Source of the DNA: Halorubrum ruber | Lineage (GTDB): Archaea > Halobacteriota > Halobacteria > Halobacteriales > Haloferacaceae | Reading direction: 5' to 3' | DNA length: 64,000 bases | Assembly (NCBI RefSeq): GCF_018228765.1 | Contig: NZ_CP073695.1 | Span: forward strand, 2,837,218-2,901,217 | Made by a program: the position numbers and the translations under genes | Notes under the pieces: model-generated | The model's input: the letters and a program-made list of their open reading frames with translations, nothing else | Database searches by the model: none | Told to the model about the DNA's origin: nothing | In this document: positions 1 through 64,000 of the stretch, piece after piece | Position numbering within the stretch: position 1 is the stretch's first letter | Layout: the number at the start of each line of letters is the position of its first letter

Positions 1-615
1 CTGGGACAGATCGACCCGCTCACGTTCGTCCTCGTCGTGTTCACGTTCTTCTTCGTCGACTTCTTCGACACCGCCGGGACGCTCATCGGCGTCTCGCAGT
101 TCGGTGACTTCCTCGACGAGGACGGCGACCTCCCGGACATGGACAAGCCGCTGATGGCCGACGCGGTGGGGACGACCGCCGGCGCGGTGCTCGGCACCTC
201 CACGGTGACGACGTACATCGAGTCGTCGACCGGCGTCGAGGAGGGCGGCCGCACCGGCCTCACCGCCCTCGTCGTCGCGCTCCTCTTCCTCGCGTCGCTC
301 GCGGTGATCCCCGTCGTCGCCGCCATCCCGGCGTACGCCTCCTTCATCGCGCTGATCGTCGTCGGCGTGATGATGCTCCAAGGGCTCGTCGAGGTCGACT
401 GGCAGGACCCGGCGTGGGCCGTCTCCGCGGGGCTCACGGTCACCGTGATGCCGTTCGCCTACTCCATCGCCGACGGACTCGCGGCCGGCATCGTCGCCTA
501 CCCGCTGATCAAGGTCGCGGTCGGCGAGTACGACGAGGTCGCGCTCGGGCAGTACGTCATCGCGGCGCTGCTCGCCGCCTACTACGTGCTCCAGACGCGC
601 GGCGTCATCTTCTAA
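1..615 (+). CDS. NCS2-family purine/xanthine permease, C-terminal part (5' end outside window)
   Basis: The reading frame is open from base 1, so this is the 3' part of a longer gene. The visible 204 residues resemble the C-terminal half of AzgA-like NCS2 transporters, which import adenine, guanine or hypoxanthine with protons across the cell membrane. The segment VDFFDTAGTLIGV followed by GTSTVTTYIESSTGVEEGGR is typical of that subfamily. Several hydrophobic helices follow, and the protein ends at a TAA at 613-615. Which base is transported cannot be told from this fragment. A copy of the composite repeat starts about 45 bp downstream. Confidence 0.85.
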   Translation: MGQIDPLTFVLVVFTFFFVDFFDTAGTLIGVSQFGDFLDEDGDLPDMDKPLMADAVGTTAGAVLGTSTVTTYIESSTGVEEGGRTGLTALVVALLFLASLAVIPVVAAIPAYASFIALIVVGVMMLQGLVEVDWQDPAWAVSAGLTVTVMPFAYSIADGLAAGIVAYPLIKVAVGEYDEVALGQYVIAALLAAYYVLQTRGVIF

Positions 616-660
616 GGCGGTCGACGAGCCGCGACGGCCGTTCCGCACACCGTTTTTGAG

Positions 661-1057
661 CTTATAAAGATCCACGAGCGGGAGCGTCGGCACTTATAAA
701 AGACAGATGCGGTGGCGCGTGCCGACGAGCGGCCGACAGGCCGCGAGTCGCACGCGCGAGGGAGTCGGTGGTCCGGAGCGAAGCGGAGGACCACCGACGA
801 GGCTGGGGAGGCGTGAGGCGCTGTGCGGTCGCGGTCGGGTGGGACTCAAAGGGGCAGTCGCGAGGACGGCGCAGACGACGTAAGCACCGCAGCGAGTGAG
901 CGGAGCGAACGAGCGAGGAGCGCAACGAGTGTGCGCCGTCCTCGCGACTGGGGCTTTGGTGGTGTTCGCCGTCAGTCCGCTCTCAGCTATTTATAAACGA
1001 GCGACTGGGGCTTTGGTGGTGTTCGCCGTCAGTCCGCTCTCAGCTATTTATAATGGC
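661..1057 (+). repeat. Composite structured intergenic element, copy A
   Basis: This copy fills the gap between the permease and the glycerate kinase gene. It opens with TTATAAA motifs, then a hairpin around 760-805, the motif GAGGCTGGGGAGGCGTGAGG, and the motif GGGACTCAAAGGGGCAG. A perfect 19-bp stem follows (left arm 855-873, right arm 932-950) enclosing GACGTAAGCAC. Two tail units come next: 53 bp at 944-996 are repeated exactly at 1001-1053, each ending in TTTATAA. The element points toward the next gene on the same strand, and its last TATA-like box lies about 55 bp before that start codon. Function unknown. Confidence 0.75.
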
Positions 1058-1107
1058 AGAACGCTCTTGAGCTGCCGGCACGCATCCCGACCGAGGCGAC
1101 CGAACCA

Positions 1108-2595
1108 ATGCCCGATCAGTCCGACGAGTTCCGCGTAACCGTCGCCGACCGGGAGCGACACGCGAGCGACCCGGCTCGCGAACTCGCGCTCGACTGCGTT
1201 ACCGCGGGGATCGAGGCGGCCCACCCGGAGCGAGTGGTCGCGGACGCGCTTTCTCTCGACGATGACATCCTGACGGTCACCGCCGTCGACGACACCTCGA
1301 CGACCGTTAACCTCGACGCGTACGATCGCGTCCTCGTCGTCGGCGCGGGCAACGCCGCGGGGCACTTCGCGGCCGCAGTCGAGCGCCTGCTCGGCGACCG
1401 GATCGACGGCGGCGCGGTCGTCACGGACGACCCCGTCGAGACCGATCGAGTCGCGGTCCTGGCCGGCGACCATCCCACCCCGAGCGAGACGGGCGTCGAG
1501 AGCGCCCGAGAGGTCCGCGAGGTCGCGGTCGACGCCGGCGAGGACGACCTCGTGATCGGCCTGATCACGGGCGGCGGGAGCGCGCTGCTGGCCGCGCCCG
1601 CCGAGGGAATCGGGCTCGACGACCTCCGCGAGACGACCGAGGCGCTGCTCGCGAGCGGCGCGACCATCGCGGAGATCAACGCGGTCCGGAAACACTGCTC
1701 GGCGGTGAAGGGCGGACGGCTCGCGCGGGCGGCCGCCCCCGCCGACGTCCTCGGCCTCGCGATAAGCGACGTCACCGGCGACGACCCGGCCGTGATCGCG
1801 AGCGGCCCCCTCTCGCCCGATCCGACGACGTACGCGGACGCGCTCGCGGTGCTCGACCGATACGGGATCGACGCCCCGGCCGCCGCGACCGACCGGCTCG
1901 AACGCGGTGCCGCGGGCGAGCTCGCGGAGACCCCGGGACCGGGCGATCCCCCGTTCGACGGCGACGGCGTCGACATCCGGATCGTCGCAAGCGCGCGCAC
2001 CGCCCTGAACGCCGCCCGCGAGGTCGCCGCGGCGCGCGGGTACGAGCCGCTCGTGCTCTCCTCGCGGGTGCGCGGCGAAGCGGGCGAGGCGGCGAAGACC
2101 CACGCGGCGGTCGCAGAGGAGTGCCACGCGGCCGGCGAGCCCGCAGAGCCGCCCGCGGTCCTCCTCTCGGCCGGCGAGGTGACGGTGACGCTCGGCGACG
2201 ACGCCGGAAAAGGCGGCCCGAACCAGGAGTTCGCGCTGTCGGCCGCGCTCGAACTCGACGCGGCGGGCCCGGACGGCGCGAGAGAGGCGGGCCACGCCGC
2301 GGTCGCCGTCGCGAGCGTCGACACCGACGGGATCGACGGCGCCACGGACGCTGCGGGCGCGCTGGTCGACGACCGCCTCGTCGGGGACGGCCCCGACGGC
2401 GGCGCCGACGATGGCGGCAGCGACGGGTTGCTGGACCGCGAGGCGGCCGCGGACGCGCTCGACGAGCACGACGCGTACCCGCTCCTCGACGAGGTGGGCG
2501 CGCTGCTCCGGACCGGACCGACCGGGACGAACGTCAACGACCTGCGCGCGGTCGTGGTTCCGGGGTCCGGACCGCGTTCGGAAGACACTAAGTAG
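1108..2595 (+). CDS. Glycerate 2-kinase (type II, DUF4147/MOFRL family)
   Basis: A 495-residue protein of the GckA/GLYCTK-like family, which phosphorylates D-glycerate with ATP in the cytoplasm; haloarchaea use it in serine, glycerate or sugar-acid breakdown. The N-terminal DUF4147 domain holds the phosphate-binding region LITGGGSALLAAP near residue 155 and NAVRKHCSAVKGGRLA near 192. The C-terminal MOFRL domain holds KGGPNQEFALS near 370 and DTDGIDGATDAAGALV near 410. Length matches haloarchaeal homologues. The ATG at 1108 follows the tail of repeat copy A. The next gene begins 20 bp after the stop, so the two may be co-transcribed. Confidence 0.85.
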   Translation: MPDQSDEFRVTVADRERHASDPARELALDCVTAGIEAAHPERVVADALSLDDDILTVTAVDDTSTTVNLDAYDRVLVVGAGNAAGHFAAAVERLLGDRIDGGAVVTDDPVETDRVAVLAGDHPTPSETGVESAREVREVAVDAGEDDLVIGLITGGGSALLAAPAEGIGLDDLRETTEALLASGATIAEINAVRKHCSAVKGGRLARAAAPADVLGLAISDVTGDDPAVIASGPLSPDPTTYADALAVLDRYGIDAPAAATDRLERGAAGELAETPGPGDPPFDGDGVDIRIVASARTALNAAREVAAARGYEPLVLSSRVRGEAGEAAKTHAAVAEECHAAGEPAEPPAVLLSAGEVTVTLGDDAGKGGPNQEFALSAALELDAAGPDGAREAGHAAVAVASVDTDGIDGATDAAGALVDDRLVGDGPDGGADDGGSDGLLDREAAADALDEHDAYPLLDEVGALLRTGPTGTNVNDLRAVVVPGSGPRSEDTK

Positions 2596-2615
2596 CGGCT
2601 GGCAAATTCTGCGGC

Positions 2616-3674
2616 ATGCAGACGCTGCTCCTCAACGCGGACGACGTCGACGAGAACGCCGAGATGGACCGCGTGATCGACGCGGTCCGCGGCGCGTTCA
2701 CGGCCTACGAGCGCGGCGACGCGAAGATGCCGGCGAAGTCGTACATCGACCTCCCCGAGTACAACGGCGACTTCCGCTCGATGCCGGCGTACCTCGACGT
2801 GCGCGAGGAGGACGTCGCCGAGGAGACCGCGGCCGGCGACGGGTGGGACGCGGCCGGGATCAAGTGGGTGAACGTCCACACCGACAACCCCGCCGACCAC
2901 GACCTCCCGACCGTGATGGGGACGATGATCTACTCCGACCCGGAGACGGCGTTCCCGCTCGCCGTCCTCGACGGGACGACGCTGACGATGAAGCGCACCG
3001 GCGCGGCCGCGGCGGTCGCGACCGACCACCTCGCCGTCCCCGACGCGAGCAGTCTCGGGATCGTCGGCGCCGGCGTCCAGTCGTACACGCAGCTCGAAGC
3101 GATCTCGACGGTACGAGACATCGAGGAGGTCGTGATCAGCGACCTCGACGAGGCGCGCGTCGCCGACTTCGTCGACGCGTTCGAAGGCCGGTTCGACGTG
3201 CGCGCGGGCTCGATCTCGGAGGCGGGCCACTGCGACGTGCTCTCGACGGTGACCCCCGTCGAGGACCCGATCGTCGGTCCGGACGACGTGGGCGATCACA
3301 CTCATATCAACGCGATGGGCGCGGACGCCGAGGGCAAACACGAGCTCGCGGACGACCTCCTCTTAGACGCTACCGTCGTCATCGACGACCACGAGCAGTG
3401 CACCCACTCCGGCGAGATCAACGTCCCCTACGCCGCGGGGACGCTCACGGACGACGACATCTACGGCGAGATCGGCGAGATCGTCGTCGGCCGCCGCGCG
3501 GGCCGGCCCGGCACGTCAGGCACGCCGGCCGACGCCGACGGCGTGCGCGGCGTCAGCGTCTTCGACTCGACGGGGCTCGCGATCCAGGACGTGGCGGCCG
3601 CGCGCGTCGTCTACGAGCGCGCCGACGAACTGGACAACGGCTACCCGTTCGACCTGCTCGGCCTCGACGGCTGA
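2616..3674 (+). CDS. Ornithine cyclodeaminase / alanine dehydrogenase family protein
   Basis: A 352-residue member of the mu-crystallin/ornithine cyclodeaminase fold, an NAD-dependent cytoplasmic enzyme. Archaeal members include alanine dehydrogenases that interconvert alanine and pyruvate. Supporting segments are the substrate lysine region GIKWVNVH near residue 84, the conserved TLTMKRTGAAAAVATDHLA near 127, and the Rossmann motif GIVGAGVQSYTQLEAIS near 150. The closing region around residue 330 (STGLAIQDVAAARVVYERA) is also typical of the family. It sits 20 bp after the glycerate kinase gene. The substrate (alanine, ornithine or another amino acid) cannot be settled from sequence alone. 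Confidence 0.85.
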   Translation: MQTLLLNADDVDENAEMDRVIDAVRGAFTAYERGDAKMPAKSYIDLPEYNGDFRSMPAYLDVREEDVAEETAAGDGWDAAGIKWVNVHTDNPADHDLPTVMGTMIYSDPETAFPLAVLDGTTLTMKRTGAAAAVATDHLAVPDASSLGIVGAGVQSYTQLEAISTVRDIEEVVISDLDEARVADFVDAFEGRFDVRAGSISEAGHCDVLSTVTPVEDPIVGPDDVGDHTHINAMGADAEGKHELADDLLLDATVVIDDHEQCTHSGEINVPYAAGTLTDDDIYGEIGEIVVGRRAGRPGTSGTPADADGVRGVSVFDSTGLAIQDVAAARVVYERADELDNGYPFDLLGLDG

Positions 3675-3716
3675 ACTCGACGCGTCGCTTTTGCCCCTCC
3701 GTCCCGTATCCGACCC

Positions 3717-4382
3717 GTGAGACTCGTCAGCGTCGCCGCGCTCGCGGAGAACCGCGTGATCGGGAGAGACGGCGAGGTGCCGTGGCCCCACATCGAGGCG
3801 GACGTCAGGCAGTACCGCGAGCGCGTCGCGGGCTCGCCGGTAATCCTCGGCCGCCGCACCTTCGACTCGATGCGCGGCGACCTCCCGGGGAGCCGGCAGA
3901 TCGTCGTGAGCCGCAGCGTCGACGCCGTCGACGCCCCGACCGCGGTCGTCGCGAACGGCGTCGAGGAGGCGCTCGACCTGGCCCGTGACCTTGTCGGGTC
4001 GGCGCCCGCCCCGACGGCGGACGAGGAGGCAGCCGGCCCAACCGCGGACGCCGAGGCGGCCGAAGCGGGCACCGACGCGGACCGGGTCGCCGCCGAGGCG
4101 GACCGAGTCGCCGCCGAGGCAGACCCGATACCCGAGGAGTCGGCGGACGCCGGCGGGACCGGCACCCCCGGAGAGACCGACGATGTCGTCTACGTCCTCG
4201 GCGGCGGCGGGATCTACGAGCTGTTCCAGCCGCACCTCGACGAGATGGTCCTCAGCCACGTCGACGGCGCCTACGAGGGCGATACGCGCTACCCCGAGTG
4301 GGACGAAAGCGAGTGGGAGATCGCGGAGGAAACAGCGTACGACCGGTTCACGCTGCGCGAGTGGGCGCGTCGGGAGCGCTGA
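3717..4382 (+). CDS. folA: Dihydrofolate reductase with an acidic insertion
   Basis: Reduces dihydrofolate to tetrahydrofolate with NADPH. The GTG at 3717 starts [16 protein letters not shown], the usual first strand. DHFR landmarks in order are [15 protein letters not shown] (near 21), [10 protein letters not shown] (near 45), SRQIVVSRS (near 59) and [14 protein letters not shown] (near 159). Halophilic DHFRs are about 160 residues; this one has 221. The excess is a block of about 60 residues (roughly 93-155) made of Ala, Glu and Asp with a tandem [17 protein letters not shown] unit. It falls before the NADPH-binding strand, so it probably forms a surface loop and leaves the core intact. Confidence 0.9.
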
Positions 4383-4417
4383 GCGGCTCTGCCCCCGACA
4401 GGGAACGATAGTCGGGG

Positions 4418-6922
4418 TTACGACCCGTCGGCACGCTCCTCGGCGTACCGTTCGAGCTGCAGGGCGGTGCTGTCGGCGAGCCGTTCGACCGCGGACTCGA
4501 CACCGTGCTCGCGGGCGTCGACGGACGCCTCGGCGACGAGCGTCCGAACCGTGTCGAACGGGCCGATCCGGGCGCCGGTCGTGGCGACCGCGTCCTCGGC
4601 GTCGAGCAGCTGGTTTATCGCGGTGCGGTAGCCGGGGTTCTCGTCGAACCACCCGTCGCGGTCGAGCCGGTCGACCGCGCCCTCGTGGACCGGGAAGTAG
4701 CCGGTCTCGCGGTGCCAGCGCGCCTGTCGCTCCGGCGCCGCGAGCCAGCCGAGGAACGACGCGGCGGCGCGCTGCTCGGCCGGCGACGCGCCGTCCGCGA
4801 CCCACAGCGACCCGCCGCCGACGACGACGCCGTGTCGCTCGTCGGCGACCGGGAAGTAGCCGACGCCGACCGGGAAGGAGGCTCCCTCCCGCACGCCGAC
4901 CATCGAGGAGGTGGAGCCGATCAGCATCCCGGCGCGCCCCTCGTGGAACGCCTCCCGGGCCTGCCCGCGGGCCTCGATACCGGGGTCGTGGTAGAGGCCG
5001 TCGGCCGCCATGTCGGCGATCCAGCGGTAGACCCGCTCGCCGACCGGCCCGTCGAACCGGCTCTCGGTCGGCGTGCCGCCCCGCCCGTTGTCGGCGTCGA
5101 CGAGCGGCTCGCCGGCCTCGGCGAACCACTGCTCGACGAACCACGAGTACGTCGCGAACGTGATCCCCGTCTCGGTCGCGCCGCGCTCGACGAGCTGCTC
5201 GGCGCAGCGGCGGACCTCGTCGAACGTCTCCGGCGGGTCGTCGGGGTCTAACCCAGCGCGCTCGAACGCCGCGCGGTCGTAGTACAGCACGGGCGTCGAC
5301 GCGTTGAACGGCATCGAGTGGAGGACGCCGTCGGTCCGGTAGTAGTTGGCCACGGGGTCGAGCAGGTCGTCGGGCGAGAAGCCTGCGGCCGCGGTGTCGG
5401 GATCGAGGAGGCGCTCGACGGGCATGAACGCCCCGCTGTCGAGCGCGCGCTGGGTGCCGATCTCGTAGAGGTGCGCGATCGCGGGCGGGTCGCCCCGGTC
5501 CGCCGCCGCGAGCGTCGCCTCGAACACGCCGCGGTAGCTCCCCTTCGAGGCGGGCCGGACCGCGACCCCGTCGGTCTCGGCCGCGAACTCGGCCGCGAAC
5601 TCGTCGAGGAGCCGGGCCTTGCGGCCGCCGAACGCGTGCCAGAAGTCGAGGACGACGGCGTCGTCGGCCGCGGCGCCGTCCGCGTCGTAGGCGTCGAGCG
5701 CGTCGTCGAGGGTGCCGGTCCGGTCGGCGAGCGTCGAGGCCCCGGCGGCCACCTCGGCCAGCGACGTCTTCTGCGCGTGCGCGACCGCGGTGGCGTCGCC
5801 GGCGTCCGCGGCCGTCTCCTCCGCGAGGTCGCCGACCGACTCGACCGCGTCGACCACCGCCTCGATCGAGGTCGCCTGGTCGTCGGTGGCGTCGCGGATC
5901 TCCTCGACGCCGCTCGTCGTCTCCTCGACGTCGGCGGCGAGGTCGGTGAACGCCTCCAGCGCCTCCTCGGCGGTAGTTATCCCCTCGTCGGCGCGCTCGC
6001 GCATCTCGGTCATCTCGTCGACGGTCGCGTCCGTCTCGGCGCGCACCGACCGGATCGACGACTCGATCTCGCTGGTCGCGTCCCGCGCCTCCTCCGCGAG
6101 GCTCTTGACCTCCTCGGCGACCACCTCGAAGCCCGCGCCGGCCTCGCCCGCGCGGGCGGCCTCGATCGAGGCGTTGAGCGCGAGGATGTTCGTCTCGTCG
6201 GCGATGTCCTGGATCAGGTCGGTGACGTCCTCGATCGCCGCGACCTCGGATTCCAGCGTCTCGACGCGGTCGAGCGCCTCCTCGGTCCGCTCGTCCACGA
6301 CGCGGAGCTCCTCGATGGCGGCGGTCGCGGCGTCGGTCCCCTCGTCGGTCCGCTCGGCGACGCCGGCCGCGGTCTCGGCCACCTCGTCCGCGGAGGCGGC
6401 GACCTCCTCGGTGGCGGCCGAGACGGTCTGGAGTTCGCTCGTCGCGGCCGCGATGTCGTCGCGCTGGCGGGTCGCGGCCGCCTCGATGTCGTCGACCGCG
6501 GCGTACACCTCGTCGCTCTGCGCCTTCGCGCGGTCGACGTTCGACCGGACGTGTTCGGTCGCGCCCGCCACCTCGTCGCCGAAGCCGTCGACGGCGGAGA
6601 CGGTCTCGGCGACCCCGTCGACGAACTCGTTGAGCGTCGCCGCCAGCGCCGCCGCCTCGCCGTCGGCCTCCTCGGCCGGGAACCGCGCTCCGAGGTCGCC
6701 GTCGGCCAACTGTTCCGCGGCCTCACGGAACGCCGAGACCGGAACGTCGTCGCCCGCGGCGGCGCCGGAGGCCGCCGCCGTCTCGCCGGACGCAACCCCG
6801 CCGTCGGTGGTCGCGTCCGCGTCCGTCGATGCCGCCGAACGGTCCACGTTCGTCGATGCCGTCGAGCCGTCCCCGTCGGCGGAACCCCGCTCGGACCGGC
6901 GTCTCGCGTCGTCACTGTTCAT
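4418..6922 (-). CDS. Methyl-accepting chemotaxis domain fused to an extracellular-type solute-binding domain
   Basis: An 834-residue fusion. Residues 1-60 are a low-complexity acidic/Ser-Thr lead with no signal peptide or membrane helix. Residues about 62-115 resemble a HAMP domain. Residues about 120-400 are a long coiled coil with the conserved chemoreceptor hairpin ([17 protein letters not shown] and [19 protein letters not shown]), which contacts CheA/CheW. Residues about 430-820 match UgpB/MalE-like family-1 solute-binding proteins ([19 protein letters not shown], then [17 protein letters not shown]). Binding proteins of this type normally work outside the cell, but nothing here would export one. 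A soluble chemoreceptor sensing a cytoplasmic ligand is the simplest reading; the ligand is unknown. Confidence 0.85.
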
Positions 6923-7047
6923 TCGTCGTCACTCGCCCGCGGGGGTATATAAGAATCAGAGTCGAATTATCCCGGCTGATAGCGGCGGGTGCGGGAGTGG
7001 GGGCGGCCGCGGCGGCGCCGCCGCGAGCGTTCGCCGACCGCGGCGAC

Positions 7048-7839
7048 TCAGTTCGACGCGTCCGAGCCGCCCTCGTCGACGGGCTCGGCGAAGCCGAACC
7101 GCGGCTTGACGTCGGTGACCTCGACCGTGAGCGTCTCGCCCACGTCGCCGTCGACGAACAGCGTGTACCCCTCGACGTAGGCGATGCCGTCGCCCTCGTC
7201 GCCCTCCTCCTCGACGGTCACCTCGACCCGGTCGCCCTCGGCGACCGGCGAGGTCGTGTACCCCTTCGCGACGAGGTACACCTCCGAGGACGAGTCCCGC
7301 GAGGCGGGCGGGGAGACCGTGCGAACGTACTGGAACGAGTCCGCCACGTCGTCGCGGAAGGTGTCGAGGTCCTCCCCTTGGAACACCTTCACGACGAAGT
7401 CGCCGCCGGGCGCGAGCAGCTCGTCCGCGGTGTCCAGCGCCTGCCGCGCGAGGTGGACCGACCGGGCGTGGTCGAGGTTGTACTCGCCGGTCATGTTCGG
7501 CGCCATGTCCGAGAGGACCGCGTCCGCGCCGCCCTCGCCGACCGCCTCGCGCAGGTAGTGGCGGGTGCGCTCCTCGGTCATGTCGCCGCGGAGCGTCTCG
7601 ACGTCGTGCTCGTCGAACTCGTCGATGCGCTGGAGGTCGACGCCGACGACGGTGCCGCCGTCGCCCACCTCCTCGGCCGCGACCTGAAGCCACCCACCGG
7701 GGGCGGCGCCGAGGTCGACCACGGTGTCGCCGGGGGCGAGCAGGTCCGCCTCCTCGGCTATCTGTTTCAGCTTGTAGGCGGACCGGGCGCGGTACCCCTG
7801 CTGTTTGGACCGGTTGTAGTAGTCGTCTTTGCCTGACAT
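7048..7839 (-). CDS. rlmE: 23S rRNA (uridine-2'-O)-methyltransferase RlmE with TRAM domain
   Basis: A 263-residue FtsJ/RrmJ-family enzyme that 2'-O-methylates a uridine in the A-loop of 23S rRNA using S-adenosylmethionine. The N-terminus has the basic RNA-binding stretch YYNRSKQQGYRARSAYKLKQ with the first catalytic lysine. The SAM motif VVDLGAAPGGWLQVA is at about 39-53, the acidic VLSDMAPNMTGEY near 108, and FVVKVFQGED near 148. Residues about 195-255 form a TRAM-like RNA-binding domain, a common haloarchaeal addition. The gene stands alone. Confidence 0.93.
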   Translation of the reverse strand: MSGKDDYYNRSKQQGYRARSAYKLKQIAEEADLLAPGDTVVDLGAAPGGWLQVAAEEVGDGGTVVGVDLQRIDEFDEHDVETLRGDMTEERTRHYLREAVGEGGADAVLSDMAPNMTGEYNLDHARSVHLARQALDTADELLAPGGDFVVKVFQGEDLDTFRDDVADSFQYVRTVSPPASRDSSSEVYLVAKGYTTSPVAEGDRVEVTVEEEGDEGDGIAYVEGYTLFVDGDVGETLTVEVTDVKPRFGFAEPVDEGGSDASN

Positions 7840-8057
7840 GACTACCTCACCGCGTTCCGCGGAGCGTTCTGTGCGGGAATTACGGACGAATCTGCGCTCA
7901 TACCGAGTGAGACGCCGTCGAGGCGGAAAGGGACATCGGATAGCACCGGTCGTCTTGGTGTGGCTTTACACGAGGGGTTCGACTAGAAACGGCGAGTGCG
8001 TACCGAACGTACTCTGATACAGTAGCTCGAACAAATGTGTCGCGATATTACGAACTC

Positions 8058-8065
8058 TTTTATAA
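8058..8065 (+). promoter_or_regulatory. TATA box for the regulator/nucleotidyltransferase operon
   Basis: The sequence TTTATAAT stands in an AT-rich pocket about 23-30 bases before the ATG at 8088. This spacing suggests a leaderless transcript, as is common in haloarchaea. The 250 bp between rlmE and this box hold no other gene that I can support. Confidence 0.5.
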
Positions 8066-8087
8066 TTAGATCGTTTTATTGAGGCAT

Positions 8088-9008
8088 ATGTACACCGAGG
8101 CCGAACTCCGCGTGCTGGCGGCCGCTCAGGGTGAGCCGACGGTCTCGGCCCTCGCCGAGGAACTCGATCGGAGCGTGAACTACGTCTCCGAACTCCTTGA
8201 CCAAATGGAGGAGAAGGGACTCGTTCACACCACCCGATCAGGGAAGACCAAGCACGTCCACCGGTCGAGCGCGAGAGCCATCGAGCTGTACGACCAGTTC
8301 GTTCAGCGGTATCCCCACATTCCCTTCGCGGAACTGCTCGGCGGTGCGACGCTCCGGGTACTGTACCACCTCGCCACCCCGGCATCCCCGACCGACCTCG
8401 CGGAACAGGCCGGCGTTCACCGCAGCACGGTCTATCGGTCGCTCTCGCCGCTCCAGCATCGGGGTCTCGTCTACCGCGACGACGGGCGATTCGCGCTCAA
8501 CGACGAATTCGAAGGGCTGGCAAGGCTGGCCCACGAGTTCGCCCACCACCGGAACCGGAACCGGACCGAGGAACACGCCGACACATACACGATCCTCTGG
8601 GAGTCGCTCGACGAGTTCCTCGTCCAGACTGACGAGCTGATCGGGACGAGCGCGTTCCATATAACCGGGCCAGAGAAGTTCCAAGCATTCGAGCTCCCGC
8701 TACTGGCTCGCAAGCGTCGGTACTACCTGTACTCCGAGTCCACCAATGAGATCTCGCCCGAGGAGCTGTGCTGCCACATGCTGGTCATCGGCGACGACAC
8801 GCGTTCGCGGTCGTACTGTCTCCTGCTGCTCGGCGAGGTAGATGTCGATCGAGACGATCTGCTCGACATCGCCACGACGTACGGCGTCGAGGACGACGTG
8901 CGGGCGCTGCTGGAGTACCTCGACACCGACGGGGAGACGCGAACGGAGAAACTCCCGACGTGGGACGAGTTCCGTGACCTCGCCGACGAGTACGGGGTGG
9001 CAGTATGA
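8088..9008 (+). CDS. Two-winged-helix transcriptional regulator, partner of a nucleotidyltransferase
   Basis: A 306-residue protein with one winged-helix segment at about 8-60 (PTVSALAEELDRSVNYVSEL) and a second at about 85-140 (PTDLAEQAGVHRSTVYRSL). An alpha/beta domain of about 150 residues follows. The ATG at 8088 is preferred because it lies a leaderless distance behind the TATA box. Its stop overlaps the start of the nucleotidyltransferase gene (ATGA, 9005-9008), so the two are translationally coupled. A DNA-binding regulator coupled to a nucleotidyltransferase recalls AbiEi/AbiEii type IV toxin-antitoxin pairs. The assignment as an antitoxin is an inference from gene order. Confidence 0.75.
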   Translation: MYTEAELRVLAAAQGEPTVSALAEELDRSVNYVSELLDQMEEKGLVHTTRSGKTKHVHRSSARAIELYDQFVQRYPHIPFAELLGGATLRVLYHLATPASPTDLAEQAGVHRSTVYRSLSPLQHRGLVYRDDGRFALNDEFEGLARLAHEFAHHRNRNRTEEHADTYTILWESLDEFLVQTDELIGTSAFHITGPEKFQAFELPLLARKRRYYLYSESTNEISPEELCCHMLVIGDDTRSRSYCLLLLGEVDVDRDDLLDIATTYGVEDDVRALLEYLDTDGETRTEKLPTWDEFRDLADEYGVAV

Positions 9009-9817
9009 GAGAGCGCTTCGACAGCGAGTACATCCGCTCGGAGCTGGAGCGACTCGGCGACCAACTCGAAGCGCCGCTGACGGTCTACCTGATCGGCGGC
9101 GGATCGATGGCGTTTCGCGACCTCAAGGAGACGACGAAGGACATCGACCTCATCGTCACCGACGGGGATACGCTCCGACAGTTACAGGGCGCCTTGCTCG
9201 GCTCTGGCTACGAGATCGTTAGGGACCCGGGCGAGGAGTACGACGAACTCGGCGCACAACGCATCCTCGAGAACGACGACGGCTGTCGCATCGACGTCTT
9301 CAACCGGCAGGTGGTCGACAAGTTAATTCTCTCCGAGGGGATGCGCGAGCGGAGCGAGGCACATCTGAATGCCGGGGGGTTGACCGTTGCGCTCGTCAGC
9401 GCCGAGGACATCTTCCTGTTCAAGTCGGTCGCCGGGCGCACTGACGACGTCGACGACATGTTCGCACTGGTACAGACGGGTCTGGACTTCGAGATCGTCG
9501 AGGCGGAACTCCGGCGACAGATCGACCTCCTCGGACAGGAGCTGTTCGTCTCGCACGTGAACGAGGCCCTGATCGCGCTCGACGAGCGGCACAACGTCGC
9601 GACGCCGCTCTCCGAGGTGGTGAGCGAAATCACCGAGCGCGTGTACCGGGAACTCGAAGTGATACAGGTGTTCGACGACAGGATCTCCCGGTCAGAGTTG
9701 TACGAGCGAATCGATCTCTCGTCAAACGAAGTAGACGAGGCCATCCGCAGTCTCGAGAGCAAGGGTGTCGTGAATATCGAGGGCGATCAGATATCGAAGG
9801 AGTCGATCAACCTTTGA
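9005..9817 (+). CDS. DUF6036-like nucleotidyltransferase
   Basis: A 270-residue protein with a polymerase-beta-like nucleotidyltransferase core. VYLIGGGSMAFRDLKETTKD at about 28-47 carries the GG(G)S motif, IDLIV just after it the catalytic acidic pair, and CRIDVFNRQVVDKL near 96 a third acidic strand. Residues about 160-265 are helical and end in a winged helix (SRSELYERIDLSSNEVDEA). Relatives are fused or coupled to regulators and some, such as AbiEii, are toxins that modify tRNA or other RNAs. Here it follows a winged-helix gene with a 4-base overlap. Target and toxicity are unknown. Confidence 0.75.
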   Translation: MRERFDSEYIRSELERLGDQLEAPLTVYLIGGGSMAFRDLKETTKDIDLIVTDGDTLRQLQGALLGSGYEIVRDPGEEYDELGAQRILENDDGCRIDVFNRQVVDKLILSEGMRERSEAHLNAGGLTVALVSAEDIFLFKSVAGRTDDVDDMFALVQTGLDFEIVEAELRRQIDLLGQELFVSHVNEALIALDERHNVATPLSEVVSEITERVYRELEVIQVFDDRISRSELYERIDLSSNEVDEAIRSLESKGVVNIEGDQISKESINL

Positions 9818-9854
9818 GCCCCGAATTCGGTCCGTCGACTTTCCGAATTAGTTG

Positions 9855-10303
9855 TCACACCGAGCGACGACCGAGAGAACGTCCCCCACCTGCCCCTCCA
9901 GCGTCGACCGCGAACCCCAGCGCCTGGTAGAACCCGGTTAGGTCGGCGTCGAAGGTCGCGGTGACGACCGCGACCGCGGGGTCGGACTCCCCCGGCGGAC
10001 CGCGGCCGCGACGAGCGCCGAGCCGATCCCCCGACCGCGTCGCGCTCGCCTGACCGCGACGGCGTCGACGTGAAGCCGGTCGGGGTCGGGTCGCACGGCG
10101 AGCAGCGCGCCGACGACCCCGCCGGTTCTCGTCGAGCGCGCGACGAGCGCGTCTCCGGCCGCGATCCGGTCGTCGACGGCGTCCGCGTCGGTCTCCAGCA
10201 TCGCCGCGTCGAGGATTCGGAGGACGTCGAGGCGGTCGTCGGAGGTCGCGGGCTCGACGGTCACGTCCGCGGGCGGATCGGGGAGATCGTGATCTCCGGT
10301 CAC
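9855..10303 (-). pseudogene. GNAT-family N-acetyltransferase, frameshifted near the C-terminus
   Basis: The GTG start at 10303 overlaps the stop of the SAMP2-like gene (GTGA), so the genes are coupled. Residues 1-106 give a normal GNAT fold: VTVEPATSDDRLDVLRIL, then LHVDAVAVRRARRGRGIGSA with the acetyl-CoA-binding RGRGIG signature. The frame is then lost in a run of G on the coding strand near 9980-9990. In the next frame the expected C-terminus appears (VAVVTATFDADLTGFYQALG), ending at 9855. One missing G restores a protein of about 149 residues, typical for the family. Substrate unknown. Either a sequencing error or a true frameshift. Confidence 0.7.
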
Positions 10304-10533
10304 GCGTCGGGGTCCGTCTCGCCGGCGTCCGTCGCGCCGCCCTTTATCAGCCGGAGGACACGGACCCGCTCGGCGTCGACGACGCGGTCGCCGGGGACCG
10401 GCGATCCGTCGACCAGCGCCGACGCCTCCTGCGGGTGGTAGCCCGCGGCGCGGATCAGGTCGTCGTACGTCGCGTCGGCGGCGAGGCTGTACTCCTCGCT
10501 CCCTTCGCCGACGACCTCGACGGTCACGTCCAT
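10300..10533 (-). CDS. SAMP2-like ubiquitin-fold small modifier protein with a C-terminal extension
   Basis: A 77-residue beta-grasp protein. MDVTVEVVGEGSEEYSLA and VLVDGSPVPGD-type segments match SAMP2/ThiS-MoaD-like haloarchaeal modifiers, which are activated by the E1-like UbaA for protein conjugation and for thiolation of tRNA. Characterised SAMP2 ends exactly in a diglycine (RLIKGG). Here LRLIKGG is present at about 59-65 but 12 more residues follow (ATDAGETDPDA). The protein could conjugate only after cleavage behind the diglycine. The GNAT gene starts inside its stop codon. Confidence 0.8.
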   Translation of the reverse strand: MDVTVEVVGEGSEEYSLAADATYDDLIRAAGYHPQEASALVDGSPVPGDRVVDAERVRVLRLIKGGATDAGETDPDA

Positions 10534-10586
10534 GGGCGCCGTAGCGGGCGAGCGGGCGTCAATCGCACGGTTTCGGCGCGCTCGGC

Positions 10587-10901
10587 TCAGTCGAGACCGG
10601 GCTCGCGGACGTTCCACTTCCAGAGGAACCACGCGACGGGGGCGGCGATCGCGAGCGTCACCAGCACGTCGGGCCGGGGGACCACGCCGGTCCACGCGTC
10701 GACGACGAGGAGGCTCGTCGCGGCCGCAGCGAGGACGAGGACCGCCGCCGCGTCGCGGGCGAGTTCCGCCTCGCGCTCGGGCGGGAGGCCGCCGTCGTAG
10801 CCGGCGATCAGACCGACCTTCCCGCGGGCGCGGATCGCCCACGCGAGCAGGAGACAGAAGCCGATCGAGACGGCCGACAGGAGGGTGGAAGCGGGGGCCA
10901 T
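10587..10901 (-). CDS. Small membrane protein of unknown function
   Basis: A 104-residue protein with about four hydrophobic segments: residues 1-22 (LLSAVSIGFCLLLAWAI), about 50-65, 65-80, and 80-95 (LVTLAIAAPVAWFLWKW). A short charged loop contains GLIAGYDGG, which resembles a motif in DUF3784-like small membrane proteins, though I am not certain of the family. The ATG at 10901 is preferred; longer frames upstream run into the composite repeat. Repeat copy B lies about 85 bp upstream on the same strand and may contribute to its promoter. Function unknown. Confidence 0.7.
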   Translation of the reverse strand: MAPASTLLSAVSIGFCLLLAWAIRARGKVGLIAGYDGGLPPEREAELARDAAAVLVLAAAATSLLVVDAWTGVVPRPDVLVTLAIAAPVAWFLWKWNVREPGLD

Positions 10902-10984
10902 ACGCGGGATATACCGTGTGATTAGGATAAAATCGGCTGATCGTTGACGTCGGTGAATCGGATCGGGCGAGTGACATCGCTTGC

Positions 10985-11520
10985 GGCTGTTTATAAGCGA
11001 ACAACGACGCTGCGATGAACACCTCCAAAGCCCCAGCCGCTCACTTATAAATGACTGAACGTAGAACGGCGGTGAACACCTCCAAAGCCCCAGCCGCTCG
11101 TTTATAAATAATTGACCGGAGATCAACGGAGAACACCTCCCAATTCCCAGCCGCTCGTTTATAAATGATTGATCGGAGATCAACGGAGAACACCTCCCAA
11201 TTCCCAGCCGCTCGGTTATAGATGATTGACCGGAGATCGACGGAGAACACCTCCAAAGCCCCAGCCGCGAGGGCTCGGTGCGCTCGCTGCGCGCCTCGGT
11301 CGCTCACTCCGTTCGCTCCCTCGGTGCTTACGTCGCGCGCCTTCGCCCTCGCGGCTGCCCCTTTGAGTCCCACCCCGCACAGCACCGCCCCGCACCTCAC
11401 GCCTCCCCAGCCTCGTCGGTGGTCCTCCGCTTCGCTCCGGACCACCGACTCCCTCGCGCGTGCGACTCGCGGCCTTCGGCCGCTCGTCGGCACGCGCCGA
11501 CCGCGTCGTTCTTTATAAGT
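10985..11520 (-). repeat. Composite structured intergenic element, copy B (five tail units)
   Basis: On the minus strand the core runs from about 11520 to 11262 and the tail from about 11270 to 10985. The core has the complement of GAGGCTGGGGAGGCGTGAGG near 11395-11415 and of GGGACTCAAAGGGGCAG near 11354-11370, plus a hairpin at about 11420-11455. The main stem is CAGCCGCGAGGGC (11262-11274) with GCCCTCGCGGCTG (11345-11357). Five tail units follow at 57-58 bp spacing, with TATA-like boxes near 10990, 11044, 11101, 11159 and 11216. With flanking sequence it fills the 700 bp between gatB and the small membrane gene. Open frames across it only translate the repeats. Confidence 0.75.
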
Positions 11521-11609
11521 AGTCGTCGCTGCTCATGGGTATTTAAATACAGTATCGCCGCCGCCGAGCTAATTCGTCCGCTCCCGAAATCGGCCGACAC
11601 TCGACCGTC

Positions 11610-13097
11610 TCAGCCGTCTAACTCCTCGCGCAGCAGCCCGTTCACCTGGCCAGGGTCGGCGCTGCCGCCGGTCGCCTGCATCACCTGCCCGACGAGGAAG
11701 TTGATCGCGCCCTCGTCGCCGTCGTGGTAGTCGCTCACGGCGCCGGGGTTCTCGTCGATGGCGGCTTCGACCGCGGCCTCGACCTCGCCGCTCTCGGCCT
11801 TCCCGAGCCCCTCGCGCTCGATGACCGTCTCGGGGTCGTCGCCCTCGTCGAGCATCTCGCGGAGGACGACCTCCTCGGCGTTCTTCACGGTGAGTTCGTC
11901 GGCGGCGACTAACTCGATCAGGCGCGTGAACTCGTCGAGGCGGTCCTCGACGTCGGTTATCTCCATCTCGCGGTAGTTGAGCTCGCCGAGCAGGTTGTCG
12001 GCGACCCACGTCGCGGCGAGGTCGGGGTCGAACTCGCTCGCCACGTCCTCGAAGAAATCCGCGACCGCCTTCGTGGAGGTGAGCTTCGAGGCCGCCTCGC
12101 GGTCGAGCCCGTACTCCTCGCGGAAGCGCTCGCGGCGGGCGTCGGGCAGCTCCGGGATCGCGATCTGTTCCTTCCAGTCGGCCACCTCAAGGGCGGGGAG
12201 GTCGCCCTCGCGGAAGTAGCGGTAGTCCTTCTCGGCCTCCTTCGAGCGCATCCCGACGGTGACGCCGCGGTCCTCGTCCCAGTGGCGGGTCTCCTGTTCG
12301 ATCTCGCGGCCGCGCCGGAGGACGTTCTCCTGGCGGGTGACCTCGTAGGCGAGCGCCTGCTCCGCGCCCTTGTGGCTGGAGATGTTCTTCACCTCGGCGC
12401 GGTTCACGTCGTCGAGCGCGTCGCCGTCGATCGTCCCGTCGTCCGCGACGTGTTCGTCGGGGACGAGAGAGACGTTGGCGTCGACGCGTAAGCTCCCGTC
12501 GCGGCCGGGGTCGAAGACGCCGAGGTATTCGAGGACCTCCTCCAGCTTCGCGAGGAACGCGCGCGTCTCGGCCGGCGAGCGGAAGTCCGGCTCCGTGACA
12601 ATCTCCATGAGGGGGGTGCCCGCGCGGTTGTAGTTGACGAGGGTGTGCGTCGCCGACTCGATCGAGCCGCCGGCGTGCTGGAGGCTGCCGGGGTCCTCTT
12701 CGAGGTGCGCGCGGGTGATCCCGACCGTCCGCGGCTCGCCGTCGACGCGGATCTCCAGCTCGCCGTCCGCGCAGATCGGCGCGTCGTACTGGGTGAGCTG
12801 GAAGTTCTTCGGGAGGTCGGGGTAGTAGTAGTTCTTCCGGTGGAACGTGGTCGTCTCGGGGATGTCGGCGTCGATCGCCTTCCCCACCTTCACGGCGGCC
12901 TCGACGGCGGCCTCGTTGAGGACGGGGAGCGCGCCCGGCAGCCCGAGGCAGGTCGGGCAGGTGCGCGTGTTCGGCTCCTCGTCGTCTCCGGGCTCCGTCG
13001 AGCAGCCGCAGAAGATCTTCGTGTCGGTCTCGAGCTGGACGTGGACCTCCAGCCCGATCACGACTGTCCGGTCCGCCGTCGCGGCCTGCGTGCTCAT
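11610..13097 (-). CDS. gatB: Asp-tRNA(Asn)/Glu-tRNA(Gln) amidotransferase subunit B
   Basis: A 495-residue GatB. With GatC and GatA it converts Asp-tRNA(Asn) or Glu-tRNA(Gln) to the amidated form using ATP, binding the mischarged tRNA. The start MSTQAATADRTVVIGLEVHV is followed by the family signature VIGLEVHVQLETDTKIFCGC, with cysteines at CGC and CPTCLGLPG for zinc. KNYYYPDLPKNFQLTQY is near 106. The C-terminal YqeY/GatB tail domain occupies about 345-490. gatA and gatC are not adjacent, which is common in haloarchaea. Repeat copy B begins about 90 bp downstream. Confidence 0.95.
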   Translation of the reverse strand: MSTQAATADRTVVIGLEVHVQLETDTKIFCGCSTEPGDDEEPNTRTCPTCLGLPGALPVLNEAAVEAAVKVGKAIDADIPETTTFHRKNYYYPDLPKNFQLTQYDAPICADGELEIRVDGEPRTVGITRAHLEEDPGSLQHAGGSIESATHTLVNYNRAGTPLMEIVTEPDFRSPAETRAFLAKLEEVLEYLGVFDPGRDGSLRVDANVSLVPDEHVADDGTIDGDALDDVNRAEVKNISSHKGAEQALAYEVTRQENVLRRGREIEQETRHWDEDRGVTVGMRSKEAEKDYRYFREGDLPALEVADWKEQIAIPELPDARRERFREEYGLDREAASKLTSTKAVADFFEDVASEFDPDLAATWVADNLLGELNYREMEITDVEDRLDEFTRLIELVAADELTVKNAEEVVLREMLDEGDDPETVIEREGLGKAESGEVEAAVEAAIDENPGAVSDYHDGDEGAINFLVGQVMQATGGSADPGQVNGLLREELDG

Positions 13098-13571
13098 TAC
13101 CGGCCCGTTGTGAGCGGGCCGCCTAAATCGTGTCGGGACGGCGGGCGCCCGGCGGGGGCAGCCAAAATCTCACGTCCGACAGCTCGGAGGGAACGATTAT
13201 CAGGGGGCCGTCCGTATCTGTGTCGGTGAGCGAACCGACGATCCGTCGTCGCGCCGGTCCGGAGCCTCCGAGGAGGCCCCGCGAACGCCGCGCGCGAGCG
13301 ACCGGGAGCGGAGGGCAGCGGCGGGAATGACGGCCGAGGAACGCCCTCACGGCGGCACCGCCGACTCCCCCCGCCCGAGCCGACGCTCCACCTCGGAGAG
13401 CCGGTCGACGCCGCGTGGGGGAAGCTCCCAGAGGGAACCCGGGTCAGCCGAGCGATCGGCGACGCGAACCGGGACGACGGGCGTCCGGAGCGGGTCCTAG
13501 TCCGCCTTCGGGAAGACGGGGGGCAGGGCGACCGGCTCGAATCGGTCCGCGACCGCTACCCGGACGCGACG

Positions 13572-16500
13572 GTGCTCGCGTACTCGGTCGAGGACGACCC
13601 CGACGCCGCGATCGACGCGAGCCGGCTCGGCGTCGAGTACGTCTCGGGCCGGCGGCTCGCGGCCGACGGCGAGACGCTCGCGGACCGCGCGGGCGCAGCC
13701 GAGGAGCGTGAGGGCGGCGACAGCGGCCGGGGGGACGGCCCCCGAGACGACGACGGCCGACAGGATGGGCCCCGCGGCGACGACGACCGCGCGTTCCTCG
13801 AACCGTTCGTGCGGATCGTCTCCGATCGGCGCGCCGACCTCGAAGAGCAGATCGACGCGCTGCTCGAACTCGGCCGCGACTACCTCGGGCTGTCGATCGG
13901 CTACTCGTCCCGTATCGCCGGCGACCGTCTCGAAATTCGACAGTACAGCGACGCCACGGGCGTCCTCGATCCGATCGCGGGCGACGAGGCGGACGGCGAC
14001 GGGTCGGTCCCGCTGGAGCTGACCTACTGCCGGCGGACGGTGAGCGGTCGCGCCGCCGGGCGCGGAACCGACGGCGAGCCGGTCGGCCAGGAAACCGACG
14101 GCGAGCCGATCGAGCGCGGCGCCGACGGTGACGACGGCGATCGGAAACGGAACGGGTGCCCCGACGTGTTCGCGTTCACCGACCCCGAGGCCGCCGGGAT
14201 GGTGGGCGACCCGGCGTACGAGCAGTTCGGCTTCGGCAGCTACGTCGGCGGGCGCGTCGTCGTCGACGAGGAGGTGTTCGGCACGATCTGTTTCCTCGAC
14301 CCCGAGTCGCGAGACCGGCCGTTCGACGCGGCCGAGGAGCTGTTCGTGGAGCTGCTCGCCGAGTGGCTCGGCCGCGCGATAGAGCGTCGGCTGGCCTTCG
14401 AGGAGCGCGAGGCGGCGGTCGAGCGGTACGAGGAGACGCTCGAACGGATCGACGACGCGTTCTTCGCGCTCGACGACGAGTGGCGGTTCACCTACGTCAA
14501 CGAGACGGCCGCGACGCTTCTGGAGCGCGACCCCGACGAGCTGCTCGGCGCCGACGTCTGGGAGGAGTTCCCGGCCGCGATCGGCGAGGAGTACGAGCGG
14601 AACTACCGGCGGGCCATGGCGGAACAGGAGACGGTCTCGTTCGAGGCGCACTACGAGCCGCTCGACCTCTGGACCGAGGTGACCGCCTACCCCTCTCAGG
14701 ACGGCCTCTCCGTGTTCTTCGTCGACGTCACGGACCGCAAGCGACGCGAGGAGACGCTCGAACGCCTGCTGGGAACGGTCGAGCGCATCCAGCGCGAGTC
14801 CGACGCCGAGGCCGTGGCCGAGCGGCTGGTCGAGGCCGCGGACGAGGTGCTCGACTACCGCATCAGCGCGGTGCGGCTGTTCGACGCGGCCGAAAACGAG
14901 CTCCGGCTCGCCGTCACGAGCGACGGGATCGGCGAGGCGTTCGCCGAGAGCCGACGACCGCGCCCGCCGGGCGAGGGAATCACGGGCCAGGTGTTCGAGC
15001 GGGGCGAGACCCGTGTGTGCGACGACATCGCGGCCGTCGAGGGGCCGGTGGCGCGCGACGGCGACGCGGGGAGCGGCGAGCGCTACGAGTACCACGGCAT
15101 GCGCTCGTTCGTCGCGGTGCCGCTCGCGGACCACGGCGTCTTCGTCGTCGGCTCCACGGAGCCGGACGCGTTCGACGAGAGCGACGTCACCGTCCTCGAG
15201 CTGCTGGCGACGAACGCCGTCGCGACGATGGACGCCAACGACCGCCGGGAGCGGCTGCGAACCTACGAGAACGCGCTGAAGAACGTCGACGACATGGTGT
15301 GCGTGCTCGACCGCGAGGGAACCGTCACGTACGCGACTCGGCCGTTCGTCTCGTGGGTCGCCGGTCGCGAGGCCGACGGGCGACGGGGCCTCGACGGCGA
15401 CGCCGACGGGCCGGTCGTCGGCCGCCGGCTCGACGAGCTCGTCTCCCCGACCTCCCGCGAGCGGGTTGCGGACGCGGTCGCGGCGCTCGCCGCCGACGGG
15501 GGCGAGAGCGATCCCGGCGCCACCCGCACGGTGGACCTGACGCGCGACCGGGACGGCGATGAGCGCCCGCGACACGGCGAGCTGCGGCTGTCCGCGCTGT
15601 CCGGCCCGGGGAGCGGCGTCGTGGGGTCGCTGTCGGACACCACCGACCTCCGCCGGACGCGTGCGGAGCTGTCGACGGAACGGGACCGCTTCCGACAGCT
15701 GTTCGAGCGGATCCCGGACCCGGTGTTGGAGGTCGTCATGGCCGACGACGAGACGGTGATCGACGGGATCAACCCCGCGTTCGAGTCGCAGTTCGGCGTC
15801 GACGAGTCCGCCGTCCGCGGCCAGCGCATCGCCGCGCTCGACATCGAGGTCGGGCGGCTGGGCGACGAACGGGGCGATCGGACCGACGGCGAGTCGCTCG
15901 CGGCGACGGTCCGCGAGCAGGGGTTCGTCACGGCGGAGCTGCGCCGGCAGACGGTCGACGGCCCCCGCGAGTTCCTCTTCCGCGGGTTCAGCTACGAAAC
16001 CGAGGGGACCCGCCGGGCGTTCGGCATCTACACCGACATCACCGACCGGAAGCGGCGGGAGCGGTACGTCCGGATCGTCAACCGGATCCTCAGGCACAAC
16101 CTGCGCAACGAGCTGAACGTCGTGTTCGGGTTCGCGGGCGAGATCGCGGAGCTGGCGGACGACGAGCGGGTCCGCGACTACGCCGAGCGGATCGAGGCGA
16201 CCGGCCAGCGGCTGATCGACGTCACCGAGGGTGCCGCGGCGATCCGTCGCGTGGTCGAGGAGGGGTACGTGACCGACCCGGAACCGGTCTCCGTCTCGCG
16301 AGTGGTCGACGAGGCGGTCGCGCGCCACGCCGAGCGACGCCCCGACGCGCGGATCGAGGCCGACATCCCGGACGGCGTCGCGGTCCGCGGCGACGACCGG
16401 TTCGCGACCGCGATCGACCATCTCGTGGAGAACGCGGTCGACCACGGCGGCGACGAGCCCCGAGTCGCGGTGACCGCCGAGCGCGACCTCGACGAGGGGG

Positions 16501-16721
16501 TCGTGACGGTGACCGTCGCCGACGACGGCCCGGGGATCCCCGACGCGGTGCGCGAGGTGATCACCGGCGAGGGGGAGGTGACGCAGCTCCGGCACAACAC
16601 CGGCGTCGGCCTGTGGATCGTCGCGTGGGTCGTCGAGGCGTACGGGGGCGCGATCCGCTTCGGCGACGGCCTCGACGGCCGCGGAGCGGCCGTGACGCTC
16701 GCGCTTCCCGCGGCGGAGTAG
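13572..16721 (+). CDS. Multi-domain PAS/GAF sensor histidine kinase (true start probably upstream at 13327)
   Basis: A large cytoplasmic kinase. In order: a receiver-like start, a GAF domain (about residues 75-270), PAS (290-390), GAF (395-565), PAS (570-690), PAS (695-830), then the kinase core. The H-box is [15 protein letters not shown], the N-box [15 protein letters not shown], and the G-box [16 protein letters not shown]. The listed GTG start is only the first in-frame start. The frame is coding back to about 13380 (PTLHLGEPVDAAWGKLPEG), and an ATG at 13327 joins it if one C is missing in the C6 run near 13365-13371. No receiver partner is adjacent and the signal is unknown. The 13098-13326 gap holds no other gene. 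Confidence 0.85.
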
Positions 16722-16833
16722 GCGGGAGCGGGCGGCGGCGGCCGCGGCTGCGGGCCCGACCTGCCCCGTAACGCGGTGCGACGCGTCCCCGCGTTCCGAC
16801 CCGTTTATTGTCGGCCGGGGCCCTGTTCGGCGT

Positions 16834-17382
16834 ATGACCGACGACGACCGACGACGCGAGCTGATCGCGGCGCTCACCGCCGCCGACGCCGTCCGGTTCG
16901 GCGAGTTCGAGCTGTCGCACGGCGGCACGAGCGACTACTACGTGGACAAGTACCTCTTCGAGACCGACCCGGACGCCCTGACGCTCGTCGCCGAGGCGTT
17001 CGCCGACCGGCTCGCGGACACGGACGCGAAGCTGGCGGGCGTCGCCCTCGGAGCCGTCCCGCTGGTGGCCGTCACGGCCGCGGAGCTGGGTCGCCCGTAC
17101 GTCATCGCGCGCAAGCAGGCGAAGGAGTACGGCACGGGCAACCGGATCGAGGGCCGACTCGACGACGGCGAGGAGGTCGTCGTGATCGAGGACATCGCGA
17201 CGACCGGCCAGTCCGCGGTCGACGCCGTCGAGGCGCTTCGCGAGGCGGGCGCGACGGTGGACCGCGTGTTAGTCGTCGTCGACCGCGAGGAGGGCGCCGA
17301 AGAGCTGCTAGCCGACCACGACATCGAGCTGGAGTCGCTGCTCACGGCGACGGAGCTGCTGGCGGAGCGGGACGCGGAGTAG
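16834..17382 (+). CDS. pyrE: Orotate phosphoribosyltransferase
   Basis: A 182-residue type I phosphoribosyltransferase. It joins orotate to PRPP to make OMP in pyrimidine synthesis. [18 protein letters not shown] near 28 is the orotate-binding start. The PRPP-binding motif [18 protein letters not shown] is at about 110-127, and the flexible-loop lysines are in [11 protein letters not shown] near 90. Length matches haloarchaeal PyrE. It stands alone on the plus strand, with a 680-bp gene-free gap behind it. Confidence 0.92.
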
Positions 17383-17507
17383 ATCGCGGCTTCTTCGGCT
17401 TTGTTAAAATTCTATTCTCCAGACATATTCTCATCTGAAACAGCTGTTCGATGAGAATTGCTTCTTGATCTTGTGCGGGAGTAGGTATAGTACGTCGTGA
17501 GTGTGGT

Positions 17508-17900
17508 CGTTTATAAGTCGGAGCGCGGTGTTACTGTCTGCTGTTTATAAGTGATCGACGCGGCCGCGGTGAATCCCTCCAAAGCCCCAGTCGCGAGGCG
17601 GCCGCACGCTCGCTGCGCTCCTCACTCGGTCGCTACCGCTCCCTCGTTGCGGTGCTTACGTCGCCTGCGCCCGCCTCGCGACTGCCCCTTTGAGTCCTGC
17701 CCCGCACAGCCCCGCAACCGCACCTCACACCTCCCCAGCCTCGCCGCTCACGCCCTGCGGGCGTTCGCGGCGTCCCTCGCGGACTGACTCGCGGCCTCCG
17801 CTTCGCTCCGGCCGCTCGCAGGCGCAGCGAGGCGCGACGCGCCTCTGGCAGCCGGCGGCGCAGCCGCCGGCGACGCCACCGCCTGCCATTTATAAACGGC
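17508..17900 (-). repeat. Composite structured intergenic element, copy C
   Basis: This minus-strand copy lies between the convergent genes pyrE and moxR. The main stem is CAGTCGCGAGGCGG (17588-17601) with CCGCCTCGCGACTG (17671-17684). The complements of the two fixed motifs are present (CTGCCCCTTTGAGTCC near 17682-17697, CCTCCCCAGCCTCG near 17730). Two further GC-rich hairpins lie at about 17743-17775 and 17785-17822. There is a single tail unit, with TATA-like boxes at about 17510 and 17550. The rest of the gene-free stretch, 17383-17507 and 17901-18062, is AT-richer and shows me nothing I can name. Confidence 0.7.
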
Positions 17901-18062
17901 CGTCGGTGCCGTTGGCGACTATTTAAATATCGAATCGTTGTAGCGATCTGCGATACCCACTCCCGCTATCGCTCACCACCACCCCTGTACTGAGCGATTG
18001 GGGGTGTGAAAATGTCAACTTCTGAGATTTTCAACAAAGCCGCTTCTTTTTAAATTGACGCC

Positions 18063-19025
18063 TCACGCCTCCGGCGCCTCCACCGTCGGTACCGCGACGC
18101 GGTCGAGCACGTCGGCGATCACGTCGCGCTCGTCGACGTCGTTGACCGCCGCGTCCGGCGTCAACACGAGCCGGTGGGCGAGCGTCGGCTCCGCGACGCG
18201 CTTCACGTCATCGGGCGTGACGAACTCGCGGCCGGCGATCACCGCGGCCGCGCGGGCGGTCTCGAAGAGGCGCTGGGTGCCGCGCGGGGAGACGCCGGCC
18301 TCGACGCGGCGGTCCTCGCGGGTCGCCCGCGCGAGCGACGCCGCGTAGCGCAGCAGGTCGTCCTCGACCCGGACCGACTCGGGCACCTCCCGCAGCGCCG
18401 CCACCGCGTCGGGGTCAAGCACGCGGTCGACCGTCGGCGACTGCTCGACGCGACCGGCGCGCCGCCGGAGCAGCTCAAGCTCGCCGTCCTCGTCGGGGTA
18501 GCCGATCGAGGTCTTGATCGTGAACCGGTCGAGTTGGGCCTCCGGCAGCGGGAACGCGCCCTCGCTCTCGACCGGGTTCTGGGTCGCGATCACGTAGAAC
18601 GGGCTCGGCAGCTCGTGGGTGTCGCCGTCGACGGTCACCTGGCCCTCCTCCATCGCCTCCAGCAGCGCGGCCTGCGTCTTCGGCGGCGCGCGGTTGATCT
18701 CGTCGGCGAGGACGACGTTCGCGAAGATCGGCCCCGGAGAAAAGGAGAAGGAGCCGTCGCGCTCGTCGAACACGTTGGTCCCGGTGACGTCGGCGGGGAG
18801 GAGGTCCGGGGTGAACTGGATCCGCGAGAACTCCAAACCGAGCGCGGTCGCGAACGAGCGCGCGGAGAGGGTCTTGCCGGTGCCGGGCACGTCCTCTAAG
18901 AGGACGTGACCGCGGGCGAGAATGCCGAGCGTGACGCGGTCAAGGAACTCGCGGTCGGCGACGACCGCGCCGCCGACCTCGTCGACGACGCGGGCGCAGG
19001 CGTCGGCCGCTTCGGGGACGTCCAT
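18063..19025 (-). CDS. MoxR-family AAA+ ATPase
   Basis: A 320-residue AAA+ chaperone-type ATPase. Walker A is EDVPGTGKTLSARS near residue 42 and Walker B is VVLADEINRAPPKTQAALLE near 107. Sensor 1 is FYVIATQNPVESEGAFPLPE. The lid domain follows from about 220. MoxR proteins usually act with VWA-domain and DUF58 proteins to mature enzyme complexes; no such partner gene is adjacent. The ATG at 19025 is chosen because homologues begin there; longer frames lack coding character. Confidence 0.9.
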   Translation of the reverse strand: MDVPEAADACARVVDEVGGAVVADREFLDRVTLGILARGHVLLEDVPGTGKTLSARSFATALGLEFSRIQFTPDLLPADVTGTNVFDERDGSFSFSPGPIFANVVLADEINRAPPKTQAALLEAMEEGQVTVDGDTHELPSPFYVIATQNPVESEGAFPLPEAQLDRFTIKTSIGYPDEDGELELLRRRAGRVEQSPTVDRVLDPDAVAALREVPESVRVEDDLLRYAASLARATREDRRVEAGVSPRGTQRLFETARAAAVIAGREFVTPDDVKRVAEPTLAHRLVLTPDAAVNDVDERDVIADVLDRVAVPTVEAPEA

Positions 19026-19189
19026 ACCGGCCGCACGGGTGCCGGGCCGAAAAGCGTTGCCGGAACTTCGGACCGCAGTGCGGTTGGGCGGAGACACCCG
19101 GACCGCGGCGCGGTCGAGAAGAGATCCGGGGACCGCGACGCGAACGCGATCGAAACGCATAACAGCGGAACCGGCCAACGACGAGACGA

Positions 19190-19274
19190 GCCGAGGTAGC
19201 CTAGCCTGGCCAAGGCGGTAGATTCGAAATCTACTGTCCATTCGGACACCGGAGTTCAAATCTCCGCCTCGGCG
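19190..19274 (+). tRNA. tRNA-Ser (anticodon CGA)
   Basis: An 85-base type II tRNA. The acceptor arm is GCCGAGG (19190-19196) paired with CCTCGGC (19267-19273), followed by discriminator G. The anticodon stem-loop is GTAGA-TTCGAAA-TCTAC, which reads CGA for UCG codons. A long variable arm with a TTCG loop (TGTCCATTCGGACAC) is as expected for serine. The T arm is CGGAG-TTCAAAT-CTCCG. CCA is not encoded. No integrated element is visible at its 3' end. Confidence 0.95.
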
Positions 19275-19334
19275 CTTCTCTCAGTCCCGTTCGGCGAGCG
19301 GCGGCGCTGCCGTGTCCGTTCGCTCGGTCGTCCC

Positions 19335-19958
19335 CTACGCGATCAGCGACGCCGCGAGGAACATCCCGCCGGCGGCTGCGGGCGGGATGGTGAGGTTGTC
19401 GTCGACGGCGACCCCCCGGATCAGCGGCGGGAGCCCGTCGGCGATCGCCGCGGGGATCGCCCCCGCGAGCGCGACGATCACGCCGGGGTCGGGGCCGAAC
19501 TCGGGGATCGCGTACGGGACGGCGATCCCGAAGCAGACGAACACCATCGCCGCCACCACGGAGAGCCGCTTCGGCTCCGTCGCGGCGTTTTCGCCGAGCC
19601 CGCCGCTTATCGGGTCGCCGACCGAGAGCATCCACATCGCGGGCACGGCGAACACGGGCGCGAACGCGAGCGCGGAGACCGCCATCCCGACCTGATAGAG
19701 GGCGTACCCCGCGATCCCGTCGGCCTCGTAGTCGCGGACGAGCGCGTCGTACAGCGGTTCGAGGGGACCGACCGAGTCGGAGAGCCGGAGGGTTTCGAGG
19801 ACGGCCGCGACCGCGACGCTCACGAGGAGCAGCCGCCCGGTCGTCCGCCACGAGATCCAGCCTAAGAGGTACGGGACCGGGTAGAGGGTACCGCTCGCGT
19901 GGACGAGCCGCCGCTCGAACTCCACGCGCTCGCGCCACGCCGCCGCCGGGAGCGTCAC
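19335..19958 (-). CDS. Dolichol kinase / CTP-dependent polyprenol kinase-like membrane protein
   Basis: A 207-residue polytopic membrane protein of the SEC59/VTE5 type. It starts with ERRLVHASGTLYPVPYL, which matches the R-K/R-x-x-H motif at the front of dolichol and phytol kinases. WMLSVGDPISGGLGENAATE near 108 resembles the metal- and CTP-binding GD-P segment. Such enzymes phosphorylate polyprenols with CTP to make lipid carriers for glycosylation. The gene starts 4 bp after the glyS stop, so it is probably co-transcribed. Exact substrate is not determined. Confidence 0.8.
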   Translation of the reverse strand: MTLPAAAWRERVEFERRLVHASGTLYPVPYLLGWISWRTTGRLLLVSVAVAAVLETLRLSDSVGPLEPLYDALVRDYEADGIAGYALYQVGMAVSALAFAPVFAVPAMWMLSVGDPISGGLGENAATEPKRLSVVAAMVFVCFGIAVPYAIPEFGPDPGVIVALAGAIPAAIADGLPPLIRGVAVDDNLTIPPAAAGGMFLAASLIA

Positions 19959-19962
19959 GCCC

Positions 19963-21753
19963 TCAGTTCCCCTCGGTCTCGACGTCGGTGTCGACCGCGT
20001 CGTATCGGTCTGCGACCGACGCGAACGGCTCGCCCTCGCGGAGCGCGGTCAGCTCATCAGCGAGGTCGTCGACCGGGATCCGGACCTGCGCTGCGGAGTC
20101 GCGCTCGCGGAGCGTGACGGTGTCGGGGCCGTCCCCCTCGATGCCGTCGCGGTCGACCGTGACGCAGAACGGGGTTCCGACCTCGTCCTGCCGGCGGTAG
20201 CGGCGGCCGATCGATCCGGAGTCGTCGTACGCGACCGCGAGCCCCGCCGCGCGCAGGTCGGCCGCGACCTCGTCGGCGAGCGCGGTGAGGCGGTCGTCGT
20301 TCGTCACTAAGGGGAAGACGGCGGCGTCCTGCGGGGCGACCTCGGGTTCGAGGGAGAGGTAGGTGCGCTCCTCGCCGTCGACCTCGTCCTCGCTGTACGC
20401 GTGCGCGAGCAGCGTCTGGACGGTGCGGCCGACGCCGAACGACGGCTCGACGACGTGGGGCGTGATGTGCTCGCCGCTCTCGGTCACCTCCTCGACGGCG
20501 AAGTTCGCCACGTCGGCGTCGACCTCGCGCGTTTCCCCGTTCACGTCGACTGTCACTGTCTCGCCGTCGAAGGCGTCGGGGTCGCGCCCGGCGAGCGCTT
20601 CGAGCGCGTCGGCGACTGCGCCCGCGTCGCCGCCGAACTCCGGCCCGAGGACGGACATGTCGGGATCGACGGTCGCGCGCTCGACCGTCTTCGGCTCGTC
20701 GTAGCGCTTGAACACGGTGAACGCGTCGTCGCCGTACTCGTCGTGTTTCGAGAGGTCGTAGTCGCCGCGGTAGGCGAAGCCGGCGATCTCGATCCAGTCG
20801 CCGTCGACCTCGCTCTCGGCGTCCCAGCAGTCGGCCGCGTAGTGGGCGCGCTCGCCCGCGAGGTGCTGGCGGAACCGGAACCGGTCGAGGTCGACGCCGA
20901 CGCGCTCGTACCACTCCTGGGCGACGCCGAGGTAGTAGCCGACCCACGGGGAGCCGATGACGCCCTCGTCGACCGCCTCGCCGACCGTCGTGTCGAGGTA
21001 GTCGCCGTCGTCGGCCTCCTGCTCGGTCGCGGGGTACAGCCGGACCTCGACGTCGCGCACGCGGTCGAGCGGCGGCTCGTCTTCCTCGGGGTCGATGAAC
21101 TGCTCTAACTCGGCCTGCGTGAACTCGCGGAGGCGGAGCAGCCCGCCGCGCGGCGAGATCTCGTTGCGGTAGGCGGGGCCGATCTGCGTGATGCCGAACG
21201 GGAGGTTCCCGCGGGCGTACTCCTTCAATCGCGGGAACTCGACGAAGATCCCCTGCGCCGTCTCCGGGCGGAGGTAGCCCGGCTGGGCGTCGCCGGGACC
21301 GATGTCGGTCGCGAACATGAGGTTGAACGCCTCCACCGGCTGGCCGGCGAGCTCGGTGCCGCAGGCCGGGCAGGCGATCCCCTCATCGGCGATCAGCTCG
21401 GCGACCTCCTCGCCCGGGAGCGCCTCGGCGTCCTCGATCTCGGTGGCGTCCTCGACGAGGTGGTCGGCGCGGTGGGACTCGCCGCACTCGGGACACTCGA
21501 CGAGCATGTCGTCGAACCCCTCCAAGTGGCCGGAGGCCTCGAAAACGGCCTCGGGCATGATCGTAGGCGCCTCGATCTCGCGGTTCCCCTCGCGGATGGT
21601 GAACCGGTCGCGCCACGCGTCCTCGACGTTCCGCTTGAGGGCAGCCCCCTGCGGGCCGAACGTGTAGAAGCCGGCGGTGCCGCCGTACGCGCCGTTCGAG
21701 CCGAAGAAGAACCCGCGGCGCTTCGCGAGTTCGGCGAGCGCGTCCGCGGCCAT
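19963..21753 (-). CDS. glyS: Glycyl-tRNA synthetase
   Basis: A 596-residue class II alpha2-type synthetase. It begins with ELAKRRGFFFGSNGAYGGTA, typical of the archaeal/eukaryal enzyme. Zinc-ribbon cysteines CPECGESH (near 85) and CPACGTEL (near 128) lie in the insertion. Motif 2 is FGITQIGPAYRNEISPRGGL near 193, and motif 3 is around PSFGVGRTVQTLLAHAY near 432. The anticodon-binding domain takes up the last 110 residues. The start abuts the stop of the CBS gene (21754), and the dolichol-kinase-like gene follows, giving an apparent three-gene operon. Confidence 0.95.
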   Translation of the reverse strand: MAADALAELAKRRGFFFGSNGAYGGTAGFYTFGPQGAALKRNVEDAWRDRFTIREGNREIEAPTIMPEAVFEASGHLEGFDDMLVECPECGESHRADHLVEDATEIEDAEALPGEEVAELIADEGIACPACGTELAGQPVEAFNLMFATDIGPGDAQPGYLRPETAQGIFVEFPRLKEYARGNLPFGITQIGPAYRNEISPRGGLLRLREFTQAELEQFIDPEEDEPPLDRVRDVEVRLYPATEQEADDGDYLDTTVGEAVDEGVIGSPWVGYYLGVAQEWYERVGVDLDRFRFRQHLAGERAHYAADCWDAESEVDGDWIEIAGFAYRGDYDLSKHDEYGDDAFTVFKRYDEPKTVERATVDPDMSVLGPEFGGDAGAVADALEALAGRDPDAFDGETVTVDVNGETREVDADVANFAVEEVTESGEHITPHVVEPSFGVGRTVQTLLAHAYSEDEVDGEERTYLSLEPEVAPQDAAVFPLVTNDDRLTALADEVAADLRAAGLAVAYDDSGSIGRRYRRQDEVGTPFCVTVDRDGIEGDGPDTVTLRERDSAAQVRIPVDDLADELTALREGEPFASVADRYDAVDTDVETEGN

Positions 21754-22602
21754 CTACAGCCCCTCCAGCAGGTCGACGTCCCGGACGATCCCGTCGAGGT
21801 CGGTGCCCGAGACGAGCGGGACCTGCTCGATGTCGTTGCTGATGAGCTCCTGTGCCACCTCCTTGGCCGTCCGCGTGGCGTTGACGGTGACGAGGTCAGC
21901 GGTCATGAAGTGGCGCACCGCCTCCGCGGGGATCTCGACGTTCCGGGTCGGGAGGTAGCGGGCGCCGGTCGCCTTGATCCCCTCCCAGGACCACTCGGAG
22001 TCCTCCTCGGCGATCGAGTCGCCGGTGCTCGCCTCGCCCTCGACGACGCGGGCGACCTCTAAGATGTCGACCTCGGTGAGCATCCCCGCGACCGCGGCCT
22101 CGTCGTCGAGGACGACCGCGTACGGGACGCCGGAGAGCGCGATCTCGCGCTCGGCGACCGGCAACGGCGTCCCGGCGTGGGTCGCGTTGACCTCGCGCGT
22201 CGCGAGTTTGCCCACCTGCGTCTCGCCGTCGACCTCGCCGCGGGCGATCGCCCGCACCACGTCGGTGACGGTGAGGATGCCGACCAGCTCGTCGCCGTCG
22301 ACCACGGGGAGGCGCCGCGACCCCTCCGCGACCATCGTCCGCGCGGCGTCGACGATGTCGTCGTCGGCCCCGGCCGTCGGGACCTCGCGCATCAGCAGCG
22401 CGAGCTGGTCCTCGTCCGGCTGGTCGATCAGGTCGTCGCGCGTGACGAGCCCGCGGTACACCTCCTCGCCGTCGACGTCCTTCACGACCGGGACCGAGGA
22501 AAACCCGTGTTCTTGAATGTACTCCAGCACGTCGTTCCGGCTCCCGGGGATCTCGACGACGACGAGCTCCGAGCGGGGCGTCATGGCGTCTGCGACGTTC
22601 AT
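21754..22602 (-). CDS. Four-CBS-domain protein
   Basis: A 282-residue protein built of two CBS pairs. Repeats start near residues 1 (VADAMTPRSELVVVEI), 68, 130 and 225 (MTADLVTVNATRTAKEV). CBS pairs bind adenosyl nucleotides such as ATP, AMP or SAM and act as energy or ligand sensors. There is no catalytic domain. It is directly followed by glyS with no gap, so regulation or co-expression with glycyl-tRNA synthesis is possible but unproven. Confidence 0.9.
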   Translation of the reverse strand: MNVADAMTPRSELVVVEIPGSRNDVLEYIQEHGFSSVPVVKDVDGEEVYRGLVTRDDLIDQPDEDQLALLMREVPTAGADDDIVDAARTMVAEGSRRLPVVDGDELVGILTVTDVVRAIARGEVDGETQVGKLATREVNATHAGTPLPVAEREIALSGVPYAVVLDDEAAVAGMLTEVDILEVARVVEGEASTGDSIAEEDSEWSWEGIKATGARYLPTRNVEIPAEAVRHFMTADLVTVNATRTAKEVAQELISNDIEQVPLVSGTDLDGIVRDVDLLEGL

Positions 22603-22881
22603 GCCCGTCTTTCAGCGTGCCACCTCTTGTATACTGCGAAGGTGTGCGGAGCCGGCCCACCGACCCGCGGCGTCGGAGCGGCAGCGGGGCGACGACGGAT
22701 CGGCGGCGACCGGGGCCGTCCGGCGGCGTCCCGCGAGGGGACGCGAGCCGATGAGAAACTCGACACGTTCGGGCATATCGTCGCCCGAGCGGCGGATTTT
22801 CGAGAGATACGTCGGCGACGTGTCCCCGGAATCCCCGATCCCACGGCGGATCCCGCTCTGGTTCGCAACTCTTATACGTAC

Positions 22882-22896
22882 TGTGAACAATTCACA
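22882..22896. promoter_or_regulatory. Palindromic operator-like site TGTGAA-CAA-TTCACA
   Basis: A perfect 6-bp inverted repeat with a 3-base spacer, ending three bases before the ATG at 22900. A TATA-like CTTATACGT lies at about 22871-22879, so the palindrome covers the likely transcription start. A repressor bound here would block initiation. No regulator is identified. Confidence 0.4.
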
Positions 22897-22899
22897 ACC

Positions 22900-23121
22900 A
22901 TGTCACGGAGTTCCACCCCTTGGGACGACCCGGACCCCGACCGTCGCCGGACGGCGCTACCGACGGACCCAGCGCTCGACGCCGCCGACGCGCCGGACGT
23001 GATGGCGTCCATCGACTCCTCGTCGTCGCGGCCGGAGCTCGTCATCGCGGACGTCTCGCGGGAGGACGCGTGGGTGTCGGTCGACGAGACCGACGCGACC
23101 GTCCTCGAGGAGTGGTGCTGA
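22900..23121 (+). CDS. Small acidic haloarchaeal protein (DUF7556-like)
   Basis: A 73-residue protein starting MSRSSTPWDDPDPDRRR, with a C-terminal half (VMASIDSSSSRPELVIADVS, then WVSVDETDATVLEEWC) that looks like a conserved small haloarchaeal family; I believe it is DUF7556 but cannot check. The frame stays open far upstream, but the TATA box and palindrome just before 22900 decide the start. Function unknown. Confidence 0.65.
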   Translation: MSRSSTPWDDPDPDRRRTALPTDPALDAADAPDVMASIDSSSSRPELVIADVSREDAWVSVDETDATVLEEWC

Positions 23122-23174
23122 GCGCGTAGCGGCCCGGATCGCCGACCGCGCGGTGTTCTTTTCGGAGTTCGTCG

Positions 23175-24077
23175 TTACCCCTGACGGAGCCCGCGCGCCG
23201 CCTCCCAGCCGCGGATCAGGGACCCGATCGTCCGACACGTCGGCACCGGGACGCCGTGTCGGTCCGCCCGGTCGACGACCGCGCCGTAGACGGCGTCGAC
23301 CTCGGTGCGCCGCCCGTTCGCGACGTCCTCGCACATCGACGACCGGTTCGCGGCGGTGTCGGCGGCGACGCGCTCGACGGCGGCGACCGCGCGGTCGTCG
23401 CCCAGGTCGACCCCGACCGCCCGGGCGACGCGGGCCGTCTCGCGGGCGGCCTTGCGGGCGACGTCGCCCGCGGGCCCGTCGAGCGTCGGTCCGTTCTCGG
23501 TCCGCGCCAGCGCCGAGGGACCGTTGATCCCGGCGTTGACCGCGAGCTTCTCGAATCGGCGCACCGGCATGTCCTCGGCGACGACCGTCTCGATACCGGC
23601 CGCGTCGAAGGCCGCGCCGACCCGCGCGGCGACGGGGCTCGCGCCGCCGGAGAGCGCCCCGACGACCACCTCGCCGACGCCGGTACAGGTGACCCGGCCC
23701 GGCTCCGCGAAGCGGGCCCCGTAGCTCGCGGTGCCGGCGAGCACCGTCGCGTCGAGCGCGGCGACCAGCCGCTCCTCGGTGAGCCCGTTCTGGAGCGAGC
23801 AGACCGCCCCGTACTCGCCGGTCGCGAGCGCCCGGGCGGCCGCGTCGGTGTCGTACGCCTTCGTCGTGACGAGCGCGAGGTCCGCGGCGCGGTGCCGCCC
23901 GTCGGTGAGCGCGCGCGGCGTGACGCGGACGTCCACTTCGCCGTCGATCCGGAGCCCGTCCTCCCGGATCGTCCGCATGTGCGGGTCGCGCCCGACGAGC
24001 GTCACGTCGTGGTCGCGCGCCAGCAGCCCGCCCACGAGGCTCCCGAGCGCGCCGGCGCCGTAGACGAGCACCTCCAT
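23175..24077 (-). CDS. panE: 2-dehydropantoate 2-reductase (ketopantoate reductase)
   Basis: A 300-residue NAD(P)H-dependent reductase of the ApbA/PanE family. It reduces 2-dehydropantoate to pantoate for coenzyme A synthesis. MEVLVYGAGALGSLVGGLLA gives the Rossmann GxGxxG. LVTTKAYDTDAAARAL near 70 and SLQNGLTEE near 97 match the family, and the catalytic lysine region is FEKLAVNAGINGPSALARTE near 170. C-terminal SSMCEDVANGRRTEVDAVYG carries the substrate-binding S-S-M-D/E-x-GR-T-E motif. The gene stands alone; other CoA genes are not adjacent. Confidence 0.9.
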   Translation of the reverse strand: MEVLVYGAGALGSLVGGLLARDHDVTLVGRDPHMRTIREDGLRIDGEVDVRVTPRALTDGRHRAADLALVTTKAYDTDAAARALATGEYGAVCSLQNGLTEERLVAALDATVLAGTASYGARFAEPGRVTCTGVGEVVVGALSGGASPVAARVGAAFDAAGIETVVAEDMPVRRFEKLAVNAGINGPSALARTENGPTLDGPAGDVARKAARETARVARAVGVDLGDDRAVAAVERVAADTAANRSSMCEDVANGRRTEVDAVYGAVVDRADRHGVPVPTCRTIGSLIRGWEAARGLRQG

Positions 24078-24159
24078 GCGAGGACCGAGTACCGCCGACC
24101 GAATAGGGGTAACGGTGCGGCCGGTCGCCGTCCTGCGCGCACCGGGCAGAGCGCCCGGC

Positions 24160-25392
24160 TCAGCCCTTCAGGCCGCTCCCCGTCAGCGGCACGACAACGT
24201 CCTCGTCGGGCCCGACCTCGCCGCGCTCGCGGAGGGTCCGCAGCGCGGCGGGCGCGACCGCGCAGGTCGCTTCGGTATAAAAGCCGGCCGCGTGGAGCCG
24301 GTCGAGTTCGCGGGTCGCGGTCGCCTCGGTAACTGCGAGGGCGTCGCCGCCGGTCGCATCGATCGCCGCCCGAATCTCGCGGTCGCGGACCGGCTCTGCG
24401 ATCTGGATCCCGTCGGCCGCCTCGTTGACCGTGCCGTCGGGAGCAGCCGCCTCCGGACCGTGGAGCGCCCGAACTATCGGGGCGACGCCGGCCGCCTGCG
24501 CGCCGTAGAGCCGCGGGACGGAGTCGGTCCAGCCGGCCCGTTCGAGCCGCCGGAACCCGCGGTAGGCGCCGAGGAACAGCGTCCCGTGGCCGAGCGGGGT
24601 TACGACGGCGTCTGGCGCCTCCCAGCCGCGCTGGTAGGCGATCTCGTACGCGACCGTGGCGGTCCCCTCGAAGAACGCCGGATTCCACGCGTGGCTGGCG
24701 TACCAAGCACGGTCGCCGTCGTCGGCGACGCCGGCGTCCGCGTCGTCACCCACGGCGTCGTCCCCCTCACCGAGCGCGGCGACGCACGCGTCAGTCACGT
24801 CACCTCGGCTCCCCTCGATCCGGACGGGCTCCGCGCCCGCCCGCCGGATCGCGCGGAGCTTCGACTCCTTGACGTCGACGGGGACGTAGATCTCGGCGTC
24901 GATGCCTGCGCGGGCGGCGTAGGTCGCGATCGCGGCGCCCGCGTTGCCCGAGGAGTCCTCGACGACGCGCTCGACGCCCAGCTCGCGGGCGCGGGTCAGC
25001 GTCGCGGTCGCGCCGCGGTCCTTGAACGAGCCGGTCGGGAAGACGTACTCCAGCTTGAACGACGCGTTCCACGGGGGGCGGTCGGTTTCCGCGTTCCCAC
25101 CGGACTCGCGCCCCTCGTCGGCGTCGACGAGCGGCGTCATCCCCTCGCCGAGCGTCACGCGGTCGCGGGGGTCGTCGCCGACGGCGAGGAAGTCGTCGAA
25201 CGCCCACAAGCCGCCGCGCGCGTCGAACGAGTCGGGGTCGGGCGCGGGCCCCTCGGGGGTCGGCGGGTCAGCGAAGTCGAGCGGGGAACCGCACCGACAG
25301 CGCCAGCGGTCGCGGTACGTCTCGCCGCACTCGGGACAGCGGAGCCGGCGGGGGGCGTGCGCTCTCCGATCCGATTCGTCAGAGGGCCCCAT
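24160..25392 (-). CDS. Threonine synthase-like PLP enzyme
   Basis: A 410-residue fold-type II pyridoxal-phosphate enzyme. An N-terminal zinc ribbon (LRCPECGETYRDRWRCRCG) is typical of archaeal threonine synthases. The PLP lysine lies in FPTGSFKDRGATATLTRA near 121, and the phosphate-binding SSGNAGAAIATYAARAG near 146. Threonine synthase makes threonine from O-phosphohomoserine; paralogues in haloarchaea can act on other substrates. Its ATG overlaps the stop of the upstream deacylase gene (TGATG), so the two are coupled. Confidence 0.85.
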   Translation of the reverse strand: MGPSDESDRRAHAPRRLRCPECGETYRDRWRCRCGSPLDFADPPTPEGPAPDPDSFDARGGLWAFDDFLAVGDDPRDRVTLGEGMTPLVDADEGRESGGNAETDRPPWNASFKLEYVFPTGSFKDRGATATLTRARELGVERVVEDSSGNAGAAIATYAARAGIDAEIYVPVDVKESKLRAIRRAGAEPVRIEGSRGDVTDACVAALGEGDDAVGDDADAGVADDGDRAWYASHAWNPAFFEGTATVAYEIAYQRGWEAPDAVVTPLGHGTLFLGAYRGFRRLERAGWTDSVPRLYGAQAAGVAPIVRALHGPEAAAPDGTVNEAADGIQIAEPVRDREIRAAIDATGGDALAVTEATATRELDRLHAAGFYTEATCAVAPAALRTLRERGEVGPDEDVVVPLTGSGLKG

Positions 25393-26348
25393 CAGTACTC
25401 GTCGACGTTGGTGCCGATCGAGCAGACGTACTCGCCGGCGGCCACCTGCGGGAGCCGGCGCGTCCGCCAGAAGATTCCGTCCGTGTCGGCGGTGACGCGG
25501 CCCTCTAAGGCGCCGAAGGTGTCGGTTACCTCGAAGAGGACATCGCCGGCGGAGACCCGCTCGCCGAGCTCGCGCTCGAAGCGGACTAAGCCGCCGGCCG
25601 GCGAGCCGTACTGGTCGAAGCCGCGGGCGCGCGTCTGCGATTCGAGGGACGCGTCGCCGTCGAGGAACCCGTAGTGGCGGAGCACGTTGAACACGCCCTC
25701 GACGCCGTACTGTATCGACTCCTCGTCCCAGCCGACGCAGCCGCCGAGCTCGGGGTCGACGGTGGGGATGCCGTGTTCCGGGCCGGCGCGGGCGAGCTGG
25801 CCGTCCGGGCCCTTGATGTCGAGGACGTGCCCGCAGCCGAACGCCTTCGCGAGCTCCAGGCACTCGCCGTGGAGGCGGTGGCGGACGCCGCAGCGCACGC
25901 GCGTCTCGTTTATCATCCGGCTCGTCGACCCCTGGTGAAGGTCGAGGATGTAGTCCGCGCGCTTGGCGATCTGGAACGTCTCGTGGGCGATCCGCTCGCT
26001 GGTCGTCCCGTCGGCGTCGCCCGGGTAGCCGCGGTTCATCTTCCGGTCGTCGACGGGGTTGCGGTGTTCCGCGGCCTGGAACGCGAAGTGGTTCACGATG
26101 CCGACGACGAGGACCGACCCGGACAGCTCGGCCGGATCGAGCCGCGGAACGACGCGGTTGACGACGCCTAACCCGTTCAGCTCGTCGCCGTCGCTCACCG
26201 CTTGGACGTACAGCGTCGGCCCGTCGGCAGCGCCGTTGATCGCGGCGACCGGCAGCCGGACGGGGCTCCCGTCCCGCATCTCCCCCACCTCGAGACGGCC
26301 CGTGTCCGTCTCGCCCGGAGAGGCGCGGGCCGTTCCCAGCGTTATCAT
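25392..26348 (-). CDS. Succinylglutamate desuccinylase/aspartoacylase-family deacylase
   Basis: A 318-residue zinc-dependent M14-type hydrolase. LYVQAVSDGDELNGLGVVNR near 46 holds the first ligand region, HFAFQAAEHRNPVDDRKMNR near 86 and YILDLHQGSTSRM near 132 the rest of the metal and substrate site. The C-terminal 100 residues have a lipoyl/RnfC-like hybrid motif (GDVLFEVTDTFGALEGRV). Relatives remove acyl groups from amino acids or related compounds. It forms a two-gene unit with the threonine-synthase-like gene. The true substrate is unknown. Confidence 0.85.
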   Translation of the reverse strand: MITLGTARASPGETDTGRLEVGEMRDGSPVRLPVAAINGAADGPTLYVQAVSDGDELNGLGVVNRVVPRLDPAELSGSVLVVGIVNHFAFQAAEHRNPVDDRKMNRGYPGDADGTTSERIAHETFQIAKRADYILDLHQGSTSRMINETRVRCGVRHRLHGECLELAKAFGCGHVLDIKGPDGQLARAGPEHGIPTVDPELGGCVGWDEESIQYGVEGVFNVLRHYGFLDGDASLESQTRARGFDQYGSPAGGLVRFERELGERVSAGDVLFEVTDTFGALEGRVTADTDGIFWRTRRLPQVAAGEYVCSIGTNVDEY

Positions 26349-26498
26349 TACGCGGAGGTGGGGCGGCCGGGACTTTATCCGTTCGGTCCGCGGCGATCCG
26401 ACCGACGCAAGCTTTATCGCCGCTTTCCCTCAATGAGTGGTACCCACAACCGCCGCGGCGCCGGTCCCCGTCCGCCTCGACAACCGCGGCGAGTCCCC

Positions 26499-28675
26499 AT
26501 GAGCATCGACATCGATCCACTGCGCGAGGCCGACGGGCTCACCGTCACCGACCACATCGAGAACACGCAGTTCGAGGTGTACACCGATCGGCCGGTCGAG
26601 CCGCGACCGCGTCCCGAGTCCGACCACTACTTCCCCGTCGACGCCAGCGTCGCGGTCGAGACCGGATCGATCGAGATTCCGCGGGTCGCTGTCGTTCAGG
26701 CCCGTGACGGTGACGGGGTACTGTTGACCCGGGGCGACTGTTACGAGATGCCACGGGACACGTACCACGTCGGAATCGACCCCGCCCCGACGAAGCTGTA
26801 CCTCACGTTCGACTCTGGGTTCTCTGTCTCCACGACCGACCGGACCACGCGGATCGACCTCAACACGCCGAGCATGGTCGGGCTCGGCTTTCGATCGCTC
26901 CACCAGACACCGGCGGGGACCATCACCACCCCCACGGACCCGGAATCGCTGATGGACGCCGTCTCGCTGCTCGGCTCCGCGCTCCAGACGACCAGCCCGG
27001 AGCGGTCGTTCCCCACCCTGCGCGGGCATCCGCCGCTGATCGAGCCCGGCGACGAGTTCCGCGTCCCCGAGCGGGTCGAACCGGTCGACAGCGGCGTTCG
27101 GATCGTCGTCCCCCGGAGTACCGCTACCTCTACCCCGTCGTCTCGCTGGCGTACTACTTCGCGGCCGACGTGGTGCCGGGCGACGCCCCGCGGATCGAGG
27201 GCGACGGGTGGACGTATCCGCTCGAACCGGGGTTCGAGGAACGGACCGCGCAGGTGCTCAGGCAGTCGTTCCACATGGACTGTCTCGCCCGCACGGAGGG
27301 GTTCTACCCGGTCGACCTCCACGAGCGCGAGACGACGGACCTCGACCTCGACTGGGAGCGGCTGTACGACATCCCGCTCGCGGAGCGGCTCGGCGAGTAC
27401 CTCGACGTTCCCTTCGAGGCGGTCGAGCCCGAACTCCCGCAGTGGACGCTGACGACCGACGTCCGTCCCGATCCGGAGAACGTGGAGATGCTCCCGTTCG
27501 TCGCCGGCGAGCTGTCGATCGTCCGCTCGCCGGAGACCGTCACGCCGGTGGACGACGACGGCGGCGTCGGCGTCGGCTTCTTCGGCGGTGCGGACCGAAG
27601 TTCGTCGGCGGCCACGAGGCGGGAAGTCCCGGTTGGCGGCGTCGGACCCAACGGCCCCGGTGACGGCGAGTTCGTGCGCGGTGGCGCGAGCGCGAAGACT
27701 ACCCGCGGTGCGGACGCCTCCACGGAACGCGGCGCCGTCGCGGCGCAGACAGAGTTCGTCCGCCCGGAGCCCGTCGACACCGTCGAGCACGCGTGGGTCG
27801 GCGACGGCGTCCCGCTCGACGCCAACAAGGCGACGCTCGACGCGTACCACCGGCGGCTGGAGGCAGGGCAGGTCGAGCAGTCCCGGATCTCCGTCCTCGT
27901 GGTCTGTAACGACGACCAGATGCGCGAGGAGGGGAACGTCGCCGACCTCTACGGCCTCCGCGACATGGTCCAGTTCGACATCGAGGTGCGCCACGACCTC
28001 ACCCGCGAGGAGATGCGCGAGGTGCTGGAGTCAGACGTCGACTTCCTCCACTACATCGGCCACGTCGACGACCGCGGGATGCAGTGCGCCGAGGAGTACC
28101 TAGATCTGACTGACCAAGATCTCGAGATCGGCGTCAGCGCCTTCCTGCTCAACGCATGCCAGTCTTACCAGCAGGGTGAGGCCCTCGTCCACCGCGGCTC
28201 GCGCGGCGGCATCGTCACCCTCTCCGACGTGGCGAACTCGCCCGCGACGAAGCTCGGCCGGATCATCGCCCGCCTGATGAACAGCGGGTTCAACCTCCGG
28301 ACCGCGCTCCACGTCGCGAAGCGGGAGTTGATTACAGGTCATCAGTACATCGTGGTGGGCGACGGGGGGACAACGATCTGTCAGAGTCGGAGTGGAGCAG
28401 CACTCATTTTGAATATGGATCAACAATCTGACTCAACTTGGAATATATCAACTGAAATATTTCCCAATGGTCCATATGGTCTCGGATCGATGAGTTCACT
28501 AAATCTGGGGACAGTCAGCAAGAATTACTATGTCCCAAATGGCATTTCTGCCACAGGAATCTCTCCGGGTGAAGTATACGACTTCTTACAATTAGAGACG
28601 GTGCCGGTGTTCACTGATGGCGGTCTGACTTGGAGTGATGAATTATTGTCGTCTACGGACCAGGATCAACAGTAG
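26499..28675 (+). pseudogene. CHAT-domain (caspase-like) protein, single frameshift
   Basis: About 725 residues when one base is restored. The first frame runs from ATG 26499 (MSIDIDPLREADGLTVTDHI) to near 27115, where a C5 run is probably one C short. The second frame resumes as EYRYLYPVVSLAYYFAADV and runs to 28675. The C-terminal third is a CHAT protease domain: catalytic His in VDFLHYIGHVDDRG and Cys in AFLLNACQSYQQGEALVH. CHAT proteases cut partner proteins, often in stress or defence responses. A stretch of Gly/Ala/Thr linker lies at about residues 355-410. Bases 28370-28675 are strikingly AT-richer than the rest. An in-frame ATG at 26433, behind a TATA-like box, is an alternative start. 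Confidence 0.75.
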
Positions 28676-28784
28676 CCATGTTCGCAGCCGCGGGCGCCGC
28701 CTGCGTCAGCAGCAGCAACGCACTGAACAGGACGCCGGCCATTTTCGGGTGCTCTGCCACGTAATCTGCCACACTTTCGTGCAT
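28653..28784 (-). CDS. DUF7503-like haloarchaeal membrane mini-protein
   Basis: A 43-residue protein. It reads MHESVADYVAEHPKMAGVLF followed by a hydrophobic stretch SALLLLTQAAPAAANMAT and ends VDPGP. The layout of a short acidic head, a 'AEHP(R/K)M.GVLF' motif, one membrane helix ending in TQA and a GP end is the pattern of the DUF7503 family, found next to many haloarchaeal genes. The gene runs toward the CHAT gene and overlaps its 3' end by 23 bases. Function unknown. Confidence 0.65.
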   Translation of the reverse strand: MHESVADYVAEHPKMAGVLFSALLLLTQAAPAAANMATVDPGP

Positions 28785-29003
28785 ATTCGAAAAGTATCAG
28801 GATAAATAAATATTAAGATTGTTCTGCGGTTGTATAATAGACATATTTAAATTAGTGATGTACTGTATTAAATACCAAAAGCACCGAATTTCGGTATTTC
28901 AGCTTATTTTGTCGGTACCGAACTGGTCGACGAAACCGCACTCTCCCACGGCGTCGACCGAGGACTGCGTTTTTTCACTGCCGGGCGCGGAACGTATCGT
29001 ACC

Positions 29004-29252
29004 ATGACCGACATCGAAACGGCGATCCGAGAGGCGTTCGAGCACACCGAGTACGACCTCGGCGACGTCGCGGTCAACCGCCGACAGGTCCGCGTGCCGG
29101 TGAGACAGGAGGGCGCCGACCCCGACGCGCTGCGGGCGGTGATAGAGGAGGCGCTCGGCGCGGACGCGCTCGCGGCCGTGACGGTAACCACGGAGCGCAT
29201 CGCCGGCGAGGACACCGTCGGCACCGTCGTGTCGTTCCGCTACCGGGACTGA
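29004..29252 (+). CDS. Conserved haloarchaeal protein of unknown function
   Basis: An 82-residue acidic protein, MTDIETAIREAFEHTEYDLG at the start and VGTVVSFRYRD at the end. It has an alternating helix-strand pattern (helix at 1-16, strands near 22-33 and 68-80, helix near 42-55) but no motif I recognise. The 220 bp before it (28785-29003) are AT-rich for the window and hold no further gene that I can support. It is not in an obvious operon. Confidence 0.6.
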   Translation: MTDIETAIREAFEHTEYDLGDVAVNRRQVRVPVRQEGADPDALRAVIEEALGADALAAVTVTTERIAGEDTVGTVVSFRYRD

Positions 29253-29346
29253 CGCGGCCGACGGGCGGGCCGGGACCCGAGCGCGGCGCCCGGGCCTACA
29301 ACGCGGTACGGTTAACAGGGCGGTACCCGTACACACGGATCATACG

Positions 29347-30146
29347 ATGACGGCCGAGGACGGACACGACGGCGCACAGTACCTCGCCGGCTCGCCCGTT
29401 CGAGTCGCGATACTCCGGGCGCTGCGCGAGGAGCCGCGGCGCCCGGCCGAGCTGACCGACGCGGTCGACGCCACCCGAACGACGGTCCAGCGGATCCTCG
29501 CGGGGTTCCGCGAGCGCGACTGGGTCGTGAAACGCGGCGCCGACTACCGGGTGACGCCGACCGGGGAACGCGTCCACGACGCGTACGAGACGCTTCTGAC
29601 GGAGGTCGAACGCGGCGACCGCTACGGCCGGTTCGCCGAGACGGTCGAGCGCGTCGGCGTCGACTTCCCCGCGGAGGGGATCCCGGACAGCGACCTCACG
29701 GTCGCGTCCGACCAGAACCCGCTGGCGGCCGTCGACCGCCTCACCGAGCTCTTACGCGAGAGCCGCGGGGCGGAGATCCGGGCCGTCTCTCCGGTCGTCC
29801 TCCAGCAGTTCAACGACGCGGCGGCCGCGGCGCTGGACGACGGCGCGAGCGTCGAGCTGATCGTCGACCGCGACGTGGTCGACGCGTCGGTCGCGGAGTT
29901 CGGCCCGGCGACCGACCGCGCGCTCACCGACGACGACGCGACGGTGTACGTGAGCGCCGAGCCGATCGAGTACGGGCTCGTCCGGTGTGACGACGTCGCG
30001 CGTGCGTGACCGCGTACGACGAGCGGAACAACCCGCGGTGCGTGCTCGAATCGACCGACGATCCGGTGGTCGACTGGGTCGACGACGCGTTCGCGTCGCT
30101 TCGAGACGACGCGACGCGGCTCTCGGCGGTCGTCGAACGCGCCTGA
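29347..30146 (+). pseudogene. Winged-helix regulator with C-terminal effector domain, frameshifted near the 3' end
   Basis: The first frame (29347-30009) encodes 220 residues: a winged helix at about 12-75 (VRVAILRALREEPRRPAELT, then TRTTVQRILAGFRERDWVVK) and a FilR1-like/DUF7343-type C-terminal domain with VELIVDRDVVDASVAEFGPA. It stops right after VRCDDVARA. The expected continuation follows in another frame: VTAYDERNNPRCVLESTDDP and a helical end with the stop at 30146. Inserting one G near 30004 joins them to about 265 residues, the usual size. Function: probable haloarchaeal transcriptional regulator, target unknown. Confidence 0.65.
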
Positions 30147-30164
30147 GAAGGGGAGCGGCGGCCG

Positions 30165-30293
30165 CTACGCCTCGTCGGTCGCGGCGTCGTCGTCGCCGGC
30201 GGCCGTCTCGGTCGTCGCGTCGTCGTCCGGGTCGAAGTTCGCGGGCACGACCGTCGGGTGATCGATGCCGACGGAGGGCGTGGTGGCGCTCAT
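30165..30293 (-). CDS. Small acidic protein of unknown function
   Basis: A 42-residue open frame starting MSATTPSVGIDHPTVVPANF and ending in an Asp/Ala/Thr-rich tail. The first half looks like a short conserved motif of a haloarchaeal mini-protein; the tail is disordered. A TATA-like stretch AATTTTTAG lies about 35 bp before its start on the minus strand. Its 3' end faces the regulator gene. Real but small; function unknown. Confidence 0.45.
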   Translation of the reverse strand: MSATTPSVGIDHPTVVPANFDPDDDATTETAAGDDDAATDEA

Positions 30294-30390
30294 GGTTCTA
30301 CGCGATCGTACGCGACTCTCACCCTAAAAATTACCCATAGGCATAACGCATCCGGGCGCGGGCGACGGATGCGCTCGGGTTATATCGGCG

Positions 30391-30924
30391 TTAGGCGACC
30401 TGCTCGTCGTACAGGTCCTGCGCGTGTTCGATGGCCTCCTTCGCCGCCGCCTTGTCCTCCCAGCCGAGCGTTTCGACCTCCTTGCCGGCCTCGAGGTTCT
30501 TGTAGGTCGCGAAGAACTCGTCTATCTCGTCGAGGGTCTGCTGGGGGATGTCCTCGAGGTCCTCGATGTGGTCGAACCGGGGGTCCTCGGTCGGCACCGC
30601 GATCACCTTGTCGTCCTGCTCGCCGTCGTCGTCCATCTTCATCATGGCGACGGGGCGGGCCTCGACGACGCAGCCGGGGAACGTCTGGTCCTCGACGAGC
30701 ACCATCACGTCGAAGGGGTCCTCGTCGTCGTAGTACGACTGCGGGATGAAGCCGTAGTCGTACGGGTAGTGGACGTTCGAGTGGAGCACGCGGTCGAGCA
30801 CGACGCCGGGGATGTCCTTGTCGTACTCGTACTTGTTCCGCTCGCCCTTGAGACACTCGACGACGGCGTAGATCTCGTCCGGCGCGTTCGGTCCCGTCTC
30901 GAGATCCTCCCAGAGGTTGGCCAT
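30391..30924 (-). CDS. ppa: Inorganic pyrophosphatase
   Basis: A 177-residue family I soluble pyrophosphatase that hydrolyses pyrophosphate from biosynthetic reactions, driving them forward. The active-site signature is visible: ECLKGERNKYEYDKDIPGVV (near 23), YPYDYGFIPQSYYDDEDPFD (near 53) with the three metal-binding aspartates, and KVIAVPTEDPRFDHIEDLED (near 105). The length agrees with archaeal Ppa. The ATG at 30924 is chosen over upstream starts because MANLWEDLETGPNAP is the usual N-terminus. Confidence 0.95.
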   Translation of the reverse strand: MANLWEDLETGPNAPDEIYAVVECLKGERNKYEYDKDIPGVVLDRVLHSNVHYPYDYGFIPQSYYDDEDPFDVMVLVEDQTFPGCVVEARPVAMMKMDDDGEQDDKVIAVPTEDPRFDHIEDLEDIPQQTLDEIDEFFATYKNLEAGKEVETLGWEDKAAAKEAIEHAQDLYDEQVA

Positions 30925-30992
30925 GTGTCCGTTGGTGGGTGGAAGTCGGCCAAAGTCCTTTCGGGATCGCGCGAGCGCGTCCATCATCGGTC

Positions 30993-31044
30993 CCCGTCGC
31001 AACGACGGGAAGCCGGCGTCACTGACCCCCGTCGCAACGACGGG
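30993..31044. repeat. Two identical short hairpins, 35 bp apart
   Basis: CCCGTCG-CAA-CGACGGG occurs at 30993-31009 and again at 31028-31044. Each is a perfect 7-bp stem with a 3-base loop. They sit in the 410-bp gap between the divergent ppa and PadR genes, upstream of ppa. They could be regulatory RNA hairpins in a long ppa leader or a small duplication. The rest of the gap (31045-31300) shows no gene. Confidence 0.4.
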
Positions 31045-31334
31045 ACGACGGCGCCACCGAACCACGAGGAACCGAGGTCGCGAGGGCGGACACCGGGCGA
31101 GGCCGGATCTCCGCGGTTTCGATCGTGAGCCGTACGCCGAGCGCGACCGACGATCCATCGGTCCACCCGCCGAAAGCGGAATCGATCAGTCGAACGCGTT
31201 CCATCGCCGGATACCACGAGCGTCCGCCGAGAGACCGTCGATACCGAGAGATCCGGACAACCGTGCGGGGTTACGCATCGCAACGGTCGTGAATGTTGAG
31301 AAAGATTATAAGTTCGGGTCCCCTCCCGTCAGGC

Positions 31335-31685
31335 ATGTCAGAGGCACAAACAGTCACTGATGAATCGACGGCGGCAAGCGATCTCACGGCGTTCCAACAG
31401 AACATCCTCACGATCCTCGCCGAGGAGCCGATGTACGGCCTCGCCATCAAGCGGGAGTTAGAGGCGTACTACGGCTCCGAAGTGAACCACGGCCGCCTGT
31501 ACCCCAACCTCGACGACCTCGTCGAGCACGGGCTCGTCGAGAAGAGCGAACTCGACAAGCGGACGAACCAGTACGAGCTCACCGACGAGGGCCACGACGT
31601 CGTCCTCGGCCAGATCGAGTGGGTCCTCGACCGGTTCGTCACCGACGAGGAACGCGCGGACGAGGTCCGCGCGCTGCTCGAGTAA
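31335..31685 (+). CDS. PadR-family transcriptional regulator
   Basis: A 116-residue winged-helix protein. LTAFQQNILTILAEEPMYGL is followed by AIKRELEAYYGSEVNHGRLY, the recognition-helix region of PadR proteins, and the wing KSELDKRTNQYELTDEGHDV. The C-terminal helix (VLGQIEWVLDRFVTDEERAD) would dimerise. The ATG at 31335 lies about 27 bp behind a TATA-like GATTATAAG (31303), so the transcript is probably leaderless. Archaeal PadR proteins are repressors; the target is unknown. Confidence 0.85.
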   Translation: MSEAQTVTDESTAASDLTAFQQNILTILAEEPMYGLAIKRELEAYYGSEVNHGRLYPNLDDLVEHGLVEKSELDKRTNQYELTDEGHDVVLGQIEWVLDRFVTDEERADEVRALLE

Positions 31686-31779
31686 GCCGGAGCGCCGGCA
31701 CCCGCGCGGTATCGGTTTCCAACTGAAATTTTGGCACACGGCGCGGCGAAAGCCGCGTTCTCTCTCCGCCGAGCGACCG

Positions 31780-32550
31780 CTACGTCGAACCGTCGTCGTC
31801 GGCCGACTCTCGGTCGTCGAGGGCCTCGACCGCGACGGACTCGTCCACGTCGGCGGCGACGGACTCGATCACGGAGAGCGACTCGTCGACGGCGGCCAGT
31901 TGCTCGTCGGTCGGCCACCCGTTCCGGACGAAGTACTCCTCGCGGAACTCGGCGCGCATCTGCGGCGTGGCGTCGTCGACCGGGCGGACGTAGTGGTTGC
32001 TCATGAACGACGCGAACGTCTCCGCGGTCCGCGCGTGGACCTCGGCCTCGCACTCGCCGACCGCCGCGGCGACCGCCTCGTTGTACGCGGCCACCTCGCG
32101 GTAGCGGTCGGCGTCGCCCGGGCCGGACAGCGACACCTCGACCGCGCGGTCGGTGTCCTCGACGCGGTCGAGCTGGACCGTCCCCTCCTCCATCCACTCG
32201 TCGGGGTACAACACGAGCGTGTCGTCCTCGCCGCGGACGCGCGCGGTGTAGCCGTACTCGGTCGCGAGCGCGTCGCGCCGCTCGCGGTACTGGTCGGCCG
32301 CCTCCTCGATCTCGGGCGTCGGCTCCGCGGACTCGGCCTCGCGGGCGAGCCGGGTGAGCCGCTCCGCCTCGTCGACGGCCTCGACCGGCACGTCCGGGAC
32401 GCGCTCCTCGTCGCGGTCGGGCGACTCTGCGGCGTCCGCGGGATCGTCCGCGTCGGCGGATCCGTTCGCCTCCGCGTCGTTCTCCGCCGCCATCATCTCC
32501 CGCGCCCGTTCCTTGGCCCACTCCGGCGGCTCGTCGTCAGTTCGCGTCAT
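31780..32550 (-). CDS. rnhA-linked haloarchaeal protein (DUF7108-like)
   Basis: A 256-residue acidic protein with no domain of known function. It has a charged low-complexity section at about 20-50, then a conserved globular part (EIEEAADQYRERRDALATEY, later FASFMSNHYVRPVDDATPQM and EFREEYFVRNGWPTDEQLAA). It begins 14 bases inside the 3' end of rnhA, so the two are translated from one message. The tight link to RNase H hints at a nucleic-acid role, which is inference only. Confidence 0.7.
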   Translation of the reverse strand: MTRTDDEPPEWAKERAREMMAAENDAEANGSADADDPADAAESPDRDEERVPDVPVEAVDEAERLTRLAREAESAEPTPEIEEAADQYRERRDALATEYGYTARVRGEDDTLVLYPDEWMEEGTVQLDRVEDTDRAVEVSLSGPGDADRYREVAAYNEAVAAAVGECEAEVHARTAETFASFMSNHYVRPVDDATPQMRAEFREEYFVRNGWPTDEQLAAVDESLSVIESVAADVDESVAVEALDDRESADDDGST

Positions 32551-33133
32551 CGAGTGCCTCGTTCGCCAGATCGTCGGCGCGTTCGTTTATTTCCCGCGGT
32601 ACGTGGGCGATCGACCAGCGGTCGAACCGCTCTAACAGCTCGCGGGCGCGGACCCGCCGCTCGCGGAGCTCCGGGTCGTTGGCGTCCCACTCGCCGCGGA
32701 TCTGCTTGACGATGAGTTGGGAGTCGCCGCGGACGTCGACGGCGTCGAAGCCGTACTCGTCGGCCGCCTCCAGCGCGCGGATCAGCGCGGCGTACTCGGC
32801 CTGGTTGTTGGTGGCGCGGCCGATCCGCTCGCCGCCCTCGGCGACGACGCCGTCGGACGTGACAAGACACCAGCCGACCGCGGCCGGCCCGGGGTTCCCG
32901 CGGGAGGCGCCGTCGAAGTAGACGTGCGCGCGGCCGCCGCCGTCGCGCAGCAGGGCGGTCAGCCGCGTCGGGTCGCTCCCCTGAACGACGACCTTGTCGT
33001 CGTACGCGACCGCGACGGCCCCCTCTCGCTCGGCGCGCCACCGCTCGTGGGGGGTGTTCCCCTCGTCGATCCGGACGCCCTCGCCCGCGAGTCGCTCGCG
33101 CGCGGCGGCCGGGTCGCAGTCGATCGTCGGCAT
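32537..33133 (-). CDS. rnhA: Ribonuclease HI
   Basis: A 198-residue enzyme that cuts the RNA strand of RNA-DNA hybrids. Residues 1-65 are a haloarchaeal N-terminal domain; the RNase H core follows. Catalytic acids are visible in AHVYFDGASRGNPGPAAVGW (Asp), RATNNQAEYAALIRALEAAD (Glu), VDVRGDSQLIVKQIRGEWDA (Asp) and NERADDLANEALDD (Asp). The ATG at 33133 begins MPTIDCDPAAARERL. It is the first gene of a unit with the overlapping DUF7108-like gene. Confidence 0.92.
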   Translation of the reverse strand: MPTIDCDPAAARERLAGEGVRIDEGNTPHERWRAEREGAVAVAYDDKVVVQGSDPTRLTALLRDGGGRAHVYFDGASRGNPGPAAVGWCLVTSDGVVAEGGERIGRATNNQAEYAALIRALEAADEYGFDAVDVRGDSQLIVKQIRGEWDANDPELRERRVRARELLERFDRWSIAHVPREINERADDLANEALDDAN

Positions 33134-33273
33134 TCGTCCGGGTTCCGCGCCCGGCGAACAAAGGGCTGTCCGTCCGCTGTCCACAGGAGACCGACCGGGG
33201 GTCACAACCCGTGGTACTCTCCCACACGGTAACGAACTTTTAAGTTAAACCGTTTGGATAGTATATAAATGCG

Positions 33274-34269
33274 ATGACACGGCCCACCCGGCAACGGGAT
33301 CACGACCGGCAGCGCGTGGGGGACGAAGAGGCCGAGGAAGACGAGATCGACGTCGAGGAGGTCGAGGACATCGACGAGTTGGACCCCGAGGACTTCGATC
33401 CGGAGGACCTCACCCGGACGGCCGACGGGGAGCTGATACACGAGGAGACGGGGATGATCATCGAAGACGAGCAGATCGATCCCGGCCCGGAGTGGCGCGC
33501 GTTCAACCACTCGGAGCGGCAGGAGAAGTCGCGCGTCGGCGCCCCGACGACGAAGACGATGCACGACAAGGGACTGACGACGACGATCGACTGGAAGGAC
33601 AAGGACGCCTACGGGCGCTCCATCTCCTCGAAGAAGCGGTCGCAGATGCACCGGCTGCGGAAGTGGCAGGAGCGGATCCGGACGAAGGACGCCGGCGAGC
33701 GCAACCTCCAGTTCGCGCTCTCGGAGATCGACCGGATGGCGTCGGCGCTGGGCGTGCCGCGCTCGGTACGCGAAGTGGCGTCCGTCATCTACCGACGCGC
33801 GCTCAACGAGGACCTCATTCGGGGGCGCTCCATCGAAGGCGTCTCCACCGCGGCCCTGTACGCCGCCTGTCGCAAGGAGGGCATTCCGCGGAGCCTCGAA
33901 GAGATTTCCGAGGTCTCGCGGGTCGACCGCAAGGAGATCGGCCGGACGTACCGCTACATCTCCCAGGAGCTCGGCTTGGAGATGCGCCCGGTCGACCCGA
34001 AGAAGTACGTCCCGCGATTCTCCTCGGAGTTAGAGCTCTCCGAGGAGGTCCAGTCGAAGGCCAACGAGATCATCGAGACGACCGCCGAGCAGGGACTGCT
34101 CTCCGGGAAGTCGCCCACCGGCTACGCCGCCGCCGCCATCTACGCGGCCTCGCTGCTCTGTAACGAGAAGAAGACCCAGCGCGAGGTCGCCGACGTCGCG
34201 CAGGTCACCGAGGTCACCATCCGCAACCGGTACCAAGAGCAGATCGAAGCGATGGGAATTCACAGTTAG
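33274..34269 (+). CDS. tfb: Transcription initiation factor IIB without zinc-ribbon cysteines
   Basis: A 331-residue TFB that recruits RNA polymerase to TBP-bound promoters. The B-reader/linker is intact ([20 protein letters not shown]). The two cyclin repeats are at about 140-235 ([20 protein letters not shown]) and 240-325 ([20 protein letters not shown]), ending with a recognition helix. Normal TFBs start with a CX2C...CX2C zinc ribbon. Here the matching segment (about 40-75) contains [20 protein letters not shown] and has no cysteine; Cys occurs only in the cyclin repeats. Residues 1-40 are extremely acidic. A TATA-like TTTTAAG is about 33 bp upstream. Confidence 0.92.
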
Positions 34270-34373
34270 GACGGTCTCGTGGTCGGTTCTCCCCTTTCCT
34301 GCTTTCTTTTTCGGGCTTCGCGTCCCGCCGCGCCGGAAACGTTCAAGCCGGTGCGCCGCCAACGCCGATCCGA

Positions 34374-35701
34374 ATGCGGCTCGACGAGTTCATCGAGTTC
34401 GAGGCGAACGAGCGCGCCGAGCGGCGGCGCCTCGCCGCGGAGAAGGACTACGGGGTTCTCGACCACCTCGACTCCTTCGAGCGGCGCTTCGACGAGCATG
34501 TCTCCGACGACGCCGTCGTCGGCAGCGTCTCGCCCTCTATCTTCGTCGGCCGCGCGGACTACCCGAACGTCTCGACCGGCCTGCTCTCGCCCGTCGGCCG
34601 CGAGGAGCGCGCCGCGGCGTTCGAGACCTCCGCGGCGTGGTACGAGGAGGGCGTCTCCATCTCCGACGTGTTCGACCGCCGGACCAGCCTGCTCAACTCG
34701 ACGCGCGGCGTCGACGTCGCGGACGCCGGCGTGACCGGCGGGGTGAAATCGGTCGGGAACGGCGGCGGCCCGGCCGAGAGCGTCCACGACGCGTGGAACG
34801 GCTGGCTCGGCGTCCAACGCGAGATCGCCATCGCGGACCGCCCGGTCGACGTGGAGATCGGCCTCGACGGTCGGCCGGACCTCGACTTCGAAGTCGGGAC
34901 CGAGGACATCAAGACGCCGACCGGGCCGCGCGCCGCGGCGCGGACCGCGGACCTCGGCGAGAACCCCCACGTCCCGCAGCCGGTGAAGAAGACCTTGGAG
35001 GACGACGACTGGCGCGCCGAGGGCGCCATGACGTACCTCTACCGCCGCGGGTTCGACGTGTACGAGATCAACACGATCCTTTCAGCGGGCGCGCTCGGGC
35101 AGGGCGAGAACCGCCGGCTCGTCCCGACGCGCTGGTCGATCACGGCCGTCGACGACACGGTCGGGCAGTTCCTCCGCGGGTCGATCCGCGACAACCCGAC
35201 CGTCGACCGGATCGAGGTCCACCGCAACGAGTACCTCGGCAACGCATTCTGGGTGATCTTGGTCCCGGGCCGCTGGGAGTACGAACTCGTCGAGATGAAA
35301 TCGCCCGGCTCGATCTGGAATCCCGACCCCGAGGCGGGCGTCTACCTCGCGGCCGCGAGCGAAGGCCGCGAGGGGCGGACCGGCTACGTCGAGGAGACGG
35401 CGGGCGCCTACTACGCGTCTCGCTTGGGGGTCTTAGAGCACCTCGACGACCGCGGGCGGCAGGCGAAGGCGCTCGTCTGCCGCCACGTCTCCGACGACTA
35501 CTGGGACCGGTCGGCGTGTGGCAGGTGCGCGAGGCCGTCCGCAACGCGTTCGAGGGCGAGTTCGGGGCCGCGGAGACGTTCGGCGAGGCGGTCCGCGGCG
35601 TCGCCGACCAGCTCCCCGTCTCGCTCGGCCGCCTCCGACGGAAGTCGACGATGGCCGCCGGGCTCCAGGCGAACCTCGGGGACTTCGTCGACGCGGACTG
35701 A
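34374..35701 (+). pseudogene. nreA: Archaeal DNA repair protein NreA, single frameshift near the C-terminus
   Basis: Nre proteins act in repair of DNA-damage such as that by mitomycin C and bind PCNA. The first frame starts MRLDEFIEFEANERAERRRL and is normal through YVEETAGAYYASRLGVLEHL to CRHVSDDYW near 35504. The frame then breaks. The expected C-terminus continues in the next frame: GPVGVWQVREAVRNAFEGEF, ending QANLGDFVDAD at 35701. QANLGDF fits the PIP-box QxxLxxF pattern for PCNA. Adding one G to the G3 run at 35503-35505 restores about 442 residues. Read straight on, the frame ends at 35726 with a nonsense tail. Confidence 0.8.
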
Positions 35702-35717
35702 GCCGGCCGGCGACGGT

Positions 35718-36187
35718 TACTTATAAACAACTGTGGAAGCGGTATCGTTTGTTTATAAAACGACGTGCGGTCGGCGCGCGCCTCCGAGCGGCCGCCCCCG
35801 GCGGCCGCGAGGAGCGCGTGCGAGGGACGCGGCGACCGGAGCGTAGCGGAGGGAGCCGCGAGGCTGGGGAGGCGTGAGGCTGCGGTGCGGGGCGGTCGGG
35901 TGGGACTCGAAGGGGCAGCCGTGAGGCGGGCGCAGGCGACGTAAGCACTGGAAGGAGCGAGCAACGCGAGCGACTGAAGCGCGCAGCGAGCGTGCGCCCG
36001 CCTCACGGCTGGGGCTTCGACGGTGTTCGTGTCGATGAGCAGATTATAAACTGTAGTGTCGTACAGCCGAGCGGCTGGGGCTTCGGTGGTGTTCGCAGTG
36101 AATCCGCTAGTGGCGATTTATAAATAAACGGCTGGGGCTTCGATGGTGTTTGCTGCGTCAACGCGGTCAGCTATTTATAAATAAACG
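35718..36187 (+). repeat. Composite structured intergenic element, copy D (three tail units)
   Basis: Plus-strand copy just after nreA. It has TTATAAA boxes at 35722 and 35752, then GAGGCTGGGGAGGCGTGAGG near 35860-35880, and GGGACTCGAAGGGGCAG near 35902-35918. The main stem is a perfect 19 bp: CAGCCGTGAGGCGGGCGCA (35916-35934) with TGCGCCCGCCTCACGGCTG (35993-36011). Three tail units with GGCTGGGGCTTCG motifs follow, ending in TATA-like boxes near 36043, 36117 and 36175. The tail faces the 3' end of the DUF7130 gene. It is the inverted partner of copy E. Confidence 0.75.
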
Positions 36188-36222
36188 ACGAGAACGAGAG
36201 CGGGGTTCCCGCCGTCGTCGTC

Positions 36223-36519
36223 TCAGTCCTCGGCCCAGTAGTACAGCTCCTCGCGGGGCGCGTCGCAGTTCGGGCAGTTCGCGGGGAGCTGGTCGCCGAT
36301 CTCACCCATCTCGCCGCACTCCCAGCAGCGCCACATCACGTAGGCGGTGCCGAACACGTCGCGCGCATCGGTGAGCGCCAGCGTGTCCGTGCCCGACGGC
36401 GACGCGACGTAGAAGCCGTCGTCGTCGACCCCCCGGATCGACCCGAGGCGCTCGCCGTCCTCGTTGTACACCTCCTGTCCGATGCTCACGTTCGCGAAGA
36501 CGGGATCGTCGGTGGCCAT
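36223..36519 (-). CDS. DUF7130-like rubredoxin-type zinc/iron protein
   Basis: A 98-residue protein. The N-terminal half is a PRC-barrel-like strand-rich segment (FANVSIGQEVYNEDGERLGS). The C-terminal half holds two metal-binding knuckles, WRCWECGEMGEIG and PANCPNCDAPREELYYW, giving a four-cysteine rubredoxin/zinc-ribbon site. The ATG at 36519 gives the natural start MATDDPVFANVS. Repeat copies D and E lie on both sides, with their tails pointing inward. Role unknown; probably electron transfer or zinc structural binding. Confidence 0.75.
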   Translation of the reverse strand: MATDDPVFANVSIGQEVYNEDGERLGSIRGVDDDGFYVASPSGTDTLALTDARDVFGTAYVMWRCWECGEMGEIGDQLPANCPNCDAPREELYYWAED

Positions 36520-36589
36520 GCGCGACCGTACGCGTTGATCCCTCATAAGTGTGGGAGCAGATAACACGACTCGTGATGAATGTCCGACC

Positions 36590-37000
36590 ACGGATCGACG
36601 GTGAACGCCGCCAAATTCCCAGCCACTTGTTTATAAATGACTGCCAACGGATCGGCAGTGAACACCGCCAAAGCCCCAGCCGCTCGGTAATAAATCGCTG
36701 ACGGAGAATCGACGGTGAACACCGCCAAAGCCCCAGCCGTGAGGCCGCCGTACGCTCGCTGCGCGCTTCACTCGGTCGCTCACTCCGTTCGCTCCCTCGT
36801 TCCAGTGCTTGCGTCGCCTACGGCGGCCTCCCGGCTGCCCCTTTGAGTCCCACCCCGTACGGCGACTGCACCTCACGCCTCCCCAGCCTCGTCAGCCGGC
36901 CTCCGCTACGCTCCGGCCGACTGACTCCCTCGCACGCGCTGACTCGCGGCCTCCGCTTCGCTCCGGCCGCTCGCAGGCGCGCGCCACCGCTGTCCCCGCG
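36590..37000 (-). repeat. Composite structured intergenic element, copy E (three tail units)
   Basis: Minus-strand copy between the radical SAM gene and the DUF7130 gene. The main stem is CAGCCGTGAGGCCGCCGTA (36734-36752) with TACGGCGGCCTCCCGGCTG (36819-36837), 18 of 19 pairs. The complement of GGGACTCAAAGGGGCAG is near 36834-36850 and of GAGGCTGGGGAGGCGTGAGG near 36873-36893. Two GC-rich hairpins lie at about 36893-36930 and 36940-36975. Three tail units (36590-36740) end in TATA-like boxes and point at the start of the DUF7130 gene on the same strand. Confidence 0.75.
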
Positions 37001-37046
37001 GGTAACGAACGAGAGTCGTTGACAATGAGAATCGAAATCTGCTCGT

Positions 37047-38042
37047 TCAGGCGACCGGGGTCCGCTCGACGACGGTGCCGTCGACGGTCGGGTACTGCTC
37101 GACGATCTCGCCCTCGGCGAGGTCGCCGTCCTCGACCATCTCTTCGAGGAGCCACCACGCCACCTCGACGTGGTCCGACTTCACCGTGTAGAACTCTTCG
37201 GGGACGCCGAGCGACTCGAACCGGTCGGCGTCGGCGAACGCCTTCCCGTAGACTAAGGTTCCGTCGTCGGTCACCTCGTCGAACTCCCGACGGATGTTCT
37301 TCGCCATGCGCTTGAGGCGGTTCCGGTGCTGCGCGGCGTCTTTGAACACCGAGGTACAGAAGTACACCTGCTCGTGGCTCGCCATCTCCTCGAGGATGGC
37401 GTCCTTCGACCCCTCGACCGCGGACATGTGCCCCTCCTGAAGCTCGAACCCCTCCTCTTGCATCCGGCGGTAGTTCCCGTCGGACATCTCGAACTCGTTG
37501 ATGTTACAGAACTCCGCGGCGCCCTCGTCGAGGAATTCCAAGAACTCCGGCTCCGCGCGGATCCCGGGAATCTCGAAGGCGGGGGTGAGCCCCTCCTCGC
37601 GGGCGATGTACAGGATCTCCTCCCATTCGGTCCCGTGCATGTCGCCCCACAGCTCCACCGGCGGATGGAAGCGGATCTCGTCGAGGCCGGCCTCCGAGAG
37701 CTTCCGCATGTTCTCGCGGCCGCCCGTAATTCCGGTGTAGAGGTGCGTGTGGTGGTCCTCGCCGAACTCGTCTTTCAGCAGTTCGAGGTACCGGGTCGTC
37801 TTCGCCATCGCCTCCTGGGGCTCGCCGCCGGTGATCGAGGTGCCGAGCGCGCTCATGCGCTTGGCCTCCTCGATCACGTCCTCGTCGGACTCGACTTTCC
37901 GCTCGTTGGCGTACACGTCGGTGACGTTCTTCCGGTTCTCTCCGAGGGGGCAGTAGAAGCAGTCCCGCTGGTCGCAGTACCCGTAGACGAAAAGCACCAT
38001 CTTCCCGCCCTTGGCGCACTGTTCACAGCCCTTGGAGATCAT
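37047..38042 (-). CDS. Radical SAM protein with a CX4CX2C cluster motif
   Basis: A 331-residue radical S-adenosylmethionine enzyme. The iron-sulfur motif is in FVYGYCDQRDCFYCPLGENR (near 18), with spacing C-X4-C-X2-C instead of the common C-X3-C-X2-C. The SAM-binding ITGGEPQEAMAKT is near 70, and HLYTGITGGRENMRKLSEAG near 99. The first residues (MISKGCEQCAKGGKMVLFVY) hold another CX2C pair that may bind a second cluster. The reaction is unknown. The gene stands alone, downstream of copy E. Confidence 0.85.
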   Translation of the reverse strand: MISKGCEQCAKGGKMVLFVYGYCDQRDCFYCPLGENRKNVTDVYANERKVESDEDVIEEAKRMSALGTSITGGEPQEAMAKTTRYLELLKDEFGEDHHTHLYTGITGGRENMRKLSEAGLDEIRFHPPVELWGDMHGTEWEEILYIAREEGLTPAFEIPGIRAEPEFLEFLDEGAAEFCNINEFEMSDGNYRRMQEEGFELQEGHMSAVEGSKDAILEEMASHEQVYFCTSVFKDAAQHRNRLKRMAKNIRREFDEVTDDGTLVYGKAFADADRFESLGVPEEFYTVKSDHVEVAWWLLEEMVEDGDLAEGEIVEQYPTVDGTVVERTPVA

Positions 38043-38208
38043 CTACCCCCTTCTACCGGCCGCGACGTGAAAAAGCGTGCGAAGCGCGGAGTCGGGCGAG
38101 AGCGGTTGTCACGGCGGCGTGTTCGGGCAGGCCAGCGGTCGGCGGCGCCCGAGACGACCGACCGGTTCAAACACAAAGTATGTACCCCCGCCGCCGCCAG
38201 TGGCGGGC

Positions 38209-38928
38209 ATGGACCGAGACCCGACCGACGACGACGCCGAGACCGAGACACCGAGCGACGCGGTCACGCGCCGCCGGGCGCTCGCCGCCGGCGGCGCGGT
38301 CGGACTCGCAAGCCTCGCCGGCTGTACCGCGCTCGACGTCGCGACCGGCGACGGGCCCGCGGAGTTCGCGGCGGGCACCGCGACGGTGGCCGACGCGACC
38401 CTCTCGGAGAGCGGATACGAGCTCAACGAGGTCTCCGACGAGGTGATCTCGCGCGAGGTGGAGGTCGCCGGACAGACCCGCGAGGTCCGCGTGACGAACA
38501 CCGTCGCCGAGTACGACAAGGCCGTCGAGCTGTTCGGCGAGCGCTACCAGGCCGCCGTCTTCGCCGCGGTGACGACGCCGCAGATCGAGGTACTCGGCCG
38601 GGCGCTCAATCCGATCGCCGAGCTGGGCACCCGCGAGCGCGCCGAGCTCATCCTGAGCCGGTACGAGGGGGTCGGCGACCTCGAACGCGGCTCGGAGTAC
38701 TCCACAGAGGTCCTCGGGTCCGACGCCGAGGTCGTCGTGTACACGGCCGACGGCGAGATCGAGGGGACCGGCGCGGACACCGAGCTGGAGCTTCACATCG
38801 GCGAGCCGGTCGAGGTCGAGGACGACTTCGTCCTCCCGCTGGCGGCGTATCCGGCCGCGTTCAGCGACGGCGAGAACGTCCGCCGCATGATGAACGGGCT
38901 CGAACACGAGCCAAACGAGGAGGAGTGA
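38209..38928 (+). CDS. DUF6517-like Tat-exported lipoprotein
   Basis: A 239-residue protein with a twin-arginine-type signal: TRRRALAAGGAVGLASLAGC gives the RR motif, a hydrophobic stretch and a lipobox ending at Cys about residue 43. Haloarchaea send most lipoproteins out this way. The rest is an alpha/beta domain (YELNEVSDEVISREVEVAGQ, then VAEYDKAVELFGERYQAAVF and LNPIAELGTRERAELILSRY). I place it in DUF6517 from general resemblance. Function unknown. The ATG at 38209 is preferred; upstream in-frame residues are low-complexity. Confidence 0.75.
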   Translation: MDRDPTDDDAETETPSDAVTRRRALAAGGAVGLASLAGCTALDVATGDGPAEFAAGTATVADATLSESGYELNEVSDEVISREVEVAGQTREVRVTNTVAEYDKAVELFGERYQAAVFAAVTTPQIEVLGRALNPIAELGTRERAELILSRYEGVGDLERGSEYSTEVLGSDAEVVVYTADGEIEGTGADTELELHIGEPVEVEDDFVLPLAAYPAAFSDGENVRRMMNGLEHEPNEEE

Positions 38929-39020
38929 CGGAGCGACCGTTCGGGCCGACGCGGTCGCCGGGTTCGCCGGGCGCGACCCGAGCCGAAAACATATGCCGTC
39001 CCCCCGCGTAGCCTCGAACG

Positions 39021-40130
39021 ATGCTGCTCGTCCTCTGTGTCGACCTCGACGACGACCTCGGCCGCAAGACGGGGATCCCCACCCCCGTCATCGGCGCCGA
39101 CGACGTCACCGAGGCCGCGGTCGCGCTCGCGACCGCCGACCCCGAGGACTCCGACGTGAACGTCCTCTTCCAGGGCGTCAACGTCCATGATGAGCTCGCC
39201 GCCGAGGGCGAGGCCGTCGAGGTCGCGGCCGTCACGGGCGTCGACGGCCCGGACGTGAAGGCGAACCGCGCGGTCGGCCAGGAGGTCGACCGCGTGCTCG
39301 CCGAGCTGTCGACCGGCGAGGAGGTGTCGGCGGTCGTGATCACCGACGGCGCCCAAGACGAGTCCGTCCTCCCCGTGATCCGCTCGCGGATGCCGATCGA
39401 CGGGATGCGCCGCGTCGTCGTCCGGCAGGCGCAGGACCTCGAGTCGCTCTACTACACGATCAAGCAGGTGCTCGCGGACCCGGAGACGCGCGGCACAATC
39501 TTAATCCCGCTGGGCGTGGTCCTCCTCATCTACCCGTTGGTCGTCGTCGCCAACCTCTTCGACGTGGCCGGCGCGGCAGTGCTGGGAATCCTCTCCGGCG
39601 CGGTCGGGCTCTACTCGCTGTTCCGCGGGCTGGGGCTCGAAGACACCGTCGACGGGACCGCCGAGAGCGTCCGCAACGTCCTCTACACCGGCCGCGTGAC
39701 GCTCGTCACCTACGTCGTCGCGCTCGCCTTAGTCGTCGTCGGCGGGGTTCAGGGCGTCGACACCGTCGACGTCGTCCGGACCGCGCAGGGAAGCCCGCTC
39801 GCGGCCGGCACCGCCCTCGCTGCGTTCGTCCACGGGTTCGTCCAGTGGCTCGGCGTCGCGGGCGTCACCTCCAGCCTCGGGCAGATCACCGACGAGTACC
39901 TCGCCGGTCGGTTCCGGTGGCGCTACCTCAACGCCCCCTTCTACGTGGCCGCCATCGCCGTCGTGCTGTTCGCGGTCTCCGGCTTTTTCCTCCCGGACGC
40001 GCCCGGCGTGACGGCGCTCGGGCTCTCGGAGCTGGCGATGGCGCTCGCGGCCGGGACGCTCATCGGCGTGTTGAGCACGCTCGCGTTCGCCGTCGCGGAG
40101 TCGCAGCTCCCCTCCGCGGAGCCGGTGTAA
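39021..40130 (+). CDS. DUF373-family membrane protein
   Basis: A 369-residue archaeal protein. The N-terminal 150 residues form a soluble Rossmann-like domain (MLLVLCVDLDDDLGRKTGIP, then EDSDVNVLFQGVNVHDELAA). About six membrane helices follow from residue 155 (TILIPLGVVLLIYPLVVVAN). This is the layout of DUF373, a widespread archaeal family with no established role. It starts 92 bp after the lipoprotein gene and runs in the same direction. Confidence 0.85.
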   Translation: MLLVLCVDLDDDLGRKTGIPTPVIGADDVTEAAVALATADPEDSDVNVLFQGVNVHDELAAEGEAVEVAAVTGVDGPDVKANRAVGQEVDRVLAELSTGEEVSAVVITDGAQDESVLPVIRSRMPIDGMRRVVVRQAQDLESLYYTIKQVLADPETRGTILIPLGVVLLIYPLVVVANLFDVAGAAVLGILSGAVGLYSLFRGLGLEDTVDGTAESVRNVLYTGRVTLVTYVVALALVVVGGVQGVDTVDVVRTAQGSPLAAGTALAAFVHGFVQWLGVAGVTSSLGQITDEYLAGRFRWRYLNAPFYVAAIAVVLFAVSGFFLPDAPGVTALGLSELAMALAAGTLIGVLSTLAFAVAESQLPSAEPV

Positions 40131-40215
40131 GGCCCTCTGCGCCGAGGCGCTCGCCTCGACCCGTCCGAAATCCTCGGGTTGGAGCGGGACCAACCGATAT
40201 CGGCACCGGAGACGC

Positions 40216-40398
40216 TCAGGCCGAGCCGGTCTGCCAGCCGATGAACCGGTCGAATCCGTACGTGAACCCGACGTACAGCGCGACGAACACGACCCAGCGG
40301 AACACGTCGAACGTACCGGTGAACGCGAGGACGTTGAAGATGTACGATAGCGACGCCCCGACGAATCCGGCGAGGAAGAGGGTCCTGCGGTCGTCCAT
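40216..40398 (-). CDS. Small two-helix membrane protein of unknown function
   Basis: A 60-residue protein with two hydrophobic spans: TLFLAGFVGASLSYIFNVLA (about 6-25) and FRWVVFVALYVGFTYGFDRF (about 33-52). Short charged ends (MDDRRT and IGWQTGSA) fit a two-pass membrane protein. It lies between the DUF373 gene and the next minus-strand membrane gene. No family recognised. Confidence 0.6.
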   Translation of the reverse strand: MDDRRTLFLAGFVGASLSYIFNVLAFTGTFDVFRWVVFVALYVGFTYGFDRFIGWQTGSA

Positions 40399-40492
40399 AC
40401 GGGCCCGTCGGCGGAGCGTGAGTTAGCTCTTGTGCCGGGCGAGCGCGGACGGTCGCACGGTCTCGTCGGCGTTCTCGCGGCGGCGAGCGCGC

Positions 40493-41593
40493 CTATCGCG
40501 GCGTCCAGGAGTCGCACGCCTCCATGTCGTCCATCAGCTCGTCGTAGTGCGCGCAGTAGGGGCGCATCCCGTCGTCCGTCCGGACGTAGTCGAACTTCGC
40601 GCAGTTGCCGCAGTAGGTGTCGCCCGGGCCGTCGCGCGCGGCGGGGGCGCCGGGCGAGGGCGCGGACTCCGGCGTCGACGGCGAGGACGGCCCCTCCGGT
40701 CCCGCCTCGTCGAGCGGCGAGGAGATGTCGGTGTCGGCGCTGCCGCCGTCGCTCACGCCCGCCGAGCCGGACATGGGGGATCCGCCCGTCCCGGACCGGC
40801 CCGCGTCGGTCGTCCGCCCGCCCGCGCCGGAGCCTCCCGCGCCGCTCGACCGGCCGCCGGTGGTGTCCGACGCGCCGGTGCCGGTCGCCGCTCCGGAGTC
40901 GGCCGTCGTCCCGGGGCCGGACGCCGCGCCGGCGGCGTCTCGGTCCGCCGACCGGTTCGCGTCGCGCGCCGACCGGTTCGCGTCGTCGGGACGGTTCGTC
41001 TGCGTCTCCACGTCGCCGTCGGGGGTGCCGCCGAGGAGACCGACGCCGCCGCGGCTCCCCAGCTGGTCGCGGGGGACCTCGACGACCTTCGTCTCCCCTT
41101 TATGGGTCACCTCCATCGAGACGGTGCCGCCGGGGTCGTTGCGGGTCTTGAAGTTGGCGACGCCGACGAACACGCTCCACAGCGTCGTCGCGGCGCCGAG
41201 GAAGTAGACGCCGGCGGTGTGGAGGGTGAGGTTCGGGAGGTCCGGGCGCGGCCCGCCGACCCACCGTTCGGGGTACGCGTAGGTGAAAACCGCCACGCCG
41301 AGACACATGACGGCCGCGCCGACGACCGCCGCGGCGTAGGTGTTGCGGTCGGCCGGCAGCACGGCCATCACGCCGATCAACACGAGCGGGACGCCGATGC
41401 CGCCGAGGATCCCGCCGAGCTCCCGGGCCGCGGCGGAGCTGTACCCCGCCGGCACCGCCACCTCGGCCGCCGCGAGGATGCCCGCGACGAGGAGCAGCGC
41501 CCCCGCGGCGAACGATCCCACGCCGAGGTACAGCCGCCGCGGGTCGGCCCCGGAGCGCCCCCGTCCACCGTACGCCTCCGAGAGACTGGTCAT
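40493..41593 (-). CDS. Haloarchaeal membrane protein with cysteine-rich C-terminus (DUF7139-like)
   Basis: A 366-residue protein in three parts. Residues about 20-140 hold four membrane helices (YLGVGSFAAGALLLVAGILA, LGGILGGIGVPLVLIGVMAV, and two more). Residues about 185-320 are a Gly/Ser/Ala/Asp low-complexity linker. The last 40 residues (GDTYCGNCAKFDYVRTDDGM, then CAHYDELMDDMEACDSWTP) hold four cysteines that probably bind a metal. I recall this architecture as DUF7139, not verified. Function unknown. Confidence 0.75.
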   Translation of the reverse strand: MTSLSEAYGGRGRSGADPRRLYLGVGSFAAGALLLVAGILAAAEVAVPAGYSSAAARELGGILGGIGVPLVLIGVMAVLPADRNTYAAAVVGAAVMCLGVAVFTYAYPERWVGGPRPDLPNLTLHTAGVYFLGAATTLWSVFVGVANFKTRNDPGGTVSMEVTHKGETKVVEVPRDQLGSRGGVGLLGGTPDGDVETQTNRPDDANRSARDANRSADRDAAGAASGPGTTADSGAATGTGASDTTGGRSSGAGGSGAGGRTTDAGRSGTGGSPMSGSAGVSDGGSADTDISSPLDEAGPEGPSSPSTPESAPSPGAPAARDGPGDTYCGNCAKFDYVRTDDGMRPYCAHYDELMDDMEACDSWTPR

Positions 41594-41697
41594 AGGCGGG
41601 GTACGTCGTCCACCGTGAAAACAGTACGTCAGACGATCACGGATCGCGGGCGAACGCGACCACCGGTGCGGGCGAAACGGAAGGGTCGGCGTCCGGC

Positions 41698-42759
41698 TCA
41701 GACGAGCGCGTCGACGTCGACGTGGTCGCCGAGCAGTTCGGCCATCCGGTCGACCGTCCGAACGTCGCGCGTGCGCCCGCCGCGGACGACCTCCTCGGCG
41801 CGGTCGATGGCGGTGACCGTGTCGGTGTTCACCGCCAGCACGGGCTTGCCGGCGTCGGCCGCCTTGCCCAGCACCGCGCCCGAGGGACGGTGGCCGCCGG
41901 TGAGGACGAGGCAGGCGACCCCAGAGGCTTCGAGCGCGGCCGTCTGGACGTCCGCGCGGTCGCCGCCGGTGATGACCGCGGCGTCGCGGGCGCGCCGGAA
42001 GTAGCGGAGCGCCTCGTCGCCGCCCATCGCGCCGACGAGGAACCGCTCGACGAACGCGTCGGTGGGGGCGTCGGTGAGCAGTTCGGCGCCCAGCTCGTCG
42101 GCGAGCTCGCCGACCGTGACGCCCGCGAGCGACTTCTCGTGGGGGATCGCGCCGAAGACGGTGATCCCCTTCGATTCGAGGAACGGAATCCCGTCTTGGT
42201 CGAGCGACTCGAAGGCGTCGTCGGACACCTTGTTAAAGACGACGCCGACGAGGCGGTCACCGAACGCGTCGGCGGCCGCCAGCACCTCGTCCAAGTCGTT
42301 CGGCGAGCCGTACTCGGCGACGAGGACGACCCGCGCGTCGAGCAGCTCCGCGACGTCGACGTCGGTGAGGTCGACGACGCCGCCGGTGGTCCAGCTGCCG
42401 CCGCCCTCGACGAACACTTGGTCGTTGTCGGCGGCGATGTCGTCGTACTCCTCGCGGATCCGGTCGCGGAGCGCGGCCGGGTCCTCGGTGCCCCGGATCG
42501 CGCCCTCGACGAACGTCGGGGAGTAGACGACGGGCTCCATCTGGTGCATCTCGGCGTCGAGGCCGAGCACCTCGCGGGCGAGCATGGGGTCCTGGTCGAG
42601 CGTCTTGCCGACGTTCGACTGGAGCCGGGTGCCCTTCGGTTTCATGTAGCCGACGCTGCGGTCGCGGTCGGCGGCGAGCCGCGCTAAGGCGACGGTGATC
42701 GCTGTCTTTCCGGCGCTGTCTCCGGTTGCGGTGACGAGTGTGGTGGGTGTGTCTGTCAT
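41698..42759 (-). CDS. Phosphotransacetylase-like BioD/DRTGG-domain protein
   Basis: A 353-residue protein made of a BioD-like P-loop domain (TLVTATGDSAGKTAITVALA, with DQVFVEGGGSWTTGGVVDLT near 112) and a DRTGG-type C-terminal half (VFGAIPHEKSLAGVTVGELA). These are the two N-terminal parts of long bacterial phosphotransacetylases; the catalytic PTA domain is absent. Its start overlaps the stop of the acetyl-CoA synthetase gene by one base (TAATG). A regulatory or nucleotide-sensing role in acetyl-CoA metabolism is likely by gene order. Confidence 0.85.
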   Translation of the reverse strand: MTDTPTTLVTATGDSAGKTAITVALARLAADRDRSVGYMKPKGTRLQSNVGKTLDQDPMLAREVLGLDAEMHQMEPVVYSPTFVEGAIRGTEDPAALRDRIREEYDDIAADNDQVFVEGGGSWTTGGVVDLTDVDVAELLDARVVLVAEYGSPNDLDEVLAAADAFGDRLVGVVFNKVSDDAFESLDQDGIPFLESKGITVFGAIPHEKSLAGVTVGELADELGAELLTDAPTDAFVERFLVGAMGGDEALRYFRRARDAAVITGGDRADVQTAALEASGVACLVLTGGHRPSGAVLGKAADAGKPVLAVNTDTVTAIDRAEEVVRGGRTRDVRTVDRMAELLGDHVDVDALV

Positions 42760-44870
42760 TAGTCTAGTTCCTCCGGATCGACGGTGAGTCTCACGTCGAC
42801 GGCGGCGGCGTTCGTGCCGCCGTCGTCGTCGGGCAGTGCGACGAGCGGGTTGATATCCAGTTCGAGGATCGCCGGGAAGTCGGTGACCAGCTGCGAGAGC
42901 CGGCCGATCGTCTCGACCACGGCGTCGACGTCGACGGGGTCGCGGCCGCGAGCGCCGCGCAGGAGCGGCGCCGACTGGATCTCCTCGGTCATCTCGCGCG
43001 CCTCGGGTTCGGAGACGGGCGCGACGCGGAAGGTGGTGTCCTCCATCACCTCCACGAAGATGCCGCCGAGCCCGAACATCAGCAGCGGGCCGAACTGCGG
43101 GTCGCGGTTCATGCCGACGATCGTCTCGACGCCGTCGTCGAGATCGACCATCTCCTGTACCTGAACGCCGAGGACGGTCGCGTCCGGCTGGTAGTTGCGC
43201 GCGCGGGTGACGAGGTCCTCGTAGGTGTCGGCCACGTCCGCGTCGGCGACGCCGACGGCGACGCCGCCGATGTCGGACTTATGCAGGATGTCCGGCGAGA
43301 CGATCTTCATCACAACGTCGCCGTCGACGCCCTCGGCGACCTCGCGGGCGCGCTCGGGCGAGTCGACGATCTCGCCGTCGGGCGTGGGGATCCCGTACGC
43401 GTCGAGCAGCTCCATCGCCTCGACGCCCAAGCGGTTGTCGTCGCGGTCGCGCACCGTCCCGAGGATCTCGCGGGCGCGCTCGCGGTCGACGTCGAACGAC
43501 ATGGGGGGCGCGTACTCGCGCGCCTTGATGTCGCGATAGCGCGCGAGCGTCGCGAGGCTCTCGATCCCGCGGGCGGGGTCGAAGTAACAGGGGATCCCCC
43601 GCGCCTGAAGCTGCTGTTTCGGCTCGCGGGTCCGGTCGCCGCCCATCAGGCAGGCCGCGACGGGCGCGTCCATCTCCTCGCTGACCGCCTCGATCGCGTC
43701 CGCGAGGTCGCCGAAGTCGATCGTCGCCGTCGGCGCGGCCAGCACGAGCGCGGCGCCGACGTTGTCGTCTTCGACGGTGATCTCCAGCGCCTCGCGGAAC
43801 CGCTCGACGTCGGCGTCGCCGATCACGTCGACCGGGTTGTGGATGTTCGCCTCCTCGGGCATCGACGCGGCGAGGGCATCGCTCGTCTCGGCCGTGAACG
43901 ACGCCATGTCGAGGTCGGCGTCCCCGACGGCGTCGGTCGCCATCACGCCGGGGCCGCCGGCGTTCGTGACGATGGCGACGCTGTCGGTGTCGGGCAGTGG
44001 CTGGCTCCCGAGGATGCCCGCCGAGTCGAACAGCTCGTCGACCGACTCCGCGCGGATGACGCCCGCCTGATCGAGGCCGGCCTCGTACGCCTTGTCGGAG
44101 CCCGCGAGCGTGCCGGTGTGCGAGGAGGCGGCCTGCGCGCCCGCGCTCGTCCGCCCGGACTTCACGGCGACGATCGGGGTGTCCTGGGTCGTCTCGCGGG
44201 CGGTCTCGATGAACTCGCGGCCGTCCTCGATCCCCTCGAGGTAGCCGATGATCACGTCGGTCTCCTCGTCGTCTCCCCAGTGGTCGACGAAGTCCGTCTC
44301 GTCGAGGACGGCCTTGTTGCCGAGCGAGACCACGTCCTTGAAGCCGATCCCGTTGTCGTTGGCCCAGTCGAGGACCGCGGTGACGAACGCGCCCGACTGG
44401 CTCATGAAGGAGAGCCCGCCCGGCAGCGCGTTCTCGGGGCCGAACGTCGCGTTCATCCCCGAGGGGGTCGACATGATCCCTAAGCTGTTGGGGCCGACGA
44501 GGTTGAGGTCGTACTCGTCGGCTAGCTCCGCGAGGCGACGCTCCCTCGCCGCTCCGTCCTCTCCCGTCTCGCCGAACCCGGCGGTGATCACGACGACGTT
44601 GCGGACACCCGCCTCGCCGCACGCCTCGATGGCGTCCAGCACGATGGACGGGGGGACGACGACGACCGCGACGTCGGCGTCCGCGTCGGCGACCTCGTCG
44701 ACGCACGGCGTACCGAGCACCTCGTCGTAGTTCGGGTTGACGGGGACCGTGTCGCCGTCGAAGTCGTCGAGGAGATTCGACGTGACGGCGCGACCGACGG
44801 CGCCCTCGCGGGCGGTCGCGCCGACGACGGCGACCCGGTCCGGGTCGAACAGATCGTTGAGCGTACCCAT
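42759..44870 (-). CDS. acd: ADP-forming acetyl-CoA synthetase (fused alpha-beta)
   Basis: A 703-residue enzyme that converts acetyl-CoA, ADP and phosphate to acetate, CoA and ATP, the usual archaeal route of acetate formation. The CoA-binding domain opens with RVAVVGATAREGAVGRAVTS. PNSLGIMSTPSGMNATFGPE is near 128. The catalytic His is in QAASSHTGTLAGSDKAYEAG near 253. The C-terminal ATP-grasp domain (about 475-700) contains VVMKIVSPDILHKSDIGGVA. Bacterial succinyl-CoA synthetase has these parts on two chains; here they are one. It is followed by the Pta-like gene. Confidence 0.93.
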   Translation of the reverse strand: MGTLNDLFDPDRVAVVGATAREGAVGRAVTSNLLDDFDGDTVPVNPNYDEVLGTPCVDEVADADADVAVVVVPPSIVLDAIEACGEAGVRNVVVITAGFGETGEDGAARERRLAELADEYDLNLVGPNSLGIMSTPSGMNATFGPENALPGGLSFMSQSGAFVTAVLDWANDNGIGFKDVVSLGNKAVLDETDFVDHWGDDEETDVIIGYLEGIEDGREFIETARETTQDTPIVAVKSGRTSAGAQAASSHTGTLAGSDKAYEAGLDQAGVIRAESVDELFDSAGILGSQPLPDTDSVAIVTNAGGPGVMATDAVGDADLDMASFTAETSDALAASMPEEANIHNPVDVIGDADVERFREALEITVEDDNVGAALVLAAPTATIDFGDLADAIEAVSEEMDAPVAACLMGGDRTREPKQQLQARGIPCYFDPARGIESLATLARYRDIKAREYAPPMSFDVDRERAREILGTVRDRDDNRLGVEAMELLDAYGIPTPDGEIVDSPERAREVAEGVDGDVVMKIVSPDILHKSDIGGVAVGVADADVADTYEDLVTRARNYQPDATVLGVQVQEMVDLDDGVETIVGMNRDPQFGPLLMFGLGGIFVEVMEDTTFRVAPVSEPEAREMTEEIQSAPLLRGARGRDPVDVDAVVETIGRLSQLVTDFPAILELDINPLVALPDDDGGTNAAAVDVRLTVDPEELD

Positions 44871-44977
44871 CAACGCGGGAGTACGCGAAGCGACGGCTTA
44901 AGATCGGTGGGAGGTTCTTCGAAATCGGGTCCTATGGTGAACGATCGATCGGGTTTCGCTTGGCCGCCCGGCGATCC

Positions 44978-46765
44978 TCACGGCGGACCGGGGGCGGCGT
45001 CGGTGTCGTCGGGGTTGCGGTCCGCGGTCGACTCGCGGTCTCCGGTCGGCTCGCGGTCCGGAGCCGACTCACAGTCAGCGGATTCGTGGTCCACGACGGA
45101 TTCGGCCGCGACGGATTCGGCCGGAACGGACTCGGTATCGGCGGACTCGGTATCGGCGGACTCGGCCGCAGCGGACCCGATATCGGTTGACTCGGAGGCG
45201 ACCGCCTCGGAGCCGGCGACCGGCGCCGTCGCCCCGCCGTCCGGTTCGGCCGCGGCCGGCCGGACTTCGGAGACCGGCGGCGGGCCGCGGTCGGCCGCCG
45301 GGAAGGAGGGGTCGGCGTCGGCGTCGGGGACGCTGATTGTCACCTCGTTGCCGTCGGCGCCGGCGTCGAACGCGAGGTCGCCGCCGGAGCGGTCCGCGAT
45401 CCAGTAGACGAGCCACAGCCCCATCCCGCCGGTGTGTCTGAGGTCGTCCATCTTCCATCGGTCGGTGATGGGGTCGCGCTCGGCCGGCGGGATCGGCGGC
45501 GCGTTGTCGCGGACCGCGATCTCGACACGGTCTGCGGGCGCGGTGACCTCGATCTCGACCGTCGGCGCCGCCTCCGCGTGCTCGATCGCGTTCTCGATCA
45601 GCTCGGCGATCGCGTAGTCGAGCTCGGGGTGCGTGAACGCGCGCACGTCGTCGGGACAGGCGACGGAGACGTCGGCGGGCGCCTCGCCCGCGTCGTCGAC
45701 GGCGTCCGCCACCGCGCGCTCGACGAGCGGCGCGACCCGGAGCGGCTGGGGTGACTCGTGTTCCCGGAGCAGGTCGATCACGCCGCGCTGCTTCTCGGCC
45801 GTGGTCAGCAGGTCGTCGGCGACACGGCGGACCGTCTCCGCGTGGTCGATCAGGTCGGCGGCGAGCTCGGCCAGGTCGACGTCCGCGGGCACCGCGTCGC
45901 CCCCCTCGGTCGCCGTCGTGGCCGCGCTGACGGCGTCGTCGACGCGGTCGGCGATCCGCTCCGCGGTGCCGTCGACGACGTTCATGTCGTTGCGGATGGT
46001 GTGCCGGAGCAGGTTGTCCATCACCGTGAGCTGGCGCTCGCGGCGGTACTCGTCGGTGACGTCGCGGGCGAACCCGGTGACCGCGACGACCTCGCCGTCT
46101 TCCCGCACGGGGCGCGCGGGCACCCTGACCCAGGTGGTCGGGCCGTCCGGGGAGCCGATCCGGTAGTCGAGGTTCGTCGGATCGCCGGCGGAGAGCCGCT
46201 CCATCGCGCACTCGACGTCCGCCCGGTCGTCGGGGTGGACGGCCTCCAAGAACACTCGCGGCCGGCGTTCGAGGGTCTCGGGGGTGATTCCGAACACCGA
46301 CTCGATCGCACCGTTAACGAACAGCAGTTCGCTCCAGTCGGCGCTGAACATCCACAACACGTCCGGCGACGTCGAGGCGATGGTCTCCAGGCGCCGCCGG
46401 GACTCGACTTCGAGGGTAATGTCGCGAGAGCTCAGCGCGTAGCCGTCGAGACCGGTCTCCGCCGGCGGAAACACGCGAGTGCGGAACCACACCCAGTCGC
46501 CGTCGGCGGTCCGGTAGCGGTACTCTAAGGGAGCGTCCGGGCGCGTGCCGTCGGCGACGAGCGCCTCGAACGCCGTCCGGACGCGGTCGACGTCGTCGGG
46601 GTGAACCAGGTCGAACGCGTCCGTCCCGACGAGCTCGTCCGGGTCGTATCCGAGCAGGTCGCGGGTGGCCGCGTTGAGGTACCGGAACCGGCCCGCCTCG
46701 TCGATCACCGCGATTTTGTCCTGCGCGAGATCGATGAGGGTCTCTGGCTCCGGCGAGCGAGACAT
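44978..46765 (-). CDS. PAS-domain sensor histidine kinase with acidic repeat tail
   Basis: A 595-residue soluble kinase. Two PAS domains lie at about 8-125 and 130-250. The H-box is NLLRHTIRNDMNVVDGTAER, the N-box DYAIAELIENAIEHAEAA, and the G-box HTGGMGLWLVYWIADRSGGD. The last 110 residues are a disordered Ser/Glu/Asp/Ala tail with repeats such as ESADTESADTESVPAES. No response regulator is adjacent, as is common for haloarchaeal PAS kinases. The ATG at 46765 is preferred to the GTG 12 bases upstream. Signal unknown. Confidence 0.88.
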   Translation of the reverse strand: MSRSPEPETLIDLAQDKIAVIDEAGRFRYLNAATRDLLGYDPDELVGTDAFDLVHPDDVDRVRTAFEALVADGTRPDAPLEYRYRTADGDWVWFRTRVFPPAETGLDGYALSSRDITLEVESRRRLETIASTSPDVLWMFSADWSELLFVNGAIESVFGITPETLERRPRVFLEAVHPDDRADVECAMERLSAGDPTNLDYRIGSPDGPTTWVRVPARPVREDGEVVAVTGFARDVTDEYRRERQLTVMDNLLRHTIRNDMNVVDGTAERIADRVDDAVSAATTATEGGDAVPADVDLAELAADLIDHAETVRRVADDLLTTAEKQRGVIDLLREHESPQPLRVAPLVERAVADAVDDAGEAPADVSVACPDDVRAFTHPELDYAIAELIENAIEHAEAAPTVEIEVTAPADRVEIAVRDNAPPIPPAERDPITDRWKMDDLRHTGGMGLWLVYWIADRSGGDLAFDAGADGNEVTISVPDADADPSFPAADRGPPPVSEVRPAAAEPDGGATAPVAGSEAVASESTDIGSAAAESADTESADTESVPAESVAAESVVDHESADCESAPDREPTGDRESTADRNPDDTDAAPGPP

Positions 46766-46920
46766 ATCGGGGACCACCCTGAACTGAAATAAAACGTTGG
46801 CCGTTCGATTATCAGATTCGAAACGCAGCCGCGCGGCGCGGCGGCGCGGCGGCGGTGCGACGGTGTAGCGCGGCGGTGTAGCGCGGCGGCGACGTGGCGA
46901 CCCACCGCCGGGAACGGCGG

Positions 46921-47304
46921 TCAGTCAGCCGAGACGCCGGGGACATCGAGCGCGGCGGCGAGAGGGTCGGCCCCGCCGTCGTCGACCGTGAGCGTCACGC
47001 CGTCGTCGCCGAGCTCGATCGCGGCGTCTCCGGCGTCGCGGACGTACTCGGCGGCGTGGTCGCCGTCCGGGTCGAACCGGACCCCCTCGGCGAGCAGCGG
47101 CGTCTCGCTCAGCAGCTCGACCTTCCGGTAGGCGGTCGAGAGCGCGATGTCGCAGTCGTCGGCGAGCTCGCTCGTCGTCTTTGGCGTCGCCGCCGCGGAA
47201 AGGATCGCCCGACAGTCGGCGTCGGCGAGCGCCTCGAACGTGGCGTCGAGCGCCGCGTCTCCCTCGGTCGTCGTCGCGTCGGTCGTGCGCGGGGGGCGTT
47301 TCAT
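46921..47304 (-). CDS. ArsR-like winged-helix regulator
   Basis: A 127-residue protein with one winged helix: FEALADADCRAILSAAATPK, TTSELADDCDIALSTAYRKV, then ETPLLAEGVRFDPDGDHAAE. This helix-turn-helix order is typical of haloarchaeal ArsR/HTH_20 regulators. The ATG at 47304 is the first start after the divergent intergenic region shared with the HTH_10 gene at 47419. The two genes may share control. Target unknown. Confidence 0.8.
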   Translation of the reverse strand: MKRPPRTTDATTTEGDAALDATFEALADADCRAILSAAATPKTTSELADDCDIALSTAYRKVELLSETPLLAEGVRFDPDGDHAAEYVRDAGDAAIELGDDGVTLTVDDGGADPLAAALDVPGVSAD

Positions 47305-47418
47305 ATCTGTAGAGAAGGGCTCCACGCCCCCGAACAGTGGCCCATCATATGCTGGGTGTTTTATACTGGGCGGCGCGCCCGCCAACGTTTTTGCCCGGGG
47401 CGGGTACGGACGAACGAG

Positions 47419-48051
47419 ATGGGATCGGGAATCCGGGCGGAGGTCTCGCTGCCGACCGCGCTGTCCCCGTTCGACGGCGTCGTCGACGGGGCGACACCGG
47501 TCACCGAGGTCGCGCGCTGCGCGCCCGCCGACGACCGCGAGCGCGTGGTCGTGGAGTTCATCGCGGACGCCGACCTCTCGGTCCCCGAGGGAGTCGAGGT
47601 CGTCTTCGACTACGGCGGCCGGGCGGCGTACCGGTTCGAGGCGGCCGTCGACCCCGACTCGCCGTTCGTCGTCCTCGACCGCCACGAGACGCCAGTCTCG
47701 GAGGCGACGGTCCGCGACGGCCGGCTCCGGATCACCTTCCACGCGAGCGACCTGCCGACGCTGCGGTCGGTCTTAGAGGCGTTCCGCGACGCCTGTCCGG
47801 ACATGGAGGTGAAGCGCTTACTCCAGTCGACGACGACACCGACGGAGTCGGACCTCGTGACCGTCGACCGGAGCGAGCTGACGGAGCGCCAGCGCGAGGT
47901 GCTGGCGGCCGCCTACGAGGCGGGCTACTTCGACCACCCGAAGGGGGCCAACGCCGGCGAGGTCGCCGAGTCGCTGGGGATCGGGCGCTCGACGTTCACG
48001 GAACACGTCGCGGCCGCCCAGCGGAAGCTGTTCGGGGCGCTGCTTAATTGA
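47419..48051 (+). CDS. Bat-type HTH_10 transcriptional regulator
   Basis: A 210-residue member of the bacterio-opsin-activator-like family. The N-terminal 140 residues are the haloarchaeal sensor-associated domain (IRAEVSLPTALSPFDGVVDG). The C-terminal HTH_10 domain is LTERQREVLAAAYEAGYFDH, then AGEVAESLGIGRSTFTEHVA. These regulators respond to oxygen, light or other signals. The ATG at 47419 fits homologues; a TTTTATACT box lies about 55 bp upstream. It is divergent from the ArsR-like gene. Confidence 0.85.
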   Translation: MGSGIRAEVSLPTALSPFDGVVDGATPVTEVARCAPADDRERVVVEFIADADLSVPEGVEVVFDYGGRAAYRFEAAVDPDSPFVVLDRHETPVSEATVRDGRLRITFHASDLPTLRSVLEAFRDACPDMEVKRLLQSTTTPTESDLVTVDRSELTERQREVLAAAYEAGYFDHPKGANAGEVAESLGIGRSTFTEHVAAAQRKLFGALLN

Positions 48052-48125
48052 GGATCGTTCATCACATTTCGAACTCGCGAGAATCCGCGGCCCGTTTGAT
48101 GAGCGTGGGGGTCGTACCCACAGGT

Positions 48126-48284
48126 ATGGCGGGGCGATCCACCCACACCTTCGTCTGCCCGGAGTGTCGGCGCTCGATCGAGGTGGACGACGCGATACGG
48201 GAGACGCTGCTCGAGACGGGCTGCGTCGTCTGCGGGGCACCGGTCACCGAGGAGGACGTGGGCTCGGCGCCGGAGATGGGCTGA
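48126..48284 (+). CDS. Small zinc-ribbon protein
   Basis: A 52-residue protein with two CX2C knuckles: FVCPECRRSIEVDDAIRE and CVVCGAPVTEEDVGS. This is the pattern of a haloarchaeal single zinc-ribbon mini-protein family (I think DUF7560, not verified). The ATG at 48126 starts MAGRSTHTFVCPEC. It follows the HTH_10 gene in the same direction. Function unknown. Confidence 0.7.
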   Translation: MAGRSTHTFVCPECRRSIEVDDAIRETLLETGCVVCGAPVTEEDVGSAPEMG

Positions 48285-48421
48285 GCGGCGCCGTCGGCGA
48301 CCGATCCGGAGCGCTCCGCCAGTGTCGTCGACACGGCGCAGCGGCGCCAGCCCCCCGCGAGCCCCCGCCCCGTCGCGCGTCGTCTCGTGCCCTTTATCAC
48401 CTCGTGCGGAGACATTCGGGT

Positions 48422-48877
48422 ATGCCGACGAACAGCGAGGTCGAGATGTCGCCGGCCGAGGTGGACGCGCACCTGTCCCGCCACGAGACGGGGGTCCTCG
48501 CGCTCGCGCGCGGCGACGCGCCGTACGCCATCCCGATCTCCTACGGGTACGACGCCGACGAGCGCGCGCTGTACCTCCGGCTGGTGTCGACGCCCGACAG
48601 CGAGAAGCGCGAGTTCCTCGCGTCGACGCCGGAGGCCCGCGTGGTCGTCTACGAAGAGGACGGCGACGAGTACGCGAGCGTCGTCGGCGTCGGCCCGCTC
48701 GAACGAGTCGACCTCGACGAGCTCACCCCCGAGACGATCGCGCAGTACGGCGAGACGCAGCGCCCGCTGTTCGAGATCTGGGCCGACGACAAGCCGGAGC
48801 TGGACATCGAGCTCTACCGCTTCACGCCGGAGACGTTGACCGGGCGGACAGTCGTCGTCGAGCGCGACGAGGAGTAG
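48422..48877 (+). CDS. Pyridoxamine 5'-phosphate oxidase-family flavin protein
   Basis: A 151-residue split-barrel FMN-binding protein. SRHETGVLALARGDAPYAIP and ISYGYDADERALYLRLVSTP are the typical first barrel strands, and FLASTPEARVVVYEEDGDEY the next. Family members bind FMN, haem or F420; haloarchaea have many with no known substrate. The ATG at 48422 lies about 28 bp behind a CTTTATCA box, so the transcript is probably leaderless. Confidence 0.85.
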   Translation: MPTNSEVEMSPAEVDAHLSRHETGVLALARGDAPYAIPISYGYDADERALYLRLVSTPDSEKREFLASTPEARVVVYEEDGDEYASVVGVGPLERVDLDELTPETIAQYGETQRPLFEIWADDKPELDIELYRFTPETLTGRTVVVERDEE

Positions 48878-48950
48878 GCGGTCTGGGTGGTGACCGATCG
48901 GAGACAGTGAGGCGAGGATCGGGCCTGCGGAACGAACGATGATTTTGTGG

Positions 48951-48980
48951 TTGACATTCTCCCTGCCCTGAGGAGCGGGA
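48951..48980. mobile_element. Possible IS200/IS605-type end remnant
   Basis: The stretch TTGACATTCTCCCTGCCCTG continuing to GAGGAGCGGGATTT resembles the terminal hairpin of haloarchaeal IS200/IS605 (TnpB-carrying) elements, which often read gttgacattctcc followed by a CCCGC-rich hairpin. No transposase is near and only one end is present. It lies directly before a gene fragment that lacks a start codon. Weak assignment. Confidence 0.3.
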
Positions 48981-49007
48981 TTTTTATTTTGTAACTTCCA
49001 GAACACC

Positions 49008-49184
49008 ACACAGATAGCGTCCAGTAGCGATTCCACAACCTCGGTCGATGACGAAGTCCGCAGCCTGTACGAGCGGTATCAGTCGGCCGAAACGGACGCG
49101 GAACGCCGAGCGATCGCCTTGAAGATGGGTGAACTCGACGGTCGACGACACGCGGTCATCTACGAGCAGCTCGAAACAGAGTAA
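49008..49184 (+). pseudogene. 5'-truncated small gene fragment
   Basis: An open frame on the plus strand ends at 49184 and reads VRSLYERYQSAETDAERRAI, then ALKMGELDGRRHAVIYEQLE-TE. It looks like a real helical haloarchaeal protein, but a stop precedes it in frame and no start codon is available before the internal MGELDGRRH. The IS-like end just upstream suggests it lost its 5' part. The rest of the 48878-49336 gap shows nothing else. Function unknown. Confidence 0.4.
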
Positions 49185-49336
49185 CTGTTTTTCCGGATCC
49201 CGGCTCTCAGTGCGACTCGATTCGAACGCGCTCGCCGAGCATCGTCCGCTGCGAGCGCCGCCGCTGGCGGCGTGAGCGTGACGAGGAGTAGCGATTTTCT
49301 GATCTGCCGGCGTTCGTTTCGCGTTCTCGGGAGGAG

Positions 49337-49822
49337 TCACGGCGCGGCAGCGGCCGCGTCGTCGGCCTCCGGATCGAACGGGAGGTTGATGACGAGTTCG
49401 TCGAACCAGACGACCGGGCGCTTGCGCTGGCCGTCTTCCTCGAAGAAGATGATTCCCAGTCGGGCGAGCCGACCGAGTTCCTCGTGGACGTTCTTCACGT
49501 CCCGGTCGACGACCCGTGCGGCCTCATTGATGCTGGCCGGCTCGTCTCGGCGGACCGCTTCAATGAGATCGAGGACACGCGGCGTCAGCGTCGCCATGAG
49601 GTCGTCGTAGCTGGCGAACGCGAGCGTCGGCGTGGCGTCGGTCGCGTCGCCCCGTTCGAGCGTCTCGATCGCGTCGGTGACGTCGTCGTGGAACTCGCCG
49701 GACGAGTTCACGGTCACGACGAGGGTCGATTCGGCTCGAAGCCGTTCGCGCTCCATCGGGTGTAGCGGCGGCGTGGTGTCGGTCATGGATATCACCGTGG
49801 CGTCGTCGGTCAGTGAGGCCAC
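49337..49822 (-). CDS. HVO_A0114-family putative DNA-binding protein
   Basis: A 161-residue winged-helix protein. LAFASYDDLMATLTPRVLDL is followed by the helix-turn-helix ASINEAARVVDRDVKNVHEE and the wing LGIIFFEEDGQRKRPVVWFD, the haloarchaeal HVO_A0114 pattern. Relatives act as antitoxin-like partners of TumE-type toxins, but no TumE gene is visible here. The GTG at 49822 is listed; an ATG at 49786 is possible. A CATTGGT/ACCAATG palindrome six bases upstream suggests self-repression. It follows the DUF3368 toxin gene by 33 bp on the same strand. Confidence 0.75.
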   Translation of the reverse strand: MASLTDDATVISMTDTTPPLHPMERERLRAESTLVVTVNSSGEFHDDVTDAIETLERGDATDATPTLAFASYDDLMATLTPRVLDLIEAVRRDEPASINEAARVVDRDVKNVHEELGRLARLGIIFFEEDGQRKRPVVWFDELVINLPFDPEADDAAAAAP

Positions 49823-49827
49823 CCATT

Positions 49828-49847
49828 CATTGGTACACAGACCAATG
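49828..49847. promoter_or_regulatory. Inverted repeat CATTGGT-N6-ACCAATG
   Basis: A perfect 7-bp inverted repeat directly before the start of the HVO_A0114-family gene, in the 33-bp gap behind the toxin gene. It is placed like an operator over the promoter. The natural candidate to bind it is the downstream regulator itself. Confidence 0.45.
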
Positions 49848-49855
49848 GTATCAGG

Positions 49856-50326
49856 TTATTGTTCATCGAGCATTTGGATGCCACGCTCTATGACCGTCTC
49901 AGAGATGAACAAACTCGTTTCACGTTGGAGTGCGCGCATACGAGATTTCGCCTCGTCTTTATCGAGTACCTCGCGACCGTAGCCGAGTGCGATAATGCCG
50001 ACGGTACCGTGTACGTCGACGCCAGCGTCGGATGCGGCCTCCCGGGCAGCCAGGTCATCCGTCAGCAGGACGACGCTTCGATCCTTCGCGATCGCAATTG
50101 CGGCGCGCTCTCCCGCATCCAGTTCTGTTTCGTCAACTCGACGTTCGTCGGCTTCGATGAGTTCGTACGAGAGATCCGATAGCCCGGCAGGAACACCACC
50201 GGACTCGACTTCCTCGTAGACAGTCTTTGGAACGAGGAGTGTGTCGAACGTCGCGAGTAGTTCCAGCGAATCGATTTCGGCAAGATGAATGAGCGGTCCC
50301 GCGTCCGAGACTGCCGCGAGTGTCAC
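49856..50326 (-). CDS. DUF3368 PIN-like toxin (VapC-type)
   Basis: A 156-residue protein. VSDAGPLIHLAEIDSLELLA gives the first acidic PIN residue. The conserved DERRVDETELDAGERAAIAI carries the E-x-A segment, and LLTDDLAAREAASDAGVDVH the next acidic pair. HGTVGIIALGYGREVLDKDE is the DUF3368 hallmark. PIN proteins are ribonucleases. The start is a GTG at 50326 that overlaps the stop of the antitoxin gene (GTGA); a longer frame starting at 50368 would add an arginine-rich lead and is less likely. Confidence 0.85.
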   Translation of the reverse strand: MTLAAVSDAGPLIHLAEIDSLELLATFDTLLVPKTVYEEVESGGVPAGLSDLSYELIEADERRVDETELDAGERAAIAIAKDRSVVLLTDDLAAREAASDAGVDVHGTVGIIALGYGREVLDKDEAKSRMRALQRETSLFISETVIERGIQMLDEQ

Positions 50327-50574
50327 GCGTTCAGGCCCCAGTCGACGTCGTCCTCGACGATCGAACACTCTCGGTCGGCACGCTCGACCGTCGCCCGCCC
50401 GACACGGTCGATCGCCGCGGCACGGTCGAGGTCGCCGGCGAGGTATTGCGCGAGGACGAGGTCTTCCCAGAGGGCTTCGAGGCCTCGTTCGAGGGCGCGC
50501 TCGAAGACCTCGGACTCGGAGAGCTCGCGAGCCGCCGCGATTTCGCGTACGCGGTCGGATATCTCAGCAGCCAT
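50323..50574 (-). CDS. UPF0175-like antitoxin
   Basis: An 83-residue helical protein: ISDRVREIAAARELSESEVF, then ERALERGLEALWEDLVLAQY and LAGDLDRAAAIDRVGRATVE. The layout fits UPF0175 or similar ribbon-helix-helix antitoxins that pair with DUF3368 toxins. Its stop overlaps the toxin start, as usual for such pairs. The C-terminus (DDVDWGLNA) is likely to contact the toxin. The region upstream (50575-50775) shows no further gene. Confidence 0.75.
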   Translation of the reverse strand: MAAEISDRVREIAAARELSESEVFERALERGLEALWEDLVLAQYLAGDLDRAAAIDRVGRATVERADRECSIVEDDVDWGLNA

Positions 50575-50775
50575 ACCGCGTCTTTGCCCGCCGACGTTCT
50601 TAAATCCGCGTCCGCCCGGAGAAATCCTAGATCCCGAACCGGGTCACGAGTCGTTCTGCTCGGAAGCGACGAGCGAACTCGGCGTCAGAACACGACACCC
50701 GATCACGACGAGCGCGAGCGCCGCCGCTCGCTGTCGCTCAGCAGTCGAGCGCGATAAAGAAAGACCGCGTGTGGG

Positions 50776-50793
50776 TCGGCCCGCGTGGGCCGA
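50776..50793 (-). terminator. Hairpin terminator of the S-layer gene
   Basis: TCGGCCC and GGGCCGA form a perfect 7-bp stem with a 4-base loop, about 40 bp after the stop of the S-layer gene on the minus strand. A T-rich stretch (TCTTTCTTTATC on the transcript strand) follows about 15 bases on. Consistent with transcript termination of a very highly expressed gene. Confidence 0.5.
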
Positions 50794-50832
50794 TGGTTGG
50801 AGGCTACGGGTCGCGACCGTTAGACAACGATG

Positions 50833-53430
50833 TTACTCGTTGCGGCGGGTCGCGAGCAGCGCAGCGGCGATGAGCGCGACGAGCGCGACGAGCGCACCGA
50901 AGCCGGGCGTGCCGTCTTCGGTCTCACCGTCACCTTCGCCGTCGCCTTCACCGTCGCCTTCGCCGTCGCCTTCGCCGTCACCTTCGCCGTCACCTTCGCC
51001 GTCGCCTTCGCCGTCGCCTTCGCCGTCACCCTCACCATCGCCTTCGCCGTCGCCGTCGTCGGCGGCCTCGATGGTCAGCGTGCCGGTTGCCTCGTCGTCG
51101 TCAGTCGCGACGCCGTGCTCGTAGTCGCCGGCCTCGAGGCCGGACGTGTCGGCGGTGAACTCAACCGTCTGGGTCGCGCCGGATTCCAGCGTGACCTCAG
51201 TCGTGTCGAGCTCCTCGCCGTCGAGCGTGAGCGCGACGGTCTGCGTGCCTTCCGCGTCGCCGGTGTTCTCGATCGTCGCGGAGACGTCGACCGAGTCACC
51301 AGCGGTCGCGGTGGCTTCCTGCGGGCTCAGGTCGGAGACCTCGAAGGTCGCCTCGCCCTCGCCGCCGCCGACCGATTCGACGACCGTGCCGTCGGCCTCA
51401 GCCTGCTCCGCGAACGGAGCGTTCTGAGTGGTCACGGTGAAGTTGTTGCCCACAGAGGCGTCGCTGAAGTCGAGCTCGTCGGCAGTGAACGTGCCGTCGG
51501 CCGAGACTTCAACGCTGGACTGCGAGACAACGAAGCCGGGGGTGACGTCGTCGGCCGAGCGAGCACGGATGTTAAGCGTGTTGCCGGGCGCGACGTTCGT
51601 CGTACCCTCAATGACCTGACCCTCAGCGTTCGTGACTTCCACCGGCGTATCGAACTCGCCCGTGGGCTCCACGACACTGAACTGGGTCGTTACGGTCTGG
51701 TAGAAGTCGCTGATGTCACCGTCGTCGAGCTCCTCCTGGTTCGGGTTGAGGAGCCGTTCGTCCTTGATGCGGAGACGGACGTTGAACTCGTCGTCGAAGG
51801 CAACACTGCGACTATCCTGTTCGAGCTGGACGTCCTGACTGCGGAACGCGATGTAGTACGCGCCGTCACCCTCGATGACGGAGATGCCGTCACCGGTGGT
51901 GGCCGTCTCGGAGAGGTTGACGGTCTTCGGCTGCGAGTTCGGCGGCGTAGTCGCGTCAGTCTGCTGGATGCGGAGATCGATGCCGCTGCGGTCGTCACCG
52001 CTCAGCGCACCGAGCAGGCCGGTTTTGTCGTCGAACGTGGCGTTCTCGTTGGAGAGGCCAGCAGCGAAGAGACCCTCAAGGCCGGTCGCTTCGACCTCGT
52101 GGATAATGTAGTCGCCGTTGGCGATCTCGCTCTGCTGAACGACCGTGCCGTTCTCGGCCGCGTTCAGGATGTCCTCCTCGTTTTCAACATCGTCGAAGAC
52201 CTCTTCCGAGGTTGTCCAGATGTTGAAAGCGTCCACCGAGCGCTCCTCAATGGAGAGGTCGCCCACGGTGTCCGAGTTGTCGTTGTTGATCTGCTCGAAG
52301 CTCGTCGAGTCGAGCTCCATCGGGTACGTACCCGTGGCGAGGATGTCGTCGAGGTTGTCGCTACTCTGCGGGTTGGTGTCGTTCAGGCCGACAGACGGAT
52401 CGTCGTCCTCGTACTCACCAACTACAGTGACGAGGTCACTATCCTCGGAGATGTTCGTACCAGCGGTGTACGTGTTGAATCCGAGCGTAACCTCGTCGTT
52501 GCCGTTGGCGTCAACGGTGACGTTCGCGGAGTAGCCGACCTCTTCCTCGTCGCCGATGCGGAGGAAGGCCTGATCAGCGTCACCCTCGAAGGTGAGCGTA
52601 ATCTCGGCCACGTCACCCTGGTCGGCGGTGATGAAGCTGTTCTCGAAGTCAACCTCGCCCTCACCGATGTCGGAGACGTTGACGGTCGCGGTGTCTTCCG
52701 CGTCCGTGTCGGTCACGGAGAAGTCAACGTCGTACTCGCCGGCATCAACGTCGGTGAAGTCGATATCATGGTCGCCCTCAGCGTCCTCAATGAGGACCGC
52801 TTCCTCATCCGGGTCGAAGGTCGCGTTAGCGCTACCTTCGAGCTGAGTCGCGTCGTTGTCGAGGATGAAGTCGTAGTCCTCCTCGTCAGTCAGACCGTCG
52901 ATCGACAGGGTGACGTTGTAGTCGTTCCGCAAGTCGGAACTGATCGAGAGCGTCGAGTCGGAACTCTCGCCGCCGTTGTCGACCTCAGTAGGGTCGAACT
53001 CGGCGTCAAGTCCCTGCTGGACAATCTCGAAGCTCGAATTGTTCCTGTCGAACTCAGAGGTACCAATGCTCTGGAGGAAGTAGTCTCCCGTCTGGAGACC
53101 ATCAGTATCGAACTTTACATAGTCGCTACCGTTGGTATTTGTCTGAACCTGAAGTGAGGCAACCGGTGTCGACGAGTCGTCTCCGGTTGAGCGCCGGAGC
53201 TGGACGTCGTCGGTACTATCTACTTCTGTGCCTACGACAACGTTCTGACCGGAGTAGATAAGGCTACCCTGAAGGTCAGACGCGTTGTCGAAGTTTGCGT
53301 CTGCATCGACATCGTTGACTGCCGCCGCAGCGGGCGCAGCAGCGAAGCCAACGGCAACCATGGAAATAACCATGACTGCAGCAAAGAAGACCGAATTGGC
53401 CTTCTTGCGTGTACTATTGTCGTTTGTCAT
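50833..53430 (-). CDS. csg: S-layer major cell surface glycoprotein
   Basis: An 865-residue secreted protein that probably forms the cell wall lattice. A signal peptide is clear (FFAAVMVISMVAVGFAAAPA, cleaved near residue 37). Bgl-like and beta-sandwich repeats follow with many NxS/T sequons. The last 30 residues carry the archaeosortase signal: PGFGALVALVALIAAALLA then TRRNE (PGF-CTERM). A GDGE-type acidic linker precedes it instead of the Thr-rich stretch of other species. The ATG at 53430 is chosen as the signal-peptide start. AglB and sugar genes next door fit N-glycosylation of this protein. Confidence 0.93.
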   Translation of the reverse strand: MTNDNSTRKKANSVFFAAVMVISMVAVGFAAAPAAAAVNDVDADANFDNASDLQGSLIYSGQNVVVGTEVDSTDDVQLRRSTGDDSSTPVASLQVQTNTNGSDYVKFDTDGLQTGDYFLQSIGTSEFDRNNSSFEIVQQGLDAEFDPTEVDNGGESSDSTLSISSDLRNDYNVTLSIDGLTDEEDYDFILDNDATQLEGSANATFDPDEEAVLIEDAEGDHDIDFTDVDAGEYDVDFSVTDTDAEDTATVNVSDIGEGEVDFENSFITADQGDVAEITLTFEGDADQAFLRIGDEEEVGYSANVTVDANGNDEVTLGFNTYTAGTNISEDSDLVTVVGEYEDDDPSVGLNDTNPQSSDNLDDILATGTYPMELDSTSFEQINNDNSDTVGDLSIEERSVDAFNIWTTSEEVFDDVENEEDILNAAENGTVVQQSEIANGDYIIHEVEATGLEGLFAAGLSNENATFDDKTGLLGALSGDDRSGIDLRIQQTDATTPPNSQPKTVNLSETATTGDGISVIEGDGAYYIAFRSQDVQLEQDSRSVAFDDEFNVRLRIKDERLLNPNQEELDDGDISDFYQTVTTQFSVVEPTGEFDTPVEVTNAEGQVIEGTTNVAPGNTLNIRARSADDVTPGFVVSQSSVEVSADGTFTADELDFSDASVGNNFTVTTQNAPFAEQAEADGTVVESVGGGEGEATFEVSDLSPQEATATAGDSVDVSATIENTGDAEGTQTVALTLDGEELDTTEVTLESGATQTVEFTADTSGLEAGDYEHGVATDDDEATGTLTIEAADDGDGEGDGEGDGEGDGEGDGEGDGEGDGEGDGEGDGEGDGEGDGETEDGTPGFGALVALVALIAAALLATRRNE
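50926..51060 (-). repeat. Hexanucleotide-type tandem repeat coding (GDGE)n
   Basis: Units of 12 bases encoding Gly-Asp-Gly-Glu are repeated about eleven times inside the S-layer gene, just before the PGF-CTERM. The exact unit count can change by slippage without shifting the frame. It gives a flexible acidic spacer between the lattice and the membrane anchor. Confidence 0.85.
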
Positions 53431-53595
53431 TGTTGTTGTTGTGGTCTGCGTCGCGACAGTCTGCTTTGTCCTCGCCTGAGTCGCCCGTTCGTCGTCTGCC
53501 AACATACTCGATGTGGAACAGCCGAACTTGGCGCGGATTACTCGCGGTCGTGTCGCATTGTGGGGTAGGGGCTGCGACCGATGATTGCGGCGGTT

Positions 53596-53604
53596 AGTAT
53601 AAGT
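53596..53604 (-). promoter_or_regulatory. Probable promoter of the S-layer gene, with long leader
   Basis: On the minus strand CTTATACTA reads as a haloarchaeal TATA box, 165 bp before the ATG at 53430. This would give a 5' leader of roughly 140 nt, unlike the leaderless genes elsewhere in the window. The whole gene-free stretch 53431-53925 lies between this gene and aglB, and apart from this promoter I see no other feature. Confidence 0.4.
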
Positions 53605-53925
53605 ACTTTGTGTCGATCGAGGACGTGTGTGAATACGTCTCACAGGGTTCTGAGGGCGTGAGTCGGCCGTTTTCGATTTCGAGGCGTTCGTGCGGGAGCA
53701 TCGACGGGTATATGAACTGAGGACTTTGTTGAGATTCAGTCGACCGAAACAGGTACAAGCCGAGATAACCATTGTTCGACCGGGCCTCTCGGACCCACGC
53801 GACCGAGCAGTCACACCGGCGGTAGGGGACGCTCGGTCGTTTGGGCCCGTTCGGCTCCGTCCTTCTGCGTGCGACGGATCGGCTCCGCTGTGCCCCGATT
53901 GCGCATCCGAAACGAAACGAAGCGC

Positions 53926-56430
53926 CTACGCCGACGGGACCGTCGTCTGGTTGCCCGCGAAGACGTCGTCGTCGGTCACTGTGACGCTACGGTTGCCCAC
54001 CTGGTACTCGCCGGGATGTGCGACGCGAATCGTCGCGGTGCCGTCTGCGACCGTCGCGCTGCGCGCGTACTCGTACGTCGCGTCACCATCCCCACCATCG
54101 ACCGTCACGGTCGTCGTCGCGGTCACCGCTTCGCCGCTTGGGTCCGCGATCACTATCGTCGCCCCGGGAACAACCGCGAACGTTCGCACACCGTCGTCGC
54201 TCGCGAGCAACTGATAGTGGCCGGTCGGCGCGGTGCCGTTGGCGCCGAGGCCCAGTCCCTCATGGAGCGCTGCGTAGGTGGTGTTCGCCGGTGCGCCCTC
54301 GCGATCGGTGATGACAACGTACCCGACCCGGCCTTGGAACCGATCGTACCAGTCATCCGGATCGGACGAGGCGAGGAACTGCTCGTGATTGCTCCGGGCG
54401 TAGCCGTAGCTCCGCGACTCGCCGTTCACGAAGTAGTTGTACATGCGGTTATCGCCCCATTGGCTCAACACGAAGTTCTGCGGGTACTCCCGGTCGACGC
54501 CCTCGGCGTGAGAATCGACCGTGAGCGCGGCGTCGAACTGCGCGCGATCGTGAGTTGTCTGCCCGACGAGCGACGGGACAAGCAGCAGATTGAACAGCAA
54601 CACGACGAGGATCGTCGCGACAAGATACCCGCGCACCCGGGTGCCGTCCGGCAGTCCGAGCGACGTGATCGACCCCTCCTCGGATGCCGTGTCTTCGTTC
54701 CGAGCGCGAGGCGACTGGGAGTCGGAGTCGGCGGGCCGACCCACGACGGCGACGGGCCGCGCGATATCGATCGCCGACAGGAGATAGACGAGCCCGATCC
54801 CCGCGAACGGCGCGATCATGATCGCCAGCTGCCCCGCGAACCGGACCTGAACCGTCGCGAGCAGCGTGTAGTACCACGCGAAACAGACTAAGACGAGCCA
54901 CCCCGGCTCGTAGCGGCGGGCGACCGCCCACGTCGCGACCGCGAGCACCGCGACCGCGAAGTAGAAGCCAAGCCCGAGCTGGAGCAGTGGGCCGAAGATC
55001 ACCGCGAAGTCCGGGCTGAACAGCGAGGCCGTCTCGGAGATGCCCTCGCGGAAGAATAGGTCGTCCGCGCGCGTCCGAATACGTTCGATGTCACCCGGAC
55101 GCAGGCGCGCGTAGGCGACGAGCCCGCCGACGGCGACGACGACCTCGGCCGCGACGAGCGCGAGCGGCGGCAGCGAGACGCGGCGCCACAACTCGCCAAG
55201 CCCGACCACCACGAGCGCGCCGCCCGCGACGAGGACGGGCGTCACCGCGGCGATCGACTCGTGCCACCCCAGCGCGAGGTGCGCGGCGAGCGCCCCACCG
55301 GCGCCGAGCGTAAGCCCGCCGAGCAGCGGCGCGTTGGCAGCGGCCGGCGAGATGTCGTGGCGTACGTCGAGGGCAACGCGGAGCCCGACGACGGCCGCGA
55401 CTGGGACGAACGTGAGCGGCGAGCCGCCGTACGCGTGCGCAGACGCAGCCACGGCGACGGCGAGCCCGAGCGTAATTATCCACATCGTTGCGTCGCGTGC
55501 GTGCGCTCGGGCGGCCGTCTGCGCGCCAGTGTGTCCGATCCGCCGCGCGACGTCGACGCCGAGCGCGGTCAGCGTCGCGACGAGCAGTCCGAGCCACAGG
55601 TACTGGTGGGCCTGATGGTCGAGGAAGCCGACGGAGGTGTACACGACGTTCACCGGCGCGAGCCCGTAGAACAGCACCGCCGCGAGCGCGACGCGGACGT
55701 CGCCGGTGAGCAGTCGCGCGGTCCGGTAGACGAGGTACCCCAGACAGACGGACGCGACGACCGGGAGCCACGCGGCGACCGCGGGCGCGGCGTCAACACC
55801 GCCGAGCAGGACCGTCACCCACCAGTTCGTTGCGTGGGCGAGCGGGCGCGTGCCCGCGGCGCCGCCCATGTCGGCGAACAACCCCAGATCGAGGAGGCCG
55901 TCGGCGCGGGCTGCGAGCCGCTCCTGCCAGTACCGGAAGAAGTAGGTGTCGTTGGCCGGCGAGACGACGAACCCCTGCTGGAAAACCGCGGGTGCGGCGA
56001 CGAGGCGCGCACCGGCGACCGCGAGGAGCGTCCCGACGAGCCCGAGCAGCGTGAGGGTGTCGACGTCGGCTAGAGTGGGGAGGCGCGACAGCATGGCGGA
56101 GGCGTCAGCGGACGACGTTGCGGCGAATCCTCCCTCGTCCGCGGCTGCCTCCTCGGCGGGCGCGTCCGCGCCGTCGGCTGGGGCAGCTCCCGCCTCGATC
56201 ACGGCGCGGATCGCGTCCGGATTCTCGAGGCGGTAGCCGTCGTCGACGGACGTCGCGAGGTCGCGGGCGACGAGCTCGCCGAACTGGCCGGAGTCGAGGG
56301 CGATGTCGGCGAACGTCCACGGCGCTCCCTGAGCGTCGCGCTCAATGAGGGCCGCGAGGGCGTCCTCGGCCTCGGGATGGTCGGCGAGGAACTCGCGCGC
56401 TGCCGCGGTCGTCTCCTCTGGCGCGGGCAT
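53926..56430 (-). CDS. aglB: Oligosaccharyl transferase AglB (archaeosortase-system type)
   Basis: An 834-residue STT3-family membrane enzyme that moves a lipid-linked glycan to asparagine of NxS/T sites outside the membrane. Residues about 1-110 are an acidic cytoplasmic lead with a winged-helix look; about twelve membrane helices follow. YWQERLAARADGLLDLGLFA near 189 lies in the first external loop. The catalytic-motif region reads FVLSQWGDNRMYNYFVNGES instead of the usual WWDxG. The C-terminal outer domain is short. It is convergent-adjacent to csg and divergent from the sugar transferase gene. Confidence 0.87.
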   Translation of the reverse strand: MPAPEETTAAAREFLADHPEAEDALAALIERDAQGAPWTFADIALDSGQFGELVARDLATSVDDGYRLENPDAIRAVIEAGAAPADGADAPAEEAAADEGGFAATSSADASAMLSRLPTLADVDTLTLLGLVGTLLAVAGARLVAAPAVFQQGFVVSPANDTYFFRYWQERLAARADGLLDLGLFADMGGAAGTRPLAHATNWWVTVLLGGVDAAPAVAAWLPVVASVCLGYLVYRTARLLTGDVRVALAAVLFYGLAPVNVVYTSVGFLDHQAHQYLWLGLLVATLTALGVDVARRIGHTGAQTAARAHARDATMWIITLGLAVAVAASAHAYGGSPLTFVPVAAVVGLRVALDVRHDISPAAANAPLLGGLTLGAGGALAAHLALGWHESIAAVTPVLVAGGALVVVGLGELWRRVSLPPLALVAAEVVVAVGGLVAYARLRPGDIERIRTRADDLFFREGISETASLFSPDFAVIFGPLLQLGLGFYFAVAVLAVATWAVARRYEPGWLVLVCFAWYYTLLATVQVRFAGQLAIMIAPFAGIGLVYLLSAIDIARPVAVVGRPADSDSQSPRARNEDTASEEGSITSLGLPDGTRVRGYLVATILVVLLFNLLLVPSLVGQTTHDRAQFDAALTVDSHAEGVDREYPQNFVLSQWGDNRMYNYFVNGESRSYGYARSNHEQFLASSDPDDWYDRFQGRVGYVVITDREGAPANTTYAALHEGLGLGANGTAPTGHYQLLASDDGVRTFAVVPGATIVIADPSGEAVTATTTVTVDGGDGDATYEYARSATVADGTATIRVAHPGEYQVGNRSVTVTDDDVFAGNQTTVPSA

Positions 56431-56584
56431 TGGCTGTCACCTATTGGGGACGCCGATTAGCGGTTTCGGTCGCGGGCGGAAGTCGGCCTCCGTGATGAGG
56501 GTGTCGTGAGGGTAGTCGGTTCCTACGCCGGTTCCGGGGCGGGAAACATAGTGTTTAACTCGGTACATGTGACTGTATTTGATA

Positions 56585-58018
56585 ATGGATACGGGATGGC
56601 GGTACCGCGCCGCAAGCGTGGGAGGCGTCGCCGCGCTGGTCGGGCTCGCAGTGATGCTCGTCAACAACGGCGCCGTCCAGGCAATCGTGTCGACCGTGCC
56701 CGTCCTCGCCCGTCTCCCCGTGGACCCGCCCACCGGTGCGGAGTTCGTCATCGAGGTCGCGTTGACTGTCGTGGTCGTGACGGCTGCGTTCGTCCCGCTG
56801 TACAAGCCACGCCCACGGCGAATCCTCGACATCGTCGCGCTCGCGCACAAGCGCGTGTTCGTCGCGGTGTTTGCGCTCGCGACCATCGGCTACTTCGATT
56901 ACACGTACAAGGTGCCGCGGCTGACACTGGTGTTGATCTCCCCGCTGCTGTTGGTCGTCTTACCGGCGTGGTTCATCTGGCTGCGCCGCCCCGAGGCCCG
57001 CAGCGAGCGCGCGATCATCGTCGGGGACGATCCCGAACAGATCGCCGAAGTCGCGCGTGGCACGGATCTCCCGCTACTCGGCTACCTCTGTCCGACGACG
57101 GTCCACGCGTTGACCGACCAGCAATCGGTCACCGAGAATCCCGGCGTCGGATCCGCCGGGGTCGCACACGCCGTGGACGGCGGTCGTCAATCGTCAGGGC
57201 TCGCTCGACTCGGCGGCCTCTCGCGGCTTGAGGATATCCTCGTCGAACAGGACGTCGACACGGTCGTGCTAGCGTTCGACGAGCCCGACCGAGCGGAGTT
57301 TTTCGGCGCGCTCGACGCGTGTTACGAACACGGGGTTGCCGCGAAGGTCCACCCGGCCCACGCGGACACGGTGTTGACGGACACGCCGGACCCGAACGCC
57401 ACGCTCGTCGACGTCGAGATCGAGCCGTGGGACATCCAAGACTACATGTTCAAGCGCGGCTTCGATATCGCCTTCTCGCTGGCGGGGCTGCTCGCACTGT
57501 CGCCGGTAATCGTGGTTATCGCGCTCGCGGTCAAGCTTGAGGACGGCGGCCCGGTATTGTACCGGCAGGAGCGAACCGCGGTGTTCGGTGAGACGTTCCC
57601 CGTGTTCAAGTTCCGCTCGATGGCCCCGGAAGGGGAATCGGCGACGCCGATCGACGACGACGACAACGACCGGATCACGCGGGTGGGCCGGCTGCTCCGG
57701 CAGACACACCTCGATGAGATTCCCCAGCTGTGGTCGATTCTCCGCGGGGACATGAGCGTTGTTGGCCCGCGGGCGGTGTGGACCGAGGAGGAACACCTCC
57801 TCGAGGACGAAGCCGAGACGTGGCGCAAGCGGTGGTTCGTCAAGCCCGGCCTCACCGGCCTCGCACAGATCAACGACGCGAGCAGCGTCGATCCCGGGGC
57901 GAAGCTTCGGTACGACCTCCAGTACGTCCGCGAGCAGTCGTTTGCGTACGACCTGAAGATCGTGGCGCGCCAGCTCTGGAAGGTCGGCGAGGACGTGGTG
58001 ACGGCGGTGTGGTCGTGA
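56585..58018 (+). CDS. Polyprenyl glycosylphosphotransferase
   Basis: A 477-residue WbaP/WcaJ-like enzyme that starts glycan assembly by moving a sugar-1-phosphate from a nucleotide sugar to a lipid carrier. Four N-terminal membrane helices and a CoA-type Rossmann domain (AIIVGDDPEQIAEVARGTDL) come first. The catalytic domain (about 290-475) starts KRGFDIAFSLAGLLALSPVI, with VLYRQERTAVFGETFPVFKF and the DE-P pair in THLDEIPQLWSILRGDMSVV. The ATG at 56585 is chosen over a TTG six bases upstream. It is likely to act in making the AglB glycan. Confidence 0.9.
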   Translation: MDTGWRYRAASVGGVAALVGLAVMLVNNGAVQAIVSTVPVLARLPVDPPTGAEFVIEVALTVVVVTAAFVPLYKPRPRRILDIVALAHKRVFVAVFALATIGYFDYTYKVPRLTLVLISPLLLVVLPAWFIWLRRPEARSERAIIVGDDPEQIAEVARGTDLPLLGYLCPTTVHALTDQQSVTENPGVGSAGVAHAVDGGRQSSGLARLGGLSRLEDILVEQDVDTVVLAFDEPDRAEFFGALDACYEHGVAAKVHPAHADTVLTDTPDPNATLVDVEIEPWDIQDYMFKRGFDIAFSLAGLLALSPVIVVIALAVKLEDGGPVLYRQERTAVFGETFPVFKFRSMAPEGESATPIDDDDNDRITRVGRLLRQTHLDEIPQLWSILRGDMSVVGPRAVWTEEEHLLEDEAETWRKRWFVKPGLTGLAQINDASSVDPGAKLRYDLQYVREQSFAYDLKIVARQLWKVGEDVVTAVWS

Positions 58019-58104
58019 CACTATCGAAAACATCCATTGGTCCCCTGCGAAGCTGCCAACAGAGGAACCGCGCGAGTTTTGTGTCGGCCCGCTGAACGGC
58101 GCGT

Positions 58105-59091
58105 ATGCGTATTCTCGTGACGGGCGGGGCCGGGTTCATCGGCGGCCATCTCGCCGAGGCGTTTCTCGACGACGGCCACGACGTGACCGTCCTCGACAAC
58201 CTGGAGCCGTTCTACGCGGAGGGGATCAAACGCCACACCCTTGATGTCCACCGCGAGGTCGCCGAGGGCCGTGCCGTCGACTACCAGTTCGTGGAAGGCG
58301 ACGTGCGGGACCCCGAGACAGTCGAAGCACTCGTCGCTGACGCCGATGTTGTCGTCCATCAAGCCGCGCAGGCGGGCGTTCGTGAGAGCGTCGATAACCC
58401 TCGGAAGGTGACCGATATCAACGTCGATGGGACGGTGAATCTCTTGGAGGCGTCGAAGGAGGCTGACGTGGACCGGGTGATTCTCGCGAGTTCCTCGTCG
58501 GTGTACGGGAAGCCGCAGTCGCTCCCCTACGAGGAGGATCACCCGACCGAGCCGGTGAGCCCTTATGGGGTGACAAAGCTCACGCAGGAACACATGGCGC
58601 GGGTGTATACGGAGCTCCACGGGTTGCCGACGGTGTGTCTGCGCTACTTCACCGTGTACGGCCCGCGGATGCGGCCGAACATGGCCATCTCGAATTTCGT
58701 CTCGCGGTGTGTGAACGGGGAGCCGCCGGTGATCTACGGCGACGGCCAGCAGACGCGGGACTTCACGTACGTGGCCGACGTGGTGGACGCAAACCGGACG
58801 CTGTTAGAATCGGACGCCGCGGACGGCGACGTGTTGAACATCGGGAGCTCGGACAACATCTCGATTCAGAAGTTGGCCGAGACCGTGCGAGATCAGTTGG
58901 CACCCGAATTGGAGATCGAGTACGAGTCCGCGCGGGAGGCCGACGCCGAGCACACACACGCGTCCGTTGAGAAAGCCGGCGAGGTGATCGGCTACGAGCC
59001 CTCGCGGACGATCGCGGAGGGCGTCGGCGAGTTCATCGAGTGGTATCAGGCGAACCGCGAGTGGTACGAGCCGTTGGTGCGGGAATCGTAG
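58105..59091 (+). CDS. NAD-dependent sugar epimerase/dehydratase (GalE-like)
   Basis: A 328-residue extended short-chain dehydrogenase. RILVTGGAGFIGGHLAEAFL gives the NAD-binding GxxGxxG. Catalytic Tyr and Lys are in VSPYGVTKLTQEHMARVYTE near 151. NMAISNFVSRCVNGEPPVIY near 192 is the sugar-nucleotide region, similar to UDP-glucose/glucuronate 4-epimerases. It lies 87 bp after the sugar transferase gene and likely supplies an activated sugar for cell-surface glycan. Exact substrate not settled. Confidence 0.88.
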   Translation: MRILVTGGAGFIGGHLAEAFLDDGHDVTVLDNLEPFYAEGIKRHTLDVHREVAEGRAVDYQFVEGDVRDPETVEALVADADVVVHQAAQAGVRESVDNPRKVTDINVDGTVNLLEASKEADVDRVILASSSSVYGKPQSLPYEEDHPTEPVSPYGVTKLTQEHMARVYTELHGLPTVCLRYFTVYGPRMRPNMAISNFVSRCVNGEPPVIYGDGQQTRDFTYVADVVDANRTLLESDAADGDVLNIGSSDNISIQKLAETVRDQLAPELEIEYESAREADAEHTHASVEKAGEVIGYEPSRTIAEGVGEFIEWYQANREWYEPLVRES

Positions 59092-59192
59092 GGGGCCAAC
59101 GTTCGAGACGAGATCGAGTGTGTCGGTGGGGTAGCAGCGGAACTAGTGTAGAGAGGTCGAACAGCGCTCGCGCCTGCGAGGTGAGCTGATAG

Positions 59193-59366
59193 AGGGCGAC
59201 CGCTACGCGTCACGACGTACCGGTGACCGGCGTCGTGGGGATCCTCCTCCGTGCGTCCGACCGAGGAGAAGTCGACCTCGAAACGGAACTCGACGCGCTC
59301 CGCGAGGCGGGCTTTTGGATCTCGGACGCGCTGTACGAACGCGCGCTCGAGATGGACACAGAGTGA
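59193..59366 (+). pseudogene. Remnant of a DUF3368 PIN-toxin gene
   Basis: The frame after a stop at 59190-59192 reads ATRHDVPVTGVVGILLRASD, then RGEVDLETELDALREAGFWI and SDALYERALEMDTE, ending at 59366. This is the C-terminal third of DUF3368 proteins (VPVxGTVGxLLRAK..., LxxLxxxGFxIS). The catalytic N-terminal part is missing. The listed start has no start codon of its own. A toxin gene once sat between the epimerase and nucleotidyltransferase genes. Confidence 0.65.
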
Positions 59367-59441
59367 GCACCGTCGCTTCCGGCTAGAATACCGTTTGACG
59401 CCAGGGGCAACGTTGAAACGGCCACGCGTGGCGTCTCGCGT

Positions 59442-60164
59442 ATGGACGCGGTCATCCCCGCCGCCGGCCGCGGCAGCCGACTCGGCGAGCTGACGGCGGC
59501 CCGACCGAAGGGACTCGTCGAGGTCGCGGGGCGGCCCCTCCTCGCGCACGTCTTCGAGACGGCGGTCGAGGCCGGGGCCGATGAGCTGGTCGTGATCGTC
59601 GGGTACGAGGCGGCGCAGATCGTCGAGCGGTTCGGCGATGACTTTGAGGGGACTACTATTACGTACGTCCACCAGCGCGAGCGGCTGGGACTTGGGCACG
59701 CGGTCTTACAGGCGGAGCCGCACGTCGAGGGGACGTTCCTGCTCGTGAACGGCGACAACGTCTTCGCGGGGAGCGTTGCGCCCGCGGTTGCGGCTGTCGA
59801 GGAGGCAGACGCCGTGCTCGCGGTCGAAGAGGTGTCGTCTGAGGTCGCGGCGACGACCGGCGTGATCGAGACGGACGAGCGGGGGCGCGTGACGGGGATC
59901 GTCGAGAAGCCGGCCGAGCCGTCGTCGACGCTGGTCACGACCGGGTGTTACGTGCTTCCTGAGGATGTCTTTCACGCGTGTGCGCTGCTCCGGCCGTCGG
60001 CCGAGGGCGAGTACCAGCTGAGCGAGGCCGTGGGCCTGTTGGTGCGGGCGGGGTACGAGGTGGCGACGGTTCGGGTGGGTGAGCGGGTGAACGTGAACAC
60101 GTCGGAAGATATCGAGCGGGCGAGCGAGTTAGTGAATCGACAGTCCAGACGGAACAGGCAGTGA
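59442..60164 (+). CDS. aglF: AglF-like sugar nucleotidyltransferase
   Basis: A 240-residue glucose-1-phosphate uridylyl/thymidylyltransferase-like enzyme. MDAVIPAAGRGSRLGELTAA holds the G-x-G-x-R nucleotide-binding motif and RPKGLVEVAGRPLLAHVFET the catalytic lysine region. FLLVNGDNVFAGSVAPAVAA near 104 gives the metal-binding aspartate. It makes an activated sugar for the N-glycan. The gene follows the epimerase with a toxin remnant between. Which sugar it uses is not settled. Confidence 0.87.
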   Translation: MDAVIPAAGRGSRLGELTAARPKGLVEVAGRPLLAHVFETAVEAGADELVVIVGYEAAQIVERFGDDFEGTTITYVHQRERLGLGHAVLQAEPHVEGTFLLVNGDNVFAGSVAPAVAAVEEADAVLAVEEVSSEVAATTGVIETDERGRVTGIVEKPAEPSSTLVTTGCYVLPEDVFHACALLRPSAEGEYQLSEAVGLLVRAGYEVATVRVGERVNVNTSEDIERASELVNRQSRRNRQ

Positions 60165-60184
60165 ATATCAGGGGACCATTCAGA

Positions 60185-60853
60185 TTACGTGTTGTTGCTC
60201 CAACGAATCATGTCTTCCCAGAAGTCGCTGAAATGGGTATATAAATTTGCGAAGTAGCACATCGGATGTGTTTCTTCAGTCTCATCGATACCCCAGAGAT
60301 AATCACCGACATCAGCAAGCTCTCCGTTTCCGCGGGGATCAAAGTGTGTTTTGTGAAAGTAAACTCTCATGTATGTTGAGTCAGACTCAGTCTCTTCTCT
60401 GATACTAAGACAGCGATAATTTCCATGTGTGAACTGATTTCGAAGCCCCCAAGCAAACACTAACTTCCTCACAAACGGGGGAAGGGTGGGATCTGCGCGC
60501 TCCGAGCCTCTAACGAAAGTGTCTTTCTCAACCGTTTGATCGACACACGAGTTCAGAAACGGGTGGATCTCTTCGACCAGCGAATAAATCGACGAGAGGT
60601 AGTTGTGGATGTCCGCATAGATGTTCGCTCGAAGTCCCTCTGTATCCGATTGTTCTACGGGATCATAATACACGAACCCGTCCGTGGCAATATCATCACA
60701 GAGCCCGCTAAGACGGGTGAAGTTAATATCAACAATCTGTTTTGAGTACCGAAGACGCTTGATCACCTCTTGCGACGGCGTTCCTGTCGGTCCCTCTGTG
60801 TGGCCCAGTAGCTGATCGATGGAATTAGTGGACCCGCCATTGGTGCCACTCAT
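60185..60853 (-). CDS. HEPN-like putative ribonuclease
   Basis: A 222-residue helical protein of lower GC than its neighbours. ANIYADIHNYLSSIYSLVEE near 75 is a long helix with the HNYL motif seen in haloarchaeal HEPN proteins. VRKLVFAWGLRNQFTHGNYR near 127 contains R-N-x-x-x-H, the catalytic HEPN RNase signature. HEPN proteins cut RNA in toxin-antitoxin and anti-phage systems. The 55-residue HTH-like gene ends 21 bp upstream on the same strand. The end overlaps nothing; it faces aglF. A role as toxin is inferred. Confidence 0.65.
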   Translation of the reverse strand: MSGTNGGSTNSIDQLLGHTEGPTGTPSQEVIKRLRYSKQIVDINFTRLSGLCDDIATDGFVYYDPVEQSDTEGLRANIYADIHNYLSSIYSLVEEIHPFLNSCVDQTVEKDTFVRGSERADPTLPPFVRKLVFAWGLRNQFTHGNYRCLSIREETESDSTYMRVYFHKTHFDPRGNGELADVGDYLWGIDETEETHPMCYFANLYTHFSDFWEDMIRWSNNT

Positions 60854-60874
60854 TGCGACCTACCAAAAAATGAG

Positions 60875-61042
60875 TTAGTCGTCAGAAAACATCCGGCGAC
60901 GGTCCGTGGACTCCGACTCGGACTCTTCGGTATCGACCTGCTCTTCGGCCAGCTCGTGCCAGCCCCGGGCCACCGTTTCGATGGACTGGCCGGTCGCGTC
61001 GGCAACATCTTCAGCAGTCACGACGTGGTCGGGGTCCACCAT
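60875..61042 (-). CDS. Small HTH-like protein next to the HEPN gene
   Basis: A 55-residue protein: MVDPDHVVTAEDVADATGQS, IETVARGWHELAEEQVDTEE, then SESESTDRRRMFSDD. The front looks like a short helix-turn-helix (VTAEDVADATGQSIETVARG); the end is acidic and disordered. It is followed closely by the HEPN-like gene. The pair looks like a small regulator plus effector, but the antitoxin role is inference. Confidence 0.55.
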   Translation of the reverse strand: MVDPDHVVTAEDVADATGQSIETVARGWHELAEEQVDTEESESESTDRRRMFSDD

Positions 61043-61092
61043 CTCATATTGGTACAGTCACCGGCCCAACTAAAAGACTTCGAAAAGTCGAA

Positions 61093-61326
61093 TTATGGTG
61101 GATAAGTGCCTTTCCAGTCGGTTTTGAGGTTTTTCGAGACGAGTGCCTGACACCCCACGGCGTCGAGTGTTCGATACGGGTGACGTTCGCGTTCGAGCAG
61201 GACGCCCTGGCATGAACCCGCGATTCGTACCGCTGTATCGACGTATTTCGGGGGCTTCCGAGTTGGATCGCGTACGGTGGCGATGATAGGGACAAACCTC
61301 GTTTCGTCTGTCTTCGCGGCCGGGTG
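61093..61326 (-). other. Decayed open frame beyond the stop of the small gene
   Basis: In the same frame as the stop at 61327-61329, coding-like sequence continues as RFVPIIATVRDPTRKPPKYV, then DTAVRIAGSCQGVLLERERH and SKNLKTDWKGTYPP, with a stop at 61093. No start codon lies between the two stops. It may be a second gene that lost its start or the 3' part of one broken gene. Family not recognised. Confidence 0.35.
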
Positions 61327-61790
61327 TCAGCGGTCGCGTTCCGTTTCGATCTCGTCTCTAATCGCGAGGACGATCCCGGGGTCGAGATCGAGGCCGTACT
61401 CGTCGTACCGGCCGCCCCTCTCGCCGCGATTCCGGTCGGTGCGTTGGAGGAACCCGATATGTGGAGCTCCGAAAGGGTGTTCTGGATGCTTTTCAGCGTC
61501 GTAAGTGGGTCCACGGCGTGTGAGTCCGCCGCGCGCTCGTACCGGGTTTTGATCGTCTTCGGCCGGGCCGGCGTCGAGCCCCGTTCTTCGAGGGATGCGA
61601 GCGTTTCGAGCAGCAGGTGGGCGTGCTGGATCTGGTCTCGGATTTGGTTGCGTAATCGACCACGCTGGACGAGATCCTGGGCCTCAACGATGTACGAATC
61701 GTCGACGCTGTCGTCGCCGCGCTTCTTCGCCACCTCGCTGTCGGTCCTGAGGTGAGGGTAAGCGGGAGAGTCGGTGGGTGAGCACTCCAC
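61327..61790 (-). pseudogene. Small hypothetical gene with a probable frameshift
   Basis: From 61790 the frame reads DDSYIVEAQDLVQRGRLRNQ, then HAHLLLETLASLEERGSTPA and VDPLTTLKSIQNTLSELHI, all natural. After about 61450 that frame turns to Ser/Thr/Arg nonsense, while another frame reads GFLQRTDRNRGERGGRYDEY and ends LDPGIVLAIRDEIETERDR at 61327. One missing base would join them to about 150 residues. An internal GTG at 61733 (VAKKRGDDSVDDSY) may be the true start. Function unknown. Confidence 0.45.
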
Positions 61791-61834
61791 ACACCTCCGT
61801 GTCGAGTGTTATTACGATATACTTGGCACAGTTA

Positions 61835-62034
61835 GACACACCCAGTACCGAATGAGATTGCTGGTCTCACCCGTTGAGTACACATCGACCGGATATGACC
61901 GTTGATTATCCGTTTGGTGTCGGTCACGCGGGTGGATCGTCGCTGGCGCCACCAAGAGACACACCTCGTACCGAGTGAAACCGATCGTTTGAGTCCCCAG
62001 CGCACAGATGTCACACACCACGCACCGAATGAAA
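61835..62034. repeat. Origin-recognition-box-like repeats downstream of orc1
   Basis: Three copies of an approximately 22-bp motif face the same way: ACACACCCAGTACCGAATGA (about 61836-61855), ACACACCTCGTACCGAGTGA (about 61959-61978) and ACACACCACGCACCGAATGA (about 62013-62032). A fourth, degenerate copy in reverse may lie near 61866. The consensus matches the repeats on the other side of orc1. They are most likely binding sites for the encoded Orc1/Cdc6. Open frames across this stretch are not convincing genes. Confidence 0.7.
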
Positions 62035-62046
62035 GTACTTGATCCG

Positions 62047-63243
62047 CTATTGCCGATCGAGGCCCTTCGTGACGATCTCAGGTGAACGCAGGAGCCGGTG
62101 GACGCGGTAGCTTCCCTCCTTATGCCCACCGCCGGTGTGTTCGCTTTCAGTCACACCGAGAAACGCCTGCTCTTTCAGAAGTCGCTGGACGCGATCATAG
62201 CTCAGCGGAGAGGTATCGACCTCGTCGGTGATATTTGTATACATATCATATACTTCCGCCGTGCGGAACTGCTGACGATCAGTCTGTTCAGTGAGGAGCG
62301 CAAGCGCGCGGAGGATATGTTTGACGTGCGGCGGTTGTCCACTCACGAGTTTCTGGAAACGATTGATTTCTGCTTTCTCAAGCGCGGCATCCACATGCGC
62401 TTCAGTGACGTGTTCGGCCCGCTCCATCTCAGCGAGCCGCCCTGCTTCATACAACATATCGATCGCTTTTCGTGCGTCTCCATGTTCACGTGCTGACAAG
62501 GCCGCTGTTTTCGGGATAACCTCGTCTTGAAGCACACCCTCGGCGAAGGCGTCCCGACGGCGCGTCAAAATGGCCTCCAACTGGCGGGCATCGTACGGAT
62601 CGAACACGAGTTCGTTATCCTGGAGCGACGAATCGACCCGTTCGCTCAACCGTTCTCGGTATTCGATCTTGTTGCTGATACAGATCGCTCCGATGAATGC
62701 GTCGGCTTTCCCACTTTCTTGGGCACGCGAGATGCTCCGTAGCAGTTCATCGCCGTCCAACTTGTCGATTTCATCGAGTATCACGAGAAAGGCATCAACG
62801 TTGGCGTCATCAATCATCTCCCACACGATGTCGCGATAATCTGCTGCGCCAATTCCCTTGCGGGGGATCGACTGTTCGTCAACCGAGTTTTTGACTGTAC
62901 TGTGTAGATCACGGGCCATTTGGCGGCTCACCTGTGTTTCCGTTCCGTAATCCGAACAGTCGATGTACGCGTGAGCGAACATGACGTCATTGTTCTCAGC
63001 TCGTCTCGTGGCCTCGCGGCAGACACACCTTGTAACGAGTGACTTTCCGGTTCCAGTTTTCCCATAGACAATCGTCGTTTCCGGAGGCCCACCTCGGACT
63101 GCCGGAGCGAGGGCACTGCCGATCGCATCGATCTCATCGTCTCTGCCGACCACACGCTCGAGATCGGGAACGTGCCCGACTCGGACCAGTTTTCGATCCC
63201 GAAAGATCTCACCGGTCTCAAAGATATCGCCGCGGTTCGTCAT
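62047..63243 (-). CDS. orc1: Orc1/Cdc6 replication initiator
   Basis: A 398-residue AAA+ initiator. Walker A is TTIVYGKTGTGKSLVTRCVC near 62 and Walker B is AFLVILDEIDKLDGDELLRS near 150. Sensor 1 is FIGAICISNKIEYRERLSER and sensor 2 EHGDARKAIDMLYEAGRLAE. The C-terminal winged helix (about 300-395) would bind origin DNA, ending EGSYRVHRLLRSPEIVTKGL. Length matches haloarchaeal Orc. Repeats on both sides, some in opposite directions around an AT-rich core, point to an origin built on this gene. Confidence 0.93.
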   Translation of the reverse strand: MTNRGDIFETGEIFRDRKLVRVGHVPDLERVVGRDDEIDAIGSALAPAVRGGPPETTIVYGKTGTGKSLVTRCVCREATRRAENNDVMFAHAYIDCSDYGTETQVSRQMARDLHSTVKNSVDEQSIPRKGIGAADYRDIVWEMIDDANVDAFLVILDEIDKLDGDELLRSISRAQESGKADAFIGAICISNKIEYRERLSERVDSSLQDNELVFDPYDARQLEAILTRRRDAFAEGVLQDEVIPKTAALSAREHGDARKAIDMLYEAGRLAEMERAEHVTEAHVDAALEKAEINRFQKLVSGQPPHVKHILRALALLTEQTDRQQFRTAEVYDMYTNITDEVDTSPLSYDRVQRLLKEQAFLGVTESEHTGGGHKEGSYRVHRLLRSPEIVTKGLDRQ

Positions 63244-63265
63244 ACGTGGTCCTGATCTTCAACTC

Positions 63266-63645
63266 ATAAAATACTACCAACCTCGTACCGAGTGAGATAT
63301 ACAGAATAAGTATTCTAGAGTTTCTGAGTCGGCTTTAAGCTGGATTAAATACTGTACCGCTTGATTCTACACACTAGACACCGAGTGAATTTGGCAAAGG
63401 TCGTACTACTAGCAGAGCAATTCGGGTCTTAGTGAAGAGTATGGACGTTTGCGGTCTGTTCACTTCGTGGGAACTCACTCGGTAGAAGGTGTGTCTACGA
63501 ACCTGAAGTCCGGTTGGGGTGTCTAACTGAAGTGGATCACGCCGACTGTGTTGTCCTGTGTCGGCAGGTGTCACTCGGTACGACGTGTGTGACGACGATT
63601 TGACGGTGGTTTCATTTCTCGATTTTACTCGGTGCAAGGTGTATC
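63266..63645. other. Probable replication origin (AT-rich core with inverted ORB-like repeats)
   Basis: Upstream of orc1, two repeats point one way: ACCAACCTCGTACCGAGTGA (about 63276-63295) and ACACACTAGACACCGAGTGA (about 63369-63388). Three point the other way: TCACTCGGTAGAAGGTGTGT (about 63475-63494), TCACTCGGTACGACGTGTGT (about 63571-63590) and TTACTCGGTGCAAGGTGTAT (about 63625-63644). The 70 bp between the first two (about 63299-63366) are AT-rich and would suit duplex opening. This matches the usual haloarchaeal plan: an AT-rich element flanked by inverted ORBs beside orc1. Activity is untested. Confidence 0.7.
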
Positions 63646-63819
63646 CCCGTACTGTCCGCCCACAGGACCTGACATTACCAGTGCGAGTTCGACGTCGACC
63701 TCGATATCGTCGGCGACGTCGTTCGGGACTTCGACACTGTCGCGCTTCCGGAGGGCGTGGCAGCGCGGATTAGGTGAGTTCGATCGGTTTCGTTCGGGTG
63801 GTCCTAGCCAGCGTCGTAT

Positions 63820-63894
63820 GAACACTCGACACGGTGGGGTCACATCGGAGGGCATCCTGCCCTCTCTCAAAAAGAACACTCGACATGGTGGGGT
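63820..63894 (+). repeat. Direct repeat resembling a second class of origin box
   Basis: GAACACTCGACACGGTGGGGT stands at 63820-63840 minus one base, and the same motif with a single T for C at 63874-63894. The GGGGT end and ACTCGA centre recall the G-string ORBs of the main haloarchaeal origin type, unlike the repeats near orc1. They may bind another Orc paralogue or belong to a unit beyond the window. From 63646 to 63819 I see only a possible gene scrap ([20 protein letters not shown] near 63680-63760). Confidence 0.4.
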
Positions 63895-63903
63895 AGCGGC
63901 GAA

Positions 63904-64000
63904 CGTGACGGGGCGCGGTCAATATTTAGCGCGGGGAGGTTCCATTCTCGAGAACGGCAACGACATCGGACAGATCGAAGAGGCGGAGGTCATCACGCTC
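63904..64000 (+). CDS. Possible start of a gene running out of the window
   Basis: A GTG at 63904 opens a frame to the window end: MTGRGQYLARGGSILENGND then IGQIEEAEVITL. No stop is met. The segment is too short for a family call and has no clear TATA box close by. It starts 10 bp after the second direct repeat. Confidence 0.3.

Follow-up and report, generated by a model that had tools for sequence, protein, structure and literature searches.

Haloarchaeal SAMPs are known chiefly from Haloferax volcanii, whose JAMM1 has been described as a deconjugating enzyme. Eukaryotes encode ubiquitin with a tail or fused to a ribosomal protein, and the added part has to be cut off after GG, mainly by cysteine proteases. 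Among archaea, JAMM cleavage is already known for a linear SAMP1 fusion and for the SAMP precursors of Caldiarchaeum subterraneum. HvJAMM1 cuts linear SAMP1-MoaE precisely behind GG in vitro, with cleavage in vivo dependent on jamm1, the internal GG of Ubl-MoaE fusions is argued to be closed to thiocarboxylation, and natural archaeal Ubl-MoaE fusions are placed in Crenarchaeota (PMC4443979), while CsJAMM cleaves the C. subterraneum precursors in vitro (PMC6043591). In H. volcanii both SAMP2 and UbaA matter for tRNA-Lys thiolation (PMC4048286), and a SAMP2-GNAT gene neighborhood (arCOG00535 with arCOG04721) occurs in Halobacteria (Makarova and Koonin 2010, PMC2948915), the accessible portion of the latter paper making no mention of precursors, tails, or a SAMP2-GNAT fusion. 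A search of the open literature, with subscription papers mostly outside it, found no report of haloarchaeal SAMP2 tails or of SAMP2 fusions to GNAT or redoxin.

The SAMP2 locus of Halorubrum ruber compares with these systems as follows: i) relative to eukaryotic ubiquitin, the protease proposed for SAMP2 is a JAMM metalloprotease, and the fused partners differ; ii) H. volcanii SAMP2 (HVO_0202; PDB 2l32, 2lji, 4hrs) belongs to the same family, matches the core over its full length, and shares the LRLIKGG core end, but whereas the SAMP2 family model has 66 positions and ends in GG, the H. ruber gene encodes 11 more residues; iii) C. subterraneum Csub_C0702 and Csub_C1603, together with CsJAMM, likewise pair a SAMP precursor with a SAMP-system JAMM protease, but there cleavage was demonstrated in vitro (PMC6043591), whereas for haloarchaeal SAMP2 it is deduced, would be genus-wide, and would include natural GNAT and redoxin fusions; and iv) SAMP1-MoaE resembles the H. 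ruber protein in carrying a linear extension after GG, where a haloarchaeal desampylase cuts it, but the Haloferax fusion is engineered (PMC4443979), whereas the haloarchaeal SAMP2 fusions are natural and have other partners.

The SAMP2 gene and its partners in Halorubrum ruber

The window, by which we mean the whole 64,000-nucleotide stretch of H. ruber DNA analyzed, encodes a SAMP2 protein reading MDVTVEVV...VRVLRLIKGG, then ATDAGETDPDA, and then a TGA stop (Table 1). LRLIKGG occupies residues 60-66, i.e. the diglycine closes the ubiquitin-like domain, and the primary product extends 11 residues beyond it. The protein matches Pfam SAMP2 (PF21965) with 98.2 bits against a cut-off of 27 and the NCBIfam SAMP2 equivalog (NF041919) with 102.4 bits against a cut-off of 70, the latter over model positions 1-66 of 66, and H. 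volcanii SAMP2 (PDB 2l32) aligns with it across residues 1-67. This is the single SAMP2 match in the 3.02 Mb genome, where a second copy was sought and none was found.

Table 1. Positions of the SAMP2 locus features in the window, and of the desampylase gene elsewhere in the genome.
Feature	Coordinates	Strand	Basis
SAMP2 ORF including tail	10533-10300	minus	translation
SAMP2 core, 66 codons, ending in LRLIKGG	10336..10533	minus	Pfam and NCBIfam matches, PDB 2l32 alignment
Diglycine codons of SAMP2 core	10341-10336	minus	
C-terminal tail, 11 codons (ATDAGETDPDA), proposed disposable propeptide	10303..10335	minus	translation, relatives, codon-position comparison
GTGA overlap of SAMP2 stop TGA (10302-10300) and GNAT start GTG (10303-10301)	10300..10303	minus	
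GNAT acetyltransferase ORF, downstream of and overlapping SAMP2, frameshift-shortened	9938..10303	minus	domain search, comparison with relatives
Stretch with one-base deletion that, compared with five relatives, shifts the GNAT frame	9979..10000	minus	
JAMM1-type desampylase	C1:828378-828803		NCBIfam NF041370 (HvJAMM1 type)

The genome also encodes a JAMM1, which scores 160.8 bits against the NCBIfam haloarchaeal desampylase model NF041370 (cut-off 130) and has an intact HxHx10D metal motif (HSHPAGPARPSETD from residue 84), along with a second, JAMM2-like protein and a weaker third JAMM match. A UbaA-like E1 (ThiF/UbaA-like match, 274 bits) and an NcsA homolog (TIGR00269, 91.1 bits joined, cut-off 62.75) are present as well. 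Judging from gene content, the single SAMP2, the UbaA-like E1, and the NcsA homolog suggest that SAMP2 serves its customary functions.

The GNAT gene next to SAMP2 is missing a base in a short C run, with loss of the C-terminal part of the protein; this frameshift may mark a true pseudogene or stem from a sequencing error.

SAMP2 tails throughout Halorubrum

SAMP2 was found in 49 of the 52 genomes of the genus, and every one of these genes, all of which were read, continues past the diglycine, more than chance would give: 47 have short tails of 2-25 residues, and 2 are in-frame GNAT fusions (155 and 170 residues). In-frame insertions, for example ATDGDA and ATDGDATDGDA, distinguish the tails; that of Halorubrum sp. 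Atlit-26R (L031) also has 11 residues, and the aligned neighbors L003, L002, L005, and L007 have the same frame and the same GTGA overlap as the window. Since SAMP2 is matched once per genome throughout the genus, no GG-ending copy substitutes for the tailed one. The apparent one-base deletion in the adjoining GNAT might suggest that a sequencing or assembly error had erased a stop codon behind the GG, but independent genomes show the same open frame and overlap, which refutes an error at the tail, and we give this explanation practically no weight.

The initial annotation had read LRLIKGG, the tail, and the overlapping stop in a frame intact up to that stop; translation bears this out, and the frame is kept in the five relatives just named, although its title counted 12 residues past the diglycine, one too many. 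It had also looked to orthologs. None of the 49 read in the genus ends at GG, and of the conserved extension it envisaged, the position and open frame are conserved but the tail sequence is not.

A GTGA stop-start overlap ends 46 of the 47 short-tailed genes, as might be expected if selection for translational coupling to GNAT had displaced the SAMP2 stop and the tail residues were a by-product; the apparent lack of constraint on the tail sequence (see below) also favors this idea. In genus g21, however, SAMP2 ends GG-ATGA without a tail, and the GNAT match in L090 starts exactly at that ATG; coupling thus needs no tail, and g21 rules it out as a complete explanation. Ten tailed genes, moreover, have no detected GNAT or redoxin neighbor. 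We regard coupling as possible though doubtful, and it concerns the origin of the tail; a protease to expose the GG is still needed.

Tail sequence and the RLxxGG motif

In 54 close within-genus pairs, which are not independent of one another, the rates of difference per site at the first, second, and third codon positions are 0.264, 0.305, and 0.159 in the tail, as against 0.044, 0.041, and 0.144 in the core. A sequence-specific role for the tail, as the main reading, was rejected on the strength of the faster change at tail codon positions 1 and 2 than at position 3. RLxxGG is intact in 105/105 tailed SAMP2 genes, the 22 fusions among them, and the residue directly after GG is Ala or Ser in 76 of the 105. 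That the motif stays intact though internal points to cleavage after GG, and a tail that evolves as if unconstrained behind a retained RLxxGG fits a disposable propeptide.

Alternatively, the tail might act as a propeptide that inhibits or regulates SAMP2 until a controlled cleavage removes it: by blocking activation it could serve as a switch, and in Haloferax an enzyme is reactivated when SAMP1-MoaE is cleaved (PMC4443979). We consider this quite unlikely, however, in a genus where tails vary so widely in length and are not conserved in sequence. It is very unlikely that SAMP2 is no longer activated at its diglycine and works as an unprocessed domain; the primary product does lack a GG end, but the retention of RLxxGG in every tailed gene and fusion, the encoded UbaA-like and NcsA-like partners, and the single SAMP2 match in each genome of the genus all argue against it.

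Natural SAMP2 fusions

Fusions make up 22 of the 240 SAMP2 genes read, 14 to GNAT and 8 to redoxin. SAMP2-GNAT is in frame in Halorubrum sp. 48-1-W (L053) and the uncultured archaeon A07HR67 (L049), which enter the counts as L081 and L080, and in all 12 genomes of the 12-species genus g18; SAMP2 is fused to an AhpC/TSA-like redoxin in genera g15, g17, and g28 of the host family and in g44 of family f17. Both fusion domains exceed their Pfam cut-offs in the five fusions examined, and the L235 partner is a redoxin by sequence. Because the gene order is SAMP2, redoxin, GNAT wherever both neighbors were found, the fusions join SAMP2 to the next gene. In the structure predicted for the L053 fusion, the SAMP2 domain has block-mean pLDDT values of 92-97, the GG and linker lie within low-confidence residues 65-87, and the GNAT part is poor (mean pLDDT 66.8, pTM 0.39); the prediction agrees with a flexible SAMP2-GNAT junction and should be taken no further.

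In many haloarchaea a CxxC-type AhpC/TSA-like redoxin gene lies between SAMP2 and GNAT or directly behind SAMP2 (L056, L076, L154-L160, L171, L173), and this redoxin may work together with the sulfur carrier SAMP2.

Co-occurrence of tails with JAMM1

The 240 genes read were drawn from two sources. In the host family, 154 of 170 genomes have a SAMP2 match, and 150 were read (G064, G105, G106, and G107 were left out). Outside the family, the order sample contributed 40 genomes with JAMM1 and 50 of its 106 without it; the 40 JAMM1-bearing genomes and 20 of the JAMM1-less ones were chosen among the matches listed and spread over genera, and JAMM1-less here means absent among the positives listed for the desampylase model. 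The 39 named loci L031-L069 were kept out of the counts because many duplicate species of the numbered genomes.

Of the 177 genomes with JAMM1, 104 have a SAMP2 that runs on past GG; of the 63 without, only 1 does. The lone exception, G129, combines a SAMP2-GNAT fusion with no detected JAMM1, a point against the involvement of JAMM1, in an assembly that is 79% complete. When genomes are grouped into genus-by-JAMM1-state units, tails are present in 20/50 units with JAMM1 and 0/23 without (1/24 including G129), for a Fisher p of 0.0001 (0.0008 including G129); permuting JAMM1 status within families gives p = 0.0075 (0.025 including G129). These statistics allow for shared ancestry through genus units and within-family permutation, not through a species tree, and the association is partly phylogenetic, since many JAMM1-less genomes sit in family f4. 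Gene neighborhood was tested as a confounding factor, and the association persisted among loci with a same-strand GNAT or redoxin neighbor (tails in 94/149 with JAMM1 vs 1/54 without).

JAMM1 was found in 153 of the 170 genomes of the host family. Within this family, SAMP2 has no residue beyond GG in any of the genes read from the JAMM1-less genera g8, g12, and g14 and from two g23 genomes. With 73 genomes having JAMM1 and no tail, JAMM1 allows tails without requiring them; in the split genera g92, g63, and g54 of family f7, tails are absent with or without JAMM1, so that these genera carry no information on the link.

Another protease, or general peptidases, might trim the tail, with JAMM1 a bystander that tends to co-occur: the H. 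ruber genome does encode the second and third JAMM-like proteins, and carboxypeptidases could presumably deal with tails of two or three residues. We think this unlikely, however, because family genomes with only the weaker JAMM2-like match are tail-less in 12 of 13 cases, the exception again being the incomplete G129, and because general trimming would hardly halt at GG in fusions of 125-220 residues.

The desampylase model matches 279 of the 392 genomes of the order sample; the desampylase is absent from the other 113, including whole genera, while SAMP2 is present in 386/392. With SAMP2 nearly universal, desampylation by JAMM1 appears to be dispensable in many lineages.

A precursor model for SAMP2

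Our main reading, to which we assign a probability of roughly 80%, is that SAMP2 is made as a precursor, that JAMM1 cuts it after GG, that genes running on past the GG are tolerated, and that such lineages depend on the protease. Specifically, i) SAMP2 would be translated with 11 disposable residues beyond its diglycine; ii) a JAMM1-type desampylase would hydrolyze the peptide bond after GG; iii) the freed glycine would be adenylated by the E1-like UbaA for subsequent tRNA thiolation and protein conjugation; iv) SAMP2 genes would have extended into the next gene, either by a GTGA overlap, as in Halorubrum, or by outright fusion to GNAT or redoxin; and v) lineages with tailed or fused SAMP2 would come to depend on JAMM1. 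Loss of the original stop would be tolerated because the desampylase cuts after GG whatever comes next, and this tolerance would have let SAMP2 genes run into their neighbors. Given a single SAMP2, E1 and NcsA partners, and an internal GG presumably closed to thiocarboxylation, JAMM1 cleavage would be the first step of the pathway in Halorubrum.

The genomes themselves show a tail throughout the genus, fusions, retention of RLxxGG, a tail sequence free of apparent constraint, and an association of tails with the JAMM1 gene. From the co-occurrence with JAMM1 and the published HvJAMM1 activity, we infer cleavage after GG in the cell, JAMM1 as its agent, and dependence on the protease. The initial annotation had weighed a precursor whose tail must be removed against a protein that is not a modifier, and had thought of a JAMM/MPN+ protease as the enzyme that might cut it; with tails genus-wide, such a protease encoded in the genome, and tails found almost only where it is present, the evidence favors the precursor.

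Should precursor synthesis of SAMP2 hold for much of the family, JAMM1 would have a maturation role besides deconjugation, and such a role predicts that JAMM1 cannot be lost in Halorubrum, though it is absent from many other haloarchaea. Going further, SAMP precursor maturation could be one of the chief jobs of the haloarchaeal desampylase, and could have given evolutionary licence for tails and fusions in lineages that then became dependent on the protease; we regard the odds of this broader proposal as about even. If it is true, SAMP2, and in shorter form SAMP1-type proteins, lost the stop behind GG and captured neighboring genes, and the fusions are a prokaryotic counterpart of ubiquitin-ribosomal protein fusions, yielding equal quantities of modifier and partner. 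The naturally fused SAMP2-GNAT and SAMP2-redoxin proteins would be ready substrates, and name two candidate co-workers of SAMP2. Recombinant or tagged Halorubrum SAMP2 would best be designed with GG as its end.

Additional observations

Short tails are not confined to SAMP2. A motif search of 30 chosen genomes for SAMP1-type loci (L284-L313) found 1-6 residues after GG in 10 of 30; no SAMP1-type tail was found in the genome of the window or in the two JAMM1-less genomes of this set. In the Haloferax-type genus g9, 4 of the 15 SAMP2 genes read stop two residues past GG (RA, RD, or RS), and most end at GG; loci with such two-residue tails are L060, L123, L124, L174, and L179. Finally, a tandem repeat of 4.4 copies of a 57-base unit (88% matches) lies at 11017-11268 of the window, between the SAMP2 region and the next gene.

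Follow-up and report, generated by a model that had tools for sequence, protein, structure and literature searches.

Haloarchaea restrain several replication origins on a single chromosome, and in the literature we searched only a single titration region has been worked out in any detail. The window analyzed here, a stretch of 64,000 nucleotides spanning bases 2,837,218-2,901,217 of one 3.02 Mb contig of Halorubrum ruber, contains an orc1 gene surrounded by ORB-like repeats, and the same genome carries four further orc genes, at 269.6 kb, 400 kb, 1,504 kb and 2,919 kb. The evidence argues strongly that this locus of a Halorubrum-like haloarchaeon is a chromosomal replication origin associated with orc1/cdc6, whether active or dormant. 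The origin module itself is of an already known kind; what is new at this origin is a probably selected ORB inside the coding sequence of the initiator gene.

An intact initiator gene and its repeats

The gene and the nine ORB copies at the locus (three behind orc1, five before it and one within its coding sequence) are as follows.

62047-63243, minus strand: orc1/cdc6 initiator gene, intact, 398 aa, with AAA+, Cdc6 lid and winged helix (profile and structure matches)
61836-61856, plus strand: downstream ORB 1 (pattern and weight matrix)
61959-61979, plus strand: downstream ORB 2, perfect consensus (pattern and weight matrix)
62013-62033, plus strand: downstream ORB 3 (pattern and weight matrix)
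63023-63043, plus strand: intragenic ORB in orc1, codons 67-74 (pattern, matrix, codon conservation)
63276-63296, plus strand: promoter ORB, 33-53 bp before the orc1 start codon (weight matrix, sequence)
63369-63389, plus strand: upstream ORB, beginning 146 bp ahead of the orc1 ATG (pattern and weight matrix)
63474-63494, minus strand: upstream ORB, inverted set 1 (pattern and weight matrix)
63570-63590, minus strand: upstream ORB, inverted set 2 (pattern and weight matrix)
63624-63644, minus strand: upstream ORB, inverted set 3 (pattern and weight matrix)

The orc1 product has the makeup of an Orc1/Cdc6 protein: an AAA+ ATPase with Walker A and B motifs, a Cdc6 lid and a C-terminal winged helix. 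It matched TIGR02928 (E 7.7e-112), contained Cdc6_lid and Cdc6_C domains, and matched by sequence the solved archaeal Cdc6 proteins 2v1u and 2qby (E 8e-50 and 1.4e-44), which we take to be A. pernix and S. solfataricus entries. Its nearest orthologs (97-98% at the amino acid level) belong to Halorubrum amylolyticum and H. halophilum. A phage source for the gene was dropped, as phage records gave no match.

The ORB consensus, TCACTCGGTACGAGGTGTGT, combines a CACTC core with a G-rich end, the same build as known haloarchaeal ORBs, and ends in GGTGTGT where the halophile-specific G-string GGGGT stands. A sequence-only reading of this DNA had listed eight copies of about 20 bp, three behind orc1 and five before it; we recovered all eight, together with the ninth copy at 63023-63043, which that count had overlooked. 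The repeat is highly specific to the locus. A 20-mer search allowing up to three mismatches returned seven matches in the whole 3.02 Mb genome, every one of them at orc1 (~0.16 expected by chance), and none for a reversed control pattern. With a weight matrix the nine ORBs scored 25-33 bits, against 14.2 bits for the next-best site in ~285 kb scanned and 15.2 bits for the best site in a shuffled copy.

An AT-rich core within a conserved geometry

Two further features lie upstream of the gene.

63297-63368, no strand: AT-rich 72 bp (65% AT), candidate duplex-unwinding element (composition, stability)
63266-63273, minus strand: putative TATA box (TATTTTAT), about -27 from the ATG (read in sequence)

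The AT-rich element holds the least stable 60-mer of the 57-64 kb region. It is flanked by two ORBs in the same orientation, at -146 and -53 (approximate positions of their starts, counted from the window's orc1 start codon), and is adjoined by the junction at which the upstream ORBs invert; in the interval that separates the inward-facing ORBs (63390-63473), AT content is 52%. The earlier picture, in which repeats point toward each other across an AT-rich core of about 70 bp, needs one nuance: the ORBs that flank the core are in the same orientation. ORBs flanking orc1, with inverted sets upstream, are the layout of an orc/cdc6-associated origin. This geometry (ORB at -146, AT-rich 72-73 bp, ORB at -53, intragenic ORB at +200) was conserved among orthologs, in which the gap between the -146 and -53 ORBs was 72-73 bp long and 58-79% AT where measured, and which also carry inward-facing ORBs farther upstream of that gap.

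The promoter ORB is separated from the putative TATA box of orc1 by 2 bp, and binding at -53 should therefore affect orc1 transcription. The repeats might also be purely regulatory, serving an Orc-type transcription regulator and no origin; Sulfolobus Orc1-2 is a non-initiator regulator of this sort (PMC9738581), and one ORB here abuts the orc promoter. However, clustered inward-facing ORBs and an AT-rich core beside an orc gene make up the pattern behind haloarchaeal origin predictions (PMC3528665), and the repeat is found nowhere else in this genome. We consider a purely regulatory role improbable.

Linkage of the ORB family to its Orc across relatives

Scanning a single genome for each species yielded 15 relatives, and whole-genome searches added more. 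The same ORB family flanks orc in all relatives examined at 61-98% identity, among them members of Halorubrum, Halobellus, Halosimplex, Natrinema, Natronolimnohabitans, Haloterrigena and Haloquadratum as well as plasmid pHTUR04. ORB sequence is thus linked to Orc family across genomes, as in orc/cdc6-associated origins. The distribution of the orc1 family is patchy, covering 26 of 392 genomes of the order.

Within its own genome the origin can be compared with the ancestral haloarchaeal origin, oriC1-cdc6A. The two are alike in ORB architecture, with a CACTC core and a G-rich end, but the ORB is TTCCACTCGAAACAAAGGGGTG at oriC1 and TTCACTCGGTACGAGGTGTGT here, and the oriC1 orc is only 30-39% identical to orc1 in matching segments. 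The window's origin is not of the oriC1 family: the oriC1 ORB stands as an inverted pair at ~272 kb, next to the conserved Cdc6A gene at 269.6 kb. The suggestion that a repeat unlike the common ORB marks a probably separate, Orc-specific origin is well supported, both by the linkage of ORB and Orc across genera and by the difference from this genome's oriC1 ORB. A further orc (genome 2,919,104-2,920,198; L008:9104-10198) has an ORB family of its own (GACACACCACTATTTCGAGTGAA) on both flanks and lies 18.6 kb from the window's origin, within the same low-GC region.

Repeats standing away from any orc, which the sequence-only reading had named as evidence against an Orc-specific origin, do occur in a few genomes, mostly as origin remnants or as distal sites in Haloprofundus, and they do not undo that interpretation. 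The Haloprofundus sites are isolated single copies with 0-1 mismatch to ACACACCNCGTACCGAGTGAA (~0.0003 expected per genome). They lie to either side of the chromosomal origin that belongs to a 57% related Orc, most of them at a distance of 70-170 kb (for example G080:C1:206073, 293074 and 442612, with orc at 362054; loci L069 and L073-L083). Their intergenic positions are orthologous in 4-5 species, and the sites stand out as conserved islands where the DNA around them has diverged. A role as distal sites that bind the initiator, in the manner of titration, is possible.

A probably selected ORB in the Walker A codons

The codons covered by the intragenic ORB (67-74) encode K-S-L-V-T-R-C-V of the Walker A motif, the most conserved motif of the protein, so that a match to the repeat might arise as a by-product of protein constraint and codon bias, with no binding site involved. 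The codons themselves speak against this. In 12 of 12 ORB-bearing orthologs (61-98% identity) TCA, CTC, GTT and TGT are invariant and the arginine codon is only ever AGG or CGG, whereas orthologs lacking the site show free codon variation at these positions. Codon 71 specifies Thr or Ala in genes with the ORB, and mostly Ser in those that lack it.

Synonymous conservation, scored against each gene's own codon use, led to the same result. The intragenic ORB is the most strongly conserved stretch of orc1 by this measure in nine diverged ORB-bearing genes (z 14). Reruns on all orthologs and on held-out ones removed the bias that comes from picking ORB-bearing genes: the site ranked first of 365 windows scored in 17 orthologs unselected for the ORB (z 13) and first of 376 in 22 held-out orthologs, most from other families (z 14.1), and it kept that rank once near-duplicates were taken out of the held-out set (z 13.8). 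Orthologs without the intragenic ORB showed no excess synonymous conservation at those codons. A matrix built without the intragenic copy recovered it in 13 of the 22 held-out orthologs, with identical codons and more than 15 bits. With z values of 10-14 across selected, unselected and held-out sets, we regard the by-product explanation as very doubtful. A second, weaker peak of synonymous conservation was seen in the held-out set at codons 205-212 (SLQDNEL).

Because the intragenic ORB tops synonymous conservation, in held-out orthologs included, DNA-level selection on it is likely, across several families. The site is absent from a sizeable minority of orthologs, including the Natrinema, Natronolimnohabitans, pHTUR04 and Haloprofundus relatives, and is therefore non-essential and a feature of part of the family. 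It stands at a fixed distance from the promoter ORB and is probably kept by selection. Co-occurrence of the two sites looked positive (both in 21 cases, neither in 12, one only in 8 and 4) but was dropped as evidence for looping: the Haloprofundus Orc proteins have N-terminal extensions, so that their true promoter ORB falls outside the range that was counted, and the sequences are related.

The role of the intragenic ORB would be autoregulation or titration. Our literature search, made mostly among freely available papers, found no description of an ORB inside an orc coding sequence. On balance we lean toward a broader proposal: that archaeal initiator genes belonging to this Orc family carry a selected Orc-binding site in their own Walker A codons, one DNA segment serving both as ATP-binding loop and as feedback or titration site for the protein it encodes, and that the single Haloprofundus ORBs 70-170 kb away form a datA-like distal control layer. 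With an ORB within the initiator coding sequence, silent recoding alone could test initiator autoregulation while the protein stays unchanged.

Remains of other origins around the module

Outside the nine ORBs lie traces of other orc/ORB families, and farther left one copy of a duplication.

61151-61172, plus strand: orphan ORB of a second family (ACCCCACCGTGTCGAGTGTTC) (weight matrix, family scan)
61790-61811, plus strand: orphan ORB, second family (weight matrix, family scan)
63820-63841, minus strand: orphan ORB, second family (weight matrix, family scan)
63874-63895, minus strand: orphan ORB, second family, near the end of a ~2.1 kb shared cassette (weight matrix, family scan)
61336-61751, minus strand: decayed C-terminal part of a second orc, with frameshift (Cdc6_C E 4.4e-6; tblastn E 1.6e-23)
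58062-60144, plus strand: left copy of a direct duplication, sugar epimerase and aglF (sequence comparison)

The region had been described as lower in GC and as carrying decayed genes; its GC content of 55-60%, compared with ~70%, and the orc remnant at 61336-61751 bear out both statements. Among 170 genomes of the family, the second ORB family clusters around another intact orc type (loci L054 and L056-L060), which shares 54-56% identity with this genome's orc at 2,919 kb. The exception is L067, where it stands beside a third orc type, the type to which the dead orc belongs. In L067 (G053:C4:76629-76985) the outer ORB is repeated nine times in tandem, nearly perfectly and with a spacing of ~42 bp, at 600-950 bp upstream of the orc. 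The Haladaptatus orc that is nearest to the dead orc was rejected as owner of the orphan ORBs, having no second-family ORB near it.

Comparison with relatives delimits the module. H. amylolyticum and H. halophilum share with it a segment (86-88%) that extends from about 61813 to about 63929, so that its limits fall near the outer ORBs. Two loci (L059, L061) have the usual orc partner of the second ORB family at the corresponding site, with the inner ORBs persisting without their orc. In two others (L063, L064) all that is left of orc1 between the inner ORBs is a truncated gene or 29 codons. Homologs of aglF adjoin the locus in several of these genomes, and related Halorubrum genomes have a different orc swapped in at the same aglF-linked site. 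An economical reading would be that orc/ORB cassettes of ~2 kb have repeatedly been exchanged at an aglF-linked hot spot where a different origin was already in place. The layers left by other families would then form a readable record of origins replacing one another.

The sequence-only reading had suggested that the origin may have arrived with an integrated plasmid or element. A whole plasmid integrated by a single crossover between the aglF/epimerase copies would leave the direct duplication seen here, whose second copy lies beyond the window (genome 2903080-2904109 and 2907046-2907749, ~90% identical), and the patchy distribution of the orc1 family, its plasmid-borne relatives such as that on pHTUR04 and the low GC of the region are in keeping with such an event. 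Yet no att site was identified, and neither the ORFs tested near the origin nor the 5.7 kb that separates the copies yielded an integrase, a partition gene or other plasmid backbone; the DNA shared with H. halophilum and H. amylolyticum stops near the outer ORBs and not at the duplication; several alternative orc cassettes use the same aglF-linked site; and the stretches L018 and L019 have the cassette without the duplication, in other surroundings. Cassette exchange fits these data better, and we think plasmid integration unlikely.

Several neighboring genes were also recorded. A 222-aa ORF between aglF and the origin (60185-60853) had no Pfam or NCBIfam match. A 472-aa archaeal-type ATPase, assigned by reading its sequence, lies immediately past the outer ORBs (L007:11143-12561); it is missing at the equivalent place in H. 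amylolyticum (L018), and matching DNA is present in G150 (L061). Farther on (genome 2,903,080-2,909,662; L007:13080-19662; family names likewise from reading the sequence), an IS200/IS605-type tnpA/tnpB pair and a PIN-like fragment separate the second epimerase from the second aglF, and an ABC transporter follows.

A model for initiation and restraint

In the mechanism that we propose, the Orc protein would bind its own ORB family, and the ORBs at -146 and -53, together with the farther inverted ORBs, would position it around the 72-bp AT-rich element. There, by analogy with known archaeal origins, the duplex would open and MCM would be loaded. Initiation may be limited by the three downstream ORBs together with the intragenic one at +200, through repression of orc, titration of Orc, or both, and the promoter ORB may act as a brake too, by either route. 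An older origin locus probably received the module by insertion or by exchange, and the orphan ORBs and dead orc of other families would be what remains around it.

Firing cannot be told from sequence, because dormant haloarchaeal origins share this anatomy (PMC4595724), as those of Haloferax mediterranei do. Cumulative GC skew peaks near 2.91 Mb, between the window's origin and the next module, but was rejected as evidence of firing, since it is weak, the opposite of a bacterial-type minimum, and confounded by gene direction. The origin may instead be dormant or decaying, complete but silent, its ORBs kept for self-regulation of orc while oriC1 or others do the work; the orc at 2,919 kb, with its own ORBs, could be the one used. 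Such silence would suit the low-GC, decaying surroundings and the orc1 remnants (truncated, or 29 aa) left between intact ORBs in L063 and L064. Set against it are an intact orc1 and an ORB geometry and AT-rich core conserved across genera. We rate dormancy as a real possibility, at somewhat less than even chances.

Comparison with known origins

Haloarchaeal origins as described in PMC3528665 have ORBs in one or both of the intergenic regions next to orc, on both sides in several of them, and five predicted orc-linked origins of H. hispanica were confirmed by autonomous replication. The locus resembles these orc/cdc6-adjacent origins in its orc gene, its family-specific flanking ORBs, its AT-rich element and its Orc/ORB linkage. 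It differs in having an ORB in coding sequence, of which we found no mention in the text consulted. The same paper reports two ORB types at one orc in H. walsbyi and H. lacusprofundi; unlike in those cases, the second family here is traceable and accompanied by remnants of another orc.

In Haloarcula hispanica, an ORB-rich region downstream of cdc6E (oriC2D) acts negatively on its origin, probably by titration (PMC3936714). The likeness to oriC2-cdc6E/oriC2D is one of layout: extra ORBs, at 61836, 61959 and 62013, lie directly downstream of the initiator gene, three here as against 11 there, and a promoter and an intragenic ORB are added here. Finally, in Haloarcula a single variable location on the chromosome has seen repeated gain, loss and disruption of origins (PMC4441112). 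The aglF-linked site resembles such hot spots in its apparent repeated gain and loss at one variable place, with the difference that successive occupants here appear to have left layers, orphan ORBs of another family surrounding the present orc.
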